From Methylacidimicrobium sp. B4 (lineage in GTDB: Bacteria; Verrucomicrobiota; Verrucomicrobiia; Methylacidiphilales; Methylacidiphilaceae), in contig NZ_CP066203.1 in NCBI RefSeq assembly GCF_017310545.1, positions 186,001 through 250,000 on the forward strand: a stretch of 64,000 bases of DNA, in the 5' to 3' direction. Numbering within the stretch: the first letter of the stretch is position 1; each line of letters begins with the position of its first letter. A program made the translations under genes and the position numbers. The notes under the pieces were generated by a model. It ran no database searches and had not been told where the DNA came from. It was given only the letters and a program-made list of their open reading frames with translations. Shown piece after piece: positions 1 through 64,000 of this stretch.

Positions 1-933
1 CGCGCAGAGCAGATCGACGCGCTCGAGGAAATCGCGCGAGTCGACCTTGCCGTCGGGCAAGAGAAGGTTCTTGGTGGTAATCTCCAGGAGCTCGATCTTG
101 GCGAAGCGCTCGATCGCCGGATCCTGGAGAAACTTCTCGCGGGCGAGCTGGAGCATGTCCAGATGCATTCGCGTGACCGGAGCAAATTCTCCGCGTTCGA
201 TCAGCACCGATTTGCGATGAAGGAGCTCGCCCGGATGACGCGGATGGCCTGTCGGATCGAAGAGGATGACCCGTGCCAAGCCGAGCACGATCAAGTGCAG
301 ATTGAGGAGTCGATGATCGCAATCGACGAACGCGGGGCCACGTGCCAGAACCAGATCGATCTCCAGCCGCTCGGAGTCGAGATTATCCAATAGGGATTCG
401 AGAAGCCGATAAGGTTCGGCCCATAAATAGCAAATGCTATAAAGTAAATTTACACCGACGACTCCTAAGGCCTCCTGCTGGCGAACCCGCTCGCGATCCC
501 GGAGGCGGATATGAAGGATGACCTCGCTCGGCTTGGCCGAGAGCTCATGCTGAAAGCGCACCCCAAGCCATCCGTGGCATTCACTCCGGGGCTGAAAGCC
601 CCGGATGGCGACGGTGTCGGCAAAGACGAAGAAACGGGTTTCTTCTCCCCTTTTTTGACTGAGCCGCTCCTGAAGAAGGTCGTATTCATGGTCGAGCATC
701 GCCAGAAGCCGCTCACGCGAGACATAGCGTTGGGTCGGACCATAGATGGCGTCACTGAAGGTCATGTCATAGGCCGACATCGATTTGGCCACGGTCCCCG
801 CGGCCCCTCCCACCGTGAAGAACCAGCGAGCGACCTCCTGCCCGCCACCGATCTCCGCGATCGTGCCGTAGATCTTTTGATCTAGGTTGATCTCCAACGC
901 CTTCTCATGGGAAGTTAGAATGCGGCGACTCAT
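1..933 (-). CDS. Conserved protein of unknown function (3' end cut by window edge)
   Basis: An open minus-strand frame runs without a stop from an ATG at 933 to the left edge, giving the first 311 residues; the C-terminus lies outside. The protein begins MSRRILTSHEKALEIN and carries GGAAGTVAKSMSAYDM near residue 45. From memory this resembles a conserved soluble family in cyanobacteria, planctomycetes and verrucomicrobia that is often mislabelled 'TonB-dependent receptor'; I see no signal peptide, plug or beta-barrel signature, so that label should not be trusted. No catalytic motif is recognisable. The upstream ribosome-binding site is weak. It diverges from pdxH across about 115 bp. Function unknown. 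Confidence 0.75.
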   Translation of the reverse strand, partial: MSRRILTSHEKALEINLDQKIYGTIAEIGGGQEVARWFFTVGGAAGTVAKSMSAYDMTFSDAIYGPTQRYVSRERLLAMLDHEYDLLQERLSQKRGEETRFFVFADTVAIRGFQPRSECHGWLGVRFQHELSAKPSEVILHIRLRDRERVRQQEALGVVGVNLLYSICYLWAEPYRLLESLLDNLDSERLEIDLVLARGPAFVDCDHRLLNLHLIVLGLARVILFDPTGHPRHPGELLHRKSVLIERGEFAPVTRMHLDMLQLAREKFLQDPAIERFAKIELLEITTKNLLLPDGKVDSRDFLERVDLLCA

Positions 934-1049
934 GAAGGTAGTAAATCAGCCTGTCATTCGACCCACAACCCTTTCTTGCTAACCTGGGGATCGTCGGCTA
1001 GGCTCGGTCGCCTTTGGCATTCAAGCAGCAGGAGCAGGCGGAAGTGGCG

Positions 1050-1694
1050 ATGATCTATCTCGAGGGATCCGGAAAGGATTTTGCCGGGCCACCGCTTGCG
1101 CGCGAAGATCTGAGCAGCGACCCGCTGAGGCAGTTTGTTTCCTGGTATCAGGAGGCGCTGCGGGTAGAGGCCGGCGATCCCTCGGCAGCCGCACTAGCCA
1201 CTTCCTCCCGGGAGGGGAGGGTGCGTAGCCGGATGGTGCTGCTCAAGGCGATCGACGAGAGGGGCTTTCTCTTCTTTACCAATTACCGGAGCCGCAAGGG
1301 AAGAGACCTCGAGGAAAATCCGCAGGGAGCCTTTTCCTGCTTTTGGCCGGCTTCCCTCCGGCAAGTCTGTGCCCGCGGAGGCGTGGAAAAGGTCTCCCCA
1401 GAGGAGTCCCTTCGCTATTTTCAAAGTCGACCGCTGCTGAGCCGTCTCTCCGCCTGGGCATCCCCGCAAAGCGAGCCGATTCCGATCGAGCGCGCTTTTC
1501 TGGAAGGCCGCCTGCGGGAGATGCGGGAACGGTTTGCCTCGGGCGAGGTTCCTCTGCCTCCCCATTGGGGCGGATACCGCCTGGTGCCCGATGAGATCGA
1601 GTTTTGGCAGGGCCGGAGCAGCCGCCTCCACGATCGCTTCCTCTATGAGCGCACGTCTGAAGGGGGATGGAGGGTGGAGCGGCTGGCGCCGTAG
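1050..1694 (+). CDS. pdxH: Pyridoxamine 5'-phosphate oxidase
   Basis: This FMN-dependent enzyme oxidises pyridoxine or pyridoxamine 5'-phosphate to pyridoxal 5'-phosphate in vitamin B6 synthesis and salvage. The 214-residue product matches the usual length (about 215). Visible family features are the FMN-binding stretch RMVLLKAIDERGFLFFTNY, the SRKGRDLEENP segment, and the C-terminal PPHWGGYRLVPDEIEFWQG plus SRLHDR signature. An in-frame TTG at 1014 would add 12 residues; the ATG at 1050 is preferred because it fits family length and follows a purine-rich stretch. PLP supplied by this enzyme would serve glgP and the aminotransferase elsewhere in the window. Confidence 0.93.
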   Translation: MIYLEGSGKDFAGPPLAREDLSSDPLRQFVSWYQEALRVEAGDPSAAALATSSREGRVRSRMVLLKAIDERGFLFFTNYRSRKGRDLEENPQGAFSCFWPASLRQVCARGGVEKVSPEESLRYFQSRPLLSRLSAWASPQSEPIPIERAFLEGRLREMRERFASGEVPLPPHWGGYRLVPDEIEFWQGRSSRLHDRFLYERTSEGGWRVERLAP

Positions 1695-1750
1695 AATCCG
1701 GGAAGGGGAGACGCGGGAGCGGCGGAAAGAAGACCAATGCCGCTTTAGGA

Positions 1751-1779
1751 TTGACAAAAGGCGTAAGGAACCGATCTTG
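1751..1779 (+). promoter_or_regulatory. Possible sigma-70 promoter of the cytochrome gene
   Basis: A consensus -35 hexamer TTGACA (1751-1756) is followed 17 bp later by ATCTTG, a poor -10. It ends 11 bp before the cytochrome ATG, so the transcript would be nearly leaderless. Weak support. Confidence 0.25.
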
Positions 1780-1790
1780 AGTGGGTTACG

Positions 1791-2318
1791 ATGAAGACAT
1801 CCTTGCGCGACTGGATCGGTTCTCGTTCCCCATTTCTTTCTCGTGAAGCAGCCCGCAGCCACCGCTGGGCGGTAATCGTGGGCGGAGCGATCTGGCTGGC
1901 CCCGCTGGCGGCATTTTCCCTGGATCTGAAACAGGGCGAGCAGCTCTACACGATGAACTGCGCCGCCTGCCATCAGCCAACCGGCACCGGGATTCCGGCG
2001 GTCTATCCTCCCCTGGCCGGCTCCCCCATGATGACGGGAGGGTCCAAGCGGACGGTCGCGATCGTCCTCAACGGGCTACAGGGTCCGATCACCGTCAATG
2101 GAATGCAGTACAACGGCCCGATGCAGCCGTGGAAGGCCATCTTGTCCGACGACAAGATCGCCGCGATCCTGACCTACCTCCGGCAGGCATGGGGCAATAA
2201 GGGAACTCCAGTGACCGCGGAACAGGTGAAGGCGGCCCGCGCGGAGTATGCCCAGCGGACCTCCCCCTTGACCGAAGCCGATCTCAACGCGATCCCAGAC
2301 GAAGACGTCAAGCCGTAA
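1791..2318 (+). CDS. Secreted mono-heme c-type cytochrome
   Basis: A 175-residue protein with a basic N-terminus, a hydrophobic signal segment (about residues 26-43) ending near AAFSLD, and one heme-attachment motif CAACH at residues 57-61. A Met in NGPMQPW near residue 112 is the likely distal heme ligand, and the 'YPPLAGSP' segment after the heme site is common in class I cytochromes of oxidase or dehydrogenase chains. It should be a periplasmic electron carrier; the partner is unknown. The SorAB-type pair at 45-47 kb is another periplasmic redox system in the window, but no direct link is shown. An acidic C-terminal tail follows the heme domain. Confidence 0.85.
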   Translation: MKTSLRDWIGSRSPFLSREAARSHRWAVIVGGAIWLAPLAAFSLDLKQGEQLYTMNCAACHQPTGTGIPAVYPPLAGSPMMTGGSKRTVAIVLNGLQGPITVNGMQYNGPMQPWKAILSDDKIAAILTYLRQAWGNKGTPVTAEQVKAARAEYAQRTSPLTEADLNAIPDEDVKP

Positions 2319-2404
2319 CCGACGCTCTCATCAGCATCTGCTTTCGGCGGGCCATGCCGACGATGGTGCATGGCCCATGCATGAGGCAGAAGCGCATCTC
2401 CGAG

Positions 2405-2617
2405 TCAGCGCCGGAAGAGCCAGAGGATCGCGCTCAGGAGCAGGCTGCCGAGCAGGCACGTAGTGATTGGAAAGAAGAAGCGCACGTTGCCCTTCTCGAT
2501 CCGGATATCGCCCGGAAGCCTCCCCATCCACTTGACGCCGATCCCGAGGCTGATCAGCAAGCCGATCCCCGCGAGCAGAAGTCCCGTAATGAGCAGAAGG
2601 CGACCGATCGGTTGCAT
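2405..2617 (-). CDS. Small membrane protein, DUF2905 family
   Basis: A 70-residue protein with two hydrophobic segments (about residues 5-27 and 47-67) separated by a conserved-looking loop containing GRLPGDIRIEKGNVRFFFPI. This GRLPGDI...G...FFP pattern with two helices is characteristic of DUF2905, a small inner-membrane family of unknown function. The gene starts 17 bp after the alaS stop on the same strand, so it probably ends the rnd-yebC-alaS operon. Confidence 0.8.
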   Translation of the reverse strand: MQPIGRLLLITGLLLAGIGLLISLGIGVKWMGRLPGDIRIEKGNVRFFFPITTCLLGSLLLSAILWLFRR

Positions 2618-2634
2618 AGAGAAAGCTTTCTAGC

Positions 2635-5379
2635 CTAGGTGGCACTGGGCCCGCCGATCGCGCGAAGAAGCTCCCGCGCATGAGCCAGAGCCGCCGGGAT
2701 GCTCTCCAGCCGCCCACTGCTTCCCTGGGCGAGCTCCGGGCGGCCTCCGCCTTTGCCCGCGATGGGCGAGAGAATCTCCCGGAGGAGCCGGGCGGCGTCG
2801 GCATCCGGCAATCGCGAGGGGGAAACCCCCACCAAAAAGGCGGCGCGCCCTTGGTCGCGGCAGGCGAGGACCGCTATCCCTTCCCATTGGCCTTGGACGG
2901 CCTGCCAGAGCAGAGGAAGGTAACCTGCCGGAGCAGAGCCGCAGTCGGACAGGAGAACGGGGAGAGAGCCGCAACGCTCCGCGGCTCCCCGAGCCGCCTC
3001 CGCTTCTTGGCGGGCGCGCGCCCGCAGGGCATCTTCGGCCCTCTTGGCCGCTTGCTTTTCTGCTTCGCGAATCCTCCGTTCGAGTAGCTGGAGAGCATCG
3101 CGGCGTTCCGCGACGCGCTCGGCCACCAAGGCGGGGTCGGCTTCGGAAGGGAAGGGAGCAAGCGGAGGGATGGCGGGATCTTTCTGGTGCAGTCCTTGCC
3201 ACGCCTTCTCCTGAGCGCTCGCTTGCTCGCGAAGCATATCGAGAAGGGCCGCTCCCCCGGCGGCCTCGATTCGGCGGATGCCCGCAGCGACCCCGGTCTC
3301 GGTGAGAATCTTCCAGAATCCGATCTCGCCCGTGTGGCGGATATGGGTTCCTCCGCAGAGCTCCCGGGAGCACTCTCCGACGGAGACGACCCGGACGCGC
3401 TCGCCATACTTTTCTCCAAAGAACTGGAGAATGCGCGGATCGTTCCTGACCTCGGCATAGGAACGCTCTTCCCAGCTCACTGGCTCATCCTCGGCGATGC
3501 GCTCCTGCACGAGCCGCTCCACCCGGGCGATCTGCTCGGGGGAGAGTGGGCCCGTATGGGAAAAGTCGAAGCGGAGCCGATCAGGACCGACGTAGCTCCC
3601 CCGCTGGACCGTTTGAGGACCGAGCACTTCGCGGAGGGCCCAGTGCAGAAGATGGGTTGCGGTGTGGTGGATGGCGATCCTCTGCCGCCGCTCCCGGTCG
3701 ACGCGGAGGAGCACCCGGGTGCCGGGCTCGAGGCGATCGAGTCCCTCCAAGCGGTGGAGATGGGCGCCGCTGGCCGAACGGACGGTGTCGAGCACCCTAA
3801 GGTGGCGGCCCTCATGCTCCACCGTGCCAGCGTCGCCGATCTGTCCGCCCATCTCGGCGTAAAACGGGGTCCGATCGAAGACGGCGCGATTCCCTGCCAG
3901 AAGGAGGACGACCTCTCCTTCGGCCTCGAGCTCCTCATAGCCGACGAAATCGCTCTGCGCCGCAACGCTCAAAAGATCGTCTTCCCGCGCCGCCGCGGAA
4001 CGGCTCCGCTGTTTTTCCATGCTTTCCGAGAAGCCCTGCGTATCGACGCGAAGGCCGCGCTCGCGGGCCATGAGCTCGGTCAGATCGAGCGGGAAGCCGT
4101 AGGTGTCGTAAAGAAGGAAGGCCTCCTCGCCAGCGATCTCCCGGTTCTTCCGCCCCGAAGCCTCCCGGGCGAGATCCTCAAAGAGCGAGAGGCCCCGCTC
4201 CAAGGTCCGGGCGAAGAGGCTCTCCTCCGCAGCGAGGACGGTGGCGATCTGCGACTCGTGCTCGATCAGCTCGGGAAAAGCTTCGCCCATCGCGGAAATC
4301 AGGCCGGGGAGCAGTGCGGGGAGGAAGGGGGCCTGCAGCCCCAGGGTGCGGCCGAAGCGGCTCGCACGCCGGAGGATGCGGCGCAGGACGTAGCCCCGCC
4401 CGATATTGCTGGGAAGAATGCCGTCGGCGATCGCGAAGGCGAGCGCCCGGAAATGGTCGACGATGACGCGGAAAGCGACATCAGTCGACTCCCCCTGCCC
4501 GCCCGGCTCGGGGACCCCGCCCCGGTACGGCTGTCCAGCGAGCCTTTCCAGAATCTGAAGGAGCGGGCGGAAGAGGTCGGTATCGTAGTTGGAGATCCTT
4601 TGGGGAAAGTTGCGGAATTCGCTCGTCCCCTGGAGGATCGAGGCGATCCGTTCAAGCCCCATTCCCGTGTCGACGTGGCGGGCGGGCAGCAGGGAGAGGG
4701 AGCGGTCTCCCCGCGCATCGTATTGGATGAAGACGAGGTTCCAGATCTCGAGGCAGCGCGGGTCGCCTTGATTGAGAAGCCGGCCGCGGCTCGTTCCTTC
4801 CGGGGTAAGATCGACGTGGATCTCGGAACAGGGACCGCAGGGGCCGGTTTCGCCCATCATCCAGAAATTGTCGCGCTCGCCGAACGTGACGACGTGGACT
4901 GCCGGATCGTAGCCGGCGCCCGCAAAGAGAGCGGACCACGCCTCGTGCGCTTCGGCGTCGAATTCGCCCGGCTCGCCGGGAGCCGGTTCGTAGACGGTCG
5001 CGTAGAGCCGGTGCGGCGGGAAATGCCACCAGCCGGTGAGCAGCTCCCAGGCCCACGCGATAGCTTCCTTCTTGAAATAGTCTCCGAAGGACCAATTGCC
5101 CAGCATCTCGAAGAAGGTGTGATGGTAGGTGTCGAATCCCACCTCTTCGAGATCGTTGTGCTTTCCGCCAGCCCGGATGCACTTCTGGGTGTCGGCAGCG
5201 CGGGGCGGAGAATACGGGCAGGGGCTCCGACCCAGGAAGATGGGTACGAACTGGTTCATCCCGGCGTTGGTGAAGAGCAGGTTGGGAGAGTCGGGCAGGA
5301 GCGGTGCCGAGGGGACCAGCGTGTGGGCGCGCTCCCGAAAGAAACGGAGAAAGCTCTCGCGAATTTCCGACGAGGTCAT
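2635..5379 (-). CDS. alaS: Alanyl-tRNA synthetase
   Basis: Class II aminoacyl-tRNA synthetase charging tRNA-Ala, with a C-terminal editing region. The 914-residue product has the N-terminal catalytic core (MTSSEIRESFLRFF, FTNAGMNQF, GMGLERI), the editing-site motif HHTATHLLHWAL and the second metal-site element CGGTHIRHTGEIG, then a coiled C-terminal domain rich in Arg/Glu/Ala. The ATG at 5379 is chosen over an in-frame TTG at 5400 because AGGA lies 5-8 bp upstream and the alignment begins there. It starts 7 bp after the yebC stop, so the two are almost certainly cotranscribed. Confidence 0.97.
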   Translation of the reverse strand: MTSSEIRESFLRFFRERAHTLVPSAPLLPDSPNLLFTNAGMNQFVPIFLGRSPCPYSPPRAADTQKCIRAGGKHNDLEEVGFDTYHHTFFEMLGNWSFGDYFKKEAIAWAWELLTGWWHFPPHRLYATVYEPAPGEPGEFDAEAHEAWSALFAGAGYDPAVHVVTFGERDNFWMMGETGPCGPCSEIHVDLTPEGTSRGRLLNQGDPRCLEIWNLVFIQYDARGDRSLSLLPARHVDTGMGLERIASILQGTSEFRNFPQRISNYDTDLFRPLLQILERLAGQPYRGGVPEPGGQGESTDVAFRVIVDHFRALAFAIADGILPSNIGRGYVLRRILRRASRFGRTLGLQAPFLPALLPGLISAMGEAFPELIEHESQIATVLAAEESLFARTLERGLSLFEDLAREASGRKNREIAGEEAFLLYDTYGFPLDLTELMARERGLRVDTQGFSESMEKQRSRSAAAREDDLLSVAAQSDFVGYEELEAEGEVVLLLAGNRAVFDRTPFYAEMGGQIGDAGTVEHEGRHLRVLDTVRSASGAHLHRLEGLDRLEPGTRVLLRVDRERRQRIAIHHTATHLLHWALREVLGPQTVQRGSYVGPDRLRFDFSHTGPLSPEQIARVERLVQERIAEDEPVSWEERSYAEVRNDPRILQFFGEKYGERVRVVSVGECSRELCGGTHIRHTGEIGFWKILTETGVAAGIRRIEAAGGAALLDMLREQASAQEKAWQGLHQKDPAIPPLAPFPSEADPALVAERVAERRDALQLLERRIREAEKQAAKRAEDALRARARQEAEAARGAAERCGSLPVLLSDCGSAPAGYLPLLWQAVQGQWEGIAVLACRDQGRAAFLVGVSPSRLPDADAARLLREILSPIAGKGGGRPELAQGSSGRLESIPAALAHARELLRAIGGPSAT

Positions 5380-5386
5380 GAATTTC

Positions 5387-6154
5387 CTACTTGCCCGCAA
5401 CCGCGGCCTCCGCCTGCGCCATCATCTCCGGCGCCATCTCGAAGTTGGCGAAGACATGCTGGACATCGTCGTGTTCCTCCAGGGCATCGAGCAGCCGGAG
5501 GAGGGAGCGGGCGCTCTCCTCGTCCTTGATCGGGACGACGTTCTGAGGGAGATAGGCGAGGGAAGCCGACCCGATGGGGATCTTCGCCGCTTCCAGGCTT
5601 TTGATGATCCCCTCCAGTCGGTCGGGCGATGAGATGACCTCGGTCGATCCATCCGCAGGCTGCACGTCCTCGGCCGAAGCCTCCAGCGCGGCCTCGAAGA
5701 CGCGATCGAACGGAACCTCGGACGCATCGACGCGGATGATGCCTTTCCGGTGGAAGAGCCAAGAGACGCTGCCCGATCCGGCCAGGTTTCCTCCATGGCG
5801 GGTAAAGAGGCTGCGGATCTCGGCCGCCGTCCGGTTCCGATTATCGGTCGCCGCTTCGACCAGGACCGCGACCCCTCCCGGAGCATACCCCTCGTAAAGG
5901 ATCTCCTCGTAAGCCGCGCCGGCGAGCTCGCCTGTTCCGCGCTGAATGGCCCGCGTAATGCTCTCGGAAGCAACTCCTTCGCTCTTCGCAGATTCGACCG
6001 CTCGCCTCAGGCGTGGATTGAAGCCGGGATCCCCGCCGCCGAGCTTTGCGGCGAGCGCGATCTCCCGGACCAGCTTGCTGAAGAGCTTCCCTTTCCGCGC
6101 ATCGGTCACCCCTTTCTGGTGACGTACCTTTGCCCAGTGGCTATGTCCCGCCAT
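5387..6154 (-). CDS. yebC: YebC/PmpR/TACO1-family protein
   Basis: A 255-residue protein beginning MAGHSHWAKVRHQKG, the hallmark N-terminus of the YebC family, followed by the FSKLVREI and YEGYAPGGVAV segments and an acidic C-terminal domain. Members are described either as DNA-binding regulators or, more recently, as ribosome-associated factors that help translate proline-rich stretches. The position directly before alaS, with a 7-bp gap, fits a translation-related role but does not prove it. Full length. Confidence 0.95.
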   Translation of the reverse strand: MAGHSHWAKVRHQKGVTDARKGKLFSKLVREIALAAKLGGGDPGFNPRLRRAVESAKSEGVASESITRAIQRGTGELAGAAYEEILYEGYAPGGVAVLVEAATDNRNRTAAEIRSLFTRHGGNLAGSGSVSWLFHRKGIIRVDASEVPFDRVFEAALEASAEDVQPADGSTEVISSPDRLEGIIKSLEAAKIPIGSASLAYLPQNVVPIKDEESARSLLRLLDALEEHDDVQHVFANFEMAPEMMAQAEAAVAGK

Positions 6155-6279
6155 TCTCGCTCCCTTTTCGTAACAATTGGAGGTGGCGCCTGAGGAAAGT
6201 CAACCATTTGCGCTCATGCCGGAAGGCCTTCTTCCCCCCCCGCGGGGCGGCCAATTCGGGTCCGCTTGCGATCCGGCAA

Positions 6280-7425
6280 TCAAGCGCTGGCGAAAAGGTC
6301 CCGCTGCCAGCGGCACCAGCGCCCTTCCTCCAGCAGGCGTTCGGGCGCCCCTTGCGGATCTTGCGCCAGCTCCAGGAGGATGGGCTTCGGAGCGAGCACG
6401 CCCGGGTCAATGCCCAGGAGTGCTGAGAGGCGGCTGCGTCTCGCGTTGAGCTCCTCCAGGCGCTGAGTCGCTGCGGAGGTCAGCCTGAGCCGTGGTCCGA
6501 CGGGTGGGAAGAGCTCCTCCGGCAATCCCTTCGGGTTGGCGAGCGCCTTTGCCAGCCGGGAGAGCTCTGCCTCTCCGAGGTGGCGTGGAAGCCATTTCGG
6601 CGGGATCGGCTCCTTGTGTGCGGCCGCCCAGATCGCCATGCGGAGCAGCAGATCCGGGGGAACCAGCCGAAAGGGAGCCAGGTCGCGGCGAGCGGCCTCC
6701 TCCTCCCGCCACTCCCAGAGCGCGCGGAGGAAGGGGAGGGCCTTGGGCGGGAGCTCGCGCCAGCCGCGAATCCTCCAGGCACCAGACTTTTCCGGCGTGG
6801 GTTCCCCCGTTTTGCGGAGGAGCCGCGCGCAGCTCTCCCGGTGCCAGTCGAGCCGTCCCAGCCGAAGGAGCTCATCTGAGAGCCGTTCCTGGAGGGGCCC
6901 GAGGTAGCGGACATCTTGCGCCGCATAGTCGAGCATGGTCGGCGAGAGCGGGCGCCTGGCCCAGTCGGCCTTCTGACTCTCCTTGGCAAGTACGATGCCA
7001 AAGAACCGTTCGACCAGGGCCGCGTAGCCGATCGCCGGCAGGCCGCAAAGCTGCGCGGCGATCATCGTGTCGAAGATCGAGGGAGGATCGGACGCGCCAG
7101 CTTCTCGCAGGAGCCGCCGATCGAAGTCCATCCCGTGAAGGATCCAGGGCGATCCTGCCAGCGGCGCCCATAGGGGGGAGGGGTCGAGGCCCAGGGTGTC
7201 GATGACGGCCGCCGTCTCTCCCTGCTGGATCGAGAGGACGCAGAGCCGGGCCTGATAGTGGTGAAAGGACGCCGATTCGGTGTCGAGCGAGACGGGCTGG
7301 CCCGGCCGGAGCTGTATCAGAAGGGAGGCGAGCCCTCGATCGGAGTCGATCCAGGGCGCGGCCTGCGGTAGGGTAGGCTTGGTCGCCGTTTTGGGCTTTC
7401 CAAGGCGAAGCTTGCGAAGAATCAT
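6280..7425 (-). CDS. rnd: Ribonuclease D-like 3'-5' exonuclease
   Basis: A 381-residue protein. The N-terminal DEDD exonuclease fold shows VSLDTESAS (Exo I), ILHGMDFDRRLL (Exo II) and MLDYAAQDVRYL (Exo III, DEDDy type). The C-terminal half holds HRDC-like helical regions (around REEEAARRDLAPFRLVPPDLLLRMA split by a spacer). RNase D trims 3' ends of structured RNAs such as tRNA precursors. The frame stays open far upstream to 8739, but that part is antisense to the MoeB gene; the ATG at 7425 (MILRKLRLG) begins the family-like part. It precedes yebC-alaS on the same strand with a 125-bp gap. Confidence 0.88.
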   Translation of the reverse strand: MILRKLRLGKPKTATKPTLPQAAPWIDSDRGLASLLIQLRPGQPVSLDTESASFHHYQARLCVLSIQQGETAAVIDTLGLDPSPLWAPLAGSPWILHGMDFDRRLLREAGASDPPSIFDTMIAAQLCGLPAIGYAALVERFFGIVLAKESQKADWARRPLSPTMLDYAAQDVRYLGPLQERLSDELLRLGRLDWHRESCARLLRKTGEPTPEKSGAWRIRGWRELPPKALPFLRALWEWREEEAARRDLAPFRLVPPDLLLRMAIWAAAHKEPIPPKWLPRHLGEAELSRLAKALANPKGLPEELFPPVGPRLRLTSAATQRLEELNARRSRLSALLGIDPGVLAPKPILLELAQDPQGAPERLLEEGRWCRWQRDLFASA

Positions 7426-7527
7426 CGGATGCAGTAGATAAGTAAACTTTTTCTTTCGCAAGCCTGGGAGGGGCACAAGCTTGAAAAGGGGCGGGTGGGA
7501 AAGGCGAAAGAGTAGGAGAGAGATGCC

Positions 7528-8703
7528 ATGAGTTATTTGCCGCGAGTAAACAAGGTTTTTCCCGCTGCGGGCTTTTCGCACGAAGAGATCCGGCGCTATG
7601 GCCGGCACTTGATCATGCCGGAGGTCACGCTCGAAGGGCAGAAAAAGCTCAAGGCTGCGCGGGTGCTCGCCGTGGGGACCGGAGGCCTCGGCTCGCCTCT
7701 GCTCCTCTATCTTGCGGCCGCGGGCGTGGGCCGGCTTGGCATCGTCGATTTCGACACGGTCGACGACTCGAACCTGCAGCGGCAGGTGCTTCACAAGACC
7801 CGCAACGTCGGCAAGCCAAAGATCGAGTCGGCCATCGAGGCGATCCGTGAGCTCAATCCCAACGTGGAGGTCGTCCCCTACCCGACGGCTCTCCGTTCCG
7901 AGAATGCGATCGAGATCCTTCAGGACTACGACGTCGTCGTTGATGGCACCGACAATTTTCCCACCCGTTACCTGGTCAACGATGCCTGCGTGCTCCTGGG
8001 AAAACCCAACGTCTACGGGAGCATCTTCCGTTTCGAGGGGCAGGCGACGGTCTTCTGGGCTGAAAAGGGACCTTGCTATCGCTGCCTCTATCCGGAGCCT
8101 CCTGATCCCGGCATGGTACCGAGCTGTGCGGAGGGGGGAGTGCTTGGCGTCCTGCCCGGACTGATCGGGATGGTGCAGGCCATCGAGACGGTGAAGCTCA
8201 TTCTCGGTCTGGGCGACCCCATGATCGGTCGGCTGCTCCTTTTTGACGCCCTGGGCATGGAGTTCCGGGAGTTTCGGCTGCGGAAAGATCCTGCCTGTCC
8301 GATCTGCGGTACCGAGCGGACGATCCGCGAGCTGGTCGATTACGAGACCTTTTGCGGCATCGTGGCGCCCGTCGTCACCGACGACCTGCCGGAGTTGACG
8401 GTGCAGGAGCTCAAGCGGAGGCTCGACGAGCGGGCGGACTTCGATCTGATCGATGTGCGCGAGCATCACGAATATCAGATTGCGCGGATTCCCGGGGCGA
8501 AGGTGATCCCTCTCTCGGAGTTCCATCAGCGCATCCACGAGCTCGATCCGGCCCGGGAGATCGTGATCCACTGCAAGGCGGGGGTCCGATCCGCCAAGGC
8601 CTGCCGACTGCTCTTCGACGCAGGGTTCCGGAAGGTGCAGAACGTCGCGGGGGGGATCGACGCCTGGAGCCTGGAGATCGATCCATCCGTGCCGCGTTAC
8701 TAA
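7528..8703 (+). CDS. moeB: MoeB/ThiF-type adenylyltransferase fused to a rhodanese domain
   Basis: A 391-residue fusion. Residues about 15-265 form an E1-like domain with the ATP-binding GTGGLGSPLLLYLAAAGVG, the DFDTVDDSNLQRQV segment and paired zinc cysteines (CYRC and CPIC). Residues about 290-391 form a rhodanese domain with the persulfide loop CKAGVRSA. This MoeZ/MOCS3-like layout adenylates the C-terminus of a ubiquitin-like sulfur carrier (MoaD or ThiS type) and delivers sulfur to it, for molybdopterin or thio-cofactor synthesis. The molybdoenzyme at 45.5-46.8 kb needs such a cofactor. A good RBS (AGGAGAG) precedes the ATG; the gene diverges from rnd. Confidence 0.93.
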   Translation: MSYLPRVNKVFPAAGFSHEEIRRYGRHLIMPEVTLEGQKKLKAARVLAVGTGGLGSPLLLYLAAAGVGRLGIVDFDTVDDSNLQRQVLHKTRNVGKPKIESAIEAIRELNPNVEVVPYPTALRSENAIEILQDYDVVVDGTDNFPTRYLVNDACVLLGKPNVYGSIFRFEGQATVFWAEKGPCYRCLYPEPPDPGMVPSCAEGGVLGVLPGLIGMVQAIETVKLILGLGDPMIGRLLLFDALGMEFREFRLRKDPACPICGTERTIRELVDYETFCGIVAPVVTDDLPELTVQELKRRLDERADFDLIDVREHHEYQIARIPGAKVIPLSEFHQRIHELDPAREIVIHCKAGVRSAKACRLLFDAGFRKVQNVAGGIDAWSLEIDPSVPRY

Positions 8704-8760
8704 AGAACTTCTTGGAAAACTTTCCCGCCCGGCAGGCAAAAAAAGCTTCTGCTTGTGTTC

Positions 8761-8788
8761 TTGTGAGTCGCGCGAGCGGCGTTATAAT
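8761..8788 (+). promoter_or_regulatory. Probable sigma-70 promoter for clpS-DUF2017
   Basis: TTGTGA (8761-8766), 16 bp, then a perfect TATAAT (8783-8788). A consensus -10 stands out in this GC-rich sequence, and it lies about 50 bp upstream of clpS. Confidence 0.5.
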
Positions 8789-8840
8789 TCATCTTTCGAT
8801 TGGCAAGCTCAACCTGGAAATGTGGGAAGCGGCGGAAGCG

Positions 8841-9140
8841 ATGGAGCAGATAGCGTTCCCGGAGACCATCCACGAAGAGGTTGTTGACGAAAAGGTGCGC
8901 GACGCCTTCGAGCGTCGCTGGGGCGTGATCGTCTGGAACGATCCAGTGAACCTCATGAGCTATGTGGTCTATGTCTTCCAGCGTGTGCTCAAGATGAGCA
9001 AGCAGGAAGCCACCCGCCACATGATGGAGGTTCACAACAAAGGGAAGAGCCTTGTCGCGCAGGAAACGCGAGAGCGGGCCGAGTTCCTCGTGCATCAACT
9101 GCAACGGTTCGGGTTGCAAGCAACCATGGAGCTCGGGTGA
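8841..9140 (+). CDS. clpS: ATP-dependent Clp protease adaptor
   Basis: ClpS binds N-degron substrates and delivers them to ClpAP or ClpCP. The 99-residue product has the core NDPVNLMSYVVYVF and MMEVHNKGKS, corresponding to the substrate-pocket segments (Asn-Asp near residue 31 and the conserved His). The wording DPVNLMSYV and the following DUF2017 gene look like the actinobacterial arrangement. Two in-frame ATGs exist, 8820 and 8841; 8841 follows GGAAG and is preferred. The TGA stop overlaps the GTG start of the next gene (GTGA). Confidence 0.92.
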   Translation: MEQIAFPETIHEEVVDEKVRDAFERRWGVIVWNDPVNLMSYVVYVFQRVLKMSKQEATRHMMEVHNKGKSLVAQETRERAEFLVHQLQRFGLQATMELG

Positions 9141-9655
9141 AGATCGAGCGTCATCCGGACGCGGCCGTTTTCCACTTCGAACCGGGAGAGCGGGAGATCT
9201 TGGTCTCCTCGCTCCTCGAGCTCCGCAAGCACTACCAGACCGATTTGTCCCAGATGTCGGAAGCGATGCAGAGCCATTGGCGCGGTGTCCTGACGCGAGG
9301 TGAGGGCTTCGAGGAGGACGAGGAGATTCCGGGTGGGGCCGAGGAGCTCGAGGCCGAGCGGCTGAGCTGGCGTCCGGAGCGGGTGGAGCTTCTCAACCGG
9401 TGGCTTGCGCCAGAAAGCCCGTTGCAACACGCTGTGCAGCCGTCCTTACGTCTCAGCCAAGGAGAGGTCGACGAATTCCTGGCGATGCTCAACGACCGGC
9501 GGATCACGCTCGCGGTTGCCCAAGGGATCACCGATGAGCAGATGGAGTGGAATCCACTGACCGTCAAAGCGCGCGATCTCCAGCGAGCGCTCTGGGAAAT
9601 CCATTTCCTTGCCTATCTTCAGGAAGGCTGCGTCTCCGCGTTCCTGGAGGAATAG
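9137..9655 (+). CDS. DUF2017-family protein, translationally coupled to clpS
   Basis: A 172-residue acidic soluble protein starting at a GTG that overlaps the clpS stop codon. It opens MKIERHPDAAVFHFEPGE and has a C-terminal block with LAVAQGITDEQMEW. DUF2017 proteins are encoded beside clpS in actinobacteria; their function is not established. The 4-bp overlap implies fixed stoichiometry with ClpS, so a role in substrate delivery or Clp regulation is a reasonable inference. No catalytic motif is visible. Confidence 0.8.
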   Translation: MKIERHPDAAVFHFEPGEREILVSSLLELRKHYQTDLSQMSEAMQSHWRGVLTRGEGFEEDEEIPGGAEELEAERLSWRPERVELLNRWLAPESPLQHAVQPSLRLSQGEVDEFLAMLNDRRITLAVAQGITDEQMEWNPLTVKARDLQRALWEIHFLAYLQEGCVSAFLEE

Positions 9656-9731
9656 CCCGATTGCGGGCTTCGCCCGGAAATCGAAAAGCCCGGTGGTTGC
9701 GGTCTTCCTTCCAACCATGGTAAACGGGGGC

Positions 9732-10469
9732 ATGAAACGATCCATTCCGAACGAAATTCGCAATGCCCAAGGGGAACGACTCGACTTCGCCTACCAGGGA
9801 GGATCGCCCGATAATCCGACTCTGGTCGTGATCGGCCACGGCATTACCGCCCACAAGGATAGGCCGATGCTGATCGAGCTCTCCAACGTGCTTTCCCGCA
9901 ATGGGATTCATTCCCTCCGCTTTTCCTTCTCCGGCAACGGCGCTTCGGAAGGGAAGTTCGAGGAGTTCACTCCCAGCAAGGAGGTAGCGGACCTGGGCTC
10001 GGTTCTCGACGCCCTTGGGGACTGGCATGTGGGCTATGCGGGGCATAGCCTCGGGGCGCTTGTGGGGGTCTTGCGGGCGAACGAGGATTCGCGCATCCAT
10101 TTCCTGATCTCGATCGCCGGGATGGCCCATTCGGCCGCCTTCGCCAAGCGCGAGTTCGGCGAGGTGACACCGGGAGCGGGCTGCATGTGGGACATGCCGC
10201 AGTTCCCCCTATCCCGGGCGCTGATCGACGACATGAACCGGATTGGCAGCGTGGTGGAGACTGCGCGGAAGATCCGGCTGCCCTGGCTCTTCGTCCATGG
10301 CCTCGCCGATGATGTCGTGCCTCCCCAGGACTCGAAGGATCTCTTTGCGGTGGCTTCCGGACCGAAGCGGCTCGTTGAGATTCCCGGGTCGGATCATCTC
10401 TTTCCCGACGCTCATGCCACGACCATGGCGAACGCCGTCGCCTCGTGGCTCAAGGAGCTGAAGCCCTAA
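9732..10469 (+). CDS. Alpha/beta hydrolase (serine hydrolase)
   Basis: A 245-residue protein with the nucleophile elbow GHSLG (Ser106), an oxyanion-region HGITAHKD near residue 37, a late acid-bearing strand (FVHGLADDVVP) and a catalytic-His candidate in GSDHLF near the C-terminus. This matches the small dienelactone hydrolase/acyl-esterase group; the substrate cannot be read from the sequence. The start is uncertain: ATG 9732 has GGGGG only 1 nt upstream, while ATG 9717 is in frame 15 bp earlier. The gene is followed by a strong hairpin and probably ends its transcript. Confidence 0.85.
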   Translation: MKRSIPNEIRNAQGERLDFAYQGGSPDNPTLVVIGHGITAHKDRPMLIELSNVLSRNGIHSLRFSFSGNGASEGKFEEFTPSKEVADLGSVLDALGDWHVGYAGHSLGALVGVLRANEDSRIHFLISIAGMAHSAAFAKREFGEVTPGAGCMWDMPQFPLSRALIDDMNRIGSVVETARKIRLPWLFVHGLADDVVPPQDSKDLFAVASGPKRLVEIPGSDHLFPDAHATTMANAVASWLKELKP

Positions 10470-10485
10470 GAGGAGTTCTCTTCTT

Positions 10486-10523
10486 GGGACGGCCTCGGGA
10501 GGCGCTGCGCCCGAGGCTGTCCC
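10486..10523. terminator. Strong hairpin after the alpha/beta hydrolase
   Basis: A 14-bp stem, GGGACGGCCTCGGG against CCCGAGGCTGTCCC with one G-U pair, and a 10-nt loop. No T-run follows, so it may be a terminator of the non-canonical type or an RNA-stability element. It starts 16 bp after the hydrolase stop. Confidence 0.55.
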
Positions 10524-10733
10524 GGCGAGCCGGAAAGGCCCCCCATCGCTTTCTGCGGAGGCGCGGCATCGGCTTGACTTTTGCGCCTTTTCTCCGAGAT
10601 TGCGTTACCACGCAGCGCGGCGATGTCAGGGTGGAAGAGGGGGGAGCTGGATCGTGAAACCGGCCAAGGCGGAGACGGCGGCTTCACGAGGCGAGGTAAG
10701 TGCTTACGCTCGGTAAGCTCTTATTGCGGAAGA

Positions 10734-12356
10734 ATGCTGGTTGCTGCCCTGCTCACGTTGTCTCGACCGGTGCCTTCCCTTCTGCGAGCTTCCTTCGAGC
10801 CTTGGGGAAAGCCGGGGAGAGCGACCTGGGGACGATCGCGACGCCGAAGCTGCCGGAACCACCCGCGTGGAAGGGGGGGCCTCGTCCTTCCCAGTGCCTG
10901 GATCGGGGTCGCTTCCCTCTTGCTGGCTGGCTGCGCCTACCTGCCCAAGGATAGCAAGCCCGCGACTCCGCTCGCCCCCCCCGCGATGGCGGCGACCGTC
11001 GCCTCGCTCCCAGCGGAGACGGTCTCGGTTGCCGACCAGTGGCCCCAGAACTTCTGGTGGCGGAGCCTCGATTGCCGGGAGCTCGACCGGATCATGCACC
11101 TGGCGCTCACGAGCAACCCGGACCTCCGGGCGACGGTCGACCGCGTCCACCAGGCATGGGCGATGGCCGCCGGGGCCCGCGGGCGCTACCTCCCCTCGGT
11201 CGGACTGCGCCCGTGGCTGGCCAGCTCGACCTTTGGTGTCTGGGGCTTTCCGGGCTCGAGCTTCTTTGGCCCGTTTGGAGGCAACTCGTTTTTCTTTGCG
11301 GATATCATCCCTCTCTTTACGAGCTACCATGTCGATCTCTGGGGCGAAGATCGCGCCCGGGTTCGTGCGGCCGTAGGGGAGGCGCGCGCGGAGGAGTCCG
11401 AAGTCGCTGTTGCCCGGCTGCTGCTGGGTGCCACCGTGGCTCGGCGGTATGTGCGGCTGGCCGCAGCGGAAGAGGAGCTCCGCCTGGCGCGGCGGAGAGA
11501 GGATCTCGCCCGCGAGCTGCTCTCCCTTTCCCGGGTGCGGGTCGGCCAAGGGGTCGACAGCCTCTTTCCGGTGCATACGGCCGAGGAACGCCTGGAGCAG
11601 GCGCGTCAGGAGGTGGCCGGGCTCGAGCGGGAGAGCCAGAGCCTGAGGAATGAAATTGCCCGGCTTTCCGGGCAGGGACCGGACTGGGGTCGGACCCTGG
11701 TCGTCTCCGAGACGAGCTTCCCCCGGCGCTTCCCTCTGCCCGAGCGGATCGCCTTCGACCTCCTGGGCCACCGGCCGGATGTTGCCGTAGCGCGCTGGAG
11801 GGCGCAAGCCGCTGCCAACCAGGTAAAGGTGGCGAAAACCGCATTCTATCCGAATCTCAACCTGGTTGCCTGGCTCGGCTTTCAAACCCTCAACTTTTCG
11901 ACCCTCTTTCTCTCTCCCGGCGTTCCCCTCATGTACATCTTGGGACCCGCCATCACCCTTCCGATCTTCCAAGGCGGACGGCTGACAGCCGAGCTCGAGG
12001 CCACCGCCGAGGAGTACCACATCGCGGTGGAACGATATAACAGCGTCCTGCTCTCGGCGTTGCAACAGGTCGCCGATGCGCTCGTCTACTGGCAGGAAGC
12101 GCTCAAGGATCTGGAGGCGCAGGAGAGGGCGGTGAAGGCTGCTTCGGCAAACGTCGAGCTTGCCCGACGCCTCTTCGCTTCCGGGCTCAACGTGCGCCAG
12201 GATCTGCTCGAGGCGCAATATCGCCTGGCGGAGGCGGAAAGCCGGCTCAGTGTGCGCCACGCCCAGCATGTGGATTCGGCGGTGGGCCTTTTGATCGCCC
12301 TGGGCGGCGGCTTCGAGCCCACGATGGAGCCCGAGTGGCCGCGCAAGGAGTCATGA
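10734..12356 (+). CDS. Outer-membrane efflux lipoprotein, TolC/NodT (OprM) family
   Basis: This is the outer-membrane channel of a tripartite efflux pump. A lipobox LLAGC places the lipidated Cys at residue 67, followed by two TolC-like repeats with long amphipathic helices (for example EDLARELLSLSRVRVGQGVDS and RLFASGLNVRQDLLEAQYRLAEAE) and the strand region ILGPAITLPIFQGGRL. The in-frame ATG at 10734 leaves an unusually long 66-residue leader; no closer ATG exists, so the true start may be a TTG (10758) or GTG (10770). The stop overlaps the next gene's ATG (ATGA), showing coupling with the HlyD adaptor. Confidence 0.85.
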   Translation: MLVAALLTLSRPVPSLLRASFEPWGKPGRATWGRSRRRSCRNHPRGRGGLVLPSAWIGVASLLLAGCAYLPKDSKPATPLAPPAMAATVASLPAETVSVADQWPQNFWWRSLDCRELDRIMHLALTSNPDLRATVDRVHQAWAMAAGARGRYLPSVGLRPWLASSTFGVWGFPGSSFFGPFGGNSFFFADIIPLFTSYHVDLWGEDRARVRAAVGEARAEESEVAVARLLLGATVARRYVRLAAAEEELRLARRREDLARELLSLSRVRVGQGVDSLFPVHTAEERLEQARQEVAGLERESQSLRNEIARLSGQGPDWGRTLVVSETSFPRRFPLPERIAFDLLGHRPDVAVARWRAQAAANQVKVAKTAFYPNLNLVAWLGFQTLNFSTLFLSPGVPLMYILGPAITLPIFQGGRLTAELEATAEEYHIAVERYNSVLLSALQQVADALVYWQEALKDLEAQERAVKAASANVELARRLFASGLNVRQDLLEAQYRLAEAESRLSVRHAQHVDSAVGLLIALGGGFEPTMEPEWPRKES

Positions 12357-13648
12357 TTCGCGAGCTTTGGGAGCGGTGGCAAACGGAGCTTTCCCGCCAA
12401 CTGCTTGCCCGGACTCCTCCGCGGCTTCGCCGACGAGTGATCCGGAACCGTCGGCTGCTCCTCTTCGCCGGGCTCGTCGCATGCGGCTCGGTAGTTTTGC
12501 TGCTCTGGTGGTGGCTCTTTTTCAGCCGCTGGGTGGTGACCAACGACGCCTACGTGACGGGAAATCTCGTTCCCGTGAAATCGCAGGTGAAGGGCACGGT
12601 CGTCGAGGTGCGCTACGAGAACACGCAGTTCGTTCGGCAGGGCGCGGTGCTCGTCCGACTCGACGGGCTCGATGCCCGCGTCGCCTTGGAAGGAGCGGAA
12701 GCAAAATTGGGCGAAACGGTCCGGCGCGTAGAAGCGCTCTTCAGCCAGGTAGCCCTCGATAAGCAGAAGATCTTGGCGGAGAAGGCGCGATTGGAGCGGC
12801 TCCGCCACGACCTGGCGCGCTACCGGGAAGTGGCGCCCTACGGAGCGATCCCGATGCAACTGGTCGATGACACCGAATGTCAGATCCGGGAGATCGAAGC
12901 GACCGTCCGGCAGGCGGAGGCTGACTGGCAGGCGGCGGAAGCCCAGATCCAGCGGACAACCGTAGAGCGCCATCCCGCAGTTCTTGACGCTGCGAGCGCT
13001 CTCAAGAGAGCCTATCTCGATTACATCCGCCGGGAGGTTCGCGCGCCCGTCGCCGGATTCGTCGCCAACCGTCGCGTCCAGCCCGGGGACGAGGTCCATC
13101 CGGAAACTCCGCTCATGGCCGTCGTTCCGCTCGACTACCTCTGGGTCGAAGCAAATTACCGGGAGCGAGAGCTCCGGCGGGTGCGTCCGGGCCAGGATGT
13201 GCACATCAGGATTGATCTCTACGGCCGCCATCTGCGCTATCATGGGCTGGTCGAGGGCCTCGTTGCGGGAACCGGCAGCGTCTTCGGGCTCCTTCCTCCG
13301 GAAAACGCCACGGGGAACTATATCCACATTGTCGAACGGGTGCCGGTCCGGATCCGGCTATCCGAGAAGGAGCTTCGTGCCAATCCGTTGCGTCCGGGGC
13401 TCTCCGCCGTCACGGCCATCCACGTGAGCGAGCAGGGGAGCTCGGTTCTCGACTCGCTCGCCCGTTTCCCGAAGGAGAAGTACGAAGCGCCCTTTTACGA
13501 GAAGGAGCTGGCTGGTGCCGAGGAGATGATCGAGCGGATCATTACCGCCAACCGGAGGCTTTCCCGTTTTTCGGAAGGATCGCGGGAGGGGGGCAGAGCG
13601 CCTTCTGGCCCCCCAGTCCCCACAGCCCCTTCCCAAGGGGGCCCATGA
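12353..13648 (+). CDS. emrA: Periplasmic adaptor of efflux pump, HlyD/EmrA family
   Basis: A 431-residue membrane-fusion protein with one N-terminal transmembrane helix (about residues 38-60), the EmrA-like first beta strand VVTNDAYVTGNLVPVKSQV, a lipoyl/barrel-sandwich half-motif (TVVEVRYENTQFVRQGAVLV), a coiled-coil hairpin with alternating Arg/Glu/Ala, the second half-motif RAPVAGFVANRRVQPGDEV, and a beta-barrel domain. AAGGAG sits just before the ATG, which overlaps the upstream TGA. It joins the inner-membrane MFS pump to the TolC-type channel. The Pro-rich tail (PPVPTAPSQGGP) lies outside the conserved domain. Confidence 0.9.
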   Translation: MIRELWERWQTELSRQLLARTPPRLRRRVIRNRRLLLFAGLVACGSVVLLLWWWLFFSRWVVTNDAYVTGNLVPVKSQVKGTVVEVRYENTQFVRQGAVLVRLDGLDARVALEGAEAKLGETVRRVEALFSQVALDKQKILAEKARLERLRHDLARYREVAPYGAIPMQLVDDTECQIREIEATVRQAEADWQAAEAQIQRTTVERHPAVLDAASALKRAYLDYIRREVRAPVAGFVANRRVQPGDEVHPETPLMAVVPLDYLWVEANYRERELRRVRPGQDVHIRIDLYGRHLRYHGLVEGLVAGTGSVFGLLPPENATGNYIHIVERVPVRIRLSEKELRANPLRPGLSAVTAIHVSEQGSSVLDSLARFPKEKYEAPFYEKELAGAEEMIERIITANRRLSRFSEGSREGGRAPSGPPVPTAPSQGGP

Positions 13649-13661
13649 GACGGCGGATCGG

Positions 13662-15185
13662 ATGAAGCCCGAGATTGCCCTGCATGGATGGCGGTCCTGG
13701 GTGATCCAGATCGTCCTTCCGCTGGAGTTTCTCCTCGCGGTCTACGGCTCTTCCTCCTATGCGCCGATGGCGCTCTACGCGGTGGGCGCGCTGGGACAGA
13801 GCCCGAGCCATGCCTTCTGGAGCATGGCGATCTTCTTCAGCGGGCAGGGCATCGGGACGTTCCTGGCGACCTGGGCATCTCGCCGGTTCCGGCCGGTTCC
13901 TGCGCTCCTCGCCTCCTGTCTGGGCATGAGCGCCTTCTCCTTTCTTTGCGGCCTGATCCCCGATTTCTATCTCTTCCTCACCTTTCGGCTCCTGCTCGGC
14001 TTCTTTTCGGGAATGGGGATGATCCTCGCCCAGTTCATCATGCTCCGCTTCCATCCAATCGAACGCTGGCCCAACCTCATCACCGGCTTTGGCTTGCTCC
14101 TGATCAGCGGCTTTGCCTTTGGCCCGAGCGTGGGCGCCATGCTGGAAGAGGCGGTCGGCTGGCGTGCCTTTTTCTCCCTCACGGCTCTCCTCCATCTTTT
14201 CTTCTGCGGCCTCCTCTGGGCGCTCCTCTCCCGCCGCCAGGAAAAGCGCGTGCCCTTCCGGTTCGATTGGGTGGGTCTTGGCCTCGTGCTCTCTTTCACG
14301 CTCGCCTTTCAGACGATGGTCGTTCGCGGGCAGGACGAGGACTGGTACAACTCGACCTTCATCGTCGTCCTGGTCGTGGTCGGGGTGCTCTCCCTGATCG
14401 CTTTTGGGATCTGGGAGCTGGGCGAGAAAAAGCCGCTCGTCGGCGTCCGGCTCTTCCTCCAGCCGCATTACGCGATCGGGGTTCTGGCCAACTCGGTCCT
14501 CCTGCTGCTCGCCTTCGGGATGCTCGCCATCATCCTCATCCATCTCCAGACGCTGAGCGGCTATACGCCCGATCTGGCCGCCTGGGTCTTCTTGCCGCTG
14601 TTCCTGTTCATGCCCCTTGGCTGGATCTTGGCCACCTATCTCAATCGCCACGTCGATGCGCGTTGGTCCTCGGCTCTCTACCTGCTCGGCTTTGCCGGCT
14701 ACGCCTACTGGGTGAGCGGCTATGACTACTTCCAACGACGATCGTGGTATACCTACTCGCTGGGATCCCAGCTCCTCGAGGGGGCCTGCCTGGGAGCGAT
14801 CGCCACCCTGAGTGCCCTCACCCTGCGTGGGACTCCTCGTCACCGGGAAAGCGCGGCAGCCGAAACCCTGATTTTGGTGCGTACCTACGCGATGAGCTGG
14901 GGACCGGGTCTCTTGGAAACCCTTCTCATCCATCGGATGGCCTTCCAGCAGACGCGCCTGGTCGAAACCGCTCCCCGGGGCGCCCCGGCCTTTGCCCAGG
15001 CGGTCGACCGACTCTTGCAATCGGACGCTTCCCCGCTGCAAGCCATTCAGGTTCTAGGGCGCTACGCCTCAAACCACGCCGCGATCCTGGCCTTCGACGA
15101 CGTCTTCCGGTTCTGCGCCTGGTGCTTTGTCGTCCTGGCGATCCTGGTCTCCACGCCGCTTGCCAAGAAGCGAGCGCCCTCTTAA
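13662..15185 (+). CDS. emrB: MFS drug efflux transporter, DHA2 (EmrB-like) family
   Basis: A 507-residue polytopic membrane protein with about 14 hydrophobic segments. The early loop shows ASRRFRPVPALLASCLGMSAFSF, and FRLLLGFFSGMGMILAQFIMLRFHP resembles the motif-C/gating region of DHA2 exporters. As the inner-membrane, proton-driven member of the OMF-MFP-MFS operon it should export hydrophobic or anionic compounds; the substrate is unknown. It begins 13 bp after the adaptor gene. Its last 4 bp overlap the 3' end of convergent glgP, so the two genes share their terminal bases. Confidence 0.88.
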   Translation: MKPEIALHGWRSWVIQIVLPLEFLLAVYGSSSYAPMALYAVGALGQSPSHAFWSMAIFFSGQGIGTFLATWASRRFRPVPALLASCLGMSAFSFLCGLIPDFYLFLTFRLLLGFFSGMGMILAQFIMLRFHPIERWPNLITGFGLLLISGFAFGPSVGAMLEEAVGWRAFFSLTALLHLFFCGLLWALLSRRQEKRVPFRFDWVGLGLVLSFTLAFQTMVVRGQDEDWYNSTFIVVLVVVGVLSLIAFGIWELGEKKPLVGVRLFLQPHYAIGVLANSVLLLLAFGMLAIILIHLQTLSGYTPDLAAWVFLPLFLFMPLGWILATYLNRHVDARWSSALYLLGFAGYAYWVSGYDYFQRRSWYTYSLGSQLLEGACLGAIATLSALTLRGTPRHRESAAAETLILVRTYAMSWGPGLLETLLIHRMAFQQTRLVETAPRGAPAFAQAVDRLLQSDASPLQAIQVLGRYASNHAAILAFDDVFRFCAWCFVVLAILVSTPLAKKRAPS

Positions 15186-17638
15186 GGGGCGAGCGGGGTG
15201 AGCCGCCAGATCCCGTCCGCATACTCCCGGATCGAGCGGTCGCTCGAAAACCGCCCGACCGAAGCGGTGTTCTCCAGGACCATGGGAAGCCAGCGGGACT
15301 TGTCCCGGTAGGCTTGTTCGGCTTGGCGCTGGGCGGCCAGGTAGGCCGCGAAGTCGGCCAGCACGAGGAAGGGGTCTCCCCCTTCCAAGAGGCTGGATCG
15401 GAGTGGGGCGAGCACCGAGGGCGGCTCCCCGGGGGTGAGGTCGCCCGAGCCGATCCAGTCGAGAATTGCCCGGATCTCTGGATCGGCCTCGTAGATCTCC
15501 CACGGGGTATAGCCGGACTCGATCCGATCGGTCACCTCTTGGGCGGTCAGGCCGAAGATGAAGATGTTCTCCGGGCCGACCGCCTCTCGGATCTCGACGT
15601 TGGCTCCATCCAAGGTGCCGATCGTGACCGCCCCGTTGAGGGCCAGCTTCATGTTGCCCGTGCCCGAGGCCTCCTTCCCGGCGGTCGAGATCTGCTCCGA
15701 GAGGTCGGCGGCGGGAATGATGCGCGAGGCTCGGGAGACACCATAGTTCGGGACGAAGGCGACTTGCAGCTTCCCGAAGGCTTGGGGATCGCCATTGATC
15801 CGGGAAGCCACCGCGTTGATCGCCTTGATGATGCACTTGGCCAGGTCGTATCCCGGTGCGGCCTTCCCGCCGAAGAGGAAGAGCCTGGGTGGGAACTCCT
15901 CCTGGGGGTGCTCGAGGATCCTCCGGTAGAGCCAGAGGATATGGAGGAGGTTCAGATGCTGCCGCTTGTATTCATGGATGCGCTTGATCTGCACATCGAA
16001 GAGCGCATCTGGATCTGCGCTGATCCCGCACCACTCCCGCAGGCAGTCCGCGAGCCGGACCTTGTTCGTCCGCTTGATCGCGGCATAGCGCTCCCGGAAG
16101 GAGGCATCGTCAAAGAACTTCCGAAGCTCTCCAAGGCGCGAAAGATCGGTGATCCAGGCTTCGCCCAGAGCCTCGGTCAAGAGAGAGGCGAGCTGCGGGT
16201 TGGCTCCCAGGAGCCAGACCCGGGGGGTGATCCCGTTGGTCACGTTCCGGAACTTTCCGGGAAAGAGCGCCGCGAAGTCGGGAAAGAGGCGGCTCTGGAG
16301 GAGCTCTGAGTGAAGAGCCGAGACCCCGTTGACCGAAAAGCTCCCGACCACGGCCAGGTGGGCCATGCGGACCGCCTTGGTCTGGTTCTCCTCGATCAGC
16401 GAAATGGCTCGGCGCCGGGCCTGGGCCGCCTCGTCGGTGGCGGGAACCGTTTCGAGGAGCCGCCGATTGATCTCGTAGAGGATCTCCAGATGCCGGGGAA
16501 GCACTCGGTGGAAGAGGGGGACCGACCAGGTTTCGAGCGCTTCCGGGAGGAGGGTGTGGTTGGTGTAGGCGAAGATCCGGGTGACCCAGGTCCATGCCAC
16601 TTCCCACTCCATCCGCCGCTCGTCGATCAGGATCCGCATCAGCTCGACGATCGCGATGGCCGGGTGGGTGTCGTTCAGGTGGATGACGACCTTTTCCGGA
16701 AAGAGCTCCCAGTCGTGATGCTCCGCCTCGAAGCGGCGAAGGATGTCCCGGAGGGAGCAGGCGACGAAGAAGTATTGCTGGACTAGGCGCAGCTCCTTGC
16801 CGCTCTCGGTCTTGTCGTTGGGATAGAGGACCTTCGTGATGGATTCACAGAAGCTCTTTTCTCCGACCGCCTCGAAGTAGCCTCCGCGGTTGAATGCGTC
16901 GAGGTCGAACTCTCGAGTCGACTTGGCGCTCCAAAGGCGGAGCAGGTTGACCGTGTTGCCCCCGAAGCCCGCGACCGGGATGTCGAAGGGAAGGCCGAGG
17001 ACGTCGCGGCAGCCGGTCCAGCAGCAGCCGCCCTCCCGGTGGTCGATCCTCCCGTAGAGATGGACCGTCTGGGAGATCTCGGGATGGAGGATCTCCCAGG
17101 GGCTGCCGAACCGGTGCCAATCATCCGGGCGTTCGATCTGGTATCCCCGGGAAAAGTCCTGCTGAAAGAGGCCGAACTCATAATGGATCCCGTAGCCGAT
17201 CGCCGGCAGCTGCAGGGTAGCCAGCGACTCGAGGAAGCAGGCGGCGAGCCGGCCCAAGCCCCCGTTTCCGAGGCCCATCTCCCCTTCTTCCTGGCAGATC
17301 TCCTCCAGATCGATGTCGATCTGTCGCAGCGCCTCTCCGGTGAGATCCCAGAGGCCAAGGTTGAGGAGGTTCTGGCGCAGCAGGCGGCCCAGGAAGTATT
17401 CGAGCGAAAGGTAGTAGAGCCGACGAACGCCGCTGTTCTTATGCTCCTCCTGCGTCGCGAGGAGGCGCTCGACCAGGAAATCCCGCGTCATGAGCGAGGT
17501 GGCAAGCCACCAGTCCCGCGGGGTCGCGCTCTTTGGGACGCGGGCCAGGCTGAAGCGAAGGTGGGCGCCGATGCATTCCCGGATCGCACTCGGCGTGGCT
17601 TCCTTGGTAAAGCGAAAGGCTCCGAGAAAGGCGTTCAT
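15182..17638 (-). CDS. glgP: Glycogen/starch phosphorylase
   Basis: PLP-dependent phosphorolysis of alpha-1,4-glucans to glucose 1-phosphate. The protein has the early GNGGLGRLAACFLES, the substrate/PLP-region VIHLNDTHPA, QIKRIHEYKRQ and the PLP-lysine signature EASGTGNMKLALNG. From ATG 17638 it is 818 residues, matching the family. The frame extends upstream to 17923, and ATG 17713 has a better purine-rich stretch (GAGAGCAGACGAG), so a 25-residue longer form is possible. It implies storage and mobilisation of glycogen. Convergent with the efflux operon. Confidence 0.95.
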   Translation of the reverse strand: MNAFLGAFRFTKEATPSAIRECIGAHLRFSLARVPKSATPRDWWLATSLMTRDFLVERLLATQEEHKNSGVRRLYYLSLEYFLGRLLRQNLLNLGLWDLTGEALRQIDIDLEEICQEEGEMGLGNGGLGRLAACFLESLATLQLPAIGYGIHYEFGLFQQDFSRGYQIERPDDWHRFGSPWEILHPEISQTVHLYGRIDHREGGCCWTGCRDVLGLPFDIPVAGFGGNTVNLLRLWSAKSTREFDLDAFNRGGYFEAVGEKSFCESITKVLYPNDKTESGKELRLVQQYFFVACSLRDILRRFEAEHHDWELFPEKVVIHLNDTHPAIAIVELMRILIDERRMEWEVAWTWVTRIFAYTNHTLLPEALETWSVPLFHRVLPRHLEILYEINRRLLETVPATDEAAQARRRAISLIEENQTKAVRMAHLAVVGSFSVNGVSALHSELLQSRLFPDFAALFPGKFRNVTNGITPRVWLLGANPQLASLLTEALGEAWITDLSRLGELRKFFDDASFRERYAAIKRTNKVRLADCLREWCGISADPDALFDVQIKRIHEYKRQHLNLLHILWLYRRILEHPQEEFPPRLFLFGGKAAPGYDLAKCIIKAINAVASRINGDPQAFGKLQVAFVPNYGVSRASRIIPAADLSEQISTAGKEASGTGNMKLALNGAVTIGTLDGANVEIREAVGPENIFIFGLTAQEVTDRIESGYTPWEIYEADPEIRAILDWIGSGDLTPGEPPSVLAPLRSSLLEGGDPFLVLADFAAYLAAQRQAEQAYRDKSRWLPMVLENTASVGRFSSDRSIREYADGIWRLTPLAP

Positions 17639-18028
17639 GAAAGGAGGAATCTCCGGTGAGGGGGTCGGGCGGTCAAGCCCCAAACCGTGGCGGCTCACCC
17701 GATTCCTCTCCATCTCGTCTGCTCTCTTCGCCGGATCGGCCTCGCTGCGGGGAGCTCCATGATCTTGGGAAGACGTAGCAGGAGTCATGCCAGAATCGGC
17801 TGCGGCAAAGCTTCCGCTTGCCCTCCTTCTTGGGCGGGAGCGAAAATCGGGCTTCAGAGGCTTTCCGGCTCCGCGAACGACCACGAGCCTCCGGCTCCCG
17901 AAACGCGCCAAGCGTTCCTCCATTGCTGGTCAGTGGCACTCCTCCCGCGAAGAGAGCCGCCGGGTTCCGAGAAGCCCCGAGAAAGGTTTGACGGAGGCTC
18001 TCTTTCGCGCCACCCTTTGTGTTGCTTC
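17639..18028. other. Intergenic region between glgP and tRNA-Leu
   Basis: About 390 bp carrying the possible N-terminal extension of glgP (to 17923, minus strand) and the upstream region of tRNA-Leu. A TTGACG at 17989-17994 could be the -35 of a tRNA promoter, but no convincing -10 follows at the right spacing. No other gene is supported. Confidence 0.4.
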
Positions 18029-18112
18029 GCGCTCGTGGCGGAACGGCAGACGCGCTAGATTCAGGTTCTAGTGGGGCAACCCGTGGAGGTTCAAATCCTC
18101 TCGAGCGCACCA
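18029..18112 (+). tRNA. tRNA-Leu (anticodon CAG), CCA encoded
   Basis: Class II tRNA. Acceptor arm GCGCTCG pairs with CGAGCGC, followed by A and encoded CCA. The anticodon stem CTAGA/TCTAG holds loop TTCAGGT, giving anticodon CAG (reads CUG leucine codons). A short variable arm GGG-CAA-CCC and T arm GAGG-TTCAAAT-CCTC complete the fold. CTG is a frequent leucine codon in this GC-rich genome. Confidence 0.95.
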
Positions 18113-18117
18113 GAGCA

Positions 18118-18141
18118 AAGAATCCGCCGGATCGGCTTCTT
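18118..18141 (+). terminator. Hairpin just after tRNA-Leu
   Basis: AAGAA plus GCCG pair with CGGC plus TTCTT across a 3-nt loop, with a 3-nt bulge. It starts 5 nt after the CCA end and could terminate the tRNA transcript. Modest support. Confidence 0.35.
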
Positions 18142-18181
18142 CGTTACCAGAAGAGAAGAGCATCTTCCTGTGGAATCCTGC

Positions 18182-18775
18182 ATGCGAAGACCCGGAAGGC
18201 GGCCCGATTGGCCTGGTCGAAGAAGGCAACTTGCGAAGCGAGCCGTTTTGATTTTGTCGGTCGCATGTGGCCTGCTTGCAGCAGGGACGCCCGGAGCCAT
18301 GGCTATGGGAGCGGTTTGGCAACCGTTCGAACGCCCTTCGGTGGGCAACGAGGGTACTGGCGTCCATAGCGTGGTCAAAGGGATGGCGATTTATACGACC
18401 CCTCCCGCCAGGCCTTACGTGATCCTCGGATTGATTGGCGCCCGCAGCGGTGCTTTCGGCTCGCCGAGAACGCGAGCCGTAGCTCTGGCCAAAAAAGTCG
18501 GCGCGGATGCGTTGATCTTGCTCAGCTCGGATCAATTCACAACGGGAACGACCGAGAACTTGTTCAGAACAGAGGAGCGGGACACTTCGGGCAATAGCAG
18601 CTACGACGCCTTTGGAGGGAATCCCTCTTCCCGGGTACGCTATAGCGGCGGCGCTTACTACGCGGCGATCCAGTGGTCTCGTGCCGCCCCACATTCCCCA
18701 TCGAAGGGCACTGCCGGAGAGCGGGCCTCAGAGCGCGTGGCTCGCGCACTCCCCGCGCAAGCCCCATCTCCCTAG
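18182..18775 (+). CDS. Secreted protein of unknown function
   Basis: A 197-residue product with a basic start (MRRPGRRPDWPGRRR), a hydrophobic signal segment (about residues 20-40, LILSVACGLLAAGTPGAMA) and a short globular region. The segment PYVILGLIGARSG...AVALAKKVGADALILLSS resembles the small alpha/beta folds (YbjQ/RcsF-like) in which an Ala-rich helix is followed by a GADAiil strand; that is a structural guess. The tail is low complexity. The frame continues upstream into the tRNA, but ATG 18182 is the first start after it. Confidence 0.55.
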   Translation: MRRPGRRPDWPGRRRQLAKRAVLILSVACGLLAAGTPGAMAMGAVWQPFERPSVGNEGTGVHSVVKGMAIYTTPPARPYVILGLIGARSGAFGSPRTRAVALAKKVGADALILLSSDQFTTGTTENLFRTEERDTSGNSSYDAFGGNPSSRVRYSGGAYYAAIQWSRAAPHSPSKGTAGERASERVARALPAQAPSP

Positions 18776-18996
18776 GCGATCGGGGACTCGCCTTCGTTTG
18801 GCTCGTTCCCGGACCCGACGGCCTGCCGACTCTGCGAAGGCCGGGGTCCCGCCGCTTCATGGTTTCGCTCTCCTCGGCCGCAGCGATTTTGCAAGCGGCA
18901 AGCCGAGGGAAGATGCGGGCGCCCATGCCATGCAACGCGGAGGGGCGTGCCTGTCATTACAGGGCATCCCAGGATGAGAGACTGGGGAGTTCCCCG

Positions 18997-21264
18997 ATGG
19001 CGGGAAGATCGACCGTTACCCACAATGAGAGGGCGCTCATGAATCGATTGCTGAGGCTGACCGGGATGCGCTGGCGAAGCGGCGGGACAAATCGCACCCT
19101 GCGGGTGGCGGAAGCGGGTCCCGGGGATGAGGGGCGGGGGATTTGCCGCCTGGCGAAGGAGGATATGAACTCCTTGAACCTTCGTTCGGGAGAGATCGTG
19201 GCGATCGAAGGGAAAAGAAAAACGGTTGGAATTGCTACCGTAAAAAAGGCGGACGAAGGCACAAGGCCAGGAACCGTGCTGCTCGATCCGATCCTCCGAG
19301 GGAACGCCGGAATCGGATTGGGGGAAAAGGTCTCCCTTTCCCAGACCCAAGCCATTCCAGCTCGACGGGTGATTCTCGCCTCGCTCTCCTCGGCCTGGGC
19401 TCCCCTCAAGGAGCGGGAGAGGAAGGAGATCTTGTGTCGGATGGAAGGGCGGCCCCTGGTGGTAGGGGATCGCGTGCGGATCGCCGCTTCCGGAAAGATG
19501 ACGGATTGCCTCGTTTCGCTGACCGAGCCCGACGGGCTGGTGGTGGTCGCACCATCGACCGAGTTGCGCATCGATCGATGGAGCAGCCGGGAGTCTGGCG
19601 CCCGCGCAATCGGTTACGAAGATGTCGGTGGTCTCCATCGTGAGATGCAGCGGGTCCGGGAGATGGTCGAGCTGCCGCTCCGTCACCCAGAGCTCTTCGA
19701 GCGCTTCGGGATCGGTGCGCCCAAGGGAGTGCTGCTCCATGGACCACCGGGCTCGGGGAAGACCCTGATCGCCCGGGTGGTCGCAAGCAAGACGGAGGCG
19801 AGCTTCTTCCCGGTCAGCGGCCCGGAGATCCTCGACAAGCATTACGGGGAGGCCGAGGCCCGACTGCGACGGATCTTCGAGGAGGCGGAGAAGAAGGCGC
19901 CCAGCATCATCTTCTTCGATGAGATCGACGCACTCGCCCCGAAGCGCGATGCGGTCGTCGGCGAGATGGAAAAGCGCGTCGTGGGTCAACTCCTCTCCCT
20001 GATGGATGGCCTTCGGACGCGGGGCCAAGTGGTCGTGCTCGGAGCGACCAACCTGCCCAACCTGCTCGATCCGGCGCTTCGGCGGCCGGGCCGCTTCGAT
20101 CGGGAGATCACGATCGGCATTCCCGACCGGCAGGGAAGAGTGGAAATCCTTCAGATTCATAGCCGCCGGATGCCACTGGCGGAAGACGTGGACCTCGAGG
20201 AGCTTGCGGAGCGCACTCATGGCTACCTGGGAGCCGATCTTGAGCTCCTCTGCCGAGAGGCGGCAATGGCTTCGCTCCGGGAGTTCCTTACCCACAGCTC
20301 CCCGGAGGGAGAAGCCAGGGCTCGCGGGAACGGCCCTCGGGATCCGGAAGTCGCGCGGATCCATTTCCGAGAGGCCCTCTGCCAAGTCGAGCCCTCCGCG
20401 CTGCGGGAGGTCATGGCCGAGGTGCCCGACGTCCATTGGACGGACATCGGAGGCCTCGAGGAAGCCAAACGAGAGCTGCGGGAGGCGCTCGAATGGCCGC
20501 TGCGCCATGCGCAGCTTTTCCACCATGCCGGGGCGAGGCCCGCCAAGGGGATCCTGCTGCACGGACCGCCCGGCACCGGGAAGACCCTGCTGGCCAAGGC
20601 GGCTGCGACGGAGAGCAACGCCAACTTCATTGGCGTCAAGGGACCCGCGCTCATATCGAAGTGGGTCGGCGAATCGGAGCGGGGCGTCCGGGAGATCTTC
20701 CGCCGGGCTCGCGGCGCCGCGCCTTGCGTCGTCTTCCTCGACGAGATCGACGCGCTTGCGCCGGCCCGCGGGTCGGGCGGGGACAGCCGGGTGATGGAAC
20801 GGGTGGTGGGGGCGCTCCTGACCGAGATCGACGGGATGGAGGAGCTGCACGGGGTCGTGGTGCTCGGGGCGACCAACCGGATCGATATCATCGACCCGGC
20901 CATTCTGCGACCGGGACGCTTCGACCTGATCATCCCCCTCATGCTCCCGGACGTGCGGGAACGGCAGGAGATCCTTCGCGTCCACCTGCGCGGCAAGCCG
21001 GTTGCTCCCGACATCGACTTGGGATCCCTGGCGGCGCAGACCGAAGGATGCTCAGGTGCCCAGATCGAAGCGGTCTGCCGAAAGGGAACGATGATCGCCA
21101 TCCGGGAATACCTGGAGGAGAGCAAAACGGAAGCGGAGGATCCCACTTTCCGCCGCTACCGGCTGAGGATGGCCCACTTGGAGGAAGCGGTCCGCTGGGT
21201 AGCCCGAAGTCATTCCCTTGCTCCCTCTCCCGGGGAAGCACGAACCTTTCCCCCTTCGCCTTGA
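18997..21264 (+). CDS. CDC48/VCP-like tandem AAA+ ATPase
   Basis: A 755-residue protein with the full Cdc48 layout: an N-terminal double-psi domain (about 45-185, RTLRVAEAGPGDEGRGICRL), D1 with Walker A GPPGSGKTL (about 249) and Walker B FFDEIDAL (about 307), and D2 with GPPGTGKTL (about 524) and VFLDEIDAL (about 580); both second regions of homology (ALRRPGRFD, ILRPGRFD) are intact. Such ATPases unfold or extract proteins. They are typical of archaea and eukaryotes and patchy in bacteria. There is no HbYX proteasome-docking tail (ends FPPSP). GGGGAG 7 nt before ATG 18997 supports this start; 19039 and 19066 are alternatives. Confidence 0.9.
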   Translation: MAGRSTVTHNERALMNRLLRLTGMRWRSGGTNRTLRVAEAGPGDEGRGICRLAKEDMNSLNLRSGEIVAIEGKRKTVGIATVKKADEGTRPGTVLLDPILRGNAGIGLGEKVSLSQTQAIPARRVILASLSSAWAPLKERERKEILCRMEGRPLVVGDRVRIAASGKMTDCLVSLTEPDGLVVVAPSTELRIDRWSSRESGARAIGYEDVGGLHREMQRVREMVELPLRHPELFERFGIGAPKGVLLHGPPGSGKTLIARVVASKTEASFFPVSGPEILDKHYGEAEARLRRIFEEAEKKAPSIIFFDEIDALAPKRDAVVGEMEKRVVGQLLSLMDGLRTRGQVVVLGATNLPNLLDPALRRPGRFDREITIGIPDRQGRVEILQIHSRRMPLAEDVDLEELAERTHGYLGADLELLCREAAMASLREFLTHSSPEGEARARGNGPRDPEVARIHFREALCQVEPSALREVMAEVPDVHWTDIGGLEEAKRELREALEWPLRHAQLFHHAGARPAKGILLHGPPGTGKTLLAKAAATESNANFIGVKGPALISKWVGESERGVREIFRRARGAAPCVVFLDEIDALAPARGSGGDSRVMERVVGALLTEIDGMEELHGVVVLGATNRIDIIDPAILRPGRFDLIIPLMLPDVRERQEILRVHLRGKPVAPDIDLGSLAAQTEGCSGAQIEAVCRKGTMIAIREYLEESKTEAEDPTFRRYRLRMAHLEEAVRWVARSHSLAPSPGEARTFPPSP

Positions 21265-21294
21265 AGGCGGGTCGGTCGCTGCCCAGAAGATGCG

Positions 21295-21579
21295 CTAGGT
21301 GATCGAAACGACTAGCACGATGGTTTCGCCCACGGTGAAGGCCAAGCCGACAAGAAAGAGCCCGTCGGCCACTCGTTCCCAGAAGTTGGCCCGTCTCTCC
21401 GAACGCAAAGCCAGGTAGGCGAAAACCGTTGCGCCCAGGAAGAAGATCACGCTGAATCCGACGAGATCTTCCATGAGCGCGCGCGCTGGAGTGGCTTTCC
21501 AGAATCCTTGGATCAGCCCCAGCGTGACGAAGGAAAAGCCGAGCATTCGAGAAGACGAGGAGAGGATATGCTGTGCCAT
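21295..21579 (-). CDS. Small integral membrane protein of unknown function
   Basis: A 94-residue protein (ATG 21579; a TTG at 21597 would add 6 residues) with about three hydrophobic stretches: FSFVTLGLIQGF, LVGFSVIFFLGATVFAYLAL and LFLVGLAFTVGETIVLVV. Charged residues (RSERRANFWER) sit in the loop before the last helix. No family is recognised. It lies convergent to the CDC48-like gene, 30 bp away, and next to a transposase remnant. Confidence 0.55.
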   Translation of the reverse strand: MAQHILSSSSRMLGFSFVTLGLIQGFWKATPARALMEDLVGFSVIFFLGATVFAYLALRSERRANFWERVADGLFLVGLAFTVGETIVLVVSIT

Positions 21580-21721
21580 AGTCCAAGCTATAGCCAAATG
21601 AGAAGGATTGTCCTAGCAGGCGCGCAAGGCGTTCGGGCTCCAACGGCTGATGCCGAAGAGAGACCTGGGGCGATGGCAGACAAACGAATGGACACGTAGC
21701 AAGAAACCAGGAGGGCCTGCG

Positions 21722-21874
21722 TCGATCACCCACGGAATCATCGAAGCGAGCCACGGGCGGATCCAGCTTGCCAAAGGGATGGCCAGAGGCTTTCGGAGCT
21801 TCCGCTACCTGAGGATTGCCGCGTTCCTCAAAGCCGGAAAGTTGCGGCTCGATCTTCCCGCTCTACCCACTTGA
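21722..21874 (+). pseudogene. C-terminal remnant of an ISL3-family transposase
   Basis: A 50-residue stretch ending at a stop: ITHGIIEASHGRIQLAKGM, then ARGFRSFRYLRIAAFLKAG and KLRLDLPALPT. ISL3 transposases typically end with an IEA...KI/RI...ARGfr...AGKL-L-LP pattern, where the Glu of 'IEA' is the last DDE catalytic residue. The upstream part (DDE core and zinc-binding N-terminus) is missing, and I saw no terminal inverted repeats, so the element is dead and eroded. Confidence 0.7.
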
Positions 21875-22100
21875 AACAGCGAAGAGGCCGAAAAACAGAC
21901 GGCCCCCATGGAATGGATGTGCCCTTCTTGGGGAGCTCGTGGCAGGATGGGCGTGGAGGCAAGAGCGCTCAGCCAGTCGGGAAGCTCGCAACCATCCTGA
22001 AGCGGGCGCGGGGATCGCCGAGGAAGTTTGTCTAGGGCTTGATTCCCGTGTGGTGCGGTGCAGGCTTTGGCCCGCCTCCACGGGAATGGGAAGCGAGCCG
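21875..22100. other. Gap between transposase remnant and DNA methyltransferase
   Basis: About 225 bp. The methyltransferase frame stays open through it (from 21816) but the upstream translation has no domain character. No second IS end, direct repeat or promoter is convincing. Confidence 0.4.
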
Positions 22101-24701
22101 ATGGGAAGGATGGCGAATCAACCACGGATGCCGGAACGCTTCGGGGAGGGGTCCGGGCCCGAGCAGCTCTTGCGCGAATGGCTCTTGGCCCGAATCGCCG
22201 AGGCGGCAGCGCTTCCCCCACCGCACCGGTTTCCGCGACCGCAAGAGCTTGTGAAGGAGGGACGACCGCCCGTGCGCGTCGAAGGGCTCTCCGATGCGGT
22301 TGAGCGGCTCTGCCGGCTTGCCCGGCCTGGGCGACGCACTGAGGAGGCCGGTTTTCGTTCCGCCGGTGCTCCTCCCCCTCTCTTTTGCCGGGAGCGGATC
22401 TCCGCGGAGAGGATCGTGAGAACGATGCTCGGAAAGGAGGATGAGCGGGAACTCCCGCCGCTCCTGGGCAGCTACGGGTTCCCTGGCGGATGGGAGAATC
22501 GGCTCATCTGGGGGGATTCCTTGCTCGTCCTGAAGTCTCTTCTTTTTCGGGAAGGTCGGGAAGGCGAGGTTCAGACGGTCTACTTCGACCCTCCCTATGG
22601 AGTCAACTTTCCCTCCTGCTTCGAGCCGTTTGCCCGGAGGAGGGGAGAAGCAGCCCCTGGGTTCGTCCGGGTCAAGGCGTACCGGGATGCCTGGGAGCAG
22701 GGGCTTCCCTCCTACTTGGCCCATCTGCGGGAGCGGCTCCTTCTCTGCCGCGCGCTGCTCCACCCGACGGGAAGCCTCTTCCTGCAGATCGGAGAGGAGA
22801 ATCTCCACCACGTGCGCATCCTGCTGGACGAGGTCTTCGGCGAAAGGAACTTCGTAAGCCTCATCTCGTTTCGGAAGACCTCGGCCTTCCCGGGCAAGCT
22901 CCTGCGAGGGGTGTCGGACTACCTTCTCTGGTATGCGAGGCAAAAGGAGCGGGTCAAATATCACCCCCTTTACCAGAGAAAGCGGCCGGGAGCCGAAGGG
23001 GCCTCCAACTACCGCTGGGTCGAGCTCCCGGACGGAAAGTGCCGTGCGCTTTCTCCCTCCGAGGAGGCGAATCCCGATCGGGTGCCTCCAGGAGCCCGGA
23101 TCTTTGCCTTGGGCGACCTGAGGAGTGCCGGGGCGAGCGAACGGGGGAGCTTTGCCTTCCCCTTTGCCGGGCGGACCTTTCGGCCGTATGCGAATAGCCA
23201 TTGGAAGACGACGCGGGAGGGGATGGAGCGGCTGGCCGAAATGGGAAGGCTCGTCGTGAGCGGCCGGACGCTCATGTACAAGCGGTATCTCTCCGATTTT
23301 CCGGTGGTGGGCCTGACCAACCACTGGTCGGATGTCCGGCCGAGCTTTCAACGGAACCGGCGCTACGTCGTGGAGACGGTCGAGAAGGTGGTGGAGCGGT
23401 GCCTGCTCATGACGACCGATCCCGGAGATCTCGTGCTCGATCCGACCTGCGGCAGCGGAACGACGGCCGCCGTTGCCGAGCGTTGGGGACGGCGGTGGAT
23501 CTGCATCGACGCCGCTCCAGTGCCGCTCGCGCTGACCCGGATGCGGCTCTTGACATCCGTCTATCCTTACCACGCTCTTCGCGATCCCGTGGAGGGACCC
23601 GCCGGGGGCTTCCTCTATGCGAGGCGGCAGAACGGCGCGGGGGAGGAAGTGGGCGGGATTGTGCCCCACTTGACCTTGGAAGCAATCGCCAAGGACCAGC
23701 CCGCGGAAGAGGAAGTTCTGGTCGACTGTCCGGAGCTGGCAACGGGCCGGACCCGGCTCTCGGGCCCCTTCTTGGTGGAAGGGCTCATGCCCGTGAACGC
23801 CGAGGGAAAAAGCTCCGCCGAGGAAGGCCGCTCGTTTGCGGAGAGGATGCGCGAGGCGCTCGGCCTCTCGCCAGTCTTTGCGGGAGCTGGCCGCAAAAGG
23901 ATTCCCCTGGAAAAGATCCGGGCACCGGATTGGCCCTCCGTTTTGGGCGCAGAAGGCGTAGTGGCGGGTAAACGGGTGGGAATCGTCTTCGGGCTCGAGA
24001 CGGAGCCGATTGGGGAGGACCTGGTGCGGAAAGCCGCCCGGGAAGCAAGCCGAAAAGGATATCGGGATCTCTACCTCGTGGGGTTTTCGATCGACGCCGG
24101 AGGTCTGGAGCGGCTCCGTAAGCTTGGTCGCGGGAACCGGCGCCTCCACTACGTCCAGGCGAGCCTCGATCTGCTCATGGGGGGCCTGCTCAAATGGACG
24201 CGCTCGAGCCAGATCTTCTGGCTGAGCGGTCTCCCCCAGGTCCGGGTCCGGCGGAAGCCGGGAGGCGAGGAGGAACGATGGCAGGTCGAGATCGTCGGCA
24301 TGGCGTTCTTCGACCCATTGACCAGGACTCTCGAGCAGCGAAGGACCGAGGAGCTGCCCGCATGGTTCCTGGACACCGACTACGATGGGAGCTGCTTTCT
24401 GCCGCGAGAGGCGTTTTTCCCGCGAACGGAAGCGTGGGAAGCGGTGGGGCGCGCACTGGGGGCAACGAGAGAGCGAGGGGATCCGGAAGGAAGGAGGAGC
24501 TCTCTTTTCAGGCCGGGCAAGCATCGGCGGATCGCGGTCAAGACGATCGACGAGCGGGGAACGGAGCTCTTGGTGGTGCGAACCCTGCCAAGGGAGCGCG
24601 TAAAGCGGCCAGGAGTGGCCCTCGATTTGGATTTCCGACAAAAAAATGGAGCATCCGATGCGGCCGGGCGTGGCCAGAAACGCGGCGGCGGGCTAATGTA
24701 G
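22101..24701 (+). CDS. Large orphan DNA methyltransferase, beta-class (type III Mod-like)
   Basis: An 866-residue site-specific methyltransferase. The catalytic motif IV FDPPYG lies near residue 163 and the SAM-binding motif LDPTCGSGTT near residue 446. This order (IV before I, with target recognition between) defines beta-class N6-adenine/N4-cytosine enzymes such as type III Mod subunits. A further roughly 400-residue C-terminal part (KRVGIVFGLETEPIGEDLV, SLDLLMGGLLKW, WFLDTDYDGSCF) has no motif I recognise. ATG 22101 is chosen for GGAAG 7 nt upstream; 22110 and 22128 are alternatives. No restriction or helicase gene is adjacent, so the enzyme appears solitary. A dead ISL3 scar lies just upstream. 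Confidence 0.85.
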   Translation: MGRMANQPRMPERFGEGSGPEQLLREWLLARIAEAAALPPPHRFPRPQELVKEGRPPVRVEGLSDAVERLCRLARPGRRTEEAGFRSAGAPPPLFCRERISAERIVRTMLGKEDERELPPLLGSYGFPGGWENRLIWGDSLLVLKSLLFREGREGEVQTVYFDPPYGVNFPSCFEPFARRRGEAAPGFVRVKAYRDAWEQGLPSYLAHLRERLLLCRALLHPTGSLFLQIGEENLHHVRILLDEVFGERNFVSLISFRKTSAFPGKLLRGVSDYLLWYARQKERVKYHPLYQRKRPGAEGASNYRWVELPDGKCRALSPSEEANPDRVPPGARIFALGDLRSAGASERGSFAFPFAGRTFRPYANSHWKTTREGMERLAEMGRLVVSGRTLMYKRYLSDFPVVGLTNHWSDVRPSFQRNRRYVVETVEKVVERCLLMTTDPGDLVLDPTCGSGTTAAVAERWGRRWICIDAAPVPLALTRMRLLTSVYPYHALRDPVEGPAGGFLYARRQNGAGEEVGGIVPHLTLEAIAKDQPAEEEVLVDCPELATGRTRLSGPFLVEGLMPVNAEGKSSAEEGRSFAERMREALGLSPVFAGAGRKRIPLEKIRAPDWPSVLGAEGVVAGKRVGIVFGLETEPIGEDLVRKAAREASRKGYRDLYLVGFSIDAGGLERLRKLGRGNRRLHYVQASLDLLMGGLLKWTRSSQIFWLSGLPQVRVRRKPGGEEERWQVEIVGMAFFDPLTRTLEQRRTEELPAWFLDTDYDGSCFLPREAFFPRTEAWEAVGRALGATRERGDPEGRRSSLFRPGKHRRIAVKTIDERGTELLVVRTLPRERVKRPGVALDLDFRQKNGASDAAGRGQKRGGGLM

Positions 24702-24706
24702 GGGGC

Positions 24707-26317
24707 ATGGGGGTGCGCGAAACCAGCGGGAGCGATTCTCCAGCGGGGGGCTGGCTGCAGCGCCTGGGCGTCCTATGGATCCTCGGCTCCGCACTGCTCT
24801 CCCCACTGCGGGCGACCCAGGCGGCGGTCGCCAGCTCGCCGCAAGATCGCTTTTTACAAGTCTACGTGGAAATCCAGGATGCGGACCGGGCGGCCGGACA
24901 GGGCTTCTATACCAAGGCGGCCGGGCAGTACCGGGAGGCGCAATCGGCTCTGGAGGAGCTCCACCGCGCGAATCCCCAATGGGAAAGGCAGATCGTCGAG
25001 TACCGCTTGGGCTACGTGCGCAAGCAGCTCGCCGAGATGGACAAGCGCATGGTGGGCCTTCCGACGGCGCCAACGCCCGCACCCGCCTCGCCCGTGGAGG
25101 GGCGCCTTCAGGAGGTGGAGGACAAGCTGGCCAAGCTCGAAGCCAGCCGGGAGAGCAACGCGGACAAGGCCGTGGTGAACCGACAGATGATGGAGCTGCG
25201 CGATCTGCTGGGAAATCTGCAGGGGGAGCTTTCCGAGCTCAAGGCGGCGCGCACCAAGGAGATGGCAGAGGAAGCGGCCACCCAGGCGGAGATTGCGAAG
25301 ATCGGCACCCTTTCGGCGGAGGTCGATTCGCTCAATGCCCAGGTAGGCAAGCTCAAGAAGAGCCGGAAGAATGAGGAAGAGCGCAGCCGCTTGCAAAAAC
25401 GGCTCCAGGATCTGCAAGCACAGCTCGCGCATGCCAAGGGGGTGCAGGAGAAGGCGAAGGAGCGGCAGGCGGTCCAGGAGAAGATGAAGGAGCTGAGCGG
25501 GCAAGTCATTGCTTTGCAAGATGAGCTTTCCCGGGTCAAGGCCGCGCAGGTGACGGCGGCACAGGCGGCGGGAGGGCAGGAAGAGGGTGCGGCGCGCGTC
25601 GTTCAGCTCGAGGGGACCGTCCAGCAGCTGGAAAACCAGTTGGCGCAGGCTCAGAAAGAGCAGCAGCGGCTCCAGACGGAAAGTCCGGTTGCGGCTCAGG
25701 CTCAGGAGGTGGTGCAGCTGCGCGCTCAGATGGAGCGCATTCAAGCGGAGGTCGCGCGGATGGAAGGGAGGAAGGAGATCCGCCGCCTGGAGACGACGAC
25801 CACGGCCAACAGCTCGGAGGTGGCCGCACTCAAGGATCGGGTCCGGAAGCTGGAGGACGAGCTGGTGCGCACAAGACAGCAGCAGGAGCGTCTGTTGACC
25901 TCGGTAGCCGGACAGAGGAATAGCCTTCAAACCCGGGTGGAGGAGCTTCAGGCCGAGCTCGACCGGGTAGAATCCTCGCAGGCATCTCCTCCCGCTTCGG
26001 GGACCGGTGGCGGCAAGGCCGGGACCCGAGAGGAGGCGGTTCCGCCGCCGCACACCCCGACTCCCTGGAGTGCTTCCACCGGTCATCGGCAAGCAGCGGC
26101 AGAGGCGCCGAGCGAAACAGGCGAGGAGGTCTCCGAAGGACAGGCCGCCGAGGAGCCGCGGCGGACGGCGCAGAAGAAGGAGACCGAGAGCAAGAAGACC
26201 GCCGAAGCCAGGAGGAAGCCGGTCCATCACCGGCGAAGCGGCTCGTCCGTCGAGGAGGAGGTCGTTCGTGGACTCAATCGGGTGCGGCGGCAGATCGCGA
26301 ATTTGATCGGGGGCTAA
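24707..26317 (+). CDS. Secreted coiled-coil protein
   Basis: A 536-residue protein starting 5 bp after the methyltransferase stop. It has a signal-like hydrophobic segment (about residues 20-40), a short TPR-like helical region (YTKAAGQYREAQSALEEL), then about 330 residues of Gln/Glu/Lys/Leu/Arg-rich heptads (about 110-440), and a low-complexity basic C-terminus (KKETESKKTAEARRKP). This is the composition of an envelope or periplasmic coiled-coil scaffold; no enzyme domain is seen. Function unknown. A 20-nt palindrome follows it. Confidence 0.75.
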   Translation: MGVRETSGSDSPAGGWLQRLGVLWILGSALLSPLRATQAAVASSPQDRFLQVYVEIQDADRAAGQGFYTKAAGQYREAQSALEELHRANPQWERQIVEYRLGYVRKQLAEMDKRMVGLPTAPTPAPASPVEGRLQEVEDKLAKLEASRESNADKAVVNRQMMELRDLLGNLQGELSELKAARTKEMAEEAATQAEIAKIGTLSAEVDSLNAQVGKLKKSRKNEEERSRLQKRLQDLQAQLAHAKGVQEKAKERQAVQEKMKELSGQVIALQDELSRVKAAQVTAAQAAGGQEEGAARVVQLEGTVQQLENQLAQAQKEQQRLQTESPVAAQAQEVVQLRAQMERIQAEVARMEGRKEIRRLETTTTANSSEVAALKDRVRKLEDELVRTRQQQERLLTSVAGQRNSLQTRVEELQAELDRVESSQASPPASGTGGGKAGTREEAVPPPHTPTPWSASTGHRQAAAEAPSETGEEVSEGQAAEEPRRTAQKKETESKKTAEARRKPVHHRRSGSSVEEEVVRGLNRVRRQIANLIGG

Positions 26318-26337
26318 ATCTGGGTCGCTGCTCTCTT

Positions 26338-26357
26338 GCCGAAAGGGCCCTTTCGGC
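26338..26357. terminator. Perfect 20-nt palindrome after coiled-coil gene
   Basis: GCCGAAAGGGCCCTTTCGGC is a perfect inverted repeat 20 bp downstream of the coiled-coil stop and 34 bp before the next ATG. It could form a terminator hairpin or serve as a dimeric-protein operator; no T-run follows. Confidence 0.45.
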
Positions 26358-26391
26358 GGCTATCTTGCGCACGCTCCCGAAGGCGGAGGCG

Positions 26392-27198
26392 ATGAGGCCA
26401 ATCCGAGGTCCCGGTGATCGCGATGGGAAGCGGTTGTCGCGGGGCACCGCCCTCTTGCTCTGGGCTCTTCTGCTCTTCTGCCCGGTGGCGGGGCTTGATT
26501 CAGCCGATGCCGCAGGGCGGAAGGAGCCTGCCGGGGGTTCCTCGGCTTATCCGTGGCATCGAGGGATCGTCTCCACCGTCTTCTGGATCGGAACGGACTG
26601 GGCGCCGCAGAGCCCCTCGGGAAACCTCCGAAGCTCCTGGGATGCGCACTGGGTGCGGCATTACGGAGGGGAGGATAGCCCGGTGGCGCGTGCGGGACTC
26701 CTTCCGGGTACGCATGCCGCCACATTGAATCCTTTTTACGTCGCGCTTCCCTTCAACGACTTGGCTCATCCGGGGCTGGCCAGGAAGTGGATCCCCTGGG
26801 ACGGCTCCGAAGCCGCCGACGGCCGATCGCGCTGTGAAGGGCATTGGGTCGAAATCGAGGGAGCGAGCGGAAAGCGCGTCTATGCGCAGTGGATGGACGC
26901 CGGACCGTTTGTCTCGGACGATGCGGCCTATGTCTTTGGAGCGCATCGGCCGCGGGCTTCGGCAGGGATCGACGTTTCCCCGGCGGTCAAGGAGTATCTC
27001 GGCTTGGGTGGAAGGGATCGAGTCAACTGGCGTTTCGTCGAGCGGCGGGATGTCCCGCCCGGACCCTGGATCACCTACCTGGAGGAGGCCATCCTCTATC
27101 AAGCCATCAAGGAGAAGGATGGCGGGGCGGGCAGAGCGGAGGGCTCTTCTTCCGAGCCCTCCCGCAGGAAGAAAGGGCAGCGGACAGGCTCCCGCTAG
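26392..27198 (+). CDS. Secreted protein with possible double-psi beta-barrel domain
   Basis: A 268-residue protein with a signal segment (about 17-40, ALLLWALLLFCPVAGLDSADA). The mature part contains NPFYVALPFND, HWVEIEGASGKRVYAQWMDAGPF and a late GIDVSPAVKEYLGLGG. In RlpA-like double-psi barrels a 'D(V/L)SPA' motif follows a 'V-D-GPF' strand, so a cell-wall-related fold is plausible but inferred. GGAGG 5 nt before ATG 26392 supports this start over a TTG at 26365. Lys/Arg-rich tail. Confidence 0.65.
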   Translation: MRPIRGPGDRDGKRLSRGTALLLWALLLFCPVAGLDSADAAGRKEPAGGSSAYPWHRGIVSTVFWIGTDWAPQSPSGNLRSSWDAHWVRHYGGEDSPVARAGLLPGTHAATLNPFYVALPFNDLAHPGLARKWIPWDGSEAADGRSRCEGHWVEIEGASGKRVYAQWMDAGPFVSDDAAYVFGAHRPRASAGIDVSPAVKEYLGLGGRDRVNWRFVERRDVPPGPWITYLEEAILYQAIKEKDGGAGRAEGSSSEPSRRKKGQRTGSR

Positions 27199-27230
27199 GG
27201 GGAGATGCAGGGGGAAGCCCCACCACTGCT

Positions 27231-28088
27231 ATGGAAGGACGCAAGCGAAAGGGCGCTCGGCCAGAGACGATCGGTCGGAAGGAGTTGCGCGTCGGCCTGC
27301 TCTTGATCGGCTTCTTCTGGCCGCTCAACTGGTTTCTTCCCGGCACACGGACGGCCTGGCTCTTTTTCCCACTCTGGCTGGGCTACATCCTCGCAATGGA
27401 TGGGATGGTCTCCCATAGGACCGGCAGCTCTCTGCTGAATCGAGACCGGAGGTGGTTTGCCGCGCTCTTTCCCCTTTCTTCCGCCATCTGGTGGCTCTTC
27501 GAGCTCTTCAATCTCCGCGGCCAGAATTGGGCCTATGTGGGGCTGGAACGGTTCCCCGCGTGGCTCTATTTCTTGTGCTCGTCGATGAGTTTCTCGACCG
27601 TGCTTCCGTCCGTTCTCGTGACTGCGGAGTGGATCGGAAGCTTTGCCTGGCTTTCGCGCTTCCGGGGCGGGGTGGGCTGGCTCAGGGTCGAGCGGTGGCT
27701 TCCCGCCGTCTTTCTCGCGGGTGTCGGGATGCTCGGCCTCTTTCTTCTCTTTCCAAGGATCTTCTTTCCCTTCCTCTGGACATCACTGGTCTGCCTGACC
27801 GATCCGCTCAACGCCCGGAGAGGAAGACCTTCGCTCTTGGCAGCGATCGGAAGGGGGGACTGGCGGCCGATCGTGGCCTTCGGGCTTGCGGCACTCCTCT
27901 GTGGCTTCTTCTGGGAGCTTTGGAACAGCCGATCCAATCCCTATTGGGTCTACCATATTCCCTTCTTCGGCTTCTGGCATCTCTTCGCCATGCCGCTGCC
28001 GGGTTATCTGGGATACCCGCCGTTCGGGTGGGAGCTCTTCGGCCTCACCCATCTGGTCTGGAGGAGGACGCCTCTCCGGATTGGGTGA
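27231..28088 (+). CDS. Multi-pass membrane protein of unknown function
   Basis: A 285-residue protein with about eight hydrophobic segments rich in Trp and Phe, including LLLIGFFWPLNWFLPG, WLFFPLWLGYILAMDGM, WLPAVFLAGVGMLGLFLLF and a C-terminal FGFWHLFAMPLPGYLGYPPFGWE. The pattern (DGM...HRTGSSLL, FWELWNSRSNPYWVY) looks conserved, but I know no assigned function. It starts 32 bp after the preceding secreted-protein gene and probably shares its transcript. Confidence 0.7.
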   Translation: MEGRKRKGARPETIGRKELRVGLLLIGFFWPLNWFLPGTRTAWLFFPLWLGYILAMDGMVSHRTGSSLLNRDRRWFAALFPLSSAIWWLFELFNLRGQNWAYVGLERFPAWLYFLCSSMSFSTVLPSVLVTAEWIGSFAWLSRFRGGVGWLRVERWLPAVFLAGVGMLGLFLLFPRIFFPFLWTSLVCLTDPLNARRGRPSLLAAIGRGDWRPIVAFGLAALLCGFFWELWNSRSNPYWVYHIPFFGFWHLFAMPLPGYLGYPPFGWELFGLTHLVWRRTPLRIG

Positions 28089-28165
28089 TCGTCGCCATCA
28101 GCGGGCGAAATCGGGAGTGCGGGAACGAGGCGCATCTGCCTTCCCCGGCAAAGGCGGAATTCTCT

Positions 28166-28208
28166 TTGCAATCGACCGGATCCGGATAAGCTATTGCCTT
28201 AGAAGGAG
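28166..28208 (+). promoter_or_regulatory. Possible promoter and strong RBS before the FecR-domain gene
   Basis: TTGCAA at 28166-28171, with TAAGCT at 28187-28192 (15-bp spacing), is a weak promoter candidate. The ribosome-binding site AAGGAGGG that follows is near-ideal and suggests high expression. Confidence 0.3.
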
Positions 28209-28214
28209 GGTGCT

Positions 28215-30188
28215 ATGAAGCGCCTGCCGCTGGTTGGCATGATCTTGGCCTGCTCGGCCCTTTCTCTCATCGGTGCGCCCGCTTCGGATACCGCGCAGCT
28301 CTCGGCCTACCAGGGGTCGGTATCGGTGCAGAAGGCGGGGTCGGACCGCTGGGAACCAGGTTCTCCCCGCGAAGTGCTCCATCCCGGAGACCGAATCCAG
28401 ACCGGACCGCAGTCGCGGGCGGAGGTGCGCATCGACTCCAACAATTTCCTCCGGCTCGGGGAGGAGGGCGAAGCCCAGATCAGCGATCTGACGCCTTCCG
28501 CCATCAAGGCGGAAGTCATCCGCGGAACCGCGACCTATGCGGCGTTTGCGGGCAACCATCGGGACATCGCCATCGGAACGCCCGGGGTGAGCATTCAACC
28601 GGTTCAGGAAGGCGACTACCGGGTCAAGGTGGAGGGCGAGACCGCGACGGCGATCGTGCGCAAAGGGGACGCTCGGGTCGTCTCCCCGCAGGGTTCGGAA
28701 GATCTGCCAGCGGGGAAGATGATGATCATTCAGGGCACGACCAACCCGGAATATCAGATCGCCGATGCGCCGGCCACCGACGCATGGGACCAGTGGAACC
28801 AGAAGCGTGACTCGGTCGAGATGGCGGCCGCGAAGTCGGCGACCGCTCCCTCCGCCCTGTGGGACGACTCTCCGGCCTATCACAGCTATTCCGATGACAC
28901 GGGCCGGAACGTGACCAACATCTTTGTCGGAGCCACCGTTCCCCCTTGGTCGTACGGGTATGCGGGCTGGCCGGGCGCCGGATTGGGTTACTACGCGGCC
29001 GCCCCGTTCATGCCCTACAACCCCTTTTGGGGCCCTTGGGGCTGGGGGGGTTGGGGATATCCGTGGGGTTTCGGCATGGGATGGGGGTTCGGCTTTGGCT
29101 GGCCCGGTATCGGGATCGGTTTCGGCTTTGGCTGGCCGATGTTCGGCATGGGGTTTGGCTTTGGTTGGCCGATGATGGGATGGGGCTTCGGTTGGCCGAT
29201 GTTCGGCATGGGATTAGGATTCGGCTTTGGCTGGCCCATGTTTGGCATGGGATGGGGCTTGGGTGGCTGGGGATGGGGCGGGATGGGCGTCTACAACCGG
29301 ACGAACATTACAAACATCAATAACATCCGTAACGTCAGCAACACGCGGAACGTCACCAACGTCAACAGGGCGGGGACGGCGGGACACGCGGCCGGCATGC
29401 ATGGTGGGGCTGCGGCCGGAGCTCATGGAGGCATGGCTGCGGGAGGCGAGCGGGGGATGTCCCATTTTGGCGCCAACACGGCGGCCGGAAGCCGCGCCGG
29501 AGGAGGGGCCTCGGGCGGGTGGAGCCACTTTGGCGGGCAGGGAGCTGCGGCCGGAGCTCATGGAGGCATGGCCGCGGGAGGCGAGCGAGGGATGTCCCAT
29601 TTTGGTGCCAACACGGCGGCCGGAGGCCGCGCCGGAGGAGGGGCCTCGGGCGGATGGAGCCACTTCGGTGGACAGGGAGCCGGGGCGGGGGGATCGCGCT
29701 CATTCGGAGGGGCCACCCACGCCGGAAGCTCGGGCTATAGCCATTTTGGGAGTGGGAGCAGCGGAATGGGAGGCCGGGGTGCCGGCGGGAGTTTTGCGGG
29801 AGCGCGAGCGGGTTCCTGGAGCGGCTATGGGGGCGGCGCCTTCCGAGGCGGAACGGGCTCTTGGCGTGGCGCAACGGGAGCGGGAGGGGTTTCCCATTTC
29901 AACAGTGCGGCGGGGCGCGGGTTTTCCCGAGCGGGTTCTTCCGGTTGGCGCGGGGCCGCAGGAGGCTATGCGGGAGGGATGCGGAGTGGAACTGGCGCGT
30001 TCCGCGGCGCTTCGATGGGAAGCCGCGGCTTCGGGGGATCCAGCGGCGGATTCCGGGGAGGCATGGGGGGCGGCTACCGTGGAATGGGCGGAGGCTTTGG
30101 CGGATATCGTGGCGGGGGTGGTTTCCGTGGGGGAGGTGGATTTCATGGAGGGGGCGGCTTCCACGGCGGTGGAGGGGGTCATCGGTAG
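28215..30188 (+). CDS. FecR-domain secreted protein with Gly-rich repeats
   Basis: A 657-residue protein. A cleavable signal (about 1-20) is followed by a FecR-like beta domain (about 30-180: LHPGDRIQTGPQSRAEVRID, NFLRLGEEGEAQI). Then come a Gly/Phe/Trp/Met block (about 274-358) built of units like FGFGWPMFGMG, an Asn/Thr/Arg-rich linker (about 362-390), and a Gly/Ala/Ser/His tail with SHFG motifs ending in GGGGFHGGGG. A 45-residue unit is duplicated in tandem (399-443 and 444-488). Probably an extracellular or surface structural protein; function unknown. Confidence 0.85.
   Translation: MKRLPLVGMILACSALSLIGAPASDTAQLSAYQGSVSVQKAGSDRWEPGSPREVLHPGDRIQTGPQSRAEVRIDSNNFLRLGEEGEAQISDLTPSAIKAEVIRGTATYAAFAGNHRDIAIGTPGVSIQPVQEGDYRVKVEGETATAIVRKGDARVVSPQGSEDLPAGKMMIIQGTTNPEYQIADAPATDAWDQWNQKRDSVEMAAAKSATAPSALWDDSPAYHSYSDDTGRNVTNIFVGATVPPWSYGYAGWPGAGLGYYAAAPFMPYNPFWGPWGWGGWGYPWGFGMGWGFGFGWPGIGIGFGFGWPMFGMGFGFGWPMMGWGFGWPMFGMGLGFGFGWPMFGMGWGLGGWGWGGMGVYNRTNITNINNIRNVSNTRNVTNVNRAGTAGHAAGMHGGAAAGAHGGMAAGGERGMSHFGANTAAGSRAGGGASGGWSHFGGQGAAAGAHGGMAAGGERGMSHFGANTAAGGRAGGGASGGWSHFGGQGAGAGGSRSFGGATHAGSSGYSHFGSGSSGMGGRGAGGSFAGARAGSWSGYGGGAFRGGTGSWRGATGAGGVSHFNSAAGRGFSRAGSSGWRGAAGGYAGGMRSGTGAFRGASMGSRGFGGSSGGFRGGMGGGYRGMGGGFGGYRGGGGFRGGGGFHGGGGFHGGGGGHR
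29409..29678 (+). repeat. Tandem 135-bp duplication inside the FecR-domain gene
   Basis: Units 29409-29543 and 29544-29678 align end to end at an exact 135-bp offset with few substitutions, encoding a 45-residue block with GGERGMSHFGANTAAG. The offset is a multiple of three, so frame is kept. It looks like a recent tandem duplication. Confidence 0.85.
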
Positions 30189-30284
30189 GCTCGTCCCGAG
30201 TCGAAGCGGGAGGGTGACCCTTTCGGGAAAAACCGCTTTCGTCCTGTTCTTCCCTCTGCGATGCTTCCCGGATCTGGGAGGCGG

Positions 30285-32351
30285 GTGGAATTTTTTAATT
30301 TCTGTAATCATGGGTTTATCCGCGTTGCCATCGGGATTCCGGTGGTGCGGATCGCGGACCCGGCGGCAAATGCGGAGCGAACCATCGCTCTGCTGAGAGA
30401 GGCCGCCGAGCGACAAGCGGCGCTGGCCGTCTTCCCGGAGCTCGGCCTTTCCGGCTACTCCTGCGAGGATCTCTTTGCGCAGTCGGCTCTCCTTGAAGCC
30501 TCTCGGGAAGCTCTCTTGCGGGTTCGGGAAGCCTCGGGGGGCTTGCCTGTCGTCGCCGTCGTCGGTCTGCCCCTGGAACTCCAGGGGGCGCTCTACAATT
30601 GCGCCGCGGTGGTGCATCGCGGCCGGATCCTGGGCATCATTCCCAAGACCTACCTTCCCAACTATCGGGAATTCTACGAGCTTCGCCAGTTTGCCCCGGG
30701 GGCCTACGCGCAGGAACGGGAGATCTCCTTAGGCGGGGAAGCGGTTCCTTTCGGGACCGACTTCGTCTTTGCCGCATCGGATGAGCCGCTCTTTGTGTTC
30801 TCGGTGGAGATCTGCGAGGATCTCTGGGTTCCGATTCCGCCTTCTTCCTACGCCGCGCTTGCCGGGGCGACCGTGCTGATCAACCTCTCGGCGTCGAACG
30901 TCACGATCGGGAAGGATGACTACCGCCGCGAGCTCGTGAGCAATCAGTCGGCTCGCTGTCTTGCCGCCTACCTGTACACTGCGGCGGGCTGGGGCGAATC
31001 GACTACCGACCTCGCTTGGGATGGGCACGGGATGATTTATGAGAATGGGAGCCGCTTGGTCGAAACCGAGCGTTTCCTCGATCGGGATCAACTCGTCACT
31101 GCCGAGATCGACCTGGAGAGGCTAGCGGCCGATCGCCGCCGCCAAGGGAGCTTTGCCCAGAGCCGCTTTCAGCATCGCCACCGGATTGAAGGGTTTCGTC
31201 AGATCCCCTTCCGGGCGGAACTTCCTCGAGAAGGGGTCCTCCTGCTCGAGCGCGCCTACGACCGCTTCCCTTACGTGTCGAGTGACGTGCGAAAAACCGA
31301 GACGCGCTGCCGGGAGATTTACCAGATCCAGGTCCAGGGGCTGGCCACGCGCCTGCAAGCGGCCGGGCTCCAGAGGGTCATTCTCGGGATTTCCGGCGGG
31401 CTCGATTCGGCGCAGGCGCTCTTGGTCGCCTGCCGCGCCATGGACCGACTCGGCCTGCCGAGAGGCAACGTCCTCGCCTACACGATGCCCGCCTTCGGGA
31501 CGAGCGAACGCACCTTGGCGCAGGCGGTTCGCCTTATGGCCGCCCTGGGTTGCACGGCGCACCGGATCGACATCCGTCCGAGCTGCGAGCAGATGCTCCG
31601 GGATATCGGCCATCCGGCGGCCCAGGGAAAGGCGGTCTATGATACGACCTTCGAGAATGTCCAGGCGGGAGAGAGAGCGAGTCACCTCTTCCGGTTAGCC
31701 AATGCCCACAGCGCCCTGGTGGTGGGAACGAGCGACCTGAGCGAGCTCGCTCTCGGCTGGTGCACCTATGGCGTAGGCGACCAGATGGCTCACTATCATG
31801 TCAACGCGAGCGTTCCCAAGACCCTGATCCGGCATCTGATCGCCTCGGAAGCGGAGCGCGAGGCGCTGGGAGAGGAGACGAGCGCGCTGCTTCGGGAGAT
31901 CCTGGCGACCGAGATCAGCCCCGAGTTGATTCCCGGGAGTGGAGGCCAGCCGGAGCAGCGGACCGAGGAGATGGTGGGACCCTATTCCCTGCAAGATTTT
32001 CATCTCTATTACATCCTCCGATTCGGGTACAGCCCGACCAAGGTCGCCTTTCTGGCTTGGACTGCCTGGCACGACCGAAGCCAAGGGGCCTGGCCGAGCG
32101 GGGAGCCGGAACCACGGCCGGAATGGTCGATTGCGGAAATCAAAGGGTGGCTGCGCCTCTTTTTGCGGCGCTTTTTCGCAGAGAGCCAGTTCAAGCGGAG
32201 TTGCATTGCCAATGCACCCAAGGTCGGCTCCGGTGGCTCCCTTTCTCCGCGTGGAGACTATCGAGCGCCGAGCGACAGCCCGGCAACCGTTTGGCTAGCG
32301 GCTTGTGACGCCATCCCGGAGGAGGAGCCGGCCGCTTCTCGCCCGAATTAG
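30285..32351 (+). CDS. nadE: Glutamine-dependent NAD+ synthetase
   Basis: A two-domain enzyme making NAD+ from deamido-NAD+ with ammonia from glutamine. The N-terminal nitrilase-like glutaminase domain shows FPELGLSGYS (Glu), the Lys-containing PKTYLPNYREFYE and VEICEDLW (nucleophile Cys). The synthetase domain has the P-loop GISGGLDSAQALL and GTSDLSELALGW. A GTG at 30285, with GGGAGG upstream and the family-like opening VEFFNFCNHGF, is the likely start; an ATG at 30261 adds 8 unconserved residues. Length 688 fits the family. Confidence 0.95.
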   Translation: MEFFNFCNHGFIRVAIGIPVVRIADPAANAERTIALLREAAERQAALAVFPELGLSGYSCEDLFAQSALLEASREALLRVREASGGLPVVAVVGLPLELQGALYNCAAVVHRGRILGIIPKTYLPNYREFYELRQFAPGAYAQEREISLGGEAVPFGTDFVFAASDEPLFVFSVEICEDLWVPIPPSSYAALAGATVLINLSASNVTIGKDDYRRELVSNQSARCLAAYLYTAAGWGESTTDLAWDGHGMIYENGSRLVETERFLDRDQLVTAEIDLERLAADRRRQGSFAQSRFQHRHRIEGFRQIPFRAELPREGVLLLERAYDRFPYVSSDVRKTETRCREIYQIQVQGLATRLQAAGLQRVILGISGGLDSAQALLVACRAMDRLGLPRGNVLAYTMPAFGTSERTLAQAVRLMAALGCTAHRIDIRPSCEQMLRDIGHPAAQGKAVYDTTFENVQAGERASHLFRLANAHSALVVGTSDLSELALGWCTYGVGDQMAHYHVNASVPKTLIRHLIASEAEREALGEETSALLREILATEISPELIPGSGGQPEQRTEEMVGPYSLQDFHLYYILRFGYSPTKVAFLAWTAWHDRSQGAWPSGEPEPRPEWSIAEIKGWLRLFLRRFFAESQFKRSCIANAPKVGSGGSLSPRGDYRAPSDSPATVWLAACDAIPEEEPAASRPN

Positions 32352-32502
32352 TCCGGGTAGAAGAAGACTTTTGCTTTTCTCTCGGAAAGGGTTTGGGTAA
32401 GAGGGGAGGCCCCGGCCGCCGTCCCCCCTCGCCCTATCGATGGCAGAATGGGTCGCCGAATTGCCAACGGTCCGCGGCCACCGGGGGAACGAAATCGAAT
32501 CC

Positions 32503-35268
32503 ATGAGCAGAGCCCCAGCCAATCCGACCGAGTCGCTCTACCGCCGGTTCGTCGGTCTGCCCCTGGTGCTTTGGCGCTGGATCCTCGAACGGAAAAAAAG
32601 CAAGGAGCGTGCCAGGGAATCGGCTCTGCGAGAGACGGAAAAGGCGATCGCCCGTCATCTCTGGAATTTGAGCCGGCTTCCGATCCCCGATCTCTTGCGG
32701 GAGCTCGGCACCTCTGAGGTCGGCCTCGAAGAGGAGGAGGCGGAGAAGCGGCTCGACGAGAGCGGGTATAACGAGGTCCATTCCGAGAAGCCGCCGAACT
32801 GGGCGCAGATGCTTCTCTGGAGCTACCTCAACCCTTTCGCCGTCCTTCTTTCGGTCATGGCCGTGATGGCGGGCTGGCTCGGAGAGTGGTACGGAGTCTT
32901 CATCATGTCGGTGATGATCGGGGTGAGCGTTCTCCTCCGGTTCTTCCAGGAGTTTGAGTCGAGCCGGGCCGTCGAAAAGCTCAAGGCGATGGTCCGCACG
33001 ACCGCGATGGTCCGGCGCCGCTGGGCGGAGTCCGAGGAGGGGCTTCCCGCTCCGGAGATGGCCCGAGGCCGGGAGATCCCTCTTCGGCTGATCGTTCCCG
33101 GCGATATCATCCACCTCTCCGCCGGCGACATGATTCCCGCCGACGTACGACTGCTCTCCACTCGGGATCTTTTCGTGAGCCAGGCGGCTCTCTCCGGAGA
33201 GTCTTTCCCGGTGGAAAAGTTTGACTCCCCCCTGGCACCCGGGGGAGGAGTGGAGCGTCCCGTCGATGTCTTCGGCTTGCCAAACATCGCTTTCCTGGGG
33301 ACCAACGTGATCTCCGGCACGGCGACGGCCGTCGCCTTGAGAACCGGTCCTTCAAGCTATTTTGGTGCCCTGGCCAAGGGGATTCGCGGTTATCGGGCGA
33401 CGACGAGCTTCGATCAGAGCGTGAGCCGGGTGAGCTGGCTTCTCGTAAAGGTGATCGGGACGATGATCCCGATCGTTCTTCTGCTCAACGGCTTCACGAA
33501 GGGGAACTGGACGGAGGCCTTTCTTTTCGCCTTGGCCATTGGCGTAGGTCTGACCCCGGCGATGCTGCCGATGATCGTCACCGGGGCTTTGGCCAAAGGA
33601 GCGATCAGCCTCTCCCGCCGAAAAGTGATCACCAAGCGGCTCAATGCGATTCAAAACATCGGCGCGATCGACGTGCTCTGCACGGATAAGACCGGCACCT
33701 TGACTCATGACAAGATTATCCTGGAGCGATTCCTCGACGTGGAGGGAGAGGAAAGCCCGGAGGTGCTCGAGTATGCCTACCTGAACAGCTACTACCAGAG
33801 CGGCCTTCGCAACCTGCTCGATGCGGCGGTGCTCGAGCAGCGCGAGATCGGGATGCGCCTCATCTCGCAATTTCAGAAGGTCGACGAGATCCCGTTCGAT
33901 TTCGAGCGGCGCCGCATGTCGGTCGTAGCGCGCCGGACCTCGAGCGGACGGGACTTGTTGATCACCAAGGGGGCGGTGGAGGAGATGATCCGCATCTGCA
34001 GCCAAGTAAAGAAAGGGCAGGAGATCCTTCCGCTTTCCAGGGAGATGAAGCGTCATGCCCTGACCTTGCGCGACGAGCTCAATAGCGATGGGATGCGGGT
34101 GGTCGCGGTCGCTTATAAGGAGCTGCCGGTGCAGGCCGGATCGATGGTCACGGCGGCCGACGAGAATGAGCTTACCTTCTGCGGCTTCATCGCCTTTCTC
34201 GATCCGCCGAAACACGACGCGGGACCCGCGATTGAGGCCCTGCAAAAGTCGGGGGTCGAGGTGAAGGTGATCACCGGTGACAACGAGATCGTCACCTCTC
34301 GGATCTGCGACTGGGTCGGTCTGGAGATCAAAGGGATCCTGCGCGGTTTCGAGATCGAGAAGCTTTCCGACGAGGAGCTGATTGCCGCGTCGGAAAGGAC
34401 GACCGCCTTCGTGAAGATGGCTCCGCTCCAGAAGGCTCGCGTGATTCGTGCGCTGCGGGCGGGTGGACATGCCGTCGGCTTTCTCGGGGATGGGATCAAC
34501 GATGCTCCGGCCCTCCGGGAGGCCGACGTTGGCATCTCCGTCGACACCGCCGTGGATATCGCCAAGGAGTCAGCCGACGTCATCCTCCTGGAGAAGAATC
34601 TCATGATTCTCGAAGAGGCGGTGATCGAGGGTCGCCGGATGTTCGGCAACATTGTCAAGTACATCAAGATGGCGACGAGCTCAAACTTCGGGAACGTCTT
34701 CAGCGTTCTCGGATCCGGCGCGCTGCTTCCGTTCCTCCCGATGAAACCGCTGCAGCTTCTCATCATCAACCTGATCTACGATCTGTCGCAGACGCTCATT
34801 CCCTGGGACCGGATGGATGACGAGTTCGTCTCCAAGCCCCGAAAGTGGGAAGCGGAAAGCATCGGCCGCTTCATGGCGTTCATCGGCCCGATCAGCTCGA
34901 TCTTCGACTACGTGACCTTTGCGGTGCTCTGGTTCGTCTTCCAGGCGAACACCCCGGCCCATCAAGCCCTCTTTCAATCGGGCTGGTTCGTCGAGAGCCT
35001 TCTCTCCCAAAGCCTCATTGTCCACATGATTCGAACCCGGAAGATTCCGTTCTTCCAGAGTGTGGCGGCATGGCCGCTGGTCGTGGCGACGATCCTTGTC
35101 TTCGTCCTCGGGCAGCTGATCCTCGCTACTCCTTTCGGTGCGGCGGCCGGCCTGGTCCCTCTGCCGATGAACTTCTACTTTTGGCTCTGGGGCATTCTTC
35201 TGTCCTACTGCGTCCTTACCCAGCTGGTGAAGAACTGGTATGTGCGACGGTTCGGCGAATGGCTGTGA
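32503..35268 (+). CDS. mgtA: Magnesium-translocating P-type ATPase (P3B, MgtA-like)
   Basis: A 921-residue cation pump. Visible P-type signatures: the actuator SGES, the M4 region GLTPAMLPM, phosphorylation DKTGTLT (Asp395), MITGDN-equivalent VKVITGDNE, the hinge GDGINDAPALREADVGIS, and the MgtA-like M5/M6 block SSNFGNVFSVLGSGALLPFLP with LIYDLSQTLIPWDRMD. Mg2+ uptake is inferred from close overall similarity to MgtA. Residue 353 is Ala where MgtA has the conserved M4 Glu (LTPEM). Start uncertain: ATG 32440 is 63 bp upstream, and neither start has a clear RBS. Confidence 0.9.
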   Translation: MSRAPANPTESLYRRFVGLPLVLWRWILERKKSKERARESALRETEKAIARHLWNLSRLPIPDLLRELGTSEVGLEEEEAEKRLDESGYNEVHSEKPPNWAQMLLWSYLNPFAVLLSVMAVMAGWLGEWYGVFIMSVMIGVSVLLRFFQEFESSRAVEKLKAMVRTTAMVRRRWAESEEGLPAPEMARGREIPLRLIVPGDIIHLSAGDMIPADVRLLSTRDLFVSQAALSGESFPVEKFDSPLAPGGGVERPVDVFGLPNIAFLGTNVISGTATAVALRTGPSSYFGALAKGIRGYRATTSFDQSVSRVSWLLVKVIGTMIPIVLLLNGFTKGNWTEAFLFALAIGVGLTPAMLPMIVTGALAKGAISLSRRKVITKRLNAIQNIGAIDVLCTDKTGTLTHDKIILERFLDVEGEESPEVLEYAYLNSYYQSGLRNLLDAAVLEQREIGMRLISQFQKVDEIPFDFERRRMSVVARRTSSGRDLLITKGAVEEMIRICSQVKKGQEILPLSREMKRHALTLRDELNSDGMRVVAVAYKELPVQAGSMVTAADENELTFCGFIAFLDPPKHDAGPAIEALQKSGVEVKVITGDNEIVTSRICDWVGLEIKGILRGFEIEKLSDEELIAASERTTAFVKMAPLQKARVIRALRAGGHAVGFLGDGINDAPALREADVGISVDTAVDIAKESADVILLEKNLMILEEAVIEGRRMFGNIVKYIKMATSSNFGNVFSVLGSGALLPFLPMKPLQLLIINLIYDLSQTLIPWDRMDDEFVSKPRKWEAESIGRFMAFIGPISSIFDYVTFAVLWFVFQANTPAHQALFQSGWFVESLLSQSLIVHMIRTRKIPFFQSVAAWPLVVATILVFVLGQLILATPFGAAAGLVPLPMNFYFWLWGILLSYCVLTQLVKNWYVRRFGEWL

Positions 35269-35322
35269 GCGGAAATTGCCCGTTGTCTTTCTTGCGTCCA
35301 GCTCGTAGCATCGAACCTCTTC

Positions 35323-36294
35323 ATGAACCTGCTGGCAATGGGCCGGAGGGTATTCGAGATCGAGATCGATTCCCTTCGGCTGGTGGAAAAGAAGTTGGGA
35401 CCCTCCTTCGAGGAGGCCGTGCAACGCCTTTCCGACGCCGTTGCGGCAAACCGCAAGGTGATCGTCGTGGGAGTCGGCAAGTCGGGCCACATTGGTCAGA
35501 AGATCGCGGCGACCTTAGCCAGCACGGGGGCGCCGAGCGTGGTGCTCAACGCGGTGGACGCCTTTCACGGGGACCTGGGAATCGCCTGCGAGGGAGATGC
35601 AGCCCTGGCCCTCAGCTACAGTGGAGAGACCGAGGAGCTCGTCCGCCTGCTGCCCTACCTCAAGAGGATGAAGGTTTCCGTGATCGCGATGACCGGCAAC
35701 CTCAAGTCTACCCTGGCGCAAAACGCGGACTCTGTCCTTGACGTCGGGGTCGAGAAGGAAGCCTGTCCGCACAACCTGGCGCCCACCTCGAGCACCACGG
35801 CGATGCTCGCACTTGGGGATGCGCTGGCGATGGTCCTTCTCGAGAAGCGGGGATTCCAAAAAGAGGACTTTGCTCGCCTTCATCCGGGCGGGACTTTGGG
35901 GCGCAATCTCTTGCTTCGAGTCGGCGACATCATGCGGCCTCGAGAGGAGATCGTCGTCCTCCCGGGGGGAGCCTCGGTCAAGGAGGCGCTCCGCCAGTGG
36001 AATCGAAAGAGGGCCGGGGCCGTTGTCGTCGTCGACGGAGGTGGGGCGGTCGAGGGGATCTTCACGCACGGAGACTTCGTGCGACGGTATGAACGGGATC
36101 CTCAAGTCGGAGAGCTCCCTCTTTCCGCGGTGATTACGCCAAGTCCTGTCACGGTGCGAGTTGACAAGCTTGCGGTGGAGGTGCTCAATCTCTTTGAAAT
36201 CCATCGAATTGACGATCTCATCGTGGTCGATGGGGAGAATCGGCCCGTCGGAATGGTCGACTCGAGAGATCTCACCATGCATAAGTTGATGTAG
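35323..36294 (+). CDS. kdsD: Arabinose-5-phosphate isomerase
   Basis: Interconverts ribulose 5-phosphate and arabinose 5-phosphate, the first step to KDO for lipopolysaccharide. The 323-residue product has an N-terminal SIS domain ([50 protein letters not shown]) and two C-terminal CBS repeats (about 200-323: [33 protein letters not shown]). The full KdsD/KpsF layout supports a Gram-negative envelope. It is 16 bp upstream of efp. Confidence 0.95.
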
Positions 36295-36310
36295 AGAAGA
36301 TGATGTATCT

Positions 36311-36868
36311 ATGACGAACGCGAGCGATATCAGCAAAGGCCAGGCGATCCGCCATCATGGTGCCGTCTGCCTCGTCTTGGAGACCCAACACAGAACGCCG
36401 GGGAATCTGCGCGCCTTCGTCCAGATGACACTGCGCAACCTGAAGACAGGCAGGTCTTCGGTGGAACGCTTCAGCTCATCGGACAAGGTTGAGCTGGTCA
36501 GCGTGACTCGGAAGAAGTGCGAATTCAGCTACCGCGAAGGCAAGGACTATGTCTTCATGGATCCGGACAGCTATGAGAGCATCCCGGTTCCGGAAGAGCT
36601 GGTCGGCAAGGCGAAGGACTATCTCACCGAAAACCAGATCGTCGATCTTCTGTTCACCGACGAGATGGTGGCCGCAGTCGAGCTGCCGCCTACCGTCACC
36701 TTGAAGGTCGTCAGCTCTCCGGAAGGGATCCGTGGCGATTCGGCAACAAACGTGATGAAGATTGCCGAGGTCGAGACGGGCTTGAACGTCCAGGTGCCGC
36801 TCTTCATCAAGGAGGGAGAGAAGATCAAGGTGAGTACGGCGGAGGGCAAGTATTTGAGCCGTGCATAG
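36311..36868 (+). CDS. efp: Elongation factor P with non-canonical tip loop
   Basis: EF-P relieves ribosome stalling at consecutive prolines. The 185-residue protein has all three domains, including the C-terminal signature [23 protein letters not shown]. The exposed domain-I loop reads [10 protein letters not shown] where E. coli has KPGKGQAF: the modified Lys34 position is Asn32 here. Two residues on is Arg34, which might substitute. So the usual lysylation, hydroxylation or rhamnosylation route may not apply. Cotranscribed with kdsD by spacing. Confidence 0.95.
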
Positions 36869-36899
36869 GGCCGCTCCGAAAGAGGGTCCAAGAGGTCAA

Positions 36900-36919
36900 G
36901 CCCGCTGGAAAGGGCGGGC
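36900..36919 (+). terminator. Small GC hairpin after efp
   Basis: GCCCGC pairs with GCGGGC over an 8-nt loop, 32 bp after the efp stop, followed by an AT-rich stretch rather than a T-run. Weak terminator candidate. Confidence 0.3.
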
Positions 36920-36939
36920 GCTGAATAATTCAAGAGCCT

Positions 36940-37767
36940 ATGCCGGAATGGGTCAAGATCCTCCAGGCTGCCCAGATCGGCATGGGGTGGACGGATGAGG
37001 GGCTGGCGGAACGTTCCGACACGTCTCTGCGAAAGCTGCAGGAGTTGAAGGCGGGGCATCTCGAGCCCGCTGCGCTTCGCTCCGTGGCGCGCGTCTTGCA
37101 GTTGGGGGCTGACGCGCTGCTCGCCCTGGCACGGGAAGGCAGCCGGACCCCAGTCTTTCCGACGCCGAGAACCCTCCGAAGCATCGAGACCGAATCGGGA
37201 CGAGGGTATCTGCTCTGGGATTCGCCGTCGCGGCTCGCATCCCTGCTCGATATCGGGGAAACGAGCCGGCCAGCAGTACATGTCCTGGAAAGCGAATTCC
37301 TGGTGCCGCGCTATCTCTTCTTCACCGAATGGCATCGCCCTGCAGACCCCGCTTGGATCCGTTTCCTGGAGGAGCGGGGCGCTCTGCCTCTTCGGACGGA
37401 GGAGGAAGCCGCGGACGCGACCTTCTCTCTAGGAACCCTTCAGGTGGACCGTCGCCTCGTGGCCGCCCAAGGAGGAGCTGGCCACCTCCTTTACGTCGTC
37501 CGCGGCATGGAGGTGCCGCTTGCTTTCATTGGCCGGTTGCTGCTGCCTCCGACTCGCGCAGCCCTGGAAGAGAATGCCCGTATTTACGCGACATGGCTGG
37601 ATGAGGTCCGTTCGCATCTTTTTACGCTGAGCGACGAGACCCTTCTCTGTCCTTCGAGCGGGCCCATGACCTCGGTCGGCTTTGAAAAAGCCCATAACCC
37701 GTTCTTTCCCGAATTCGAGCATTTTTCGCCCTTTGCGAGCTTAACCGAGGAAAATCGCAATCCGTGA
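36940..37767 (+). CDS. HTH plus degenerate metallo-beta-lactamase-fold protein
   Basis: A 275-residue protein. Residues about 8-65 look like a Cro/XRE-type helix-turn-helix (MGWTDEGLAERSDTSLRKLQ, ALRSVARVLQLGADALLALA). The rest follows the MBL (glyoxalase II/YcbL) order of strands and ends in PSSGPMTSVGFEKAHNPFF, resembling PGHGPxTTIGxExxxNPF of that family. The metal ligands appear lost: TEWHRPAD stands where THxHxDH should be, IGRLL for GDtLF, and PSSGP for PGHGP. It may be a non-catalytic sensor-regulator. Family assignment is inference. Confidence 0.6.
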   Translation: MPEWVKILQAAQIGMGWTDEGLAERSDTSLRKLQELKAGHLEPAALRSVARVLQLGADALLALAREGSRTPVFPTPRTLRSIETESGRGYLLWDSPSRLASLLDIGETSRPAVHVLESEFLVPRYLFFTEWHRPADPAWIRFLEERGALPLRTEEEAADATFSLGTLQVDRRLVAAQGGAGHLLYVVRGMEVPLAFIGRLLLPPTRAALEENARIYATWLDEVRSHLFTLSDETLLCPSSGPMTSVGFEKAHNPFFPEFEHFSPFASLTEENRNP

Positions 37768-37861
37768 ACGCCAGTCGTTCTTCATCGCGCCGGGGCGTTG
37801 CCCGTCGGCTCTCGGCGCAGCGCTCCAGATGCGGCCTCGGAACAAAGAGGAATGGTTATCG

Positions 37862-38833
37862 ATGAACGGAGAGAAATCCCATCCGCTTCTTGTCTTCTCG
37901 GGGAGCGCCAACCGGCCGCTGGCGGAACGAATCGTCGAGGCGATCGGCATCCCGTTGGGCGCGGCTACGATCTCCTCATTTCCCGACGGGGAGACCTTCG
38001 TGAAGATCGACGAGAACATCCGGGGACGCGACGTCTTCCTCGTTCAACCGACCTGCCCGCCGAGCAATCACAACATCATGGAGCTGCTGATCATGATCGA
38101 TGCCGCCCGGCGGGCCAGCGCGGCCCGGGTCACAGCGGTGATCCCGTTTTATGGCTATGCCCGGCAGGACCGTAAGGATCGTCCGCGCGTGGCGATTACC
38201 GCCAAGCTGGTTGCCAATCTCCTGGTCGCTGCCGGCGTCAACCGCGTGCTGACGGTCGATCTCCACGCCCAGCAGATTCAAGGCTTCTTCGACATTCCGG
38301 TCGATCATCTTTACGCTGCACCCGTGCTCTATCGGTACTTGGCGACCAAAGATCTCTCCAACCTGGTCGTCGTCTCGCCGGATGTCGGAGGGATCAAGCT
38401 GGCCTCGAGCTACGCGCAGTTGCTGGGGGCCGGGCTTGCGCTGGTGGTGAAGCGCCGCGTCGATGCGGAGCATACCGAAGCTCAATTCGTGGTGGGGGAA
38501 GTCGATGGCCGGGATGTTCTGATCGTGGACGACCTGACGGAAACAGCCGGGACGGTGACCTCGGCGGCGCGGATCCTTAAGGATCGAGGAGCACGGCGGA
38601 TCTTCGCCGGCATCTCCCATGCCGTGCTCAATCCCTTGGGGATCAAGCGGCTGCAAGAATCCTGCCTGGAGGAGCTTATCACGACGAATACGGTGCCTCT
38701 CCATCCGGTGGACGGAGTGAAGGTAACGGTCCTCGATGTCGCTCCCCTGTTGGGAGAGGCGATCAAGCGGATTCATAACGGCCAATCGGTTTCTTCCCTC
38801 TTCCGCGTGGACGGAAAGATGGTTCTCCTATGA
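37862..38833 (+). CDS. prs: Ribose-phosphate pyrophosphokinase
   Basis: Makes PRPP from ribose 5-phosphate and ATP for nucleotide, His, Trp and NAD synthesis. The 323-residue class I enzyme shows FSGSANRPLAERI, SFPDGETFVKI, the flexible-loop YGYARQDRKDRPR, the metal-binding VDLHAQQIQGFFDIP and the PRPP loop VDDLTETAGTV. ATG 37862 (MNGEKSHP) fits family length; ATG 37829 is in frame but has no RBS. The stop overlaps the next gene's start (ATGA). Confidence 0.96.
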   Translation: MNGEKSHPLLVFSGSANRPLAERIVEAIGIPLGAATISSFPDGETFVKIDENIRGRDVFLVQPTCPPSNHNIMELLIMIDAARRASAARVTAVIPFYGYARQDRKDRPRVAITAKLVANLLVAAGVNRVLTVDLHAQQIQGFFDIPVDHLYAAPVLYRYLATKDLSNLVVVSPDVGGIKLASSYAQLLGAGLALVVKRRVDAEHTEAQFVVGEVDGRDVLIVDDLTETAGTVTSAARILKDRGARRIFAGISHAVLNPLGIKRLQESCLEELITTNTVPLHPVDGVKVTVLDVAPLLGEAIKRIHNGQSVSSLFRVDGKMVLL

Positions 38834-39330
38834 GCAGAGAGGCTTCCTTTTCCGATGAATTGCTCCGCCTGCTGGAGGAAAACCCCCTGCGCTCCCCGGA
38901 GACCCTGGCCAAGCTCCTGGGATGCGAGGTGGCCTCCGTTGGAGAGGAGATCGCCCGCTTGGAAAAGGAAAAGGTGATTCTCGCCTACAAGGCGATTGTC
39001 GACGACGAGAAGGCGCAGCGCCGGACGGTCAAGGCGGTGATCGAGGTAAAGCTTCTCCCCGAGCGAGGGGGAGGGTTCGATCGCCTGGCTCGGAGGATCG
39101 CCCGGTATCCCGAGGTGACTTCCTGCTTTCTCATGAGCGGGGGATACGACCTCCTGGTCTTTCTGGAAGGCTCTACCTTGCAGGAGGTCGCTCTCTTCGT
39201 CTCCGAGAAGCTGGCGACTCTTCGGGGAGTGACCTCCACGGCGACTCATTTCATGTTGCGGACCTACAAGGAGCAAGGGGTCCTCGTTGGAGACGCGGTT
39301 GAGCCGGAACGGCTCCCGATCAGCCCGTGA
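38830..39330 (+). CDS. Lrp/AsnC-family transcriptional regulator
   Basis: A 166-residue regulator with an N-terminal helix-turn-helix (about 10-60, LAKLLGCEVASVGEEIARLEKEKVI) and a C-terminal RAM ligand-binding domain (about 70-150, VKAVIEVKL, YPEVTSCFLMSGGYDLLVFLEG). Such proteins sense amino acids. It overlaps prs upstream and the aminotransferase downstream by 4 bp each, so all three are translationally coupled; the obvious inference is feedback on amino-acid metabolism. Confidence 0.9.
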   Translation: MSREASFSDELLRLLEENPLRSPETLAKLLGCEVASVGEEIARLEKEKVILAYKAIVDDEKAQRRTVKAVIEVKLLPERGGGFDRLARRIARYPEVTSCFLMSGGYDLLVFLEGSTLQEVALFVSEKLATLRGVTSTATHFMLRTYKEQGVLVGDAVEPERLPISP

Positions 39331-40586
39331 AGCAAGACGTGATACGACCGGCCTCCGATCCTCACGAGGGGAAAATTCTTCCCTTCCTCTCCAGTGCTGA
39401 GCCCTGGGTGGCGCGCCACGTACGCGATCTTCCCCGGTCGGGAATCCGCGACTTCTTCGATCTGGTGCAGTCGATGGAGGGGATCGTCTCCCTTGGAATC
39501 GGAGAGCCGGGGGAATCGACGCCTTGGAACATCCGCGAGCAGGCGATCTTTACGCTGGAATCCGGGAAGACTGGCTATACCTCTAACCTCGGCCTCCTCC
39601 GCCTGCGTCGAGCCATCAGCGCCTACATGGAACGGTTGACCGGGGTGCGATACGACCCCGAAGAGCAAATCCTGGTGACCGTCGGGGTCTCCGAAGCGCT
39701 CGACTGCGCCTTGCGCGCGATCGTCAACCCGGGAGAGCAGATTCTCTATGCTGAGCCGAGCTATGTCGCCTACGCCCCTGGCATCGTGCTCGCGCATGGA
39801 GTTCCCATCGGCATCCCGACGCGATTCGAGGACGAGTTCCGACTCTGGGCCAAAGCGGTGGAGGAAAAGGCAAAGCCCGGCGTCAAGGCCTTGTTGCTCA
39901 ACTCCCCGGCGAATCCCACCGGATCGATCGTCGGAGCGGGTGAGCTCGAGAAGATCGCCGCGATTGCCCAGAAGGAGAATTGGGTGGTTCTTTCCGATGA
40001 GATTTACGCCGAGCTAACGTACGGGGAGCGCCACCGTTCCATAGCGAGCCTACCGGGAATGAAGGAACGGACGATCGTGTTCAACGGCTTGTCGAAGGCG
40101 TTCGCGATGACCGGGTTCCGCCTCGGCTGGGCTTGTGGGCCAGCCCCCGTGATCGCTGCGATGGTCAAGATCCATCAATATTCGATGCTCTGTGCCTCGA
40201 TCGTGAGCCAGGAGGCGGGGATCGAGGCGCTGGAGCATGGAAGCGCGGAAGTCGAGGCCATGCAGCGGAGCTACCAGCGAAAGAGAAACTTCCTCTGGCG
40301 CAGCCTGACCGCCTTGGACTTTCCCTGCCACGCGCCCCAGGGGGCATTTTATCTCTTTCCGTCCATCGTTCCCTTTGGCCTCTCTTCCCAGGAGTTTGCC
40401 CTTCGCCTCCTGCGCGAGGCACGAGTCGCCGTGGTTCCGGGGACAGCCTTTGGGGCTTCCGGAGAGGGCTATCTCCGGTGCAGCTTCAGCCCCCGGATGG
40501 CGGATCTGGAGGAGGCCGTCCGGAGAATGAGCCGATGGATGCGAGCGAACTTCCCTGGGAAACGCACACGCGTGACCGGGCGTTGA
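39327..40586 (+). CDS. Class I/II PLP-dependent aminotransferase
   Basis: A 419-residue fold-type I aminotransferase. Conserved features: the N-terminal GEP(G)ES and TGYTSNLG, the NSPANPTGS motif, the PLP-binding Lys in NGLSKAFAMTGFRLGW and the substrate Arg in LRCSFSP near the end. This fits the aspartate/aromatic (PatA-like) group; substrate cannot be told apart from sequence. It starts at a GTG overlapping the Lrp/AsnC stop, a pairing common for enzymes regulated by their own substrates. Confidence 0.9.
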   Translation: MKQDVIRPASDPHEGKILPFLSSAEPWVARHVRDLPRSGIRDFFDLVQSMEGIVSLGIGEPGESTPWNIREQAIFTLESGKTGYTSNLGLLRLRRAISAYMERLTGVRYDPEEQILVTVGVSEALDCALRAIVNPGEQILYAEPSYVAYAPGIVLAHGVPIGIPTRFEDEFRLWAKAVEEKAKPGVKALLLNSPANPTGSIVGAGELEKIAAIAQKENWVVLSDEIYAELTYGERHRSIASLPGMKERTIVFNGLSKAFAMTGFRLGWACGPAPVIAAMVKIHQYSMLCASIVSQEAGIEALEHGSAEVEAMQRSYQRKRNFLWRSLTALDFPCHAPQGAFYLFPSIVPFGLSSQEFALRLLREARVAVVPGTAFGASGEGYLRCSFSPRMADLEEAVRRMSRWMRANFPGKRTRVTGR

Positions 40587-40758
40587 GCAGACGGATGAAG
40601 AGGCTCTTCTTGCGTTGGTGGTCAATGTCTTGCATACTATTGTCGATAAGCGTGACATCCGCCGCAGCCTTTTGTGCAGCAGGGAGAACGGCCTAGGCTC
40701 GGAAGAGTGGCAACGGAGAGGAGCGGCTGTGGGATTGCAAACGGCTCGGGAAGAAGAG

Positions 40759-41190
40759 ATGGACAAGATCATCCAGTTTTCCGTTTACATGGAAAACAAG
40801 GCGGGCCGGTTGCTCGATCTGGTGCGCATCCTGACCGGAGGCGGAGTGGATATCGTCGGCTTCACGATCCTCGATTCGGTCGACGCCGCAGTGGTCCGGC
40901 TGGTGGTCGACGATCCTTCGAATGCGCGCGCCCTCCTTCACGAACAGAACATCGCCTTCAACGAATCGACCCTGGTTGCGGTCGAGCTTCCTCAGAGCGC
41001 GGACGACTTGCGGAAGCTGCTGGCGATTCTCCTTCAGGCCGAGATCAATATCTACTTCAGCTACCCCCTCATGACGCGCCCCTACGGGAAAGCCGTCCTT
41101 GCCCTGCGGGTGGAGGATGACGAGTTGGCTGGCTCGGTTCTGATCCGCAATCAGTTCCGAGTGCTCACGCAAAAGGATATCAGCCGCTGA
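40759..41190 (+). CDS. ACT-domain amino-acid-binding protein
   Basis: A 143-residue protein made of two tandem ACT domains: MDKIIQFSVYMENKAGRLLD...GVDIVGFTILDSVDAAVVRLVVDD and, after the linker, LVAVELPQSADDLRKLLAIL...INIYFSYPL. No enzyme domain is attached, so it is likely a stand-alone ligand sensor of the COG4747 type. RBS GGAAGAAG precedes ATG 40759. It lies 172 bp after the aminotransferase gene and may share its transcript. Confidence 0.85.
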   Translation: MDKIIQFSVYMENKAGRLLDLVRILTGGGVDIVGFTILDSVDAAVVRLVVDDPSNARALLHEQNIAFNESTLVAVELPQSADDLRKLLAILLQAEINIYFSYPLMTRPYGKAVLALRVEDDELAGSVLIRNQFRVLTQKDISR

Positions 41191-41359
41191 CCGGCTCCAA
41201 CCTCACCGGAATCTCTCGGGAGCTTTCCCCGGTGGCGAGCCCATCCGGCATGGCCGGCAATCGCCATGCAAGCCTCTGGCTTTCACTACGATAGCCTCAG
41301 AGAGAAGGGAGGGGCATCCCGCAGAGGGAGGGACAGCCGCGGAGAGCGAGGTTCGTCGC

Positions 41360-42391
41360 TCAATCGGAGAGGCGATGGGGAGTGGCTGTGCCTGCAGTGG
41401 TGCGACCCGGTCTTTCTGCACTCACCAGGAGAGCGCGAAGGTGCGGAGGATCGGGGTCGGGATCGAGGGGTTGGATGCGGATTCCGTCGAATCCCGCCGA
41501 GCGCAGCCACGTTTCGAGGTCGCTCTCCGCGAAGCCGAGCCAGTAGTCTCCGTAGAGCGTGCGGGCTTCTTCGAAGGAGTGCTCGCACAGGTCGAGAACG
41601 ACGAGAGCTCCCCCGGGGCGCAAGATCCGGAACGCGGCCGCAAGGGCCTCATCGGGGCTCGGAGCATGGTGAAGCGCCTGGCTCAGGACAGCCACATCGA
41701 TGCTTGAGGGCGGGATGGGAGGGTTTTGGAGATCCCCGAGGCGGAATTCGAGATTCGCGAAGCTTCTCCTCTTGGCTTCCCGGGTGGCGAAAGCCACCAT
41801 CTTGGGAGAGATGTCGACGGCGATCACGCGCTCGGCCCGTTCGGCAAGCAACTGGGAAAGCCATCCCTCTCCGCATCCCAGGTCGGCGATGACAACCGGC
41901 GGGAGCAGGCGGGCGAGAAGGGGACCGACGGCGGGCCATCCTCTTCCGGGGCAGGCGGCTCCTCCCAGGCGGCCCGCCATTCGGTTGAAGTGCGCGCGGG
42001 TTTCGCGCTTGCGTCTTTCGATGACCTTGTGCAGGCGCTCAGGGTCGCGATCCGCCTCGACCGACTCCTCCAGCAGAAGAAGAGCCGTGGCCGAGAGGCG
42101 GGCTTCCGCCTCTTTCCGCTCGGGAGGGAGGGAGTAGAAGGTCTTTCGGCCTTGCTTGCGGGCGCGGACGAGACCCTCGGTGCGCAGCAGGGCGAGATGA
42201 CCCGACACGGCCGGCTGGCTGGCTTGAAGAATTTCGCAGAGCTCGGCGACGGAAAGCTCCTGCTTCTGCAAGAGGGCGAGAATGCGCAGTCGCGTGAGAT
42301 CCCCGAGCATCGACCAGAGTCGGCGCAGACGATCTCCGCGACGGGAAGGCGCGGGAACGGATTTCTCATGCATCAATCCATACTTATCCAT
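41360..42391 (-). CDS. ArsR-type regulator fused to a SAM-dependent methyltransferase domain
   Basis: A 343-residue fusion. Residues about 25-90 form an ArsR winged helix ([35 protein letters not shown]). Residues about 130-310 form a class I methyltransferase fold with motif [10 protein letters not shown] near 170, [10 protein letters not shown] and [10 protein letters not shown]. ArsR regulators of the S-adenosylmethionine cycle (SahR) are known in other phyla; here the gene diverges from metK-ahcY with 47 bp between the starts, so sensing SAM or SAH is a strong inference. ATG 42391 is followed by an in-frame ATG at 42373. Confidence 0.88.
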
Positions 42392-42438
42392 TCATAAATC
42401 AGTTGCCAACCCTCGATTTTCTCCGTATCAATGGCGAC
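42374..42438. promoter_or_regulatory. Divergent control region of ArsR-methyltransferase and metK
   Basis: The 47-bp gap between the two start codons is AT-rich compared with the surroundings. It and the first codons of the regulator contain two ATCCAT boxes (42376-42381 and 42386-42391) spaced exactly 10 bp, one helical turn. They could be operator half-sites, but no proven ArsR consensus is matched. Confidence 0.35.
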
Positions 42439-43617
42439 GTGATCCCCAGAAAACATGTATTTGCTTCGGAATCGGTGACGGAAGGGCATCCGGACAAGGT
42501 CTGCGACGCCGTTTCGGATTCAGTTCTCGACGCCTGCCTGGAACAAGATCCTCACAGCCGGGTGGCGTGCGAGACGCTCGTCAAGAGCAATCTCCTGGTG
42601 CTCGCCGGAGAGATCACCACGCGGGCGAAGCTCGATTACGTCCGGATCGCCCGGGAGCGCGTTCGGGAGATCGGGTACGACGAGCCGACGGAGATCTTCC
42701 ACGCCGACAAGCTGCAGATCATCTATGCGCTCTCGCAGCAGAGCCCGGACATCGCGCAGGGGGTCGATGGAACCCATACCGCGACTCCCGGCGTTCAAGG
42801 GGCGGGGGATCAAGGCATGATGTTCGGCTTTGCCTGCCGGGAGACGCCCGAGCTGATGCCCGCTCCCGTCACGTTCGCCCATCGGCTCTGTCGCCGGCTC
42901 TCGGAGCTCCGTCACAGCAAAGAGGTGCCCTGGCTTCGCCCCGACGGGAAGGCCCAGGTATCGCTCTTCTACGAAGGGCATCGGCCAGTCCGCGTTGAGG
43001 CGGTCGTCGTTTCGACGCAGCACGCGCCGGAGGTCGAACAGGAGACGATCCGGGAGGTCATTCGCTCCGAGGTCATCGCCAAGGCGATCCCATCGGAGCT
43101 TCTCGATCGCTCGACCCGGTATTTCATCAATCCGACTGGGCGGTTCGTTGTCGGCGGTCCGGAAGCCGATAGCGGGTTGACGGGACGGAAGATTATCGTG
43201 GATACCTATGGGGGAATGGGCCGCCATGGCGGCGGTGCCTTCAGCGGGAAGGATCCGTCGAAAGTTGACCGCAGTGCGGCCTACATGGCGCGATACGTCG
43301 CCAAGAACGTGGTGGCGGCCGGCGCGGCCGACCGCGCCGAGGTGCAGCTCGCCTATGCGATCGGCTATCCCGACCCCGTCTCGGTCGCCGTCGACACGTT
43401 CGGGACTGGGAAGGTGGAGGAGGAGAAGATCGTGGGGGCGGTCCGCCAGGTGTTCCGGCTCAAGCCCGCGGAGATCATCGAGGAACTTTCGCTGCTCCGG
43501 CCGATCTATCGGCGGACGACCAACTACGGCCACTTCGGGCGGGTGGACCAGCTGGATAGCTTCACCTGGGAGCGGACCGACCGCGCCGTTCTGCTCCAGA
43601 AGCTGCTCGGCCTCTAA
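42439..43617 (+). CDS. metK: S-adenosylmethionine synthetase
   Basis: Makes SAM from methionine and ATP. The 392-residue enzyme has the N-terminal [20 protein letters not shown], the hexapeptide GAGDQG, and the C-terminal glycine-rich [19 protein letters not shown] phosphate-binding loop. The GTG at 42439 gives family length; the frame also opens at a TTG at 42403. It is 45 bp upstream of ahcY, forming a SAM-cycle operon. Antisense to it lies only a long shadow frame. Confidence 0.96.
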
Positions 43618-43662
43618 CGGCCTCGAAGAACGAGACCCCAAAATCAGAAGGAAGGATTTGCG

Positions 43663-45009
43663 ATGACGACCACTGTGGAAACGAAAGAAGAGCAGGCCTC
43701 TACCGCGAAGGATTTCCGAGTCAAGGAGATCGGCCTCGCCGAATTCGGACGGAGAGAGATCGAGGTGGCGGAGGCGGAGATGCCGGGACTGATGGCTCTC
43801 CGCAAGGAGTTCGGGCCGACACAACCGTTGCGTGGCGCGCGCATCGCCGGCTGTCTCCATATGACCGTGGAGACCGCGGTTCTCGTCGAAACCTTGATCT
43901 CCCTTGGGGCGGAGGTGCGGTGGAGCTCCTGCAATATCTTCTCGACGCAGGATCACGCGGCGGCTGCGCTCGCCGCCCGCGGCATCCCGGTCTTTGCCTG
44001 GAAAGGGGAGACCGAGGAGGAGTACCTCTGGTGCATCGAACAGACGCTCCGCTGGCCGAACGGCTCTCCTCTCAACATGATCCTCGATGACGGGGGCGAT
44101 CTGACCGAGCTCGTGCACGAGAAGCATCCCGAGCTCCTGCCGGGCATTTGCGGCATCTCCGAAGAGACCACGACCGGAGTCCATCGCCTGGCGCGGCGCG
44201 CGGCCAAGGGAACCTTGGGAACGGCGGCCTTCAACGTGAATGACTCTTGCACCAAGAGCAAGTTCGATAACCTCTACGGCTGCCGGGAGTCGTTCCTCGA
44301 CGGGGTCAAGAGGGCGACCGACGTCATGGTGGCGGGCAAGACGGTCGTCGTCTGTGGATTTGGAGACGTCGGAAAAGGGTGCGCCCGCTCCGCCCGGGGG
44401 ATGGGCGCGCGCGTGGTGGTGACCGAGGTCGACCCGATCAACGCTCTTCAGGCGGCGATGGAGGGGTACGAGGTGACCGTGCTCGAGGAGATTGCGCCGA
44501 CCGGGGATATCTTCGTCACCACGACCGGCTGCATTCATGTGATTCGGCGGGAGCACATGGACCAGATGAAAAGCGGGGCGATCGTCTGCAACATCGGCCA
44601 CTTCGACAGCGAGATCGACGTGGCGACCCTCTACAACGATGCGAGCCTCCGCCGAGTCGAGATCAAGCCTCAGGTGGACCTTTTCGTCTGGCCGAAGGGC
44701 AAGCGGCTTTTCGTCCTTGCCGAAGGGCGACTCGTAAACCTTGGTTGTGCCACGGGGCATCCGAGCTTTGTGATGAGCGCCAGCTTCACCAACCAGGTGT
44801 TGGCCCAGATCGAGCTGTGGAGGGAGCGGGAGACTGGGCGCTATGCTCGCGGCCATCTCTACGTCCTTCCGAAGATCCTCGACGAGCGGGTAGCCCGGCT
44901 CCATCTGGAGCACTTGGGAGTCAAGCTCACCCGATTGACCCAGGAGCAGGCGGAATACCTGGGCGTCCCGGTCGATGGGCCCTACAAGCCGGAACTCTAC
45001 CGGTACTGA
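43663..45009 (+). CDS. ahcY: Adenosylhomocysteinase
   Basis: Splits S-adenosylhomocysteine into adenosine and homocysteine, removing the methylation product inhibitor. The 448-residue enzyme shows [30 protein letters not shown], the NAD-binding [12 protein letters not shown], and the C-terminal signature with [11 protein letters not shown] ending PYKPELYRY, as in SAHases. A moderate RBS (GGAAGG) lies upstream. It directly follows metK; a strong hairpin lies 19 bp after its stop. Confidence 0.97.
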
Positions 45010-45027
45010 TCGAAGGCTAGCCTGGAG

Positions 45028-45070
45028 AGCCGTCCCGGCGCGCTTCGCAAGGGCGAAGCGCCGGACGGCT
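45028..45070. terminator. Strong bidirectional hairpin between ahcY and the cytochrome subunit
   Basis: An imperfect stem of about 18 bp: AGCCGTCCCGGCGCGCTTCG...GCGAAGCGCCGGACGGCT, loop about 4 nt, with small bulges. It is followed by TCTGGCTTTT on the plus strand, and lies between convergent genes, so it can end both transcripts. Confidence 0.75.
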
Positions 45071-45080
45071 TCTGGCTTTT

Positions 45081-45542
45081 CTATGGGCTCGGCTTGGGTC
45101 CCGGCTCGGGAGCGGAAGGCTGCATCTTGACAGGACTGTAGTGCTTCTGGAGATAATCGACGATCTGTCCCGCCAGATCCGTGGGAATCGGAGCGCCAAG
45201 GTGGATCATCTTGTCCACCTCCTTCTTCCAGAGCTCGGGCGGGAAGGGAGGCTGGGCGCCGATCAGGGTCACGCTGTGGCAGATCGAGCAGTAGCTTTCG
45301 ACGAGCTCTTGCCCGGTTCCTCGCGCGAGGGGAGTGGGAGCCAGCGGATAGGCTCCCACGGAATAGGCTGAGCTCGTGTTCCCCGGGTAAGGGGAAGTTG
45401 GCAAGAGCAATCCGCTCGAATCGAGAGCGTAAACCCCGGCTTCAGAGAGCCCATCGGGGTCTGCCAGCGCGGAGCCAGTGCTCCCAGACAGGCTCCAGAG
45501 GAGCAGGGCTGAGGCAGCGGCCATGAACCGGTACGGGTTCAC
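45081..45542 (-). CDS. sorB: c-type cytochrome subunit, SorB-like
   Basis: A 153-residue protein starting at a GTG that overlaps the SorA-like gene's stop by 4 bp. It has a signal segment (about residues 7-27) and one heme motif CSICH at residues 85-89, followed by a cytochrome-like VDKMIHLGAPIP, LAGQIVDYLQKHY tail. As a partner encoded with a molybdopterin sulfite oxidase-type enzyme it probably accepts electrons from it and passes them to the respiratory chain. The Met ligand is in KMIHL. Confidence 0.82.
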   Translation of the reverse strand: MNPYRFMAAASALLLWSLSGSTGSALADPDGLSEAGVYALDSSGLLLPTSPYPGNTSSAYSVGAYPLAPTPLARGTGQELVESYCSICHSVTLIGAQPPFPPELWKKEVDKMIHLGAPIPTDLAGQIVDYLQKHYSPVKMQPSAPEPGPKPSP

Positions 45543-46849
45543 GCCGACTCCCCGACGAAGACGGTCTGCGTTTCGACCTGATTCCATGCATATCCTCCGG
45601 GATTCCAGATCGGCTCCGTCGGCTGGGCGTTGCCTTTTCCATCGGTCGCCCGGCAGCGAAGCTCGTACACCCCCGGCCGCTGCGGGGTCCAAGGAAGCCT
45701 CCAGCCGCGGAAGGAATAGGGGCCCAGGTCCGGATCGAGACGGGCGACTCGCCAGCTCCGGCCTCCGTCAGTGGAAACCTCGACCTGCCGAATGCCCCCC
45801 GACCCGCTGAACGCAATGCCCTTCACCTCGATGGGGAGACGAGCGACCAGCTTGGACGAGCCGTCGGGCCGGACGAAAAAGGAGCGGACCGGCATCGGCA
45901 CGCTGCTGGCTGCGATGGTGGCGAGCTTCCCGGCGGCGACCTCGGCCGGGGTCACCGAGTGGCGCGGGTTGTCCGGAAGGCGGTAGGCCCCGAGCATCCA
46001 GTGGCTCTGATCGGGCTCGGAAAGCGCCTCGATCCAGCTCAAGTGCTTGACCCAGCAGGTGGAGAAGCGACCGGGCACGACCAGGCGGACGGGGAAGCCG
46101 TTGAGCATGGGCAGAGGCTCTCCATTCATCGCGTAGGCGACAATGCACTCCTCGAGGATCGGGTCTGCCGCATCGAGTGACTTGGCATAGGAGTGGGCCG
46201 GGGTTCCTTCGGCACTCCGACCGGAATCGAGCCCTTGGAAGCGGAGCGCCACAGTACCGGGCCGCAGGCCCGCCTGATGGAGGAGATCGCTGAGCCGGAC
46301 TCCGGTCCAGCGGGCATTTCCCATCCCTTCGTTGCCCCATTGGGTTCCCGGGACACGGGGCGAGAAGCGGCTTCGCGAGTTCCCCGTGCACTGATTGACG
46401 GCGACCACGGAGACCGTCTCGAAGCGGGAGAGGAGCTTCTCGAAGGAGAGCTCGAGCGGCTTGGCCACGTTGCCGCGCACCATGAGCCGCCAGTGGGAAA
46501 GATCGATCGCATTGGGGATGACATCGAGATGGTAGCGGACGAAAAAGGCGGCATTCGGTGTCAGGAGGGACTCAAAAAAGGGGCGGGGGGTTCCCAAAAC
46601 GATCGGCCGATCGCTGAACCGAATGAGCGGAAGCTTCTGGGGCACCTGGGCCATCGGCAGAGCGGCATTCCAGTGCGTATCGGGAAGGGAAAGAGCGGAG
46701 GAGCCAGTGCCGTCCTCGGCGTGGACCGCCCGCGGCAGCGGAATGGCGGTCCCGAGCAGGCCCGTCAAAATCTGGAGGGCCCTTCTCCGGGAATAGGACG
46801 GAGCGGAAGGTCCGCCCGGATGAGGAAGATCTCCCTGTTGATATGACAT
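45539..46849 (-). CDS. sorA: Molybdopterin-dependent sulfite dehydrogenase catalytic subunit, SorA-like
   Basis: Oxidises sulfite to sulfate in the periplasm. The 436-residue protein has a twin-arginine-type signal (SRRRALQILTG, about 20-30), the molybdopterin ligand Cys154 in NQCTGNSRS, substrate-site segments (PGRFSTCWVKHLSWIE, GFPVRLVVPG) and a C-terminal dimer domain (about 330-436, GWRLPWTPQRPGVYELRCRATD). ATG 46849 places the RR motif correctly; an earlier in-frame ATG (46939) adds 30 residues. The overlap with the cytochrome gene marks a SorAB-type pair. Nitrate or DMSO reductases are excluded by the fold. Confidence 0.88.
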   Translation of the reverse strand: MSYQQGDLPHPGGPSAPSYSRRRALQILTGLLGTAIPLPRAVHAEDGTGSSALSLPDTHWNAALPMAQVPQKLPLIRFSDRPIVLGTPRPFFESLLTPNAAFFVRYHLDVIPNAIDLSHWRLMVRGNVAKPLELSFEKLLSRFETVSVVAVNQCTGNSRSRFSPRVPGTQWGNEGMGNARWTGVRLSDLLHQAGLRPGTVALRFQGLDSGRSAEGTPAHSYAKSLDAADPILEECIVAYAMNGEPLPMLNGFPVRLVVPGRFSTCWVKHLSWIEALSEPDQSHWMLGAYRLPDNPRHSVTPAEVAAGKLATIAASSVPMPVRSFFVRPDGSSKLVARLPIEVKGIAFSGSGGIRQVEVSTDGGRSWRVARLDPDLGPYSFRGWRLPWTPQRPGVYELRCRATDGKGNAQPTEPIWNPGGYAWNQVETQTVFVGESA

Positions 46850-47406
46850 CTTGGCTAAGGCTAGCCGAGGCGGGTCCGGAGAGTCAAGGCGACGGATCGG
46901 AAAGCGAACGGCAGGGGAAAAGCATTCTTGCTGCGCCAAGGCACCGTTTCCGCACGCATGGATGGCGATTCAGAACGGCTCGATCGCGCTTGCGCGGCGT
47001 GTTTGAACAGTTGATTAATTCGGAACGGTTTGTGGCGAGACCCAATGCATTCCGACCCTCGAATTGACGGTGGTCAGGGCCTGGATCGCCCGCGAGTAGA
47101 CTCGATCTCAGCAGAAGCCGGAAGGAGTGGGCCTCGCCATCCGCACGCCGCCTGCCTCACTCGACGTAGCGGCGAAATGGACGCGGCCAGATCGCCCCAG
47201 AGCGCTTGGCGATTGCCATTCTTCGGAGCGTTCTGGTCGCCGTGGGAGCCGGCGGGCTTTTCTGGTCGCGGGGTTTTTCGTTTTCGAGGTCTTCGGTAAG
47301 CTCTTCTTTCACCGAGTCTTCAGAAAAGCAGATTGCATGCCAGCGGAGCCGAGTTTTCCTCCGCTCCGATGCGGAGAGGTGAGGGCCTTCGGGGAGCAGG
47401 TTCTGC
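46850..47406. other. 557-bp intergenic region without a supported gene
   Basis: Both strands carry short open frames, but none shows a recognisable protein, codon bias or an RBS. One short stretch (about 47205-47270, plus) would encode a hydrophobic segment AILRSVLVAVGAGGLF after a TTG, too weak to call. No hairpin, riboswitch or repeat was seen. It probably holds the promoter of the SorAB pair. Confidence 0.5.
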
Positions 47407-47955
47407 CTATCTTCCGAGCTCCATCATGACGACGACCGTTTCCCCCGCCCGTCGCTGCCACCGGATGTTCCAAGGACCGGGACGCTCGAGCCGGTTGCGA
47501 CGGAAAAACTCCCAGAGGAAAAGCCCATGGGGAGCCAGTCGCGGGGCGACCAAGGAGAGCAGCGGATGGTCGTCGATGAGGATCTCCCGCTTCTCGTAGG
47601 GCGGAGAGGCGAAGACAAGGTCATAGCGATGGGGGTCCCTCGAGAGAAAGCGAAGCGCATCCACTTCGATCACCCGCCCCGAGAAGCCGGTCTTGGCGAG
47701 GTTGTTCCGGATCGCCCGGCAGCACGCGGCGGCCAAGTCGACGAAGGTCGCTTCGCTTGCGCCTCGGCTCAAGGATTCGATGCCGAGCGAGCCCGTGCCG
47801 GCGTAGAGGTCGAGCACCCGCTTGCCGATGATCCACTCCCCGAGCGAGGAGAAGATCGCCCCCTTCACGCGATCGAGCGCCGGTCGGATTTCGACACCCC
47901 GGGGAACATCGAGGCGAAGACCGCCGGCGGTGCCGGAGATCACCCGCAGCGCCAT
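47407..47955 (-). CDS. rsmD: 16S rRNA (guanine(966)-N2)-methyltransferase
   Basis: Methylates G966 of 16S rRNA. The 182-residue enzyme has the N-terminal RVISGTAGGLRLDVP, SAM motif I VLDLYAGTGSLGIESLSRG and catalytic SPPY motif (FASPPYEKREIL). This is full length for RsmD. It starts 28 bp after the AsmA-like gene's stop on the same strand and is likely cotranscribed with it. Confidence 0.93.
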   Translation of the reverse strand: MALRVISGTAGGLRLDVPRGVEIRPALDRVKGAIFSSLGEWIIGKRVLDLYAGTGSLGIESLSRGASEATFVDLAAACCRAIRNNLAKTGFSGRVIEVDALRFLSRDPHRYDLVFASPPYEKREILIDDHPLLSLVAPRLAPHGLFLWEFFRRNRLERPGPWNIRWQRRAGETVVVMMELGR

Positions 47956-47983
47956 GGAAGGAACTCCTCTCCCGCTCCGGGAC

Positions 47984-49327
47984 TCATGGAACGACGATCG
48001 GGGGGAAACGGCCTGGATCGTTCGATCGGAGCGCCAAGTTTTCCAGCAGGTGCGCTTCCGGATTCTGAATCGTTCCCTTCATGGTGAGGATGATCGCCTG
48101 CGAGCGGTCCTGCAAAAAGCGAAGCTGGCGCGCGATCAACTCCGGAAGCCGATGCAGGAGGGAGTCTTGCAGATGGACACGGAGAACGAGTCGCAAGGAG
48201 GAGTCGAAAGCCACCGAGCCCTCTCCCGAAAGGGAGAAGCTCGGGGAGCGGAAGAGGAGGTTGGAGAAGGTCACAGCCCCCTCTTGAATGCGGAACTGCC
48301 CGCTGCATTCGGAGAAGACGGGCTGGGCGAGGCTGCTTTCCCGAAAGGTCGTCGCCAGGGCCGAAAAAAGGGAGATGTTCTCGACGTGCCCGTCCCTCAC
48401 GCAGAACGATCCTCGTCCGGCAAAGGTTTTCGGAGAGAGCGGCTGACCGCGGGAATCGAGCTCGACGGAGAGTCGGCCCTGGGCGGACTGCTCGTTGTAC
48501 CGGAGCGCTGCCAGGAATTCCCGGAGGTTGAGATCGGCCCCTTTGAGGTGAAATCCGAAGTCTCCCGCAGGGGAATCCGAAGGAAGCTGCGTCAGGGAGG
48601 TTTCGATGCGCCCCCCGAGGGAGGCCGCTTGGAGCCGGGAAAGGATCAGACGCGAAGCATCGATCGAATACTGTGCCAGGAGTTGACTGCAGGAAAAGCG
48701 TCCGAGAACCCGCATCCATCCAGCGGTGACAGTTCCCTTTCCGGAGACCAAGCCCCTCTTTTCCTGGAGCGGACCGTTGGTGAACATCTGCCCGATCTCC
48801 ACGAGAGGGGATCGATCCGGGAGAAGGAGAACCGCGCTCCCGTTGGCGATATCGAGCGAGCCCACGCGCCAGGGAACGAGCCGGGCACGCGAGAGAATCA
48901 GCGGAGAGCCCGGCCTGGTCGGATCCTCGTCGATCAGCGGAAGCAAAAGCCGGCCTTCCTTGTCCAGCTGGAAGGAGAAGGTCGGCGCTTCCAGCCGGGC
49001 GCGGCGAAGATAAAACCCCTTGGTGAGAAGGCTAGGAAGAGAATACTCGAAGCGCGCCTCTTTGGCGGCGATGACTGCGGGGGCGATCTCACTTGCCGGA
49101 TTGTCGATTCGAAGATCGTGCAGCGTAATTTCGGCGGGCGCCTTCCACCCCGCCGAAGAGAACCGCACAGAGCTGCCCAGCGCCTCTCCCAGAGCCCATT
49201 CCAAATAGGCGGCGGCCCGGCGGCCCGATACCCACTGCTTGAGGGCCTCCTCCGCCAGGAAAAAAAAGACGATTGCGGCCAAGACGAGGCCGATCGCAAA
49301 CTCTCCGAGATGTCGCAACAGGCGCAC
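47984..49327 (-). CDS. AsmA-like envelope protein
   Basis: A 447-residue protein with one N-terminal transmembrane helix (about 8-25, GEFAIGLVLAAIVFFFLAEEA) and a long periplasmic part of alternating beta strands (for example ITLHDLRIDNPAS, DFGFHLKGADLNLREF). It ends in a region like those of AsmA/TamB-type proteins, which bridge the periplasm and influence outer-membrane lipid or protein assembly. Specific function unknown. It diverges from the lipid kinase gene 41 bp away. Confidence 0.7.
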   Translation of the reverse strand: MRLLRHLGEFAIGLVLAAIVFFFLAEEALKQWVSGRRAAAYLEWALGEALGSSVRFSSAGWKAPAEITLHDLRIDNPASEIAPAVIAAKEARFEYSLPSLLTKGFYLRRARLEAPTFSFQLDKEGRLLLPLIDEDPTRPGSPLILSRARLVPWRVGSLDIANGSAVLLLPDRSPLVEIGQMFTNGPLQEKRGLVSGKGTVTAGWMRVLGRFSCSQLLAQYSIDASRLILSRLQAASLGGRIETSLTQLPSDSPAGDFGFHLKGADLNLREFLAALRYNEQSAQGRLSVELDSRGQPLSPKTFAGRGSFCVRDGHVENISLFSALATTFRESSLAQPVFSECSGQFRIQEGAVTFSNLLFRSPSFSLSGEGSVAFDSSLRLVLRVHLQDSLLHRLPELIARQLRFLQDRSQAIILTMKGTIQNPEAHLLENLALRSNDPGRFPPIVVP

Positions 49328-49368
49328 CGCTCGTAATTAGGCAAGACTTCGTAAGGATTTTCCAGCAA

Positions 49369-50226
49369 ATGAATCGCGTCTGTATCATTTTTAATCCAGC
49401 GGCACGCGGAGAGAAGGCCCGGAGGATCTTGGACCGGCTTCGCAGGGCGGCCGGGGACGCTGTGATCCGCGTCACCCAGTTTCCCGGAGACGCGGAAGCG
49501 CAGACGGAGCGGGCTCTGGATCAGGGGTATCGGACCGTGGTAGCCGCTGGGGGAGACGGGACCGTGAACGAAGTCGTCAATGGCCTCAACGGGACACCGG
49601 CGACTCTGGGGATCCTGCCGCTTGGCACGATCAATGTCTTTGCCATGGAGCTGGGCATCCCCGTCCATCTCGAGAGCGCGTGGGAAATCATCCAAGGAGG
49701 AAAGACCCGGAAGGTCGACCTCCCCCGTGTCGGGGAGCAACGCTTCGTGCAGCTGGCGGGTGTGGGCCTGGATGCCGAGATCCTCGCCCGGACCAGCTGG
49801 TGGACCCGGAAGACCTTCGGTCCGCTCAGCTACTTGCTTGCCGCGGTGGACATTGTCGGACGCTCCGCCCCGCCGCTGACGGTGACAATCGATGAGAAGG
49901 AGGAGCAACAAGGACGCTTCCTGCTGGTCGGAAACGGGCGCTTTTACGGTGGCCGCTTTGCCGTCTTTCCCGATGCCAGGCTGGACGACGGCCTCCTCGA
50001 CGGCTGCCTCTTCGCGGAGCTCAATGCGGTCGCCGTCGCCCGTTATGTGCAAGGTGTGCTTTCCCGCCGCCATACGCGCTTTTCCGATGTCTTCTATTTC
50101 CAGGCAAGGACCCTGACCGTCCAATCCGATCGCCCCGTACCCGTGGAAGTCGATGGAGAGCTCTATGGCCACACTCCCTGCTCCTTCTCGATCGCTCCGG
50201 CCGAGCTGGAAGTCATCGTCCCATGA
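49369..50226 (+). CDS. Diacylglycerol kinase-family lipid kinase
   Basis: A 285-residue cytosolic kinase with the DAGK catalytic signature AAGGDGTVNEVVNGL, preceded by IIFNPAARGEKARR and followed by LPLGTINVFAMELG (the phosphate/metal region). Members (YegS, DgkB) phosphorylate diacylglycerol or related lipids with ATP; substrate unknown here. The ATG at 49369 has AAGGA about 12 nt upstream, at a long but usable spacing. The stop overlaps a weak candidate frame downstream, which is not called. Confidence 0.9.
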   Translation: MNRVCIIFNPAARGEKARRILDRLRRAAGDAVIRVTQFPGDAEAQTERALDQGYRTVVAAGGDGTVNEVVNGLNGTPATLGILPLGTINVFAMELGIPVHLESAWEIIQGGKTRKVDLPRVGEQRFVQLAGVGLDAEILARTSWWTRKTFGPLSYLLAAVDIVGRSAPPLTVTIDEKEEQQGRFLLVGNGRFYGGRFAVFPDARLDDGLLDGCLFAELNAVAVARYVQGVLSRRHTRFSDVFYFQARTLTVQSDRPVPVEVDGELYGHTPCSFSIAPAELEVIVP

Positions 50227-50591
50227 ACCTGAGGGGAGAAGCTCTGGCAGGACGTATCCCTTGCTGGTGGCTTCGCCGGACCCTCACCGCGCGCACTTCC
50301 CCTTCCTTTTCAAGGAGCGAAGCGGAAACCACCGCGAGAGCGCATGAGGGGAATCGAGCGCTCTGGTCTTCCTCCGTTCAGGGGCGCCCCGGGCAGGATC
50401 GACCACGGGGATTGCTTCGGCGCACCTTTCCGTTTTGGACCCGGACGCGCCCGAAGATTCGCGTTGCCTTGGAGGGAAGCGGGCTCAGGGGCTCAAAAAA
50501 AGCTGCCGAAAGCTCGTGAAAAGGGCTTGTCAGAATAGCCCCGCTTCGCAATAGTTGATGCCTTTCACTCGGTTTGGTAACGAGATAAGCG
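50227..50591. other. 365-bp intergenic region before the ribosomal cluster
   Basis: An ATGA overlap at 50223 opens a 98-codon frame on the plus strand; its composition and lack of family character do not support calling it. No L4/S10-type leader structure was recognised. The rpsL promoter presumably lies near the right end. Confidence 0.45.
50527..50555 (+). promoter_or_regulatory. Possible rpsL promoter
   Basis: TTGTCA (50527-50532), 17 bp, then AATAGT (50550-50555), 36 bp before the rpsL ATG. The -35 is good, the -10 is poor. Confidence 0.35.
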
Positions 50592-51014
50592 ATGCCGACG
50601 ATCAATCAGTTGGTCCGAAAAGGACGAGAAGAGCTGCTGCGAAAAACCAAGGCTCCCGCCTTGGATTGTTGCCCGCAGCGCCGGGGAGTATGCATTCAGG
50701 TGATGACGCGGACCCCGAAGAAGCCGAATTCCGCTTTGCGCAAGGTTGCCAAGGTTCGGCTCACGAACGGGAAAGAGGTGATCGCGTACATTCCGGGAGA
50801 AGGACATTCTCTCCAGGAGCATTCGATCGTGTTGATCCGAGGCGGCCGGGTAAAGGACTTGCCGGGCGTGCGGTATCATATCGTTCGCGGCATTCTTGAT
50901 GCGGCAGGAGCGGTGGGACCCAGCAATACCAACAAGCTGAATCGAAACGTCTCCCGGAGTAAGTATGGGGTCAAGCGGCCGAAGGAAGGGGCCGCCAAGC
51001 CTGCCAAGAAGTAG
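50592..51014 (+). CDS. rpsL: 30S ribosomal protein S12
   Basis: Decoding-site protein of the small subunit. The N-terminus [13 protein letters not shown], the decoding-loop region [12 protein letters not shown] and [16 protein letters not shown] are canonical. At 140 residues it is about 15 longer than E. coli S12 because of a basic tail ([13 protein letters not shown]). It heads the str cluster. Confidence 0.98.
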
Positions 51015-51031
51015 CGGCAAAGGGCAAGGGT

Positions 51032-51496
51032 ATGCGAAGAAGAAGAGCGGAAAAGCGGCGGACTCCGCCGGATCCGAAGTATGGATCGGTTCTCGTGCAG
51101 CGGTTGATCAGCGTAATCCTCTCCCGCGGCAAGAAGGCGCGGGCCGAGCAGATCGTCTACGGAGCGATCGAGGGAACGGAGCCCAAGGCCGGCGACCCGG
51201 TGGAGACGTTGCAGAAAGCGATCGAAAACGTGAAGCCCCGCCTCGAAGTCAAGTCCCGGCGCGTGGGCGGAGCGACCTACCAGGTGCCGGTGGAGGTTTC
51301 TCCGGATCGCCAGGTTTCTCTGGCTCTTCGCTGGATTTTGCGAGCCGCCCGCTCCCGAAAGGGGGTTCCGATGAAGGTTGCGCTCCAGAACGAACTGCGG
51401 GACGCGGCGACTGGCCAGGGCTCGGCAGTAAGGAAGAGGGACGAGGTGCATAAGATGGCGCAGGCGAACCGCGCCTTTGCTCATTTGCGGTATTAG
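51032..51496 (+). CDS. rpsG: 30S ribosomal protein S7
   Basis: 16S rRNA head-domain organiser and, in E. coli, the str-operon translational repressor. The 154-residue product reads MRRRRAEKRRTPPDPKYGS, then VETLQKAIENVKPRLEVKSRRVGGATYQVP, and ends with NRAFAHLRY. It begins 17 bp after rpsL. The 147 bp to fusA has no gene. Confidence 0.97.
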   Translation: MRRRRAEKRRTPPDPKYGSVLVQRLISVILSRGKKARAEQIVYGAIEGTEPKAGDPVETLQKAIENVKPRLEVKSRRVGGATYQVPVEVSPDRQVSLALRWILRAARSRKGVPMKVALQNELRDAATGQGSAVRKRDEVHKMAQANRAFAHLRY

Positions 51497-51643
51497 AGAT
51501 TTTTCGGTAAATAGTAAGAGCGCGAGGCTGTGACCGACGGTCGTGTTACGGCTTGTCGGGAGTAGACGAGGAGTCCGGCCGTTTTTCAGGACGGGCTTCT
51601 GCGGTGGCGATCAGACCGATTAACGGATAAGGAAGTTTTATCT

Positions 51644-53812
51644 ATGGCGACAACGACGTCCCCGGGCGCTTCGGCGGCCCGCAACTCTTCCCATCGACCG
51701 TACACCTTGGAGAGGACCCGAAACATCGGAATCGCCGCTCACATCGATGCGGGGAAGACGACGCTGACCGAGCGGATTCTCTTTTACACCGGCACGATCC
51801 ACAAGATGGGAGAGGTGCACGAGGGCACCACCGTAACCGACTGGATGGAGCAGGAGCGGGAACGGGGGATTACGATCACCTCTGCGGCCACGACCTGCTT
51901 CTGGCCGGTCCGGAAAGAGGAGGGGATCGTCAAGTTGTTCCCGGGGGAGAAGTTTCGGATCAACATCATCGACACCCCGGGCCATGTCGATTTTACGGCT
52001 GAGGTCGAGCGCTCTCTCCGAGTCCTCGACGGTGTGATTGCGGTCTTTTGCGGGGTCGCCGGCGTGCAGCCGCAATCGGAGACCGTCTGGCGGCAGGCGA
52101 CGCGGTACCGCGTTCCCCGGATCGCCTTCATCAACAAGATGGACCGGGTCGGGGCCGACTTCGACAATGCGGTGCACGAGATCCGGGAGAAGCTGGGGGC
52201 TAACGCATGGCCGATCCTGCTTCCGCTAGGCAAGGAAGACAAATTTCAGGGCCAGGTCGATGTGATCAATCGACGGGCGGTCGTCTACTCGGATAGCGAC
52301 CGGCTGGGTTCGACCTACGAGGTCCTCGAGATCCCGGAGGAGTACCGGGAAGCGGCCGAGGCGGCGCGACGGAATTTGATCGAGGCTCTTGCCGATAAGG
52401 ACGAGGAGATGGCCGAGATCTTCCTCGCGGAAAGGGAGCCCACTGTCGAGCAGATCAAGCAGGCGATCCGGCGCACGGTCATCGCCAATGAATTTGTCCC
52501 GGTCATTGCGGGCTCGGCCTTCCGCAACAAGGGAGTGCAATTTCTCGTCGATGCGGTGATCGATTACTTGCCCAGCCCGGTCGACATCGAGGCTGCCAAG
52601 GGCCAGCATCCAGTCACTGGAGAGGAAATCATCGTCGAGCCGCACGACGGCTCTCCATTCTGCTCCCTGGCGTTCAAGCTCTGGTCCGATCCCTTTGTAG
52701 GCAAGCTGGTCTTCTTCCGGGTCTATGCCGGAACGCTGCAAAAGGGGATGACCGTCTACAACCCCCGCACCCGCAAGCGCGAAAGAATCAGCCGGATCGT
52801 GCAGGTGCAGGCCGACGAGCGCAAGGATATCCAAGAGGTGCACTCGGGGGACATCGCGGCGCTGGTCGGCATTCGGGACGTGGCGACCGGGGACACTCTC
52901 GTGGCCGAGGACTTTGAGGTGATCCTCGAGCCACCGATCTTTCCGGAACCCGTCATCTCGATGGCGGTCGAGCCCAAGACCAAGGCGGATCGCGAGAAGA
53001 TGAGCCTGGCTCTCCAGCGCCTCATGGAGGAAGATCCGACATTCCGCGTCAGCACCAATGAGGAGACGGGCCAGACGATCATCGCTGGAATGGGCGAGCT
53101 CCACCTGGAAATCATTGGCGACCGGCTCCGCCGGGAGTTCGGAGTCGGCACGAATGCTGGCGCCCCGCAGATCGCCTACCGGGAAACCATCACTCGCGCG
53201 GCGGAGGGAGAGGGTAAGCTGATCAAGCAGAGCGGCGGACGGGGCCAATATGGGCACGTCATCCTGGAAATCCTCCCCCTGGAGCGGGGCAAGGGAACCG
53301 AGGTCGCGAGCAAGGTGGTCGGAGGAAACATTCCCAAGGAATATATTCCGGCCTGCTTCAAAGGGGTCCAGGAAGCCCTCACCGCCGGCATCATCCATGG
53401 CAGCCCCGTGATCGATGTCGAGATCCATATTCTCGACGGGAGCTACCACGAGGTCGATTCGAACGAGCTCGCCTTCAAGATGGCCGCCATCTTCGCGATG
53501 AAGGACGCGATCAAGAAGGCGAACCCGATCCTCCTGGAGCCGATCATGAAGGTCGAGGTCTCCACGCCCGACGAGTATCAGGGCGACATCCTGGCCGACC
53601 TGACGCGCCGCCGTGGAAAGATCCTTAATGTGGACACCAAGGGGAAGACCGCGAACGTGCGCGCAGAGGTGCCTCTGGCCGAAATGTTCGGGTATGTGAA
53701 TGATATTCGCTCGATGTCCAAGGGGCGGGCTGCCTATTCGATGGAGCCTTCCCACTTCGAGCAGGTGCCGGCGCAAATCGTCGCTCAGATTGTGGAACAG
53801 AAGCGGAAGTAG
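51644..53812 (+). CDS. fusA: Translation elongation factor G
   Basis: The ribosomal translocase GTPase. The 722-residue protein shows [27 protein letters not shown] and NKMD for GTP binding and the domain-IV motif RGQYGHV with a YEF-like C-terminal region. RBS AAGGAAG lies upstream. No tuf gene follows, unlike E. coli; rpsJ comes next after 14 bp. Confidence 0.98.
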
Positions 53813-53826
53813 GACTACGGAACGGT

Positions 53827-54135
53827 ATGGCAGCGAGCAAAATTCGCATTCGTTTGAAATCCTTTGATTATCGGCTCCTGGATCGAGCGGCCTCAGAGAT
53901 CTCGGAGACGGCGCGCCGCACCGGTTCCGCGGTCTCCGGACCGATTCCTCTGCCGACGAGGATTGAGCGCCTCACGGTGAACCGCTCGCCCCACGTGGAC
54001 AAGAAGAGCATGGACCAGTTCGAGCTCCGGACGCACAAGCGCCTCGTGGAAATCATGGAGCCGACGGCGAAAACCGTCGACGAGCTCAAGAAGCTCAACC
54101 TGCCTGCGGGCGTGGACATCACGATCCGCATCTGA
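53827..54135 (+). CDS. rpsJ: 30S ribosomal protein S10
   Basis: Small-subunit protein, also the NusE antitermination factor. The 102-residue product has the canonical [17 protein letters not shown] and [22 protein letters not shown]. It starts the S10 cluster, directly after fusA. Confidence 0.98.
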
Positions 54136-54172
54136 ACCGGATGGGTTTTCGACGGAAAAGGAGATGAGCAAG

Positions 54173-54868
54173 ATGAGCATGGGGTTGCTGGGCAGGAAGC
54201 TGGGGATGACCCAGGTGTACGACGACAACGGGAACCTGGTTCCCGTGACCGTGGTCGGCGCGGAGCCCAACGTCGTCGTTCGCTTTCAGGAACATGCAAG
54301 CGGGAAGAAGAGCGTCCAGATGGGCTTCGAGACCGTCCGGGAGAAGAGCCTTTCCAAGCCCGTGCGCGGGCATTTCGCGAAGGCAGGAGTCGCCCCGAGG
54401 CGTTTTTTGCGGGAGTTCTCGATCGGCGCATCCGAGGAGTGGAAGCCCGGCCAGGAAGTGGGAGTCACCCTGTTTCACCCCGGACAGCGGGTCGACGTCA
54501 TCGGGGTCAGCAAGGGCAAGGGGTTTCAAGGAGTGATGAAGAAGCACAACTTCTCCGGCCAAGGGGCTGCGCACGGCTCGAAGATGCACCGGCGCAACGG
54601 CGCGGTCGGTTGCCGTTCCACCCCGGGGCGCATCTTCCGGAACCAGGGCATGCCGGGCCATCTGGGCCATGCGAGGGCGACTGTTCAGGATCTGGCGGTA
54701 GTCGCGGTGCGCGCGGAGGACCGGGCCCTGCTCATTCGGGGCAGTGTTCCCGGAGCGCGCGGGGGGTTAGTGCTCGTCCGGACTGCGATCAAGGGGCAGC
54801 CGAAGCCGCAGGCAAAGCCGCAACCGAAGGGCGGAAAACCGGCGGCTGGAAAACCGGGCAAGAAGTAG
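54173..54868 (+). CDS. rplC: 50S ribosomal protein L3
   Basis: Peptidyl-transferase-centre protein with LLGRKLGMTQVY and the GAAHGSKMHRRNGAVG loop. The ATG at 54173 is chosen because AAGGAG is 9 nt away; the ATG at 54164 abuts the same RBS (spacing 0) and 54179 is also in frame. A Lys/Pro/Gly tail (KGQPKPQAKPQPKGGK) extends past the usual end. Confidence 0.95.
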   Translation: MSMGLLGRKLGMTQVYDDNGNLVPVTVVGAEPNVVVRFQEHASGKKSVQMGFETVREKSLSKPVRGHFAKAGVAPRRFLREFSIGASEEWKPGQEVGVTLFHPGQRVDVIGVSKGKGFQGVMKKHNFSGQGAAHGSKMHRRNGAVGCRSTPGRIFRNQGMPGHLGHARATVQDLAVVAVRAEDRALLIRGSVPGARGGLVLVRTAIKGQPKPQAKPQPKGGKPAAGKPGKK

Positions 54869-54892
54869 GAGCGCACAAGCGAGGGATCCACG

Positions 54893-55516
54893 ATGAAGGT
54901 TTTGACCGCCGAAGGGGCAGCGCAGCAGCTCAAGACGCCTCTTCTTGTGAATGGACGAGGAAGCCAAGCGCTTCATGACGCCGTCGTTGCCTACCGCGCG
55001 AATCGACGCAGCGGGACCCGCGCGACCAAGACCAAGGGCACGGTCCGCGGCTCCGGGAAAAAACCGTGGGCTCAGAAGGGGACAGGCCGGGCTCGGGCGG
55101 GCTATGCCTCGTCTCCGATCTGGCGCGGAGGCGGGGTCGTCTTTGGACCTCAACCGAGAGACTTCTCTAAGAAGCTGCCCAAGAAGGTGAAGCGGCTCGC
55201 CCTGCGGAAGGCATTGAGCGGACGAATCGTCGAAGGAGCTGTTCTTGTCTCGGAGACCATCGATCTGCCACAGCCCAAGACGAAGGAGCTGGTGCGCCGG
55301 CTCGACTCCTGGGACCGGAAGGAGACCCTTCTGGTCGTCGTCGAAGGGCACGAGTCACCGGTGTGGCTCGCCGCGCGGAATCACCCGCTGATCGCCGTCG
55401 TCACCGCCGCCGAGGTCAACGCCGAGGACCTCCTCTGGCCGGATCGGATCGTGCTGGAGGAGCCGACGCTCCCGATCCTTGATCAGCGGTTGGCCGTGGG
55501 AGGGAAGCAGTCGTGA
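54893..55516 (+). CDS. rplD: 50S ribosomal protein L4
   Basis: Exit-tunnel protein, repressor of the S10 operon in E. coli. The 207-residue product has GTRATKTKGTVRGSGKKPWAQKG and AYRANRRSGT for the tunnel-lining loop, then RLALRKALSGRI. It overlaps rplW by 4 bp. Confidence 0.97.
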   Translation: MKVLTAEGAAQQLKTPLLVNGRGSQALHDAVVAYRANRRSGTRATKTKGTVRGSGKKPWAQKGTGRARAGYASSPIWRGGGVVFGPQPRDFSKKLPKKVKRLALRKALSGRIVEGAVLVSETIDLPQPKTKELVRRLDSWDRKETLLVVVEGHESPVWLAARNHPLIAVVTAAEVNAEDLLWPDRIVLEEPTLPILDQRLAVGGKQS

Positions 55517-55800
55517 GAGACCATCGGAGGATTTTGCGCCGCATCTGGATGACCGAGAAGGCGACCATCCTCGGGGAGAAGGGCAACCAGTATCTCTTCG
55601 AGGTCGCGCGCGACGCGACGAAGCTCGAGATCCGGAAGGCGGTGGAGACGGCCTTCTCCAAGAAGGTCGTTGCGGTGAACACCTTGCGCTCCCCGGGGAA
55701 GATCCGTCGCGGCCGAGTGGGCAGGGCGGGGAAGAGCTCGGCGCGAAAGAAGGCGATCGTGACTCTCGCTCCGGGCGAGAAGCTCGATTTCACGGCATAA
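55513..55800 (+). CDS. rplW: 50S ribosomal protein L23
   Basis: Exit-site protein that docks trigger factor and SRP. The 95-residue product has the canonical ILRRIWMTEKAT, ARDATKLEIRKAVETAF and VNTLRSPGKIRRGRVGRAG. A GTG start overlaps the rplD stop. Confidence 0.96.
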   Translation: MRDHRRILRRIWMTEKATILGEKGNQYLFEVARDATKLEIRKAVETAFSKKVVAVNTLRSPGKIRRGRVGRAGKSSARKKAIVTLAPGEKLDFTA

Positions 55801-55840
55801 GCTGGGCATAAGACCATACGGTTAGGGAGAAGAAACGTCC

Positions 55841-56689
55841 ATGGGCCTAAAAGAATTTCGTCCGCTCACGCCGACGCTGCGCTACACGCAGCTCGACTCG
55901 TTTTCGGACATCACCAAGTCGGAGCCGGAGCGTTCGCTGACCGTACCCCTCCAGAAAAAAGGAGGCAGGAACTCCTACGGGCGAGTCACGGCGCGTCACC
56001 GCGGGGGCGGCCATAAGAGGCGGTACCGCCTCATCGACTTCCGCCGGCAGCGCCACGGAGTCAAGGCGACGGTGGAGGGGATCGAATACGACCCGAATCG
56101 CACGAGCCGGATTGCTCTCCTCCGTTACAGCGATGGGGAAAAGAGCTACATCGTCGCTCCGCTTGAGCTCAAGGCAGGCGATACGGTAATGAGTGGGCCG
56201 GAGGCTCCGCCCAGGCCCGGGAATGCCCTGCCCTTGGAGAAGATTCCGGCTGCGACCTCCATTTACAACATTGAGCTGACCCCCGGACGGGGAGGACAGC
56301 TCGTCCGCGCCGCCGGCTCGAGTGCGCGGCTCATGGGCGTCGATCAGGGATATGCCGTCGTTCGGCTTCCTTCCGGGGAAGTGCGGCGCATCGCGGCCAG
56401 CTGCTACGCCACGATCGGCCAGGTGAGCAACGCCGACCACTTTAATGTCTCGCTCGGGAAGGCTGGACGCTCCCGTTGGCTTGGATGGCGCCCGCATGTT
56501 CGCGGCGTTGCCATGAACCCGGTTGACCACCCGAATGGGGGGGGGCAAGGGAAGAGCAAAGGGGGCGGAGGCAGGCAGCAGCTCAAGTCTCCTTGGGGCA
56601 AGCTCGCCAAGGGAAAGAAAACCCGGCGGCACAACAAGCAGTCGAATCGATTCATTCTCGAACGGCAGGCGCGGAAGCGGAAGAAATAG
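55841..56689 (+). CDS. rplB: 50S ribosomal protein L2
   Basis: Subunit-association and peptidyl-transferase protein. The 282-residue product has the [22 protein letters not shown]-type core ([15 protein letters not shown]) and the C-terminal [19 protein letters not shown] signature. Full length. Confidence 0.98.
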
Positions 56690-56701
56690 GGAGAGAAGTT
56701 C

Positions 56702-56983
56702 ATGGGGCGTAGCTTAAAAAAGGGGCCGTTTGTCGATGATCATCTTCTTCGGAAGGTGAGCGCCACCCTCAAATCAGCATCGAAGAAGCCGATCAAGACC
56801 TGGTCGCGCCGATCGATGATCATCCCGGACTTTGTCGGGATCACGTTCCTGGTGCACAACGGAAAGACCTTCCAGGCCGTCTACGTCACCGAAAATATGG
56901 TTGGACACCGGCTCGGCGAGTTTTCCCCCACCCGGCTCTTCAAGCGGCATGGATCGCATACGGAGAAGGCGACAGCGAAATAG
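56702..56983 (+). CDS. rpsS: 30S ribosomal protein S19
   Basis: Small-subunit head protein. The 93-residue product reads [19 protein letters not shown] and has [17 protein letters not shown] and [11 protein letters not shown]. It follows rplB by 12 bp. Confidence 0.98.
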
Positions 56984-57016
56984 GAAGGGCCCCCAATCAG
57001 CAGCGAGGACTGTTTT

Positions 57017-57358
57017 ATGCAGGTTAAGGCGATCAACCGTTTCGTACGCATGTCGGCTTTCAAGCTTCGCGACGTGGCACGGAGCATCCAAGGCATGCCG
57101 GCTGAGGAGGCGCTAGCCGTGCTCGCCCACTACCCGAAGGAGGGCGCGCGCCACATCCGGAGGACACTCGCTTCCGCCTTGGCGAACGCGGAGAACAATC
57201 ACAGCCTGCACCGGGGTGACCTTTTCGTGAAGGAAGCCTTGATCGGGGAGGCGGCGACGATCAAGCGCTTCCAACCCAAGGCGCGGGGGAGCGCCGGTCC
57301 GATCCACAAGCGGACCAGTCACATCCGGATCGTCTTGGAACAGAAGGAAGAGAAATAG
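57017..57358 (+). CDS. rplV: 50S ribosomal protein L22
   Basis: Exit-tunnel protein. The 113-residue product has the FVRMSAFKLRDVARSIQGMP start and a beta-hairpin region RFQPKARGSAGPIHKRTSHI with conserved ARGSA-type motif. A moderate start region precedes ATG 57017. Confidence 0.97.
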   Translation: MQVKAINRFVRMSAFKLRDVARSIQGMPAEEALAVLAHYPKEGARHIRRTLASALANAENNHSLHRGDLFVKEALIGEAATIKRFQPKARGSAGPIHKRTSHIRIVLEQKEEK

Positions 57359-57367
57359 GGCACGGAT

Positions 57368-58015
57368 ATGGGTCAAAAAGTCAATCCCGTCTGCTTTCGG
57401 CTCCCGGTCAACCGCCAGTGGCGCTCGATCTGGTATGCCGACAAACGGTCGTTCCCGGAGTTCCTCGCCGAGGATTTTCAGATTCGTCGTCTCATCAAGA
57501 AGAAGCTGGCAACCGCAGCGATCGCCAAGGTGGTCATCGAGCGGGCCGGCAACCGGGTGCGAGTCAACATCCACACTGGCCGGCCGGGACTCGTGATCGG
57601 ACGGAAGGCGGCGGAGCTCGACAAGCTGCGTGAGGAGATCCAGCGGCTGGTGCAGAAGGATCGCGAGGTCTTGGTCGACGTGAAGGAAGTGAAGCGGCCC
57701 GAGCTCGATGCCCAGCTCGTGGCCGAGAACATCGCGCTTCAGATCGAGCGGCGGATTTCCCACCGACGAGCGATGAAAAAGGCGATGCAAATGGCGAGGG
57801 AAGCCGGCGCCTTGGGCATCCGCGTTCGCTGCGCCGGGCGGCTCGGCGGCTCGGAAATCGCCCGGGTCGAAGGCTATCGGGAAGGAAAGGTCCCTCTCCA
57901 TACCCTCCGGGCCGACATCGATTACGGCTTTGCCGAAGCGCGCACGATCGCCGGAAAGATCGGCGTCAAGGTCTGGCTCTCCCGCAAGGAAGAGGTGACC
58001 GGGGTGGGATTCTAG
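57368..58015 (+). CDS. rpsC: 30S ribosomal protein S3
   Basis: mRNA-entry protein with the KH domain VNIHTGRPGLVIGRKAAELDK and the C-terminal IAR/KVPLHTLRADIDYG segment. It is 215 residues, a little shorter than E. coli S3 (233), lacking part of the tail. Confidence 0.97.
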   Translation: MGQKVNPVCFRLPVNRQWRSIWYADKRSFPEFLAEDFQIRRLIKKKLATAAIAKVVIERAGNRVRVNIHTGRPGLVIGRKAAELDKLREEIQRLVQKDREVLVDVKEVKRPELDAQLVAENIALQIERRISHRRAMKKAMQMAREAGALGIRVRCAGRLGGSEIARVEGYREGKVPLHTLRADIDYGFAEARTIAGKIGVKVWLSRKEEVTGVGF

Positions 58016-58030
58016 GAGCGACGGCAGATC

Positions 58031-58456
58031 ATGGCTCTTCTACCAAAACGTGTAAAATATCGGAAGACGCAGCGGGGCAGCCGTGCCGGCAACGCGAGCC
58101 GGGGGATCTCCCTGGCCTTCGGTGTTTACGGCCTGCAGACCCTGGAGCGCGCCTGGATCACCAACACCCAGATCGAAGCCGCGCGCGTGGCGATCACCCG
58201 CCATGCGAAACGGAAAGGAAAGCTCTGGATACGGATTTTTCCCGACAAGCCCGTAACCTCGCGCCCGCCGGAGACCCGAATGGGTAAGGGGAAGGGGCAG
58301 CCCGAGTTTTGGGTCGCCGTCGTGCGTCCAGGGAACGTGCTCTTCGAGCTGGACGGCTTGACGGAGGAGACCGCGCGGGAGTCGTTTCGGCTCGCGGCGG
58401 CCAAGCTACCCGTGAACACCCGCTTCATTAGCCGGGAAAGGACGCTGCGAGCATGA
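58031..58456 (+). CDS. rplP: 50S ribosomal protein L16
   Basis: Central-protuberance protein. The 141-residue product has [34 protein letters not shown] and [16 protein letters not shown]. Its final bases overlap rpmC. Confidence 0.97.
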
Positions 58457-58704
58457 AAGTGAATCAACTCCGGGCCCTTCCGAAGGACGAGCTGATCGCC
58501 AAGGGTGCCGATGCCCGGGAGGAGATCTTCCGTCTTCGCCTGCAGCAATCGAGCGGCTCCTTGGAGAAGCCGAGCCGGCTGCCCGAATTGCGGAAGCTGG
58601 TCGCCCGTGTGGAGACGCTACTGCGCGAAGCAGAGCTCGGAATCGAGGTGGCGGCCAAGAAGATCGTCGAGGAGCGCAGCAAGGGGAAGAAGGAGAAAGC
58701 GTGA
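58453..58704 (+). CDS. rpmC: 50S ribosomal protein L29
   Basis: Exit-site protein. The 83-residue product begins [20 protein letters not shown] and has the usual two-helix core with a Lys-rich extension ([11 protein letters not shown]); E. coli L29 is 63 residues. It overlaps rplP and rpsQ by 4 bp. Confidence 0.94.
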
Positions 58705-59084
58705 AGACTCAACGTCGCAAGAAGACGGGCACTTCGGAGAAGAGAAAGCCCGCCAGCGGAGCCCCGGCCCCGGCCGCCGTTGCAGCGGGACAGCCCCGCG
58801 CGGTGGCGCATCCGGAGCCCTCGCAAAAGGGAAGGATGCGTATGGGACAGGTCGTCTCCGCAAGGATGGAGAAGACGATCGTCGTCAGTGTGGAGCAGCG
58901 TGTCGCTCATCCGCTGTACCGAAAAATCGTCCGCAGGCATAAGAAGCTCTACGCCCACGATGAGGGGAGGGTGGCCAAGGCAGGCGATTGGGTGAAAATT
59001 CAAGAGACCCGGCCGTTGAGCCATCTCAAATCTTGGCGGTTAGTGGAAATTCTGCGGTCGGCTCCGGAGGAACGAGCGCTATGA
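58701..59084 (+). CDS. rpsQ: 30S ribosomal protein S17 with N-terminal extension
   Basis: The conserved core starts near residue 48 ([17 protein letters not shown]) and ends at [10 protein letters not shown]. Before it lies about 45 residues of Lys/Ala/Pro-rich sequence ([20 protein letters not shown]), so the 127-residue protein is longer than the usual ~85. A GTG overlapping the L29 stop is the start; an internal ATG (58836) is 15 nt into the core side but would remove the extension. Confidence 0.93.
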
Positions 59085-59446
59085 TCCAAATCCGTTCCTG
59101 GGTGGAAGTGGCGGACAATACGGGGGCGCGCCGTGCCACGATGATCGGGGTCATCGGGCGCAAGAGCCTTAGTGCGCGTGTCGGGGATCTCATCACGGCG
59201 ACCGTCAAGGAGGCGGCTCCGGATGGGACGGTGAAGAAGAGCGAGGTCGTGCGCGCGGTTGTGGTGAGGACCAAGCACCCGATTCGGCGGCCGGACGGCT
59301 CCTATCTCCGATTCGACACGAACGCCGTGGTCATCGTCGACAAGGACCTGAACCCGCGCGGGACACGCGTCTTCGGGCCCGTAGCGCGCGAGCTGCGCGA
59401 CAAGAACTTCATCAAGATCGTCTCCCTCGCACCGGAGGTCGTATGA
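59081..59446 (+). CDS. rplN: 50S ribosomal protein L14
   Basis: The 121-residue product starts [19 protein letters not shown] and has [18 protein letters not shown] and [16 protein letters not shown]. Its ATG overlaps the S17 stop; the frame extends upstream in error. Full length. Confidence 0.97.
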
Positions 59447-59769
59447 AGCCATTCGGGAGTAGAAAGCCATCGGCGCCGCAGAGCTCCTTTCACGTCAAGC
59501 GGGGTGACGAGGTGGCCATTCTGAGCGGAACCCAGAAGGGAAAGACGGGCAAGGTGCTCCGTGTCCTCCGTAAGCAGAATCGCGTCCTGGTCGAGGGAAT
59601 CAACCTGACGAAGAAGGCGACCCGCCCGAGCCAGGAGAACCCGCAAGGAGGCTTCGCGGAGCGCGAGGCTCCCATCGCCCTTTCGAAGGTGATGCTGCTG
59701 ACGAAATACCAGGAGAGCGGTCGCCAGGGTGCCACGGCGTCGTCGACCAAGGAGGGCTCGCACTCATGA
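59443..59769 (+). CDS. rplX: 50S ribosomal protein L24
   Basis: Assembly initiator and exit-tunnel protein. The 108-residue product has [27 protein letters not shown] and [15 protein letters not shown], the KOW motif region. It overlaps rplN and rplE by 4 bp. Confidence 0.96.
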
Positions 59770-60347
59770 GCGAACTGTCGGTTTTTGCCAAGACGTATCG
59801 GGAGACGATCCTGCCGCAGATGCGGGAGGCGAGGGGTTATGCCAATGTCAGCGAGGTGCCCCGTCTTGAGAAAGTCGTCATCAACTGCTGCGTTGGCTCC
59901 TCTCCCGAGCTCAAGACCGCGCTTGAGGAGGCGATCCACGACCTGGCGGCCATCACGGGACAGCGCCCGGTCAAGACGAAGGCCAAGAAGAGCATCTCGA
60001 ACTTCAAGCTGCGCCAGGGGCAGGAGATCGGCTGCAAGGTGACGCTTCGAGGCAGGCGGATGTACGAGTTCGTCGAGCGGTTGATCTGGGCGGCCTTGCC
60101 GCGCGTCCGGGACTTTCGTGGCCTGTCGCCCCGGGGGTTCGACAAGAGGGGCAACTATACCTTCGGTATCCGGGATCATAGCGTCTTCCCGGAAATCGAG
60201 CTCGAAAACGTGAAGCGCACGTTTGGTTTTGATGTCACATTCGTGACGACCGCTCGCTCTGCGGACGAAGCGCGGGATCTCCTGACCCGTATCGGGCTCC
60301 CGTTCATCGGAGCACGACGGGAGCAGGCTGCGGCGGTGACGGCGTAA
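59766..60347 (+). CDS. rplE: 50S ribosomal protein L5
   Basis: 5S rRNA-binding protein. The 193-residue product has [40 protein letters not shown] and [21 protein letters not shown]. Full length. Confidence 0.97.
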
Positions 60348-60360
60348 CAAGGAAGACGAT

Positions 60361-60546
60361 ATGGCGACAAAAGCGTGGATAGCAAAGCAGAAGCGGACAC
60401 CGAAATTCCGCACCCGGCGATACAACCGCTGTCGGCTTTCGGGCCGTCGGCGCGCGTATCTGCGCAAGTTCGGAGTGAGCCGCATCATGTTTCGGGAGCT
60501 CGCATCCTGGGGAGAGATCCCGGGAGTCACCAAGGCCAGCTGGTAG
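60361..60546 (+). CDS. rpsN: 30S ribosomal protein S14, short form lacking the zinc site
   Basis: The 61-residue protein aligns along its length with short (type Z) S14, ending [11 protein letters not shown]. In type Z the zinc ribbon uses Cys24, Cys27, Cys40 and Cys43. Here only Cys24 remains; positions 27, 40 and 43 are Ser, Ser and Met ([14 protein letters not shown]). So this is a zinc-free short S14. Confidence 0.95.
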
Positions 60547-60560
60547 GGGCATCGATTGAC

Positions 60561-60947
60561 GTGCAAACAGATCCGTTAGCTGATTTTTGCTCCGCGCTGC
60601 AAAACGCCAAGAGGGCGAACAAGCCGGAGGTGGTCCTGCCCCATTCCCGCCTCAAGGAGGCGGTCGCTCGCGTCCTCGTCGAGGAGGGATATCTGGAAAA
60701 AATCGACGTCGTGCCGATCCGCCAAGGGGTGCGGCAGCTCCACCTGACGCTGCGCGAGGCGACCCCCTTTCACAAGACGCGCCGGATCAGCCGGCCCGGC
60801 TGTCGGTGCTACGTCGGAGCCAAGGAGGTGCCTCGGATTCTGGGGGGGCTGGGCATCTGCGTGCTTTCGACCCCCAAGGGAATTCTTGCCGGGCATCGGG
60901 CCAAGCGGGCCAACGTGGGAGGCGAGCTGCTGCTCTCGGTCGAATAG
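60561..60947 (+). CDS. rpsH: 30S ribosomal protein S8
   Basis: 16S rRNA central-domain protein and spc-operon repressor in E. coli. The 128-residue product has TDPLADFCSALQNA and the C-terminal LSTPKGILAGHRAKRANVGGELL. A GTG at 60561 gives standard length; the frame opens further upstream in S14. Confidence 0.95.
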   Translation: MQTDPLADFCSALQNAKRANKPEVVLPHSRLKEAVARVLVEEGYLEKIDVVPIRQGVRQLHLTLREATPFHKTRRISRPGCRCYVGAKEVPRILGGLGICVLSTPKGILAGHRAKRANVGGELLLSVE

Positions 60948-61000
60948 GAGCGCCGCCGCAAAGGAAGTTTTTGCCAAGGAAGAAAGGAGACGCCCCGATC

Positions 61001-61543
61001 ATGTCACGAGTCGGAAGAAAGCCGATCCCGGTACCCGCCGGAGTCAAGGTCGCCATCCAGGAGCAGGCGGTCGCCATCGAAGGACCGAAGGGAAAGACCT
61101 CGCATCAGCTGCCAGAGTGTTTGGCCGCTGCGGTTGCCGGCAGCACGCTCACAGTCGAGAACCGTAGCGGGGAGCGGCAGAGCCGCGCACTCCACGGCCT
61201 CCATCGAACCCTGCTCTTCAACGCGGTGACCGGAGTGCACACGGGCTTCCGCAAGGATCTGGAGATCCACGGGGTAGGATTCCGCGCCGCCGTGCAAGGG
61301 AAGGATCTCACCCTGAGCCTTGGCTTCTCTCATCCGGTGGTCTATCCCATTCCCGATGGGATCCGGATCGCGGTGAACGAAAACACCAAGTTGTCGATCG
61401 AAGGCATTGACAAGTTCCTGGTCGGTCAGGTGGCGGCCGAAATTCGCCGCTTCTACCCGCCCGAACCGTACAAGGGAAAAGGGGTCCGCTACGCGGGTGA
61501 GGCGATCCGACGGAAGGCGGGCAAGACCGCGCAGGGCAAGTAG
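61001..61543 (+). CDS. rplF: 50S ribosomal protein L6
   Basis: A-site-region protein. The 180-residue product begins [17 protein letters not shown] and ends with the signature [24 protein letters not shown] moderate RBS (AAGGAGA) is upstream. Confidence 0.97.
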
Positions 61544-61574
61544 GCTAAGAAAAGAGCGGGACGGAGAAGAATTT

Positions 61575-61928
61575 ATGCGTCTGGGAAGAAGGGAGATGAG
61601 GGAGAGGCGCCACCTGCGCACGCGCCGGAAGGTCGTGGGATCGGAGGCAAGGCCGAGGCTTTCGGTGCACTTCAGCGGACAGCACATCTACGCGCAAGTG
61701 ATCGACGACCACGAGGGCAAGACATTGGCGTTCGCGTCCACGCGGCAAAAGGCGTTCGCCGGCCTCCGCGCCAACGTTGCGGGCGCATCGCAAATGGGAG
61801 CCCGGCTGGCCGAGGAGGCGAAGCAGAAGGGGATCCGAAAGGTCGTCTTCGATCGCGGCGGCTTTCTCTATCATGGCAAGGTCAAGGCCTTGGCCGATGC
61901 GGCCCGGGAAGCGGGATTGGAATTTTGA
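61575..61928 (+). CDS. rplR: 50S ribosomal protein L18
   Basis: 5S rRNA-binding protein. The 117-residue product has [21 protein letters not shown] and [27 protein letters not shown], the canonical C-terminus. ATG 61575 removes an unrelated upstream extension. Confidence 0.96.
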
Positions 61929-61969
61929 GGGCTCACTCGAATCAGTAACCGGATCGGATCAGAGAAAGC

Positions 61970-62704
61970 ATGGAAACATCACAAACGCGGACGAGCGACG
62001 AAAAGAAGCACGGGAGCGGCCCGCAGAATCAACCCAGCGTGGCGCCGCCGCCCCTCGCCGCCTCTCCCACCGTAGCTCGCGAAGCGGAAGAGGCGCCTGC
62101 CGCCAACCCAACGTCAGAGCGGCCCGCGCCGCGCGGCAGGCGCCGGCCGCGTCGCGGCGGTCCGGATGGCCAGCGTCGGGAATCGGTCGCCGGGGAGCTC
62201 ATGGACCGTGTCGTCTATGTCAACCGGTGTGCCAAGGTGGTCAAAGGCGGGCGCCGCTATAGCTTTGGAGCGCTGGTCGTCGTAGGAGACCGGCAAGGAA
62301 AGGTCGGTGTCGGCTTTGGCAAGGCGAACGAAGTCGCCGACGCCGTCAAGAAGGCGACCGAGAGCGCGCGAAAGCGGATGGACCCTGTCGTATTGCGGGG
62401 GCAGACCATTCCCCATGAGGCGATCGGGGAGTTCGACGGCGGCAGGGTGCTGATCAAGCCCGCCTCTCCGGGAACGGGCGTGATTGCCGGGCTGACGGTG
62501 CGTGCCGTTCTCGAAGCAGCCGGAGTGAGGGATGTCTTGACGAAGTCTTTCGGTTCGAGCAATCCGTACAACGTTGCCAAGGCGACCTTGTTTGCGCTGC
62601 GGCAGCTCCGTTCGCCCGACGAAGTTCTCCACTTGCGCGGGAAGCGGATCGGCAGGAATGGCCAGGAAAGTGCTCAGGAACCGGCGGGAGCAGCCAAAGC
62701 GTAG
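61970..62704 (+). CDS. rpsE: 30S ribosomal protein S5 with long N-terminal extension
   Basis: The S5 core begins near residue 75 ([19 protein letters not shown]) and contains [18 protein letters not shown] and [12 protein letters not shown]. The first ~75 residues are Pro/Ala/Arg-rich ([13 protein letters not shown]) and disordered in appearance, making 244 residues against about 167 in E. coli. The frame is continuous from ATG 61970. Confidence 0.95.
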
Positions 62705-62712
62705 GAGTCCGA

Positions 62713-63156
62713 ATGAGATTGCATGATTTACACCCGAGGCCTGGTGCGCGTCACAGAAGGAAGAGGCTCGGTTGCGGGGAGAGCTCGGGACACGGAAAGA
62801 CGAGCGGCAAAGGCAACAAGGGCCAGAAGGCCCGGTCCGGGGGCAGCATCCGGATCGGGTTCGAAGGGGGGCAGATGCCTCTCATTCGCCGGGTGCCCCG
62901 CAGGGGCTTCAACAACGCCGCCTTCTCCACGGACTACGCCCCGGTCAATCTCCGGGATCTCGAGAAGATCCCGGGCGATCGCATCGACGAGCAGGCCCTC
63001 CGGGCAGCGGGAATCGTCAAGGGCCGTTGGGCGGGTGTCAAGCTGCTGGCCGACGGCGAGATCCACCGATCCGTCACCCTTGTCGTCCACGCCGCCAGCG
63101 CCACCGCGCGGGCGAAGGTGGAAGCGGCCGGAGGAAAGATCGAGCTCCTTTCCTGA
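62713..63156 (+). CDS. rplO: 50S ribosomal protein L15
   Basis: Late-assembly protein. The 147-residue product has RLHDLHPRPGARHRRKRLGCGESSGHGKTSGKG and GFEGGQMPLIRRVPRRGF-type core (GGQMPLIRRVPRRGFNN). It starts 8 bp after rpsE, so rpmD (L30), which usually lies between them, is absent. Confidence 0.97.
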   Translation: MRLHDLHPRPGARHRRKRLGCGESSGHGKTSGKGNKGQKARSGGSIRIGFEGGQMPLIRRVPRRGFNNAAFSTDYAPVNLRDLEKIPGDRIDEQALRAAGIVKGRWAGVKLLADGEIHRSVTLVVHAASATARAKVEAAGGKIELLS

Positions 63157-63270
63157 GCCGCTTTCGCGGCAGGACAGTGGAGAAGGCGGACTTCGGTCGG
63201 GAGAAGCTTCGACTGGGAGATCGCCGGAGGAGAAGACGCGTCAGACGAGCTTGCGAAAGAGAAGAACACG

Positions 63271-64000
63271 ATGGTTTCTGCGTTTGTCAATTGCTTCAAG
63301 ATCCCCGAACTGCGCCAGAGAATTCTGTTCACGCTTGCGGTGATTGTCGTCGTCCGCCTGGGCTCGGCCGTGCCCTGCCCCGGCGTGAATCCCAACGTCC
63401 TGAGCGAGTACTTTCGCACGGTCATCGACCAGCAGGCGCAAGGCTCGGTGGTCGGGATGCTCAATCTCTTCAGCGGCGGGGCGCTCGAGAACTGCGCGCT
63501 CTTCTCGCTGAGTGTCATGCCCTACATCAGCGCGAGCATCATGATCCAGTTGCTGACGACCGTCATCCCCAGCCTCGGCAAGCTGGCCCGGGAGGAAGGA
63601 GGAAGGGAGAAGCTGACGCAATATGCCCGGGTGCTGACGGGGCTGCTCTGCCTCTTCCAAGGCTATCTGCTCGCGGTCGGCTTCGAAAATCCGGAAAGCA
63701 TCCCCCTCCTGCACGGGATCACCTCGGTGATCGAGCGGCTAGGCGTCCCCCTTGTGCCCGATCCGGGCTGGGCCTTCCGGCTGGTGACCGTGCTCAGCTT
63801 GACGACCGGAACGATGCTCTTGATGTGGCTCGGAGAGCAGATCACCGACAAGGGGATCGGCAACGGAGTCTCTCTGATCATTACAATCGGCATCCTGGCG
63901 CGGCTACCCGCCGCACTTCTGCAGGGATGGTCGAAGCTCGTCTCCCCTTCGAGCCTTTCGGCATCGAGCCCCTTGCTCGTCGCGCTCCTTCTGGTGTTCC
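63271..64000 (+). CDS. secY: Protein translocase subunit SecY (cut at right edge)
   Basis: Channel subunit of the SecYEG translocon. The available 243 codons begin MVSAFVNCFKIPELRQRILF and include the first transmembrane helices, with LNLFSGGALENCALFSLSVMPYISASIMIQLL and GIGNGVSLIITIGIL. The C-terminal part is outside the window. It lies 114 bp after rplO. Confidence 0.96.
   Translation, partial: MVSAFVNCFKIPELRQRILFTLAVIVVVRLGSAVPCPGVNPNVLSEYFRTVIDQQAQGSVVGMLNLFSGGALENCALFSLSVMPYISASIMIQLLTTVIPSLGKLAREEGGREKLTQYARVLTGLLCLFQGYLLAVGFENPESIPLLHGITSVIERLGVPLVPDPGWAFRLVTVLSLTTGTMLLMWLGEQITDKGIGNGVSLIITIGILARLPAALLQGWSKLVSPSSLSASSPLLVALLLVF

Follow-up and report, generated by a model that had tools for sequence, protein, structure and literature searches.

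What does a protein of metallo-β-lactamase (MBL) fold do once its metal ligands are gone, and for what purpose does it carry a helix-turn-helix (HTH) domain? This question is raised by a gene in the window, the whole stretch of 64,000 nucleotides from Methylacidimicrobium sp. B4 that was analysed. Its product had been read from the letters alone as an HTH fused to a glyoxalase II-type MBL fold without metal ligands, perhaps a pseudoenzyme sensor. The gene lies between two conserved neighbours.

36311..36868, + strand: efp (elongation factor P), conserved upstream neighbour
36940..37767, + strand: HTH-MBL pseudoenzyme gene, 275 aa plus stop, ATG start (ORF call, orthologues, dN/dS)
37829..38833, + strand: prs (ribose-phosphate pyrophosphokinase), conserved downstream neighbour

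The order kpsF-efp-X-prs, in which X is the pseudoenzyme gene, was kept at all ligand-less loci where the contig is long enough; at two loci the contig covers X-prs alone. A promoter and terminator scan at the gene gave nothing above chance. A chance ORF was excluded by nine full-length orthologues and a dN/dS well below 1.

Domain architecture and fold

Pfam and NCBIfam searches with the protein were uninformative. Pfam Lactamase_B (PF00753) matches 53 of 53 active relatives and neither the pseudoenzyme nor any of its 8 full-length orthologues. The following domains were assigned.

36940..37137, + strand: Cro/C1-like five-helix HTH domain, residues 1-66, without the acidic LED...D motif that is invariant in the active family
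37174..37707, + strand: MBL-fold domain of the YcbL/glyoxalase II type, residues 79-256 (sequence and structure matches)

An AF2 model of the pseudoenzyme was obtained with a pLDDT of 90.1 and a pTM of 0.87. Its input alignment included 57 active homologues, which may have biased the model towards the family fold. In the structure comparison of this model with VIA-align, YcbL (2xf4) came top with a Z of 17.4 and an rmsd of 2.6 over 170 residues, and several other MBL proteins were within 1 Z unit of it. Because of the 57 intact relatives behind the model, evidence drawn from sequence only matters for the fold. The single pseudoenzyme sequence matched YcbL in the PDB at E 1.7e-4, and a profile built from the ligand-less orthologues only matched BLEG-1 at E 1.3e-8 and YcbL at E 1.3e-7. 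The glyoxalase II-type fold of the original prediction was thus recovered both in these matches and in the overlay on YcbL that it had suggested. The model of an intact paralogue in the same genome (L016) has a pLDDT of 97.2, with Z 27.2 for BLEG-1 and Z 26.7 for YcbL.

The N-terminal HTH had also been predicted correctly. Five helices are predicted by AF2 (residues 3-14, 19-25, 30-37, 43-52 and 57-66), and a profile of the family N-terminus matched the 434 repressor at E 1.7e-4, the cyanase HTH at E 9e-4 and also 434 Cro. The product of 36940-37767 is a Cro/C1-like HTH fused to an MBL fold of the YcbL/glyoxalase II type. Its 275 aa hold the HTH and one MBL domain, without a beta-CASP domain.

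Loss of the metal site

The positions equivalent to the seven ligands H,H,D,H,H,D,H are occupied by E,H,P,A,G,R,S in the alignments, which agrees with the proposal that the HxHxDH, GDxLF and PGHGP motifs are all replaced.

37327..37344, + strand: vacant HxHxDH site, residues 130-135, EWHRPA (alignments)
37471..37473, + strand: vacant fourth His, GH[SA] position, residue 178 = Gly (alignments)
37534..37536, + strand: vacant bridging Asp, GD[SA]LF position, residue 199 = Arg (alignments)
37657..37659, + strand: vacant last His, PGHGP position, residue 240 = Ser (alignments)

The single His left at a ligand position is replaced by R, S or N in the orthologues or falls in a gap, and no ligand position is retained across them. 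With the ligands lost, the dinuclear metal mechanism by which MBL enzymes usually hydrolyse their substrates would be excluded, as judged from the aligned residues. Forty-five alignment columns are conserved in at least 90% of the active members. The metal-site columns among them are gone in the ligand-less clade, while G, A and L of the HTH core and T, G, E, N, P and F of the C-terminus are retained.

HHDHHDH is kept in about 70 of about 70 class members outside the ligand-less clade. Among about 40 further order members, a substitution was found in a single member and the others keep the ligands. Parallel ligand losses elsewhere were ruled out on this sample. The one exception, L168 (G298:C82:62300-64300), is an active-family member with HxDxDH instead of HxHxDH, one ligand being altered.

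Distribution and origin

Ten ligand-less orthologues were found, including the product of 36940-37767 and one partial sequence, and they come from two sister genera, g1 and g2. The ligand-less form occurs in 6 of 7 g1 genomes (the partial one at a contig end) and in 4 of 5 genomes of g2, which is probably Methylacidiphilum. Close orthologues are carried by M. tartarophylax, M. cyclopophantes, Verrucomicrobia bacterium LP2A and two Methylacidiphilaceae MAGs. HTH-MBL matches are present in all 13 family genomes. In the same genome (G000, 2.37 Mb), the intact paralogue L016 (G000:C1:2293051) has the same HTH-MBL design with HHDHHDH. An active copy accompanies the pseudoenzyme in every genome except the incomplete G003, and it is in two pieces in G004.

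Across the phylum, matches were obtained in 103 of the 289 genomes sampled. Full-length matches were confined to the class, and those outside it covered mostly the C-terminal MBL part. When plasmids were searched for the fusion beyond the phylum, the best matches likewise spanned mainly the MBL part. A fusion unique to this protein was rejected, the design being family-wide. The HTH-MBL fusion is widespread in Verrucomicrobiae and ancestral, and the ligand-less copies are one clade. The original prediction had named homologues with an intact HxHxDH site as evidence against it. The close orthologues lack the site, as it implied, whereas the same-genome paralogue and the wider family keep it; therefore, only the ligand loss is special and the design is not.

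In the tree, all nine full-length ligand-less rows group together as one clade (support 100/96), and the eleven active family rows as another. A tree that holds both sets together was not rejected (p-AU 0.29). A duplication inside the family is possible, and long branches limit the tree.

In G005 (L105), a short ORF between efp and prs joins the gene start to the conserved tail after an internal deletion. G007 has a broken remnant of the gene with stops. In G012, efp and prs are present with nothing recognisable between them. Since it has decayed in two of the 13 family genomes and is absent from a third, the pseudoenzyme gene is dispensable.

Selection and conserved parts

The pseudoenzyme gene is under purifying selection. 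Its dN/dS is 0.16-0.30 in g1 and 0.13-0.25 in g2, and that of the active copy is 0.05-0.29. The bootstrap intervals for four pseudoenzyme pairs span 0.11-0.43, with upper limits of 0.32-0.43. Between the genera, the identity of the pseudoenzyme is 0.40 in the HTH core, 0.17 in the MBL body and 0.66 in the C-terminal core, and the corresponding values of the active paralogue are 0.50, 0.62 and 0.76. The pseudoenzyme thus retains 80% (HTH), 27% (MBL body) and 87% (C-terminal core) of the between-genera identity of the active paralogue. The ratio of ratios for HTH over MBL, pseudoenzyme against active, is 3.1 (95% 1.9-5.1). The result indicated that constraint has shifted, the HTH core and the C-terminal segment being conserved while the MBL body drifts. 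The segment has two parts.

37624..37707, + strand: conserved C-terminal core, LSDETLLCPSSGPMTSVGFEKAHNPFF region, residues 229-256, about 64-66% identical between genera
37708..37764, + strand: added C-terminal tail, PE[FY]...S.F..LTE, residues 257-275, in this form in the ligand-less clade only

The core is common to YcbL-type proteins in general and may have a purely structural role. The tail is conserved in the ligand-less clade and missing from the active paralogues of the family.

At the N-terminus, the acidic motif of the active family has largely disappeared from the ligand-less clade: E5 and D10 are lost in 9 of 9 and D6 in 5 of 9. Four active order members (L165, L166, L167 and L169) lack the central HTH helices wholly or partly and keep the ED...D..K motif and all ligands. 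Therefore, it is the acidic motif that accompanies the metal site, and this site can be kept without the HTH core. The pseudoenzyme is the reverse, with most of the acidic motif lost and the HTH core retained, so the importance of the HTH core to the pseudoenzyme is well supported.

Alternative explanations

One alternative, in line with the original prediction, is a ligand-sensing transcription regulator, in which the HTH would bind DNA and the vacant MBL pocket a switching metabolite. The profile matches to the 434 repressor and Cro fit it, as does a HTH core that is among the best-conserved parts of the pseudoenzyme. However, the mean net charge of the HTH is 0.4 in the pseudoenzyme and 0.5 in the active family, against +3.9 in 25 HTH_3 domains of the same clade, a control set that includes near-copies, so the p values of this comparison are rough. 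After the start of helix 2, the pseudoenzyme has Asp where the control XRE domains have Gln. Within the HTH of the active family, conservation is highest in helix 1 and the acidic residues ahead of it and lowest in the putative recognition helix (2.40 bits). The residues of the former pocket also differ among the orthologues, unlike a ligand site that is kept. Such a regulator is unlikely. DNA binding by the HTH appears doubtful, because the positive charge of XRE domains is missing and some active relatives do without the central helices. Of the proposed pseudoenzyme sensor, the pseudoenzyme part stands on the HTH, the MBL fold and the loss of the site; the sensor part is weakened by the near-zero charge, the variable recognition helix and those four active relatives.

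Slow decay of a redundant duplicate under relaxed selection, without a present function, would account for the remnants in G005 and G007, the empty interval in G012, the fast-evolving MBL body and the long branches. It agrees poorly with an ORF that has stayed intact in nine full-length orthologues from both genera, with dN/dS of 0.13-0.30 bounded as above, and with the conserved tail and HTH, and it is quite improbable. A new catalytic or metal site in place of the old one is very improbable. Some polar residues are indeed invariant in the ligand-less clade (D19, D94, D104, E154, E233, C237, E249, H252, E258 and E270), but only one His and one Cys are among them, H252 is the His of HNPFF and common in the active family too, and the positions of the former site differ between the genera. 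A new metal site was rejected, as the clade has no cluster of invariant His/Cys/Asp.

Proposed function

We favour, with about even confidence, a retained non-catalytic pseudoenzyme paralogue that acts by binding, perhaps to the active HTH-MBL paralogue. An HTH-MBL hydrolase of Verrucomicrobiae, of the YcbL/glyoxalase II type, appears to have been duplicated, as seen from the intact L016 in this genome and the single ligand-less clade. In both sister genera one copy is flanked by efp and prs, a position that it would already have had in their common ancestor. This copy has lost its metal ligands and most of the accompanying acidic motif, and purifying selection on it rests mainly on the HTH core and on the C-terminal segment with its added tail. 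Considering the lost metal site and the purifying selection on these parts, the protein probably works by binding something instead of by catalysis, and the HTH core and C-terminal segment with its tail would most likely be the binding surfaces. The active paralogue is the favoured partner because the conserved parts are those common to both paralogues, although the measurements would fit another partner equally well; a hetero-oligomer might tune the active enzyme or compete with it. More tentatively, the pseudoenzyme may have turned regulator in these acidophilic methanotrophs, either controlling the active paralogue through hetero-oligomers or sensing its substrate and acting on gene expression.

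Comparison with known proteins

L016 and the Verrucomicrobiae family resemble the pseudoenzyme in length, in the order of HTH and MBL and in the C-terminal GP.T.V..E..HNPFF, and share ancestry with it. They differ in the intact seven ligands and acidic LED...D motif, and the family paralogues end without the extra tail. YcbL, BLEG-1 and glyoxalase II (PDB 2xf4, 7ev5 and 1qh3) have the same MBL fold and are among the closest solved structures, but they are chains of 209-260 aa without an HTH. Their metal sites are intact. In cyanase, too, a Cro/C1-like HTH is joined to an enzyme domain, and the HTH profile matched it; the catalytic domain of cyanase, however, is unrelated and active. To our knowledge, the N-terminal HTH of cyanase is not used for DNA binding.

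MBL-fold pseudoenzymes have already been described in eukaryotic RNA processing (INTS9 and CPSF100). INTS9, a metal-less MBL-fold protein paired with active INTS11, has been termed a pseudoenzyme (PMC7980224). INTS9 and CPSF100 are MBL-fold relatives of an active enzyme that are unable to coordinate the catalytic metal. As in that class, the ligands of the present pseudoenzyme are lost while its same-genome paralogue keeps them. In contrast to it, the two are eukaryotic RNA-processing subunits with a beta-CASP domain, a known active partner and no HTH. In the open-access papers searched, no bacterial MBL-fold pseudoenzyme with an HTH was found, nor any work on HTH-MBL proteins. Intact and metal-less paralogues of the same outline in one genome offer a test of what remains after a metallohydrolase loses its metal. 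The pair, from a lineage of acid-loving methane-oxidising bacteria, can also be used to test the purpose of the HTH in an uncharacterised Verrucomicrobiae family.

At 22 of 59 loci (L034-L092; e.g. L069:939-1823), the active HTH-MBL gene has a beta-hydroxyacid dehydrogenase gene (PF03446, PF14833) as a same-strand neighbour. With this neighbour, a role of the active family in the handling of reactive aldehydes or thioesters would fit. Separately, a 146-aa protein (L012:2493-2930) for which Pfam gave no match at E 1e-4 is encoded close to the active HTH-MBL gene at four loci.
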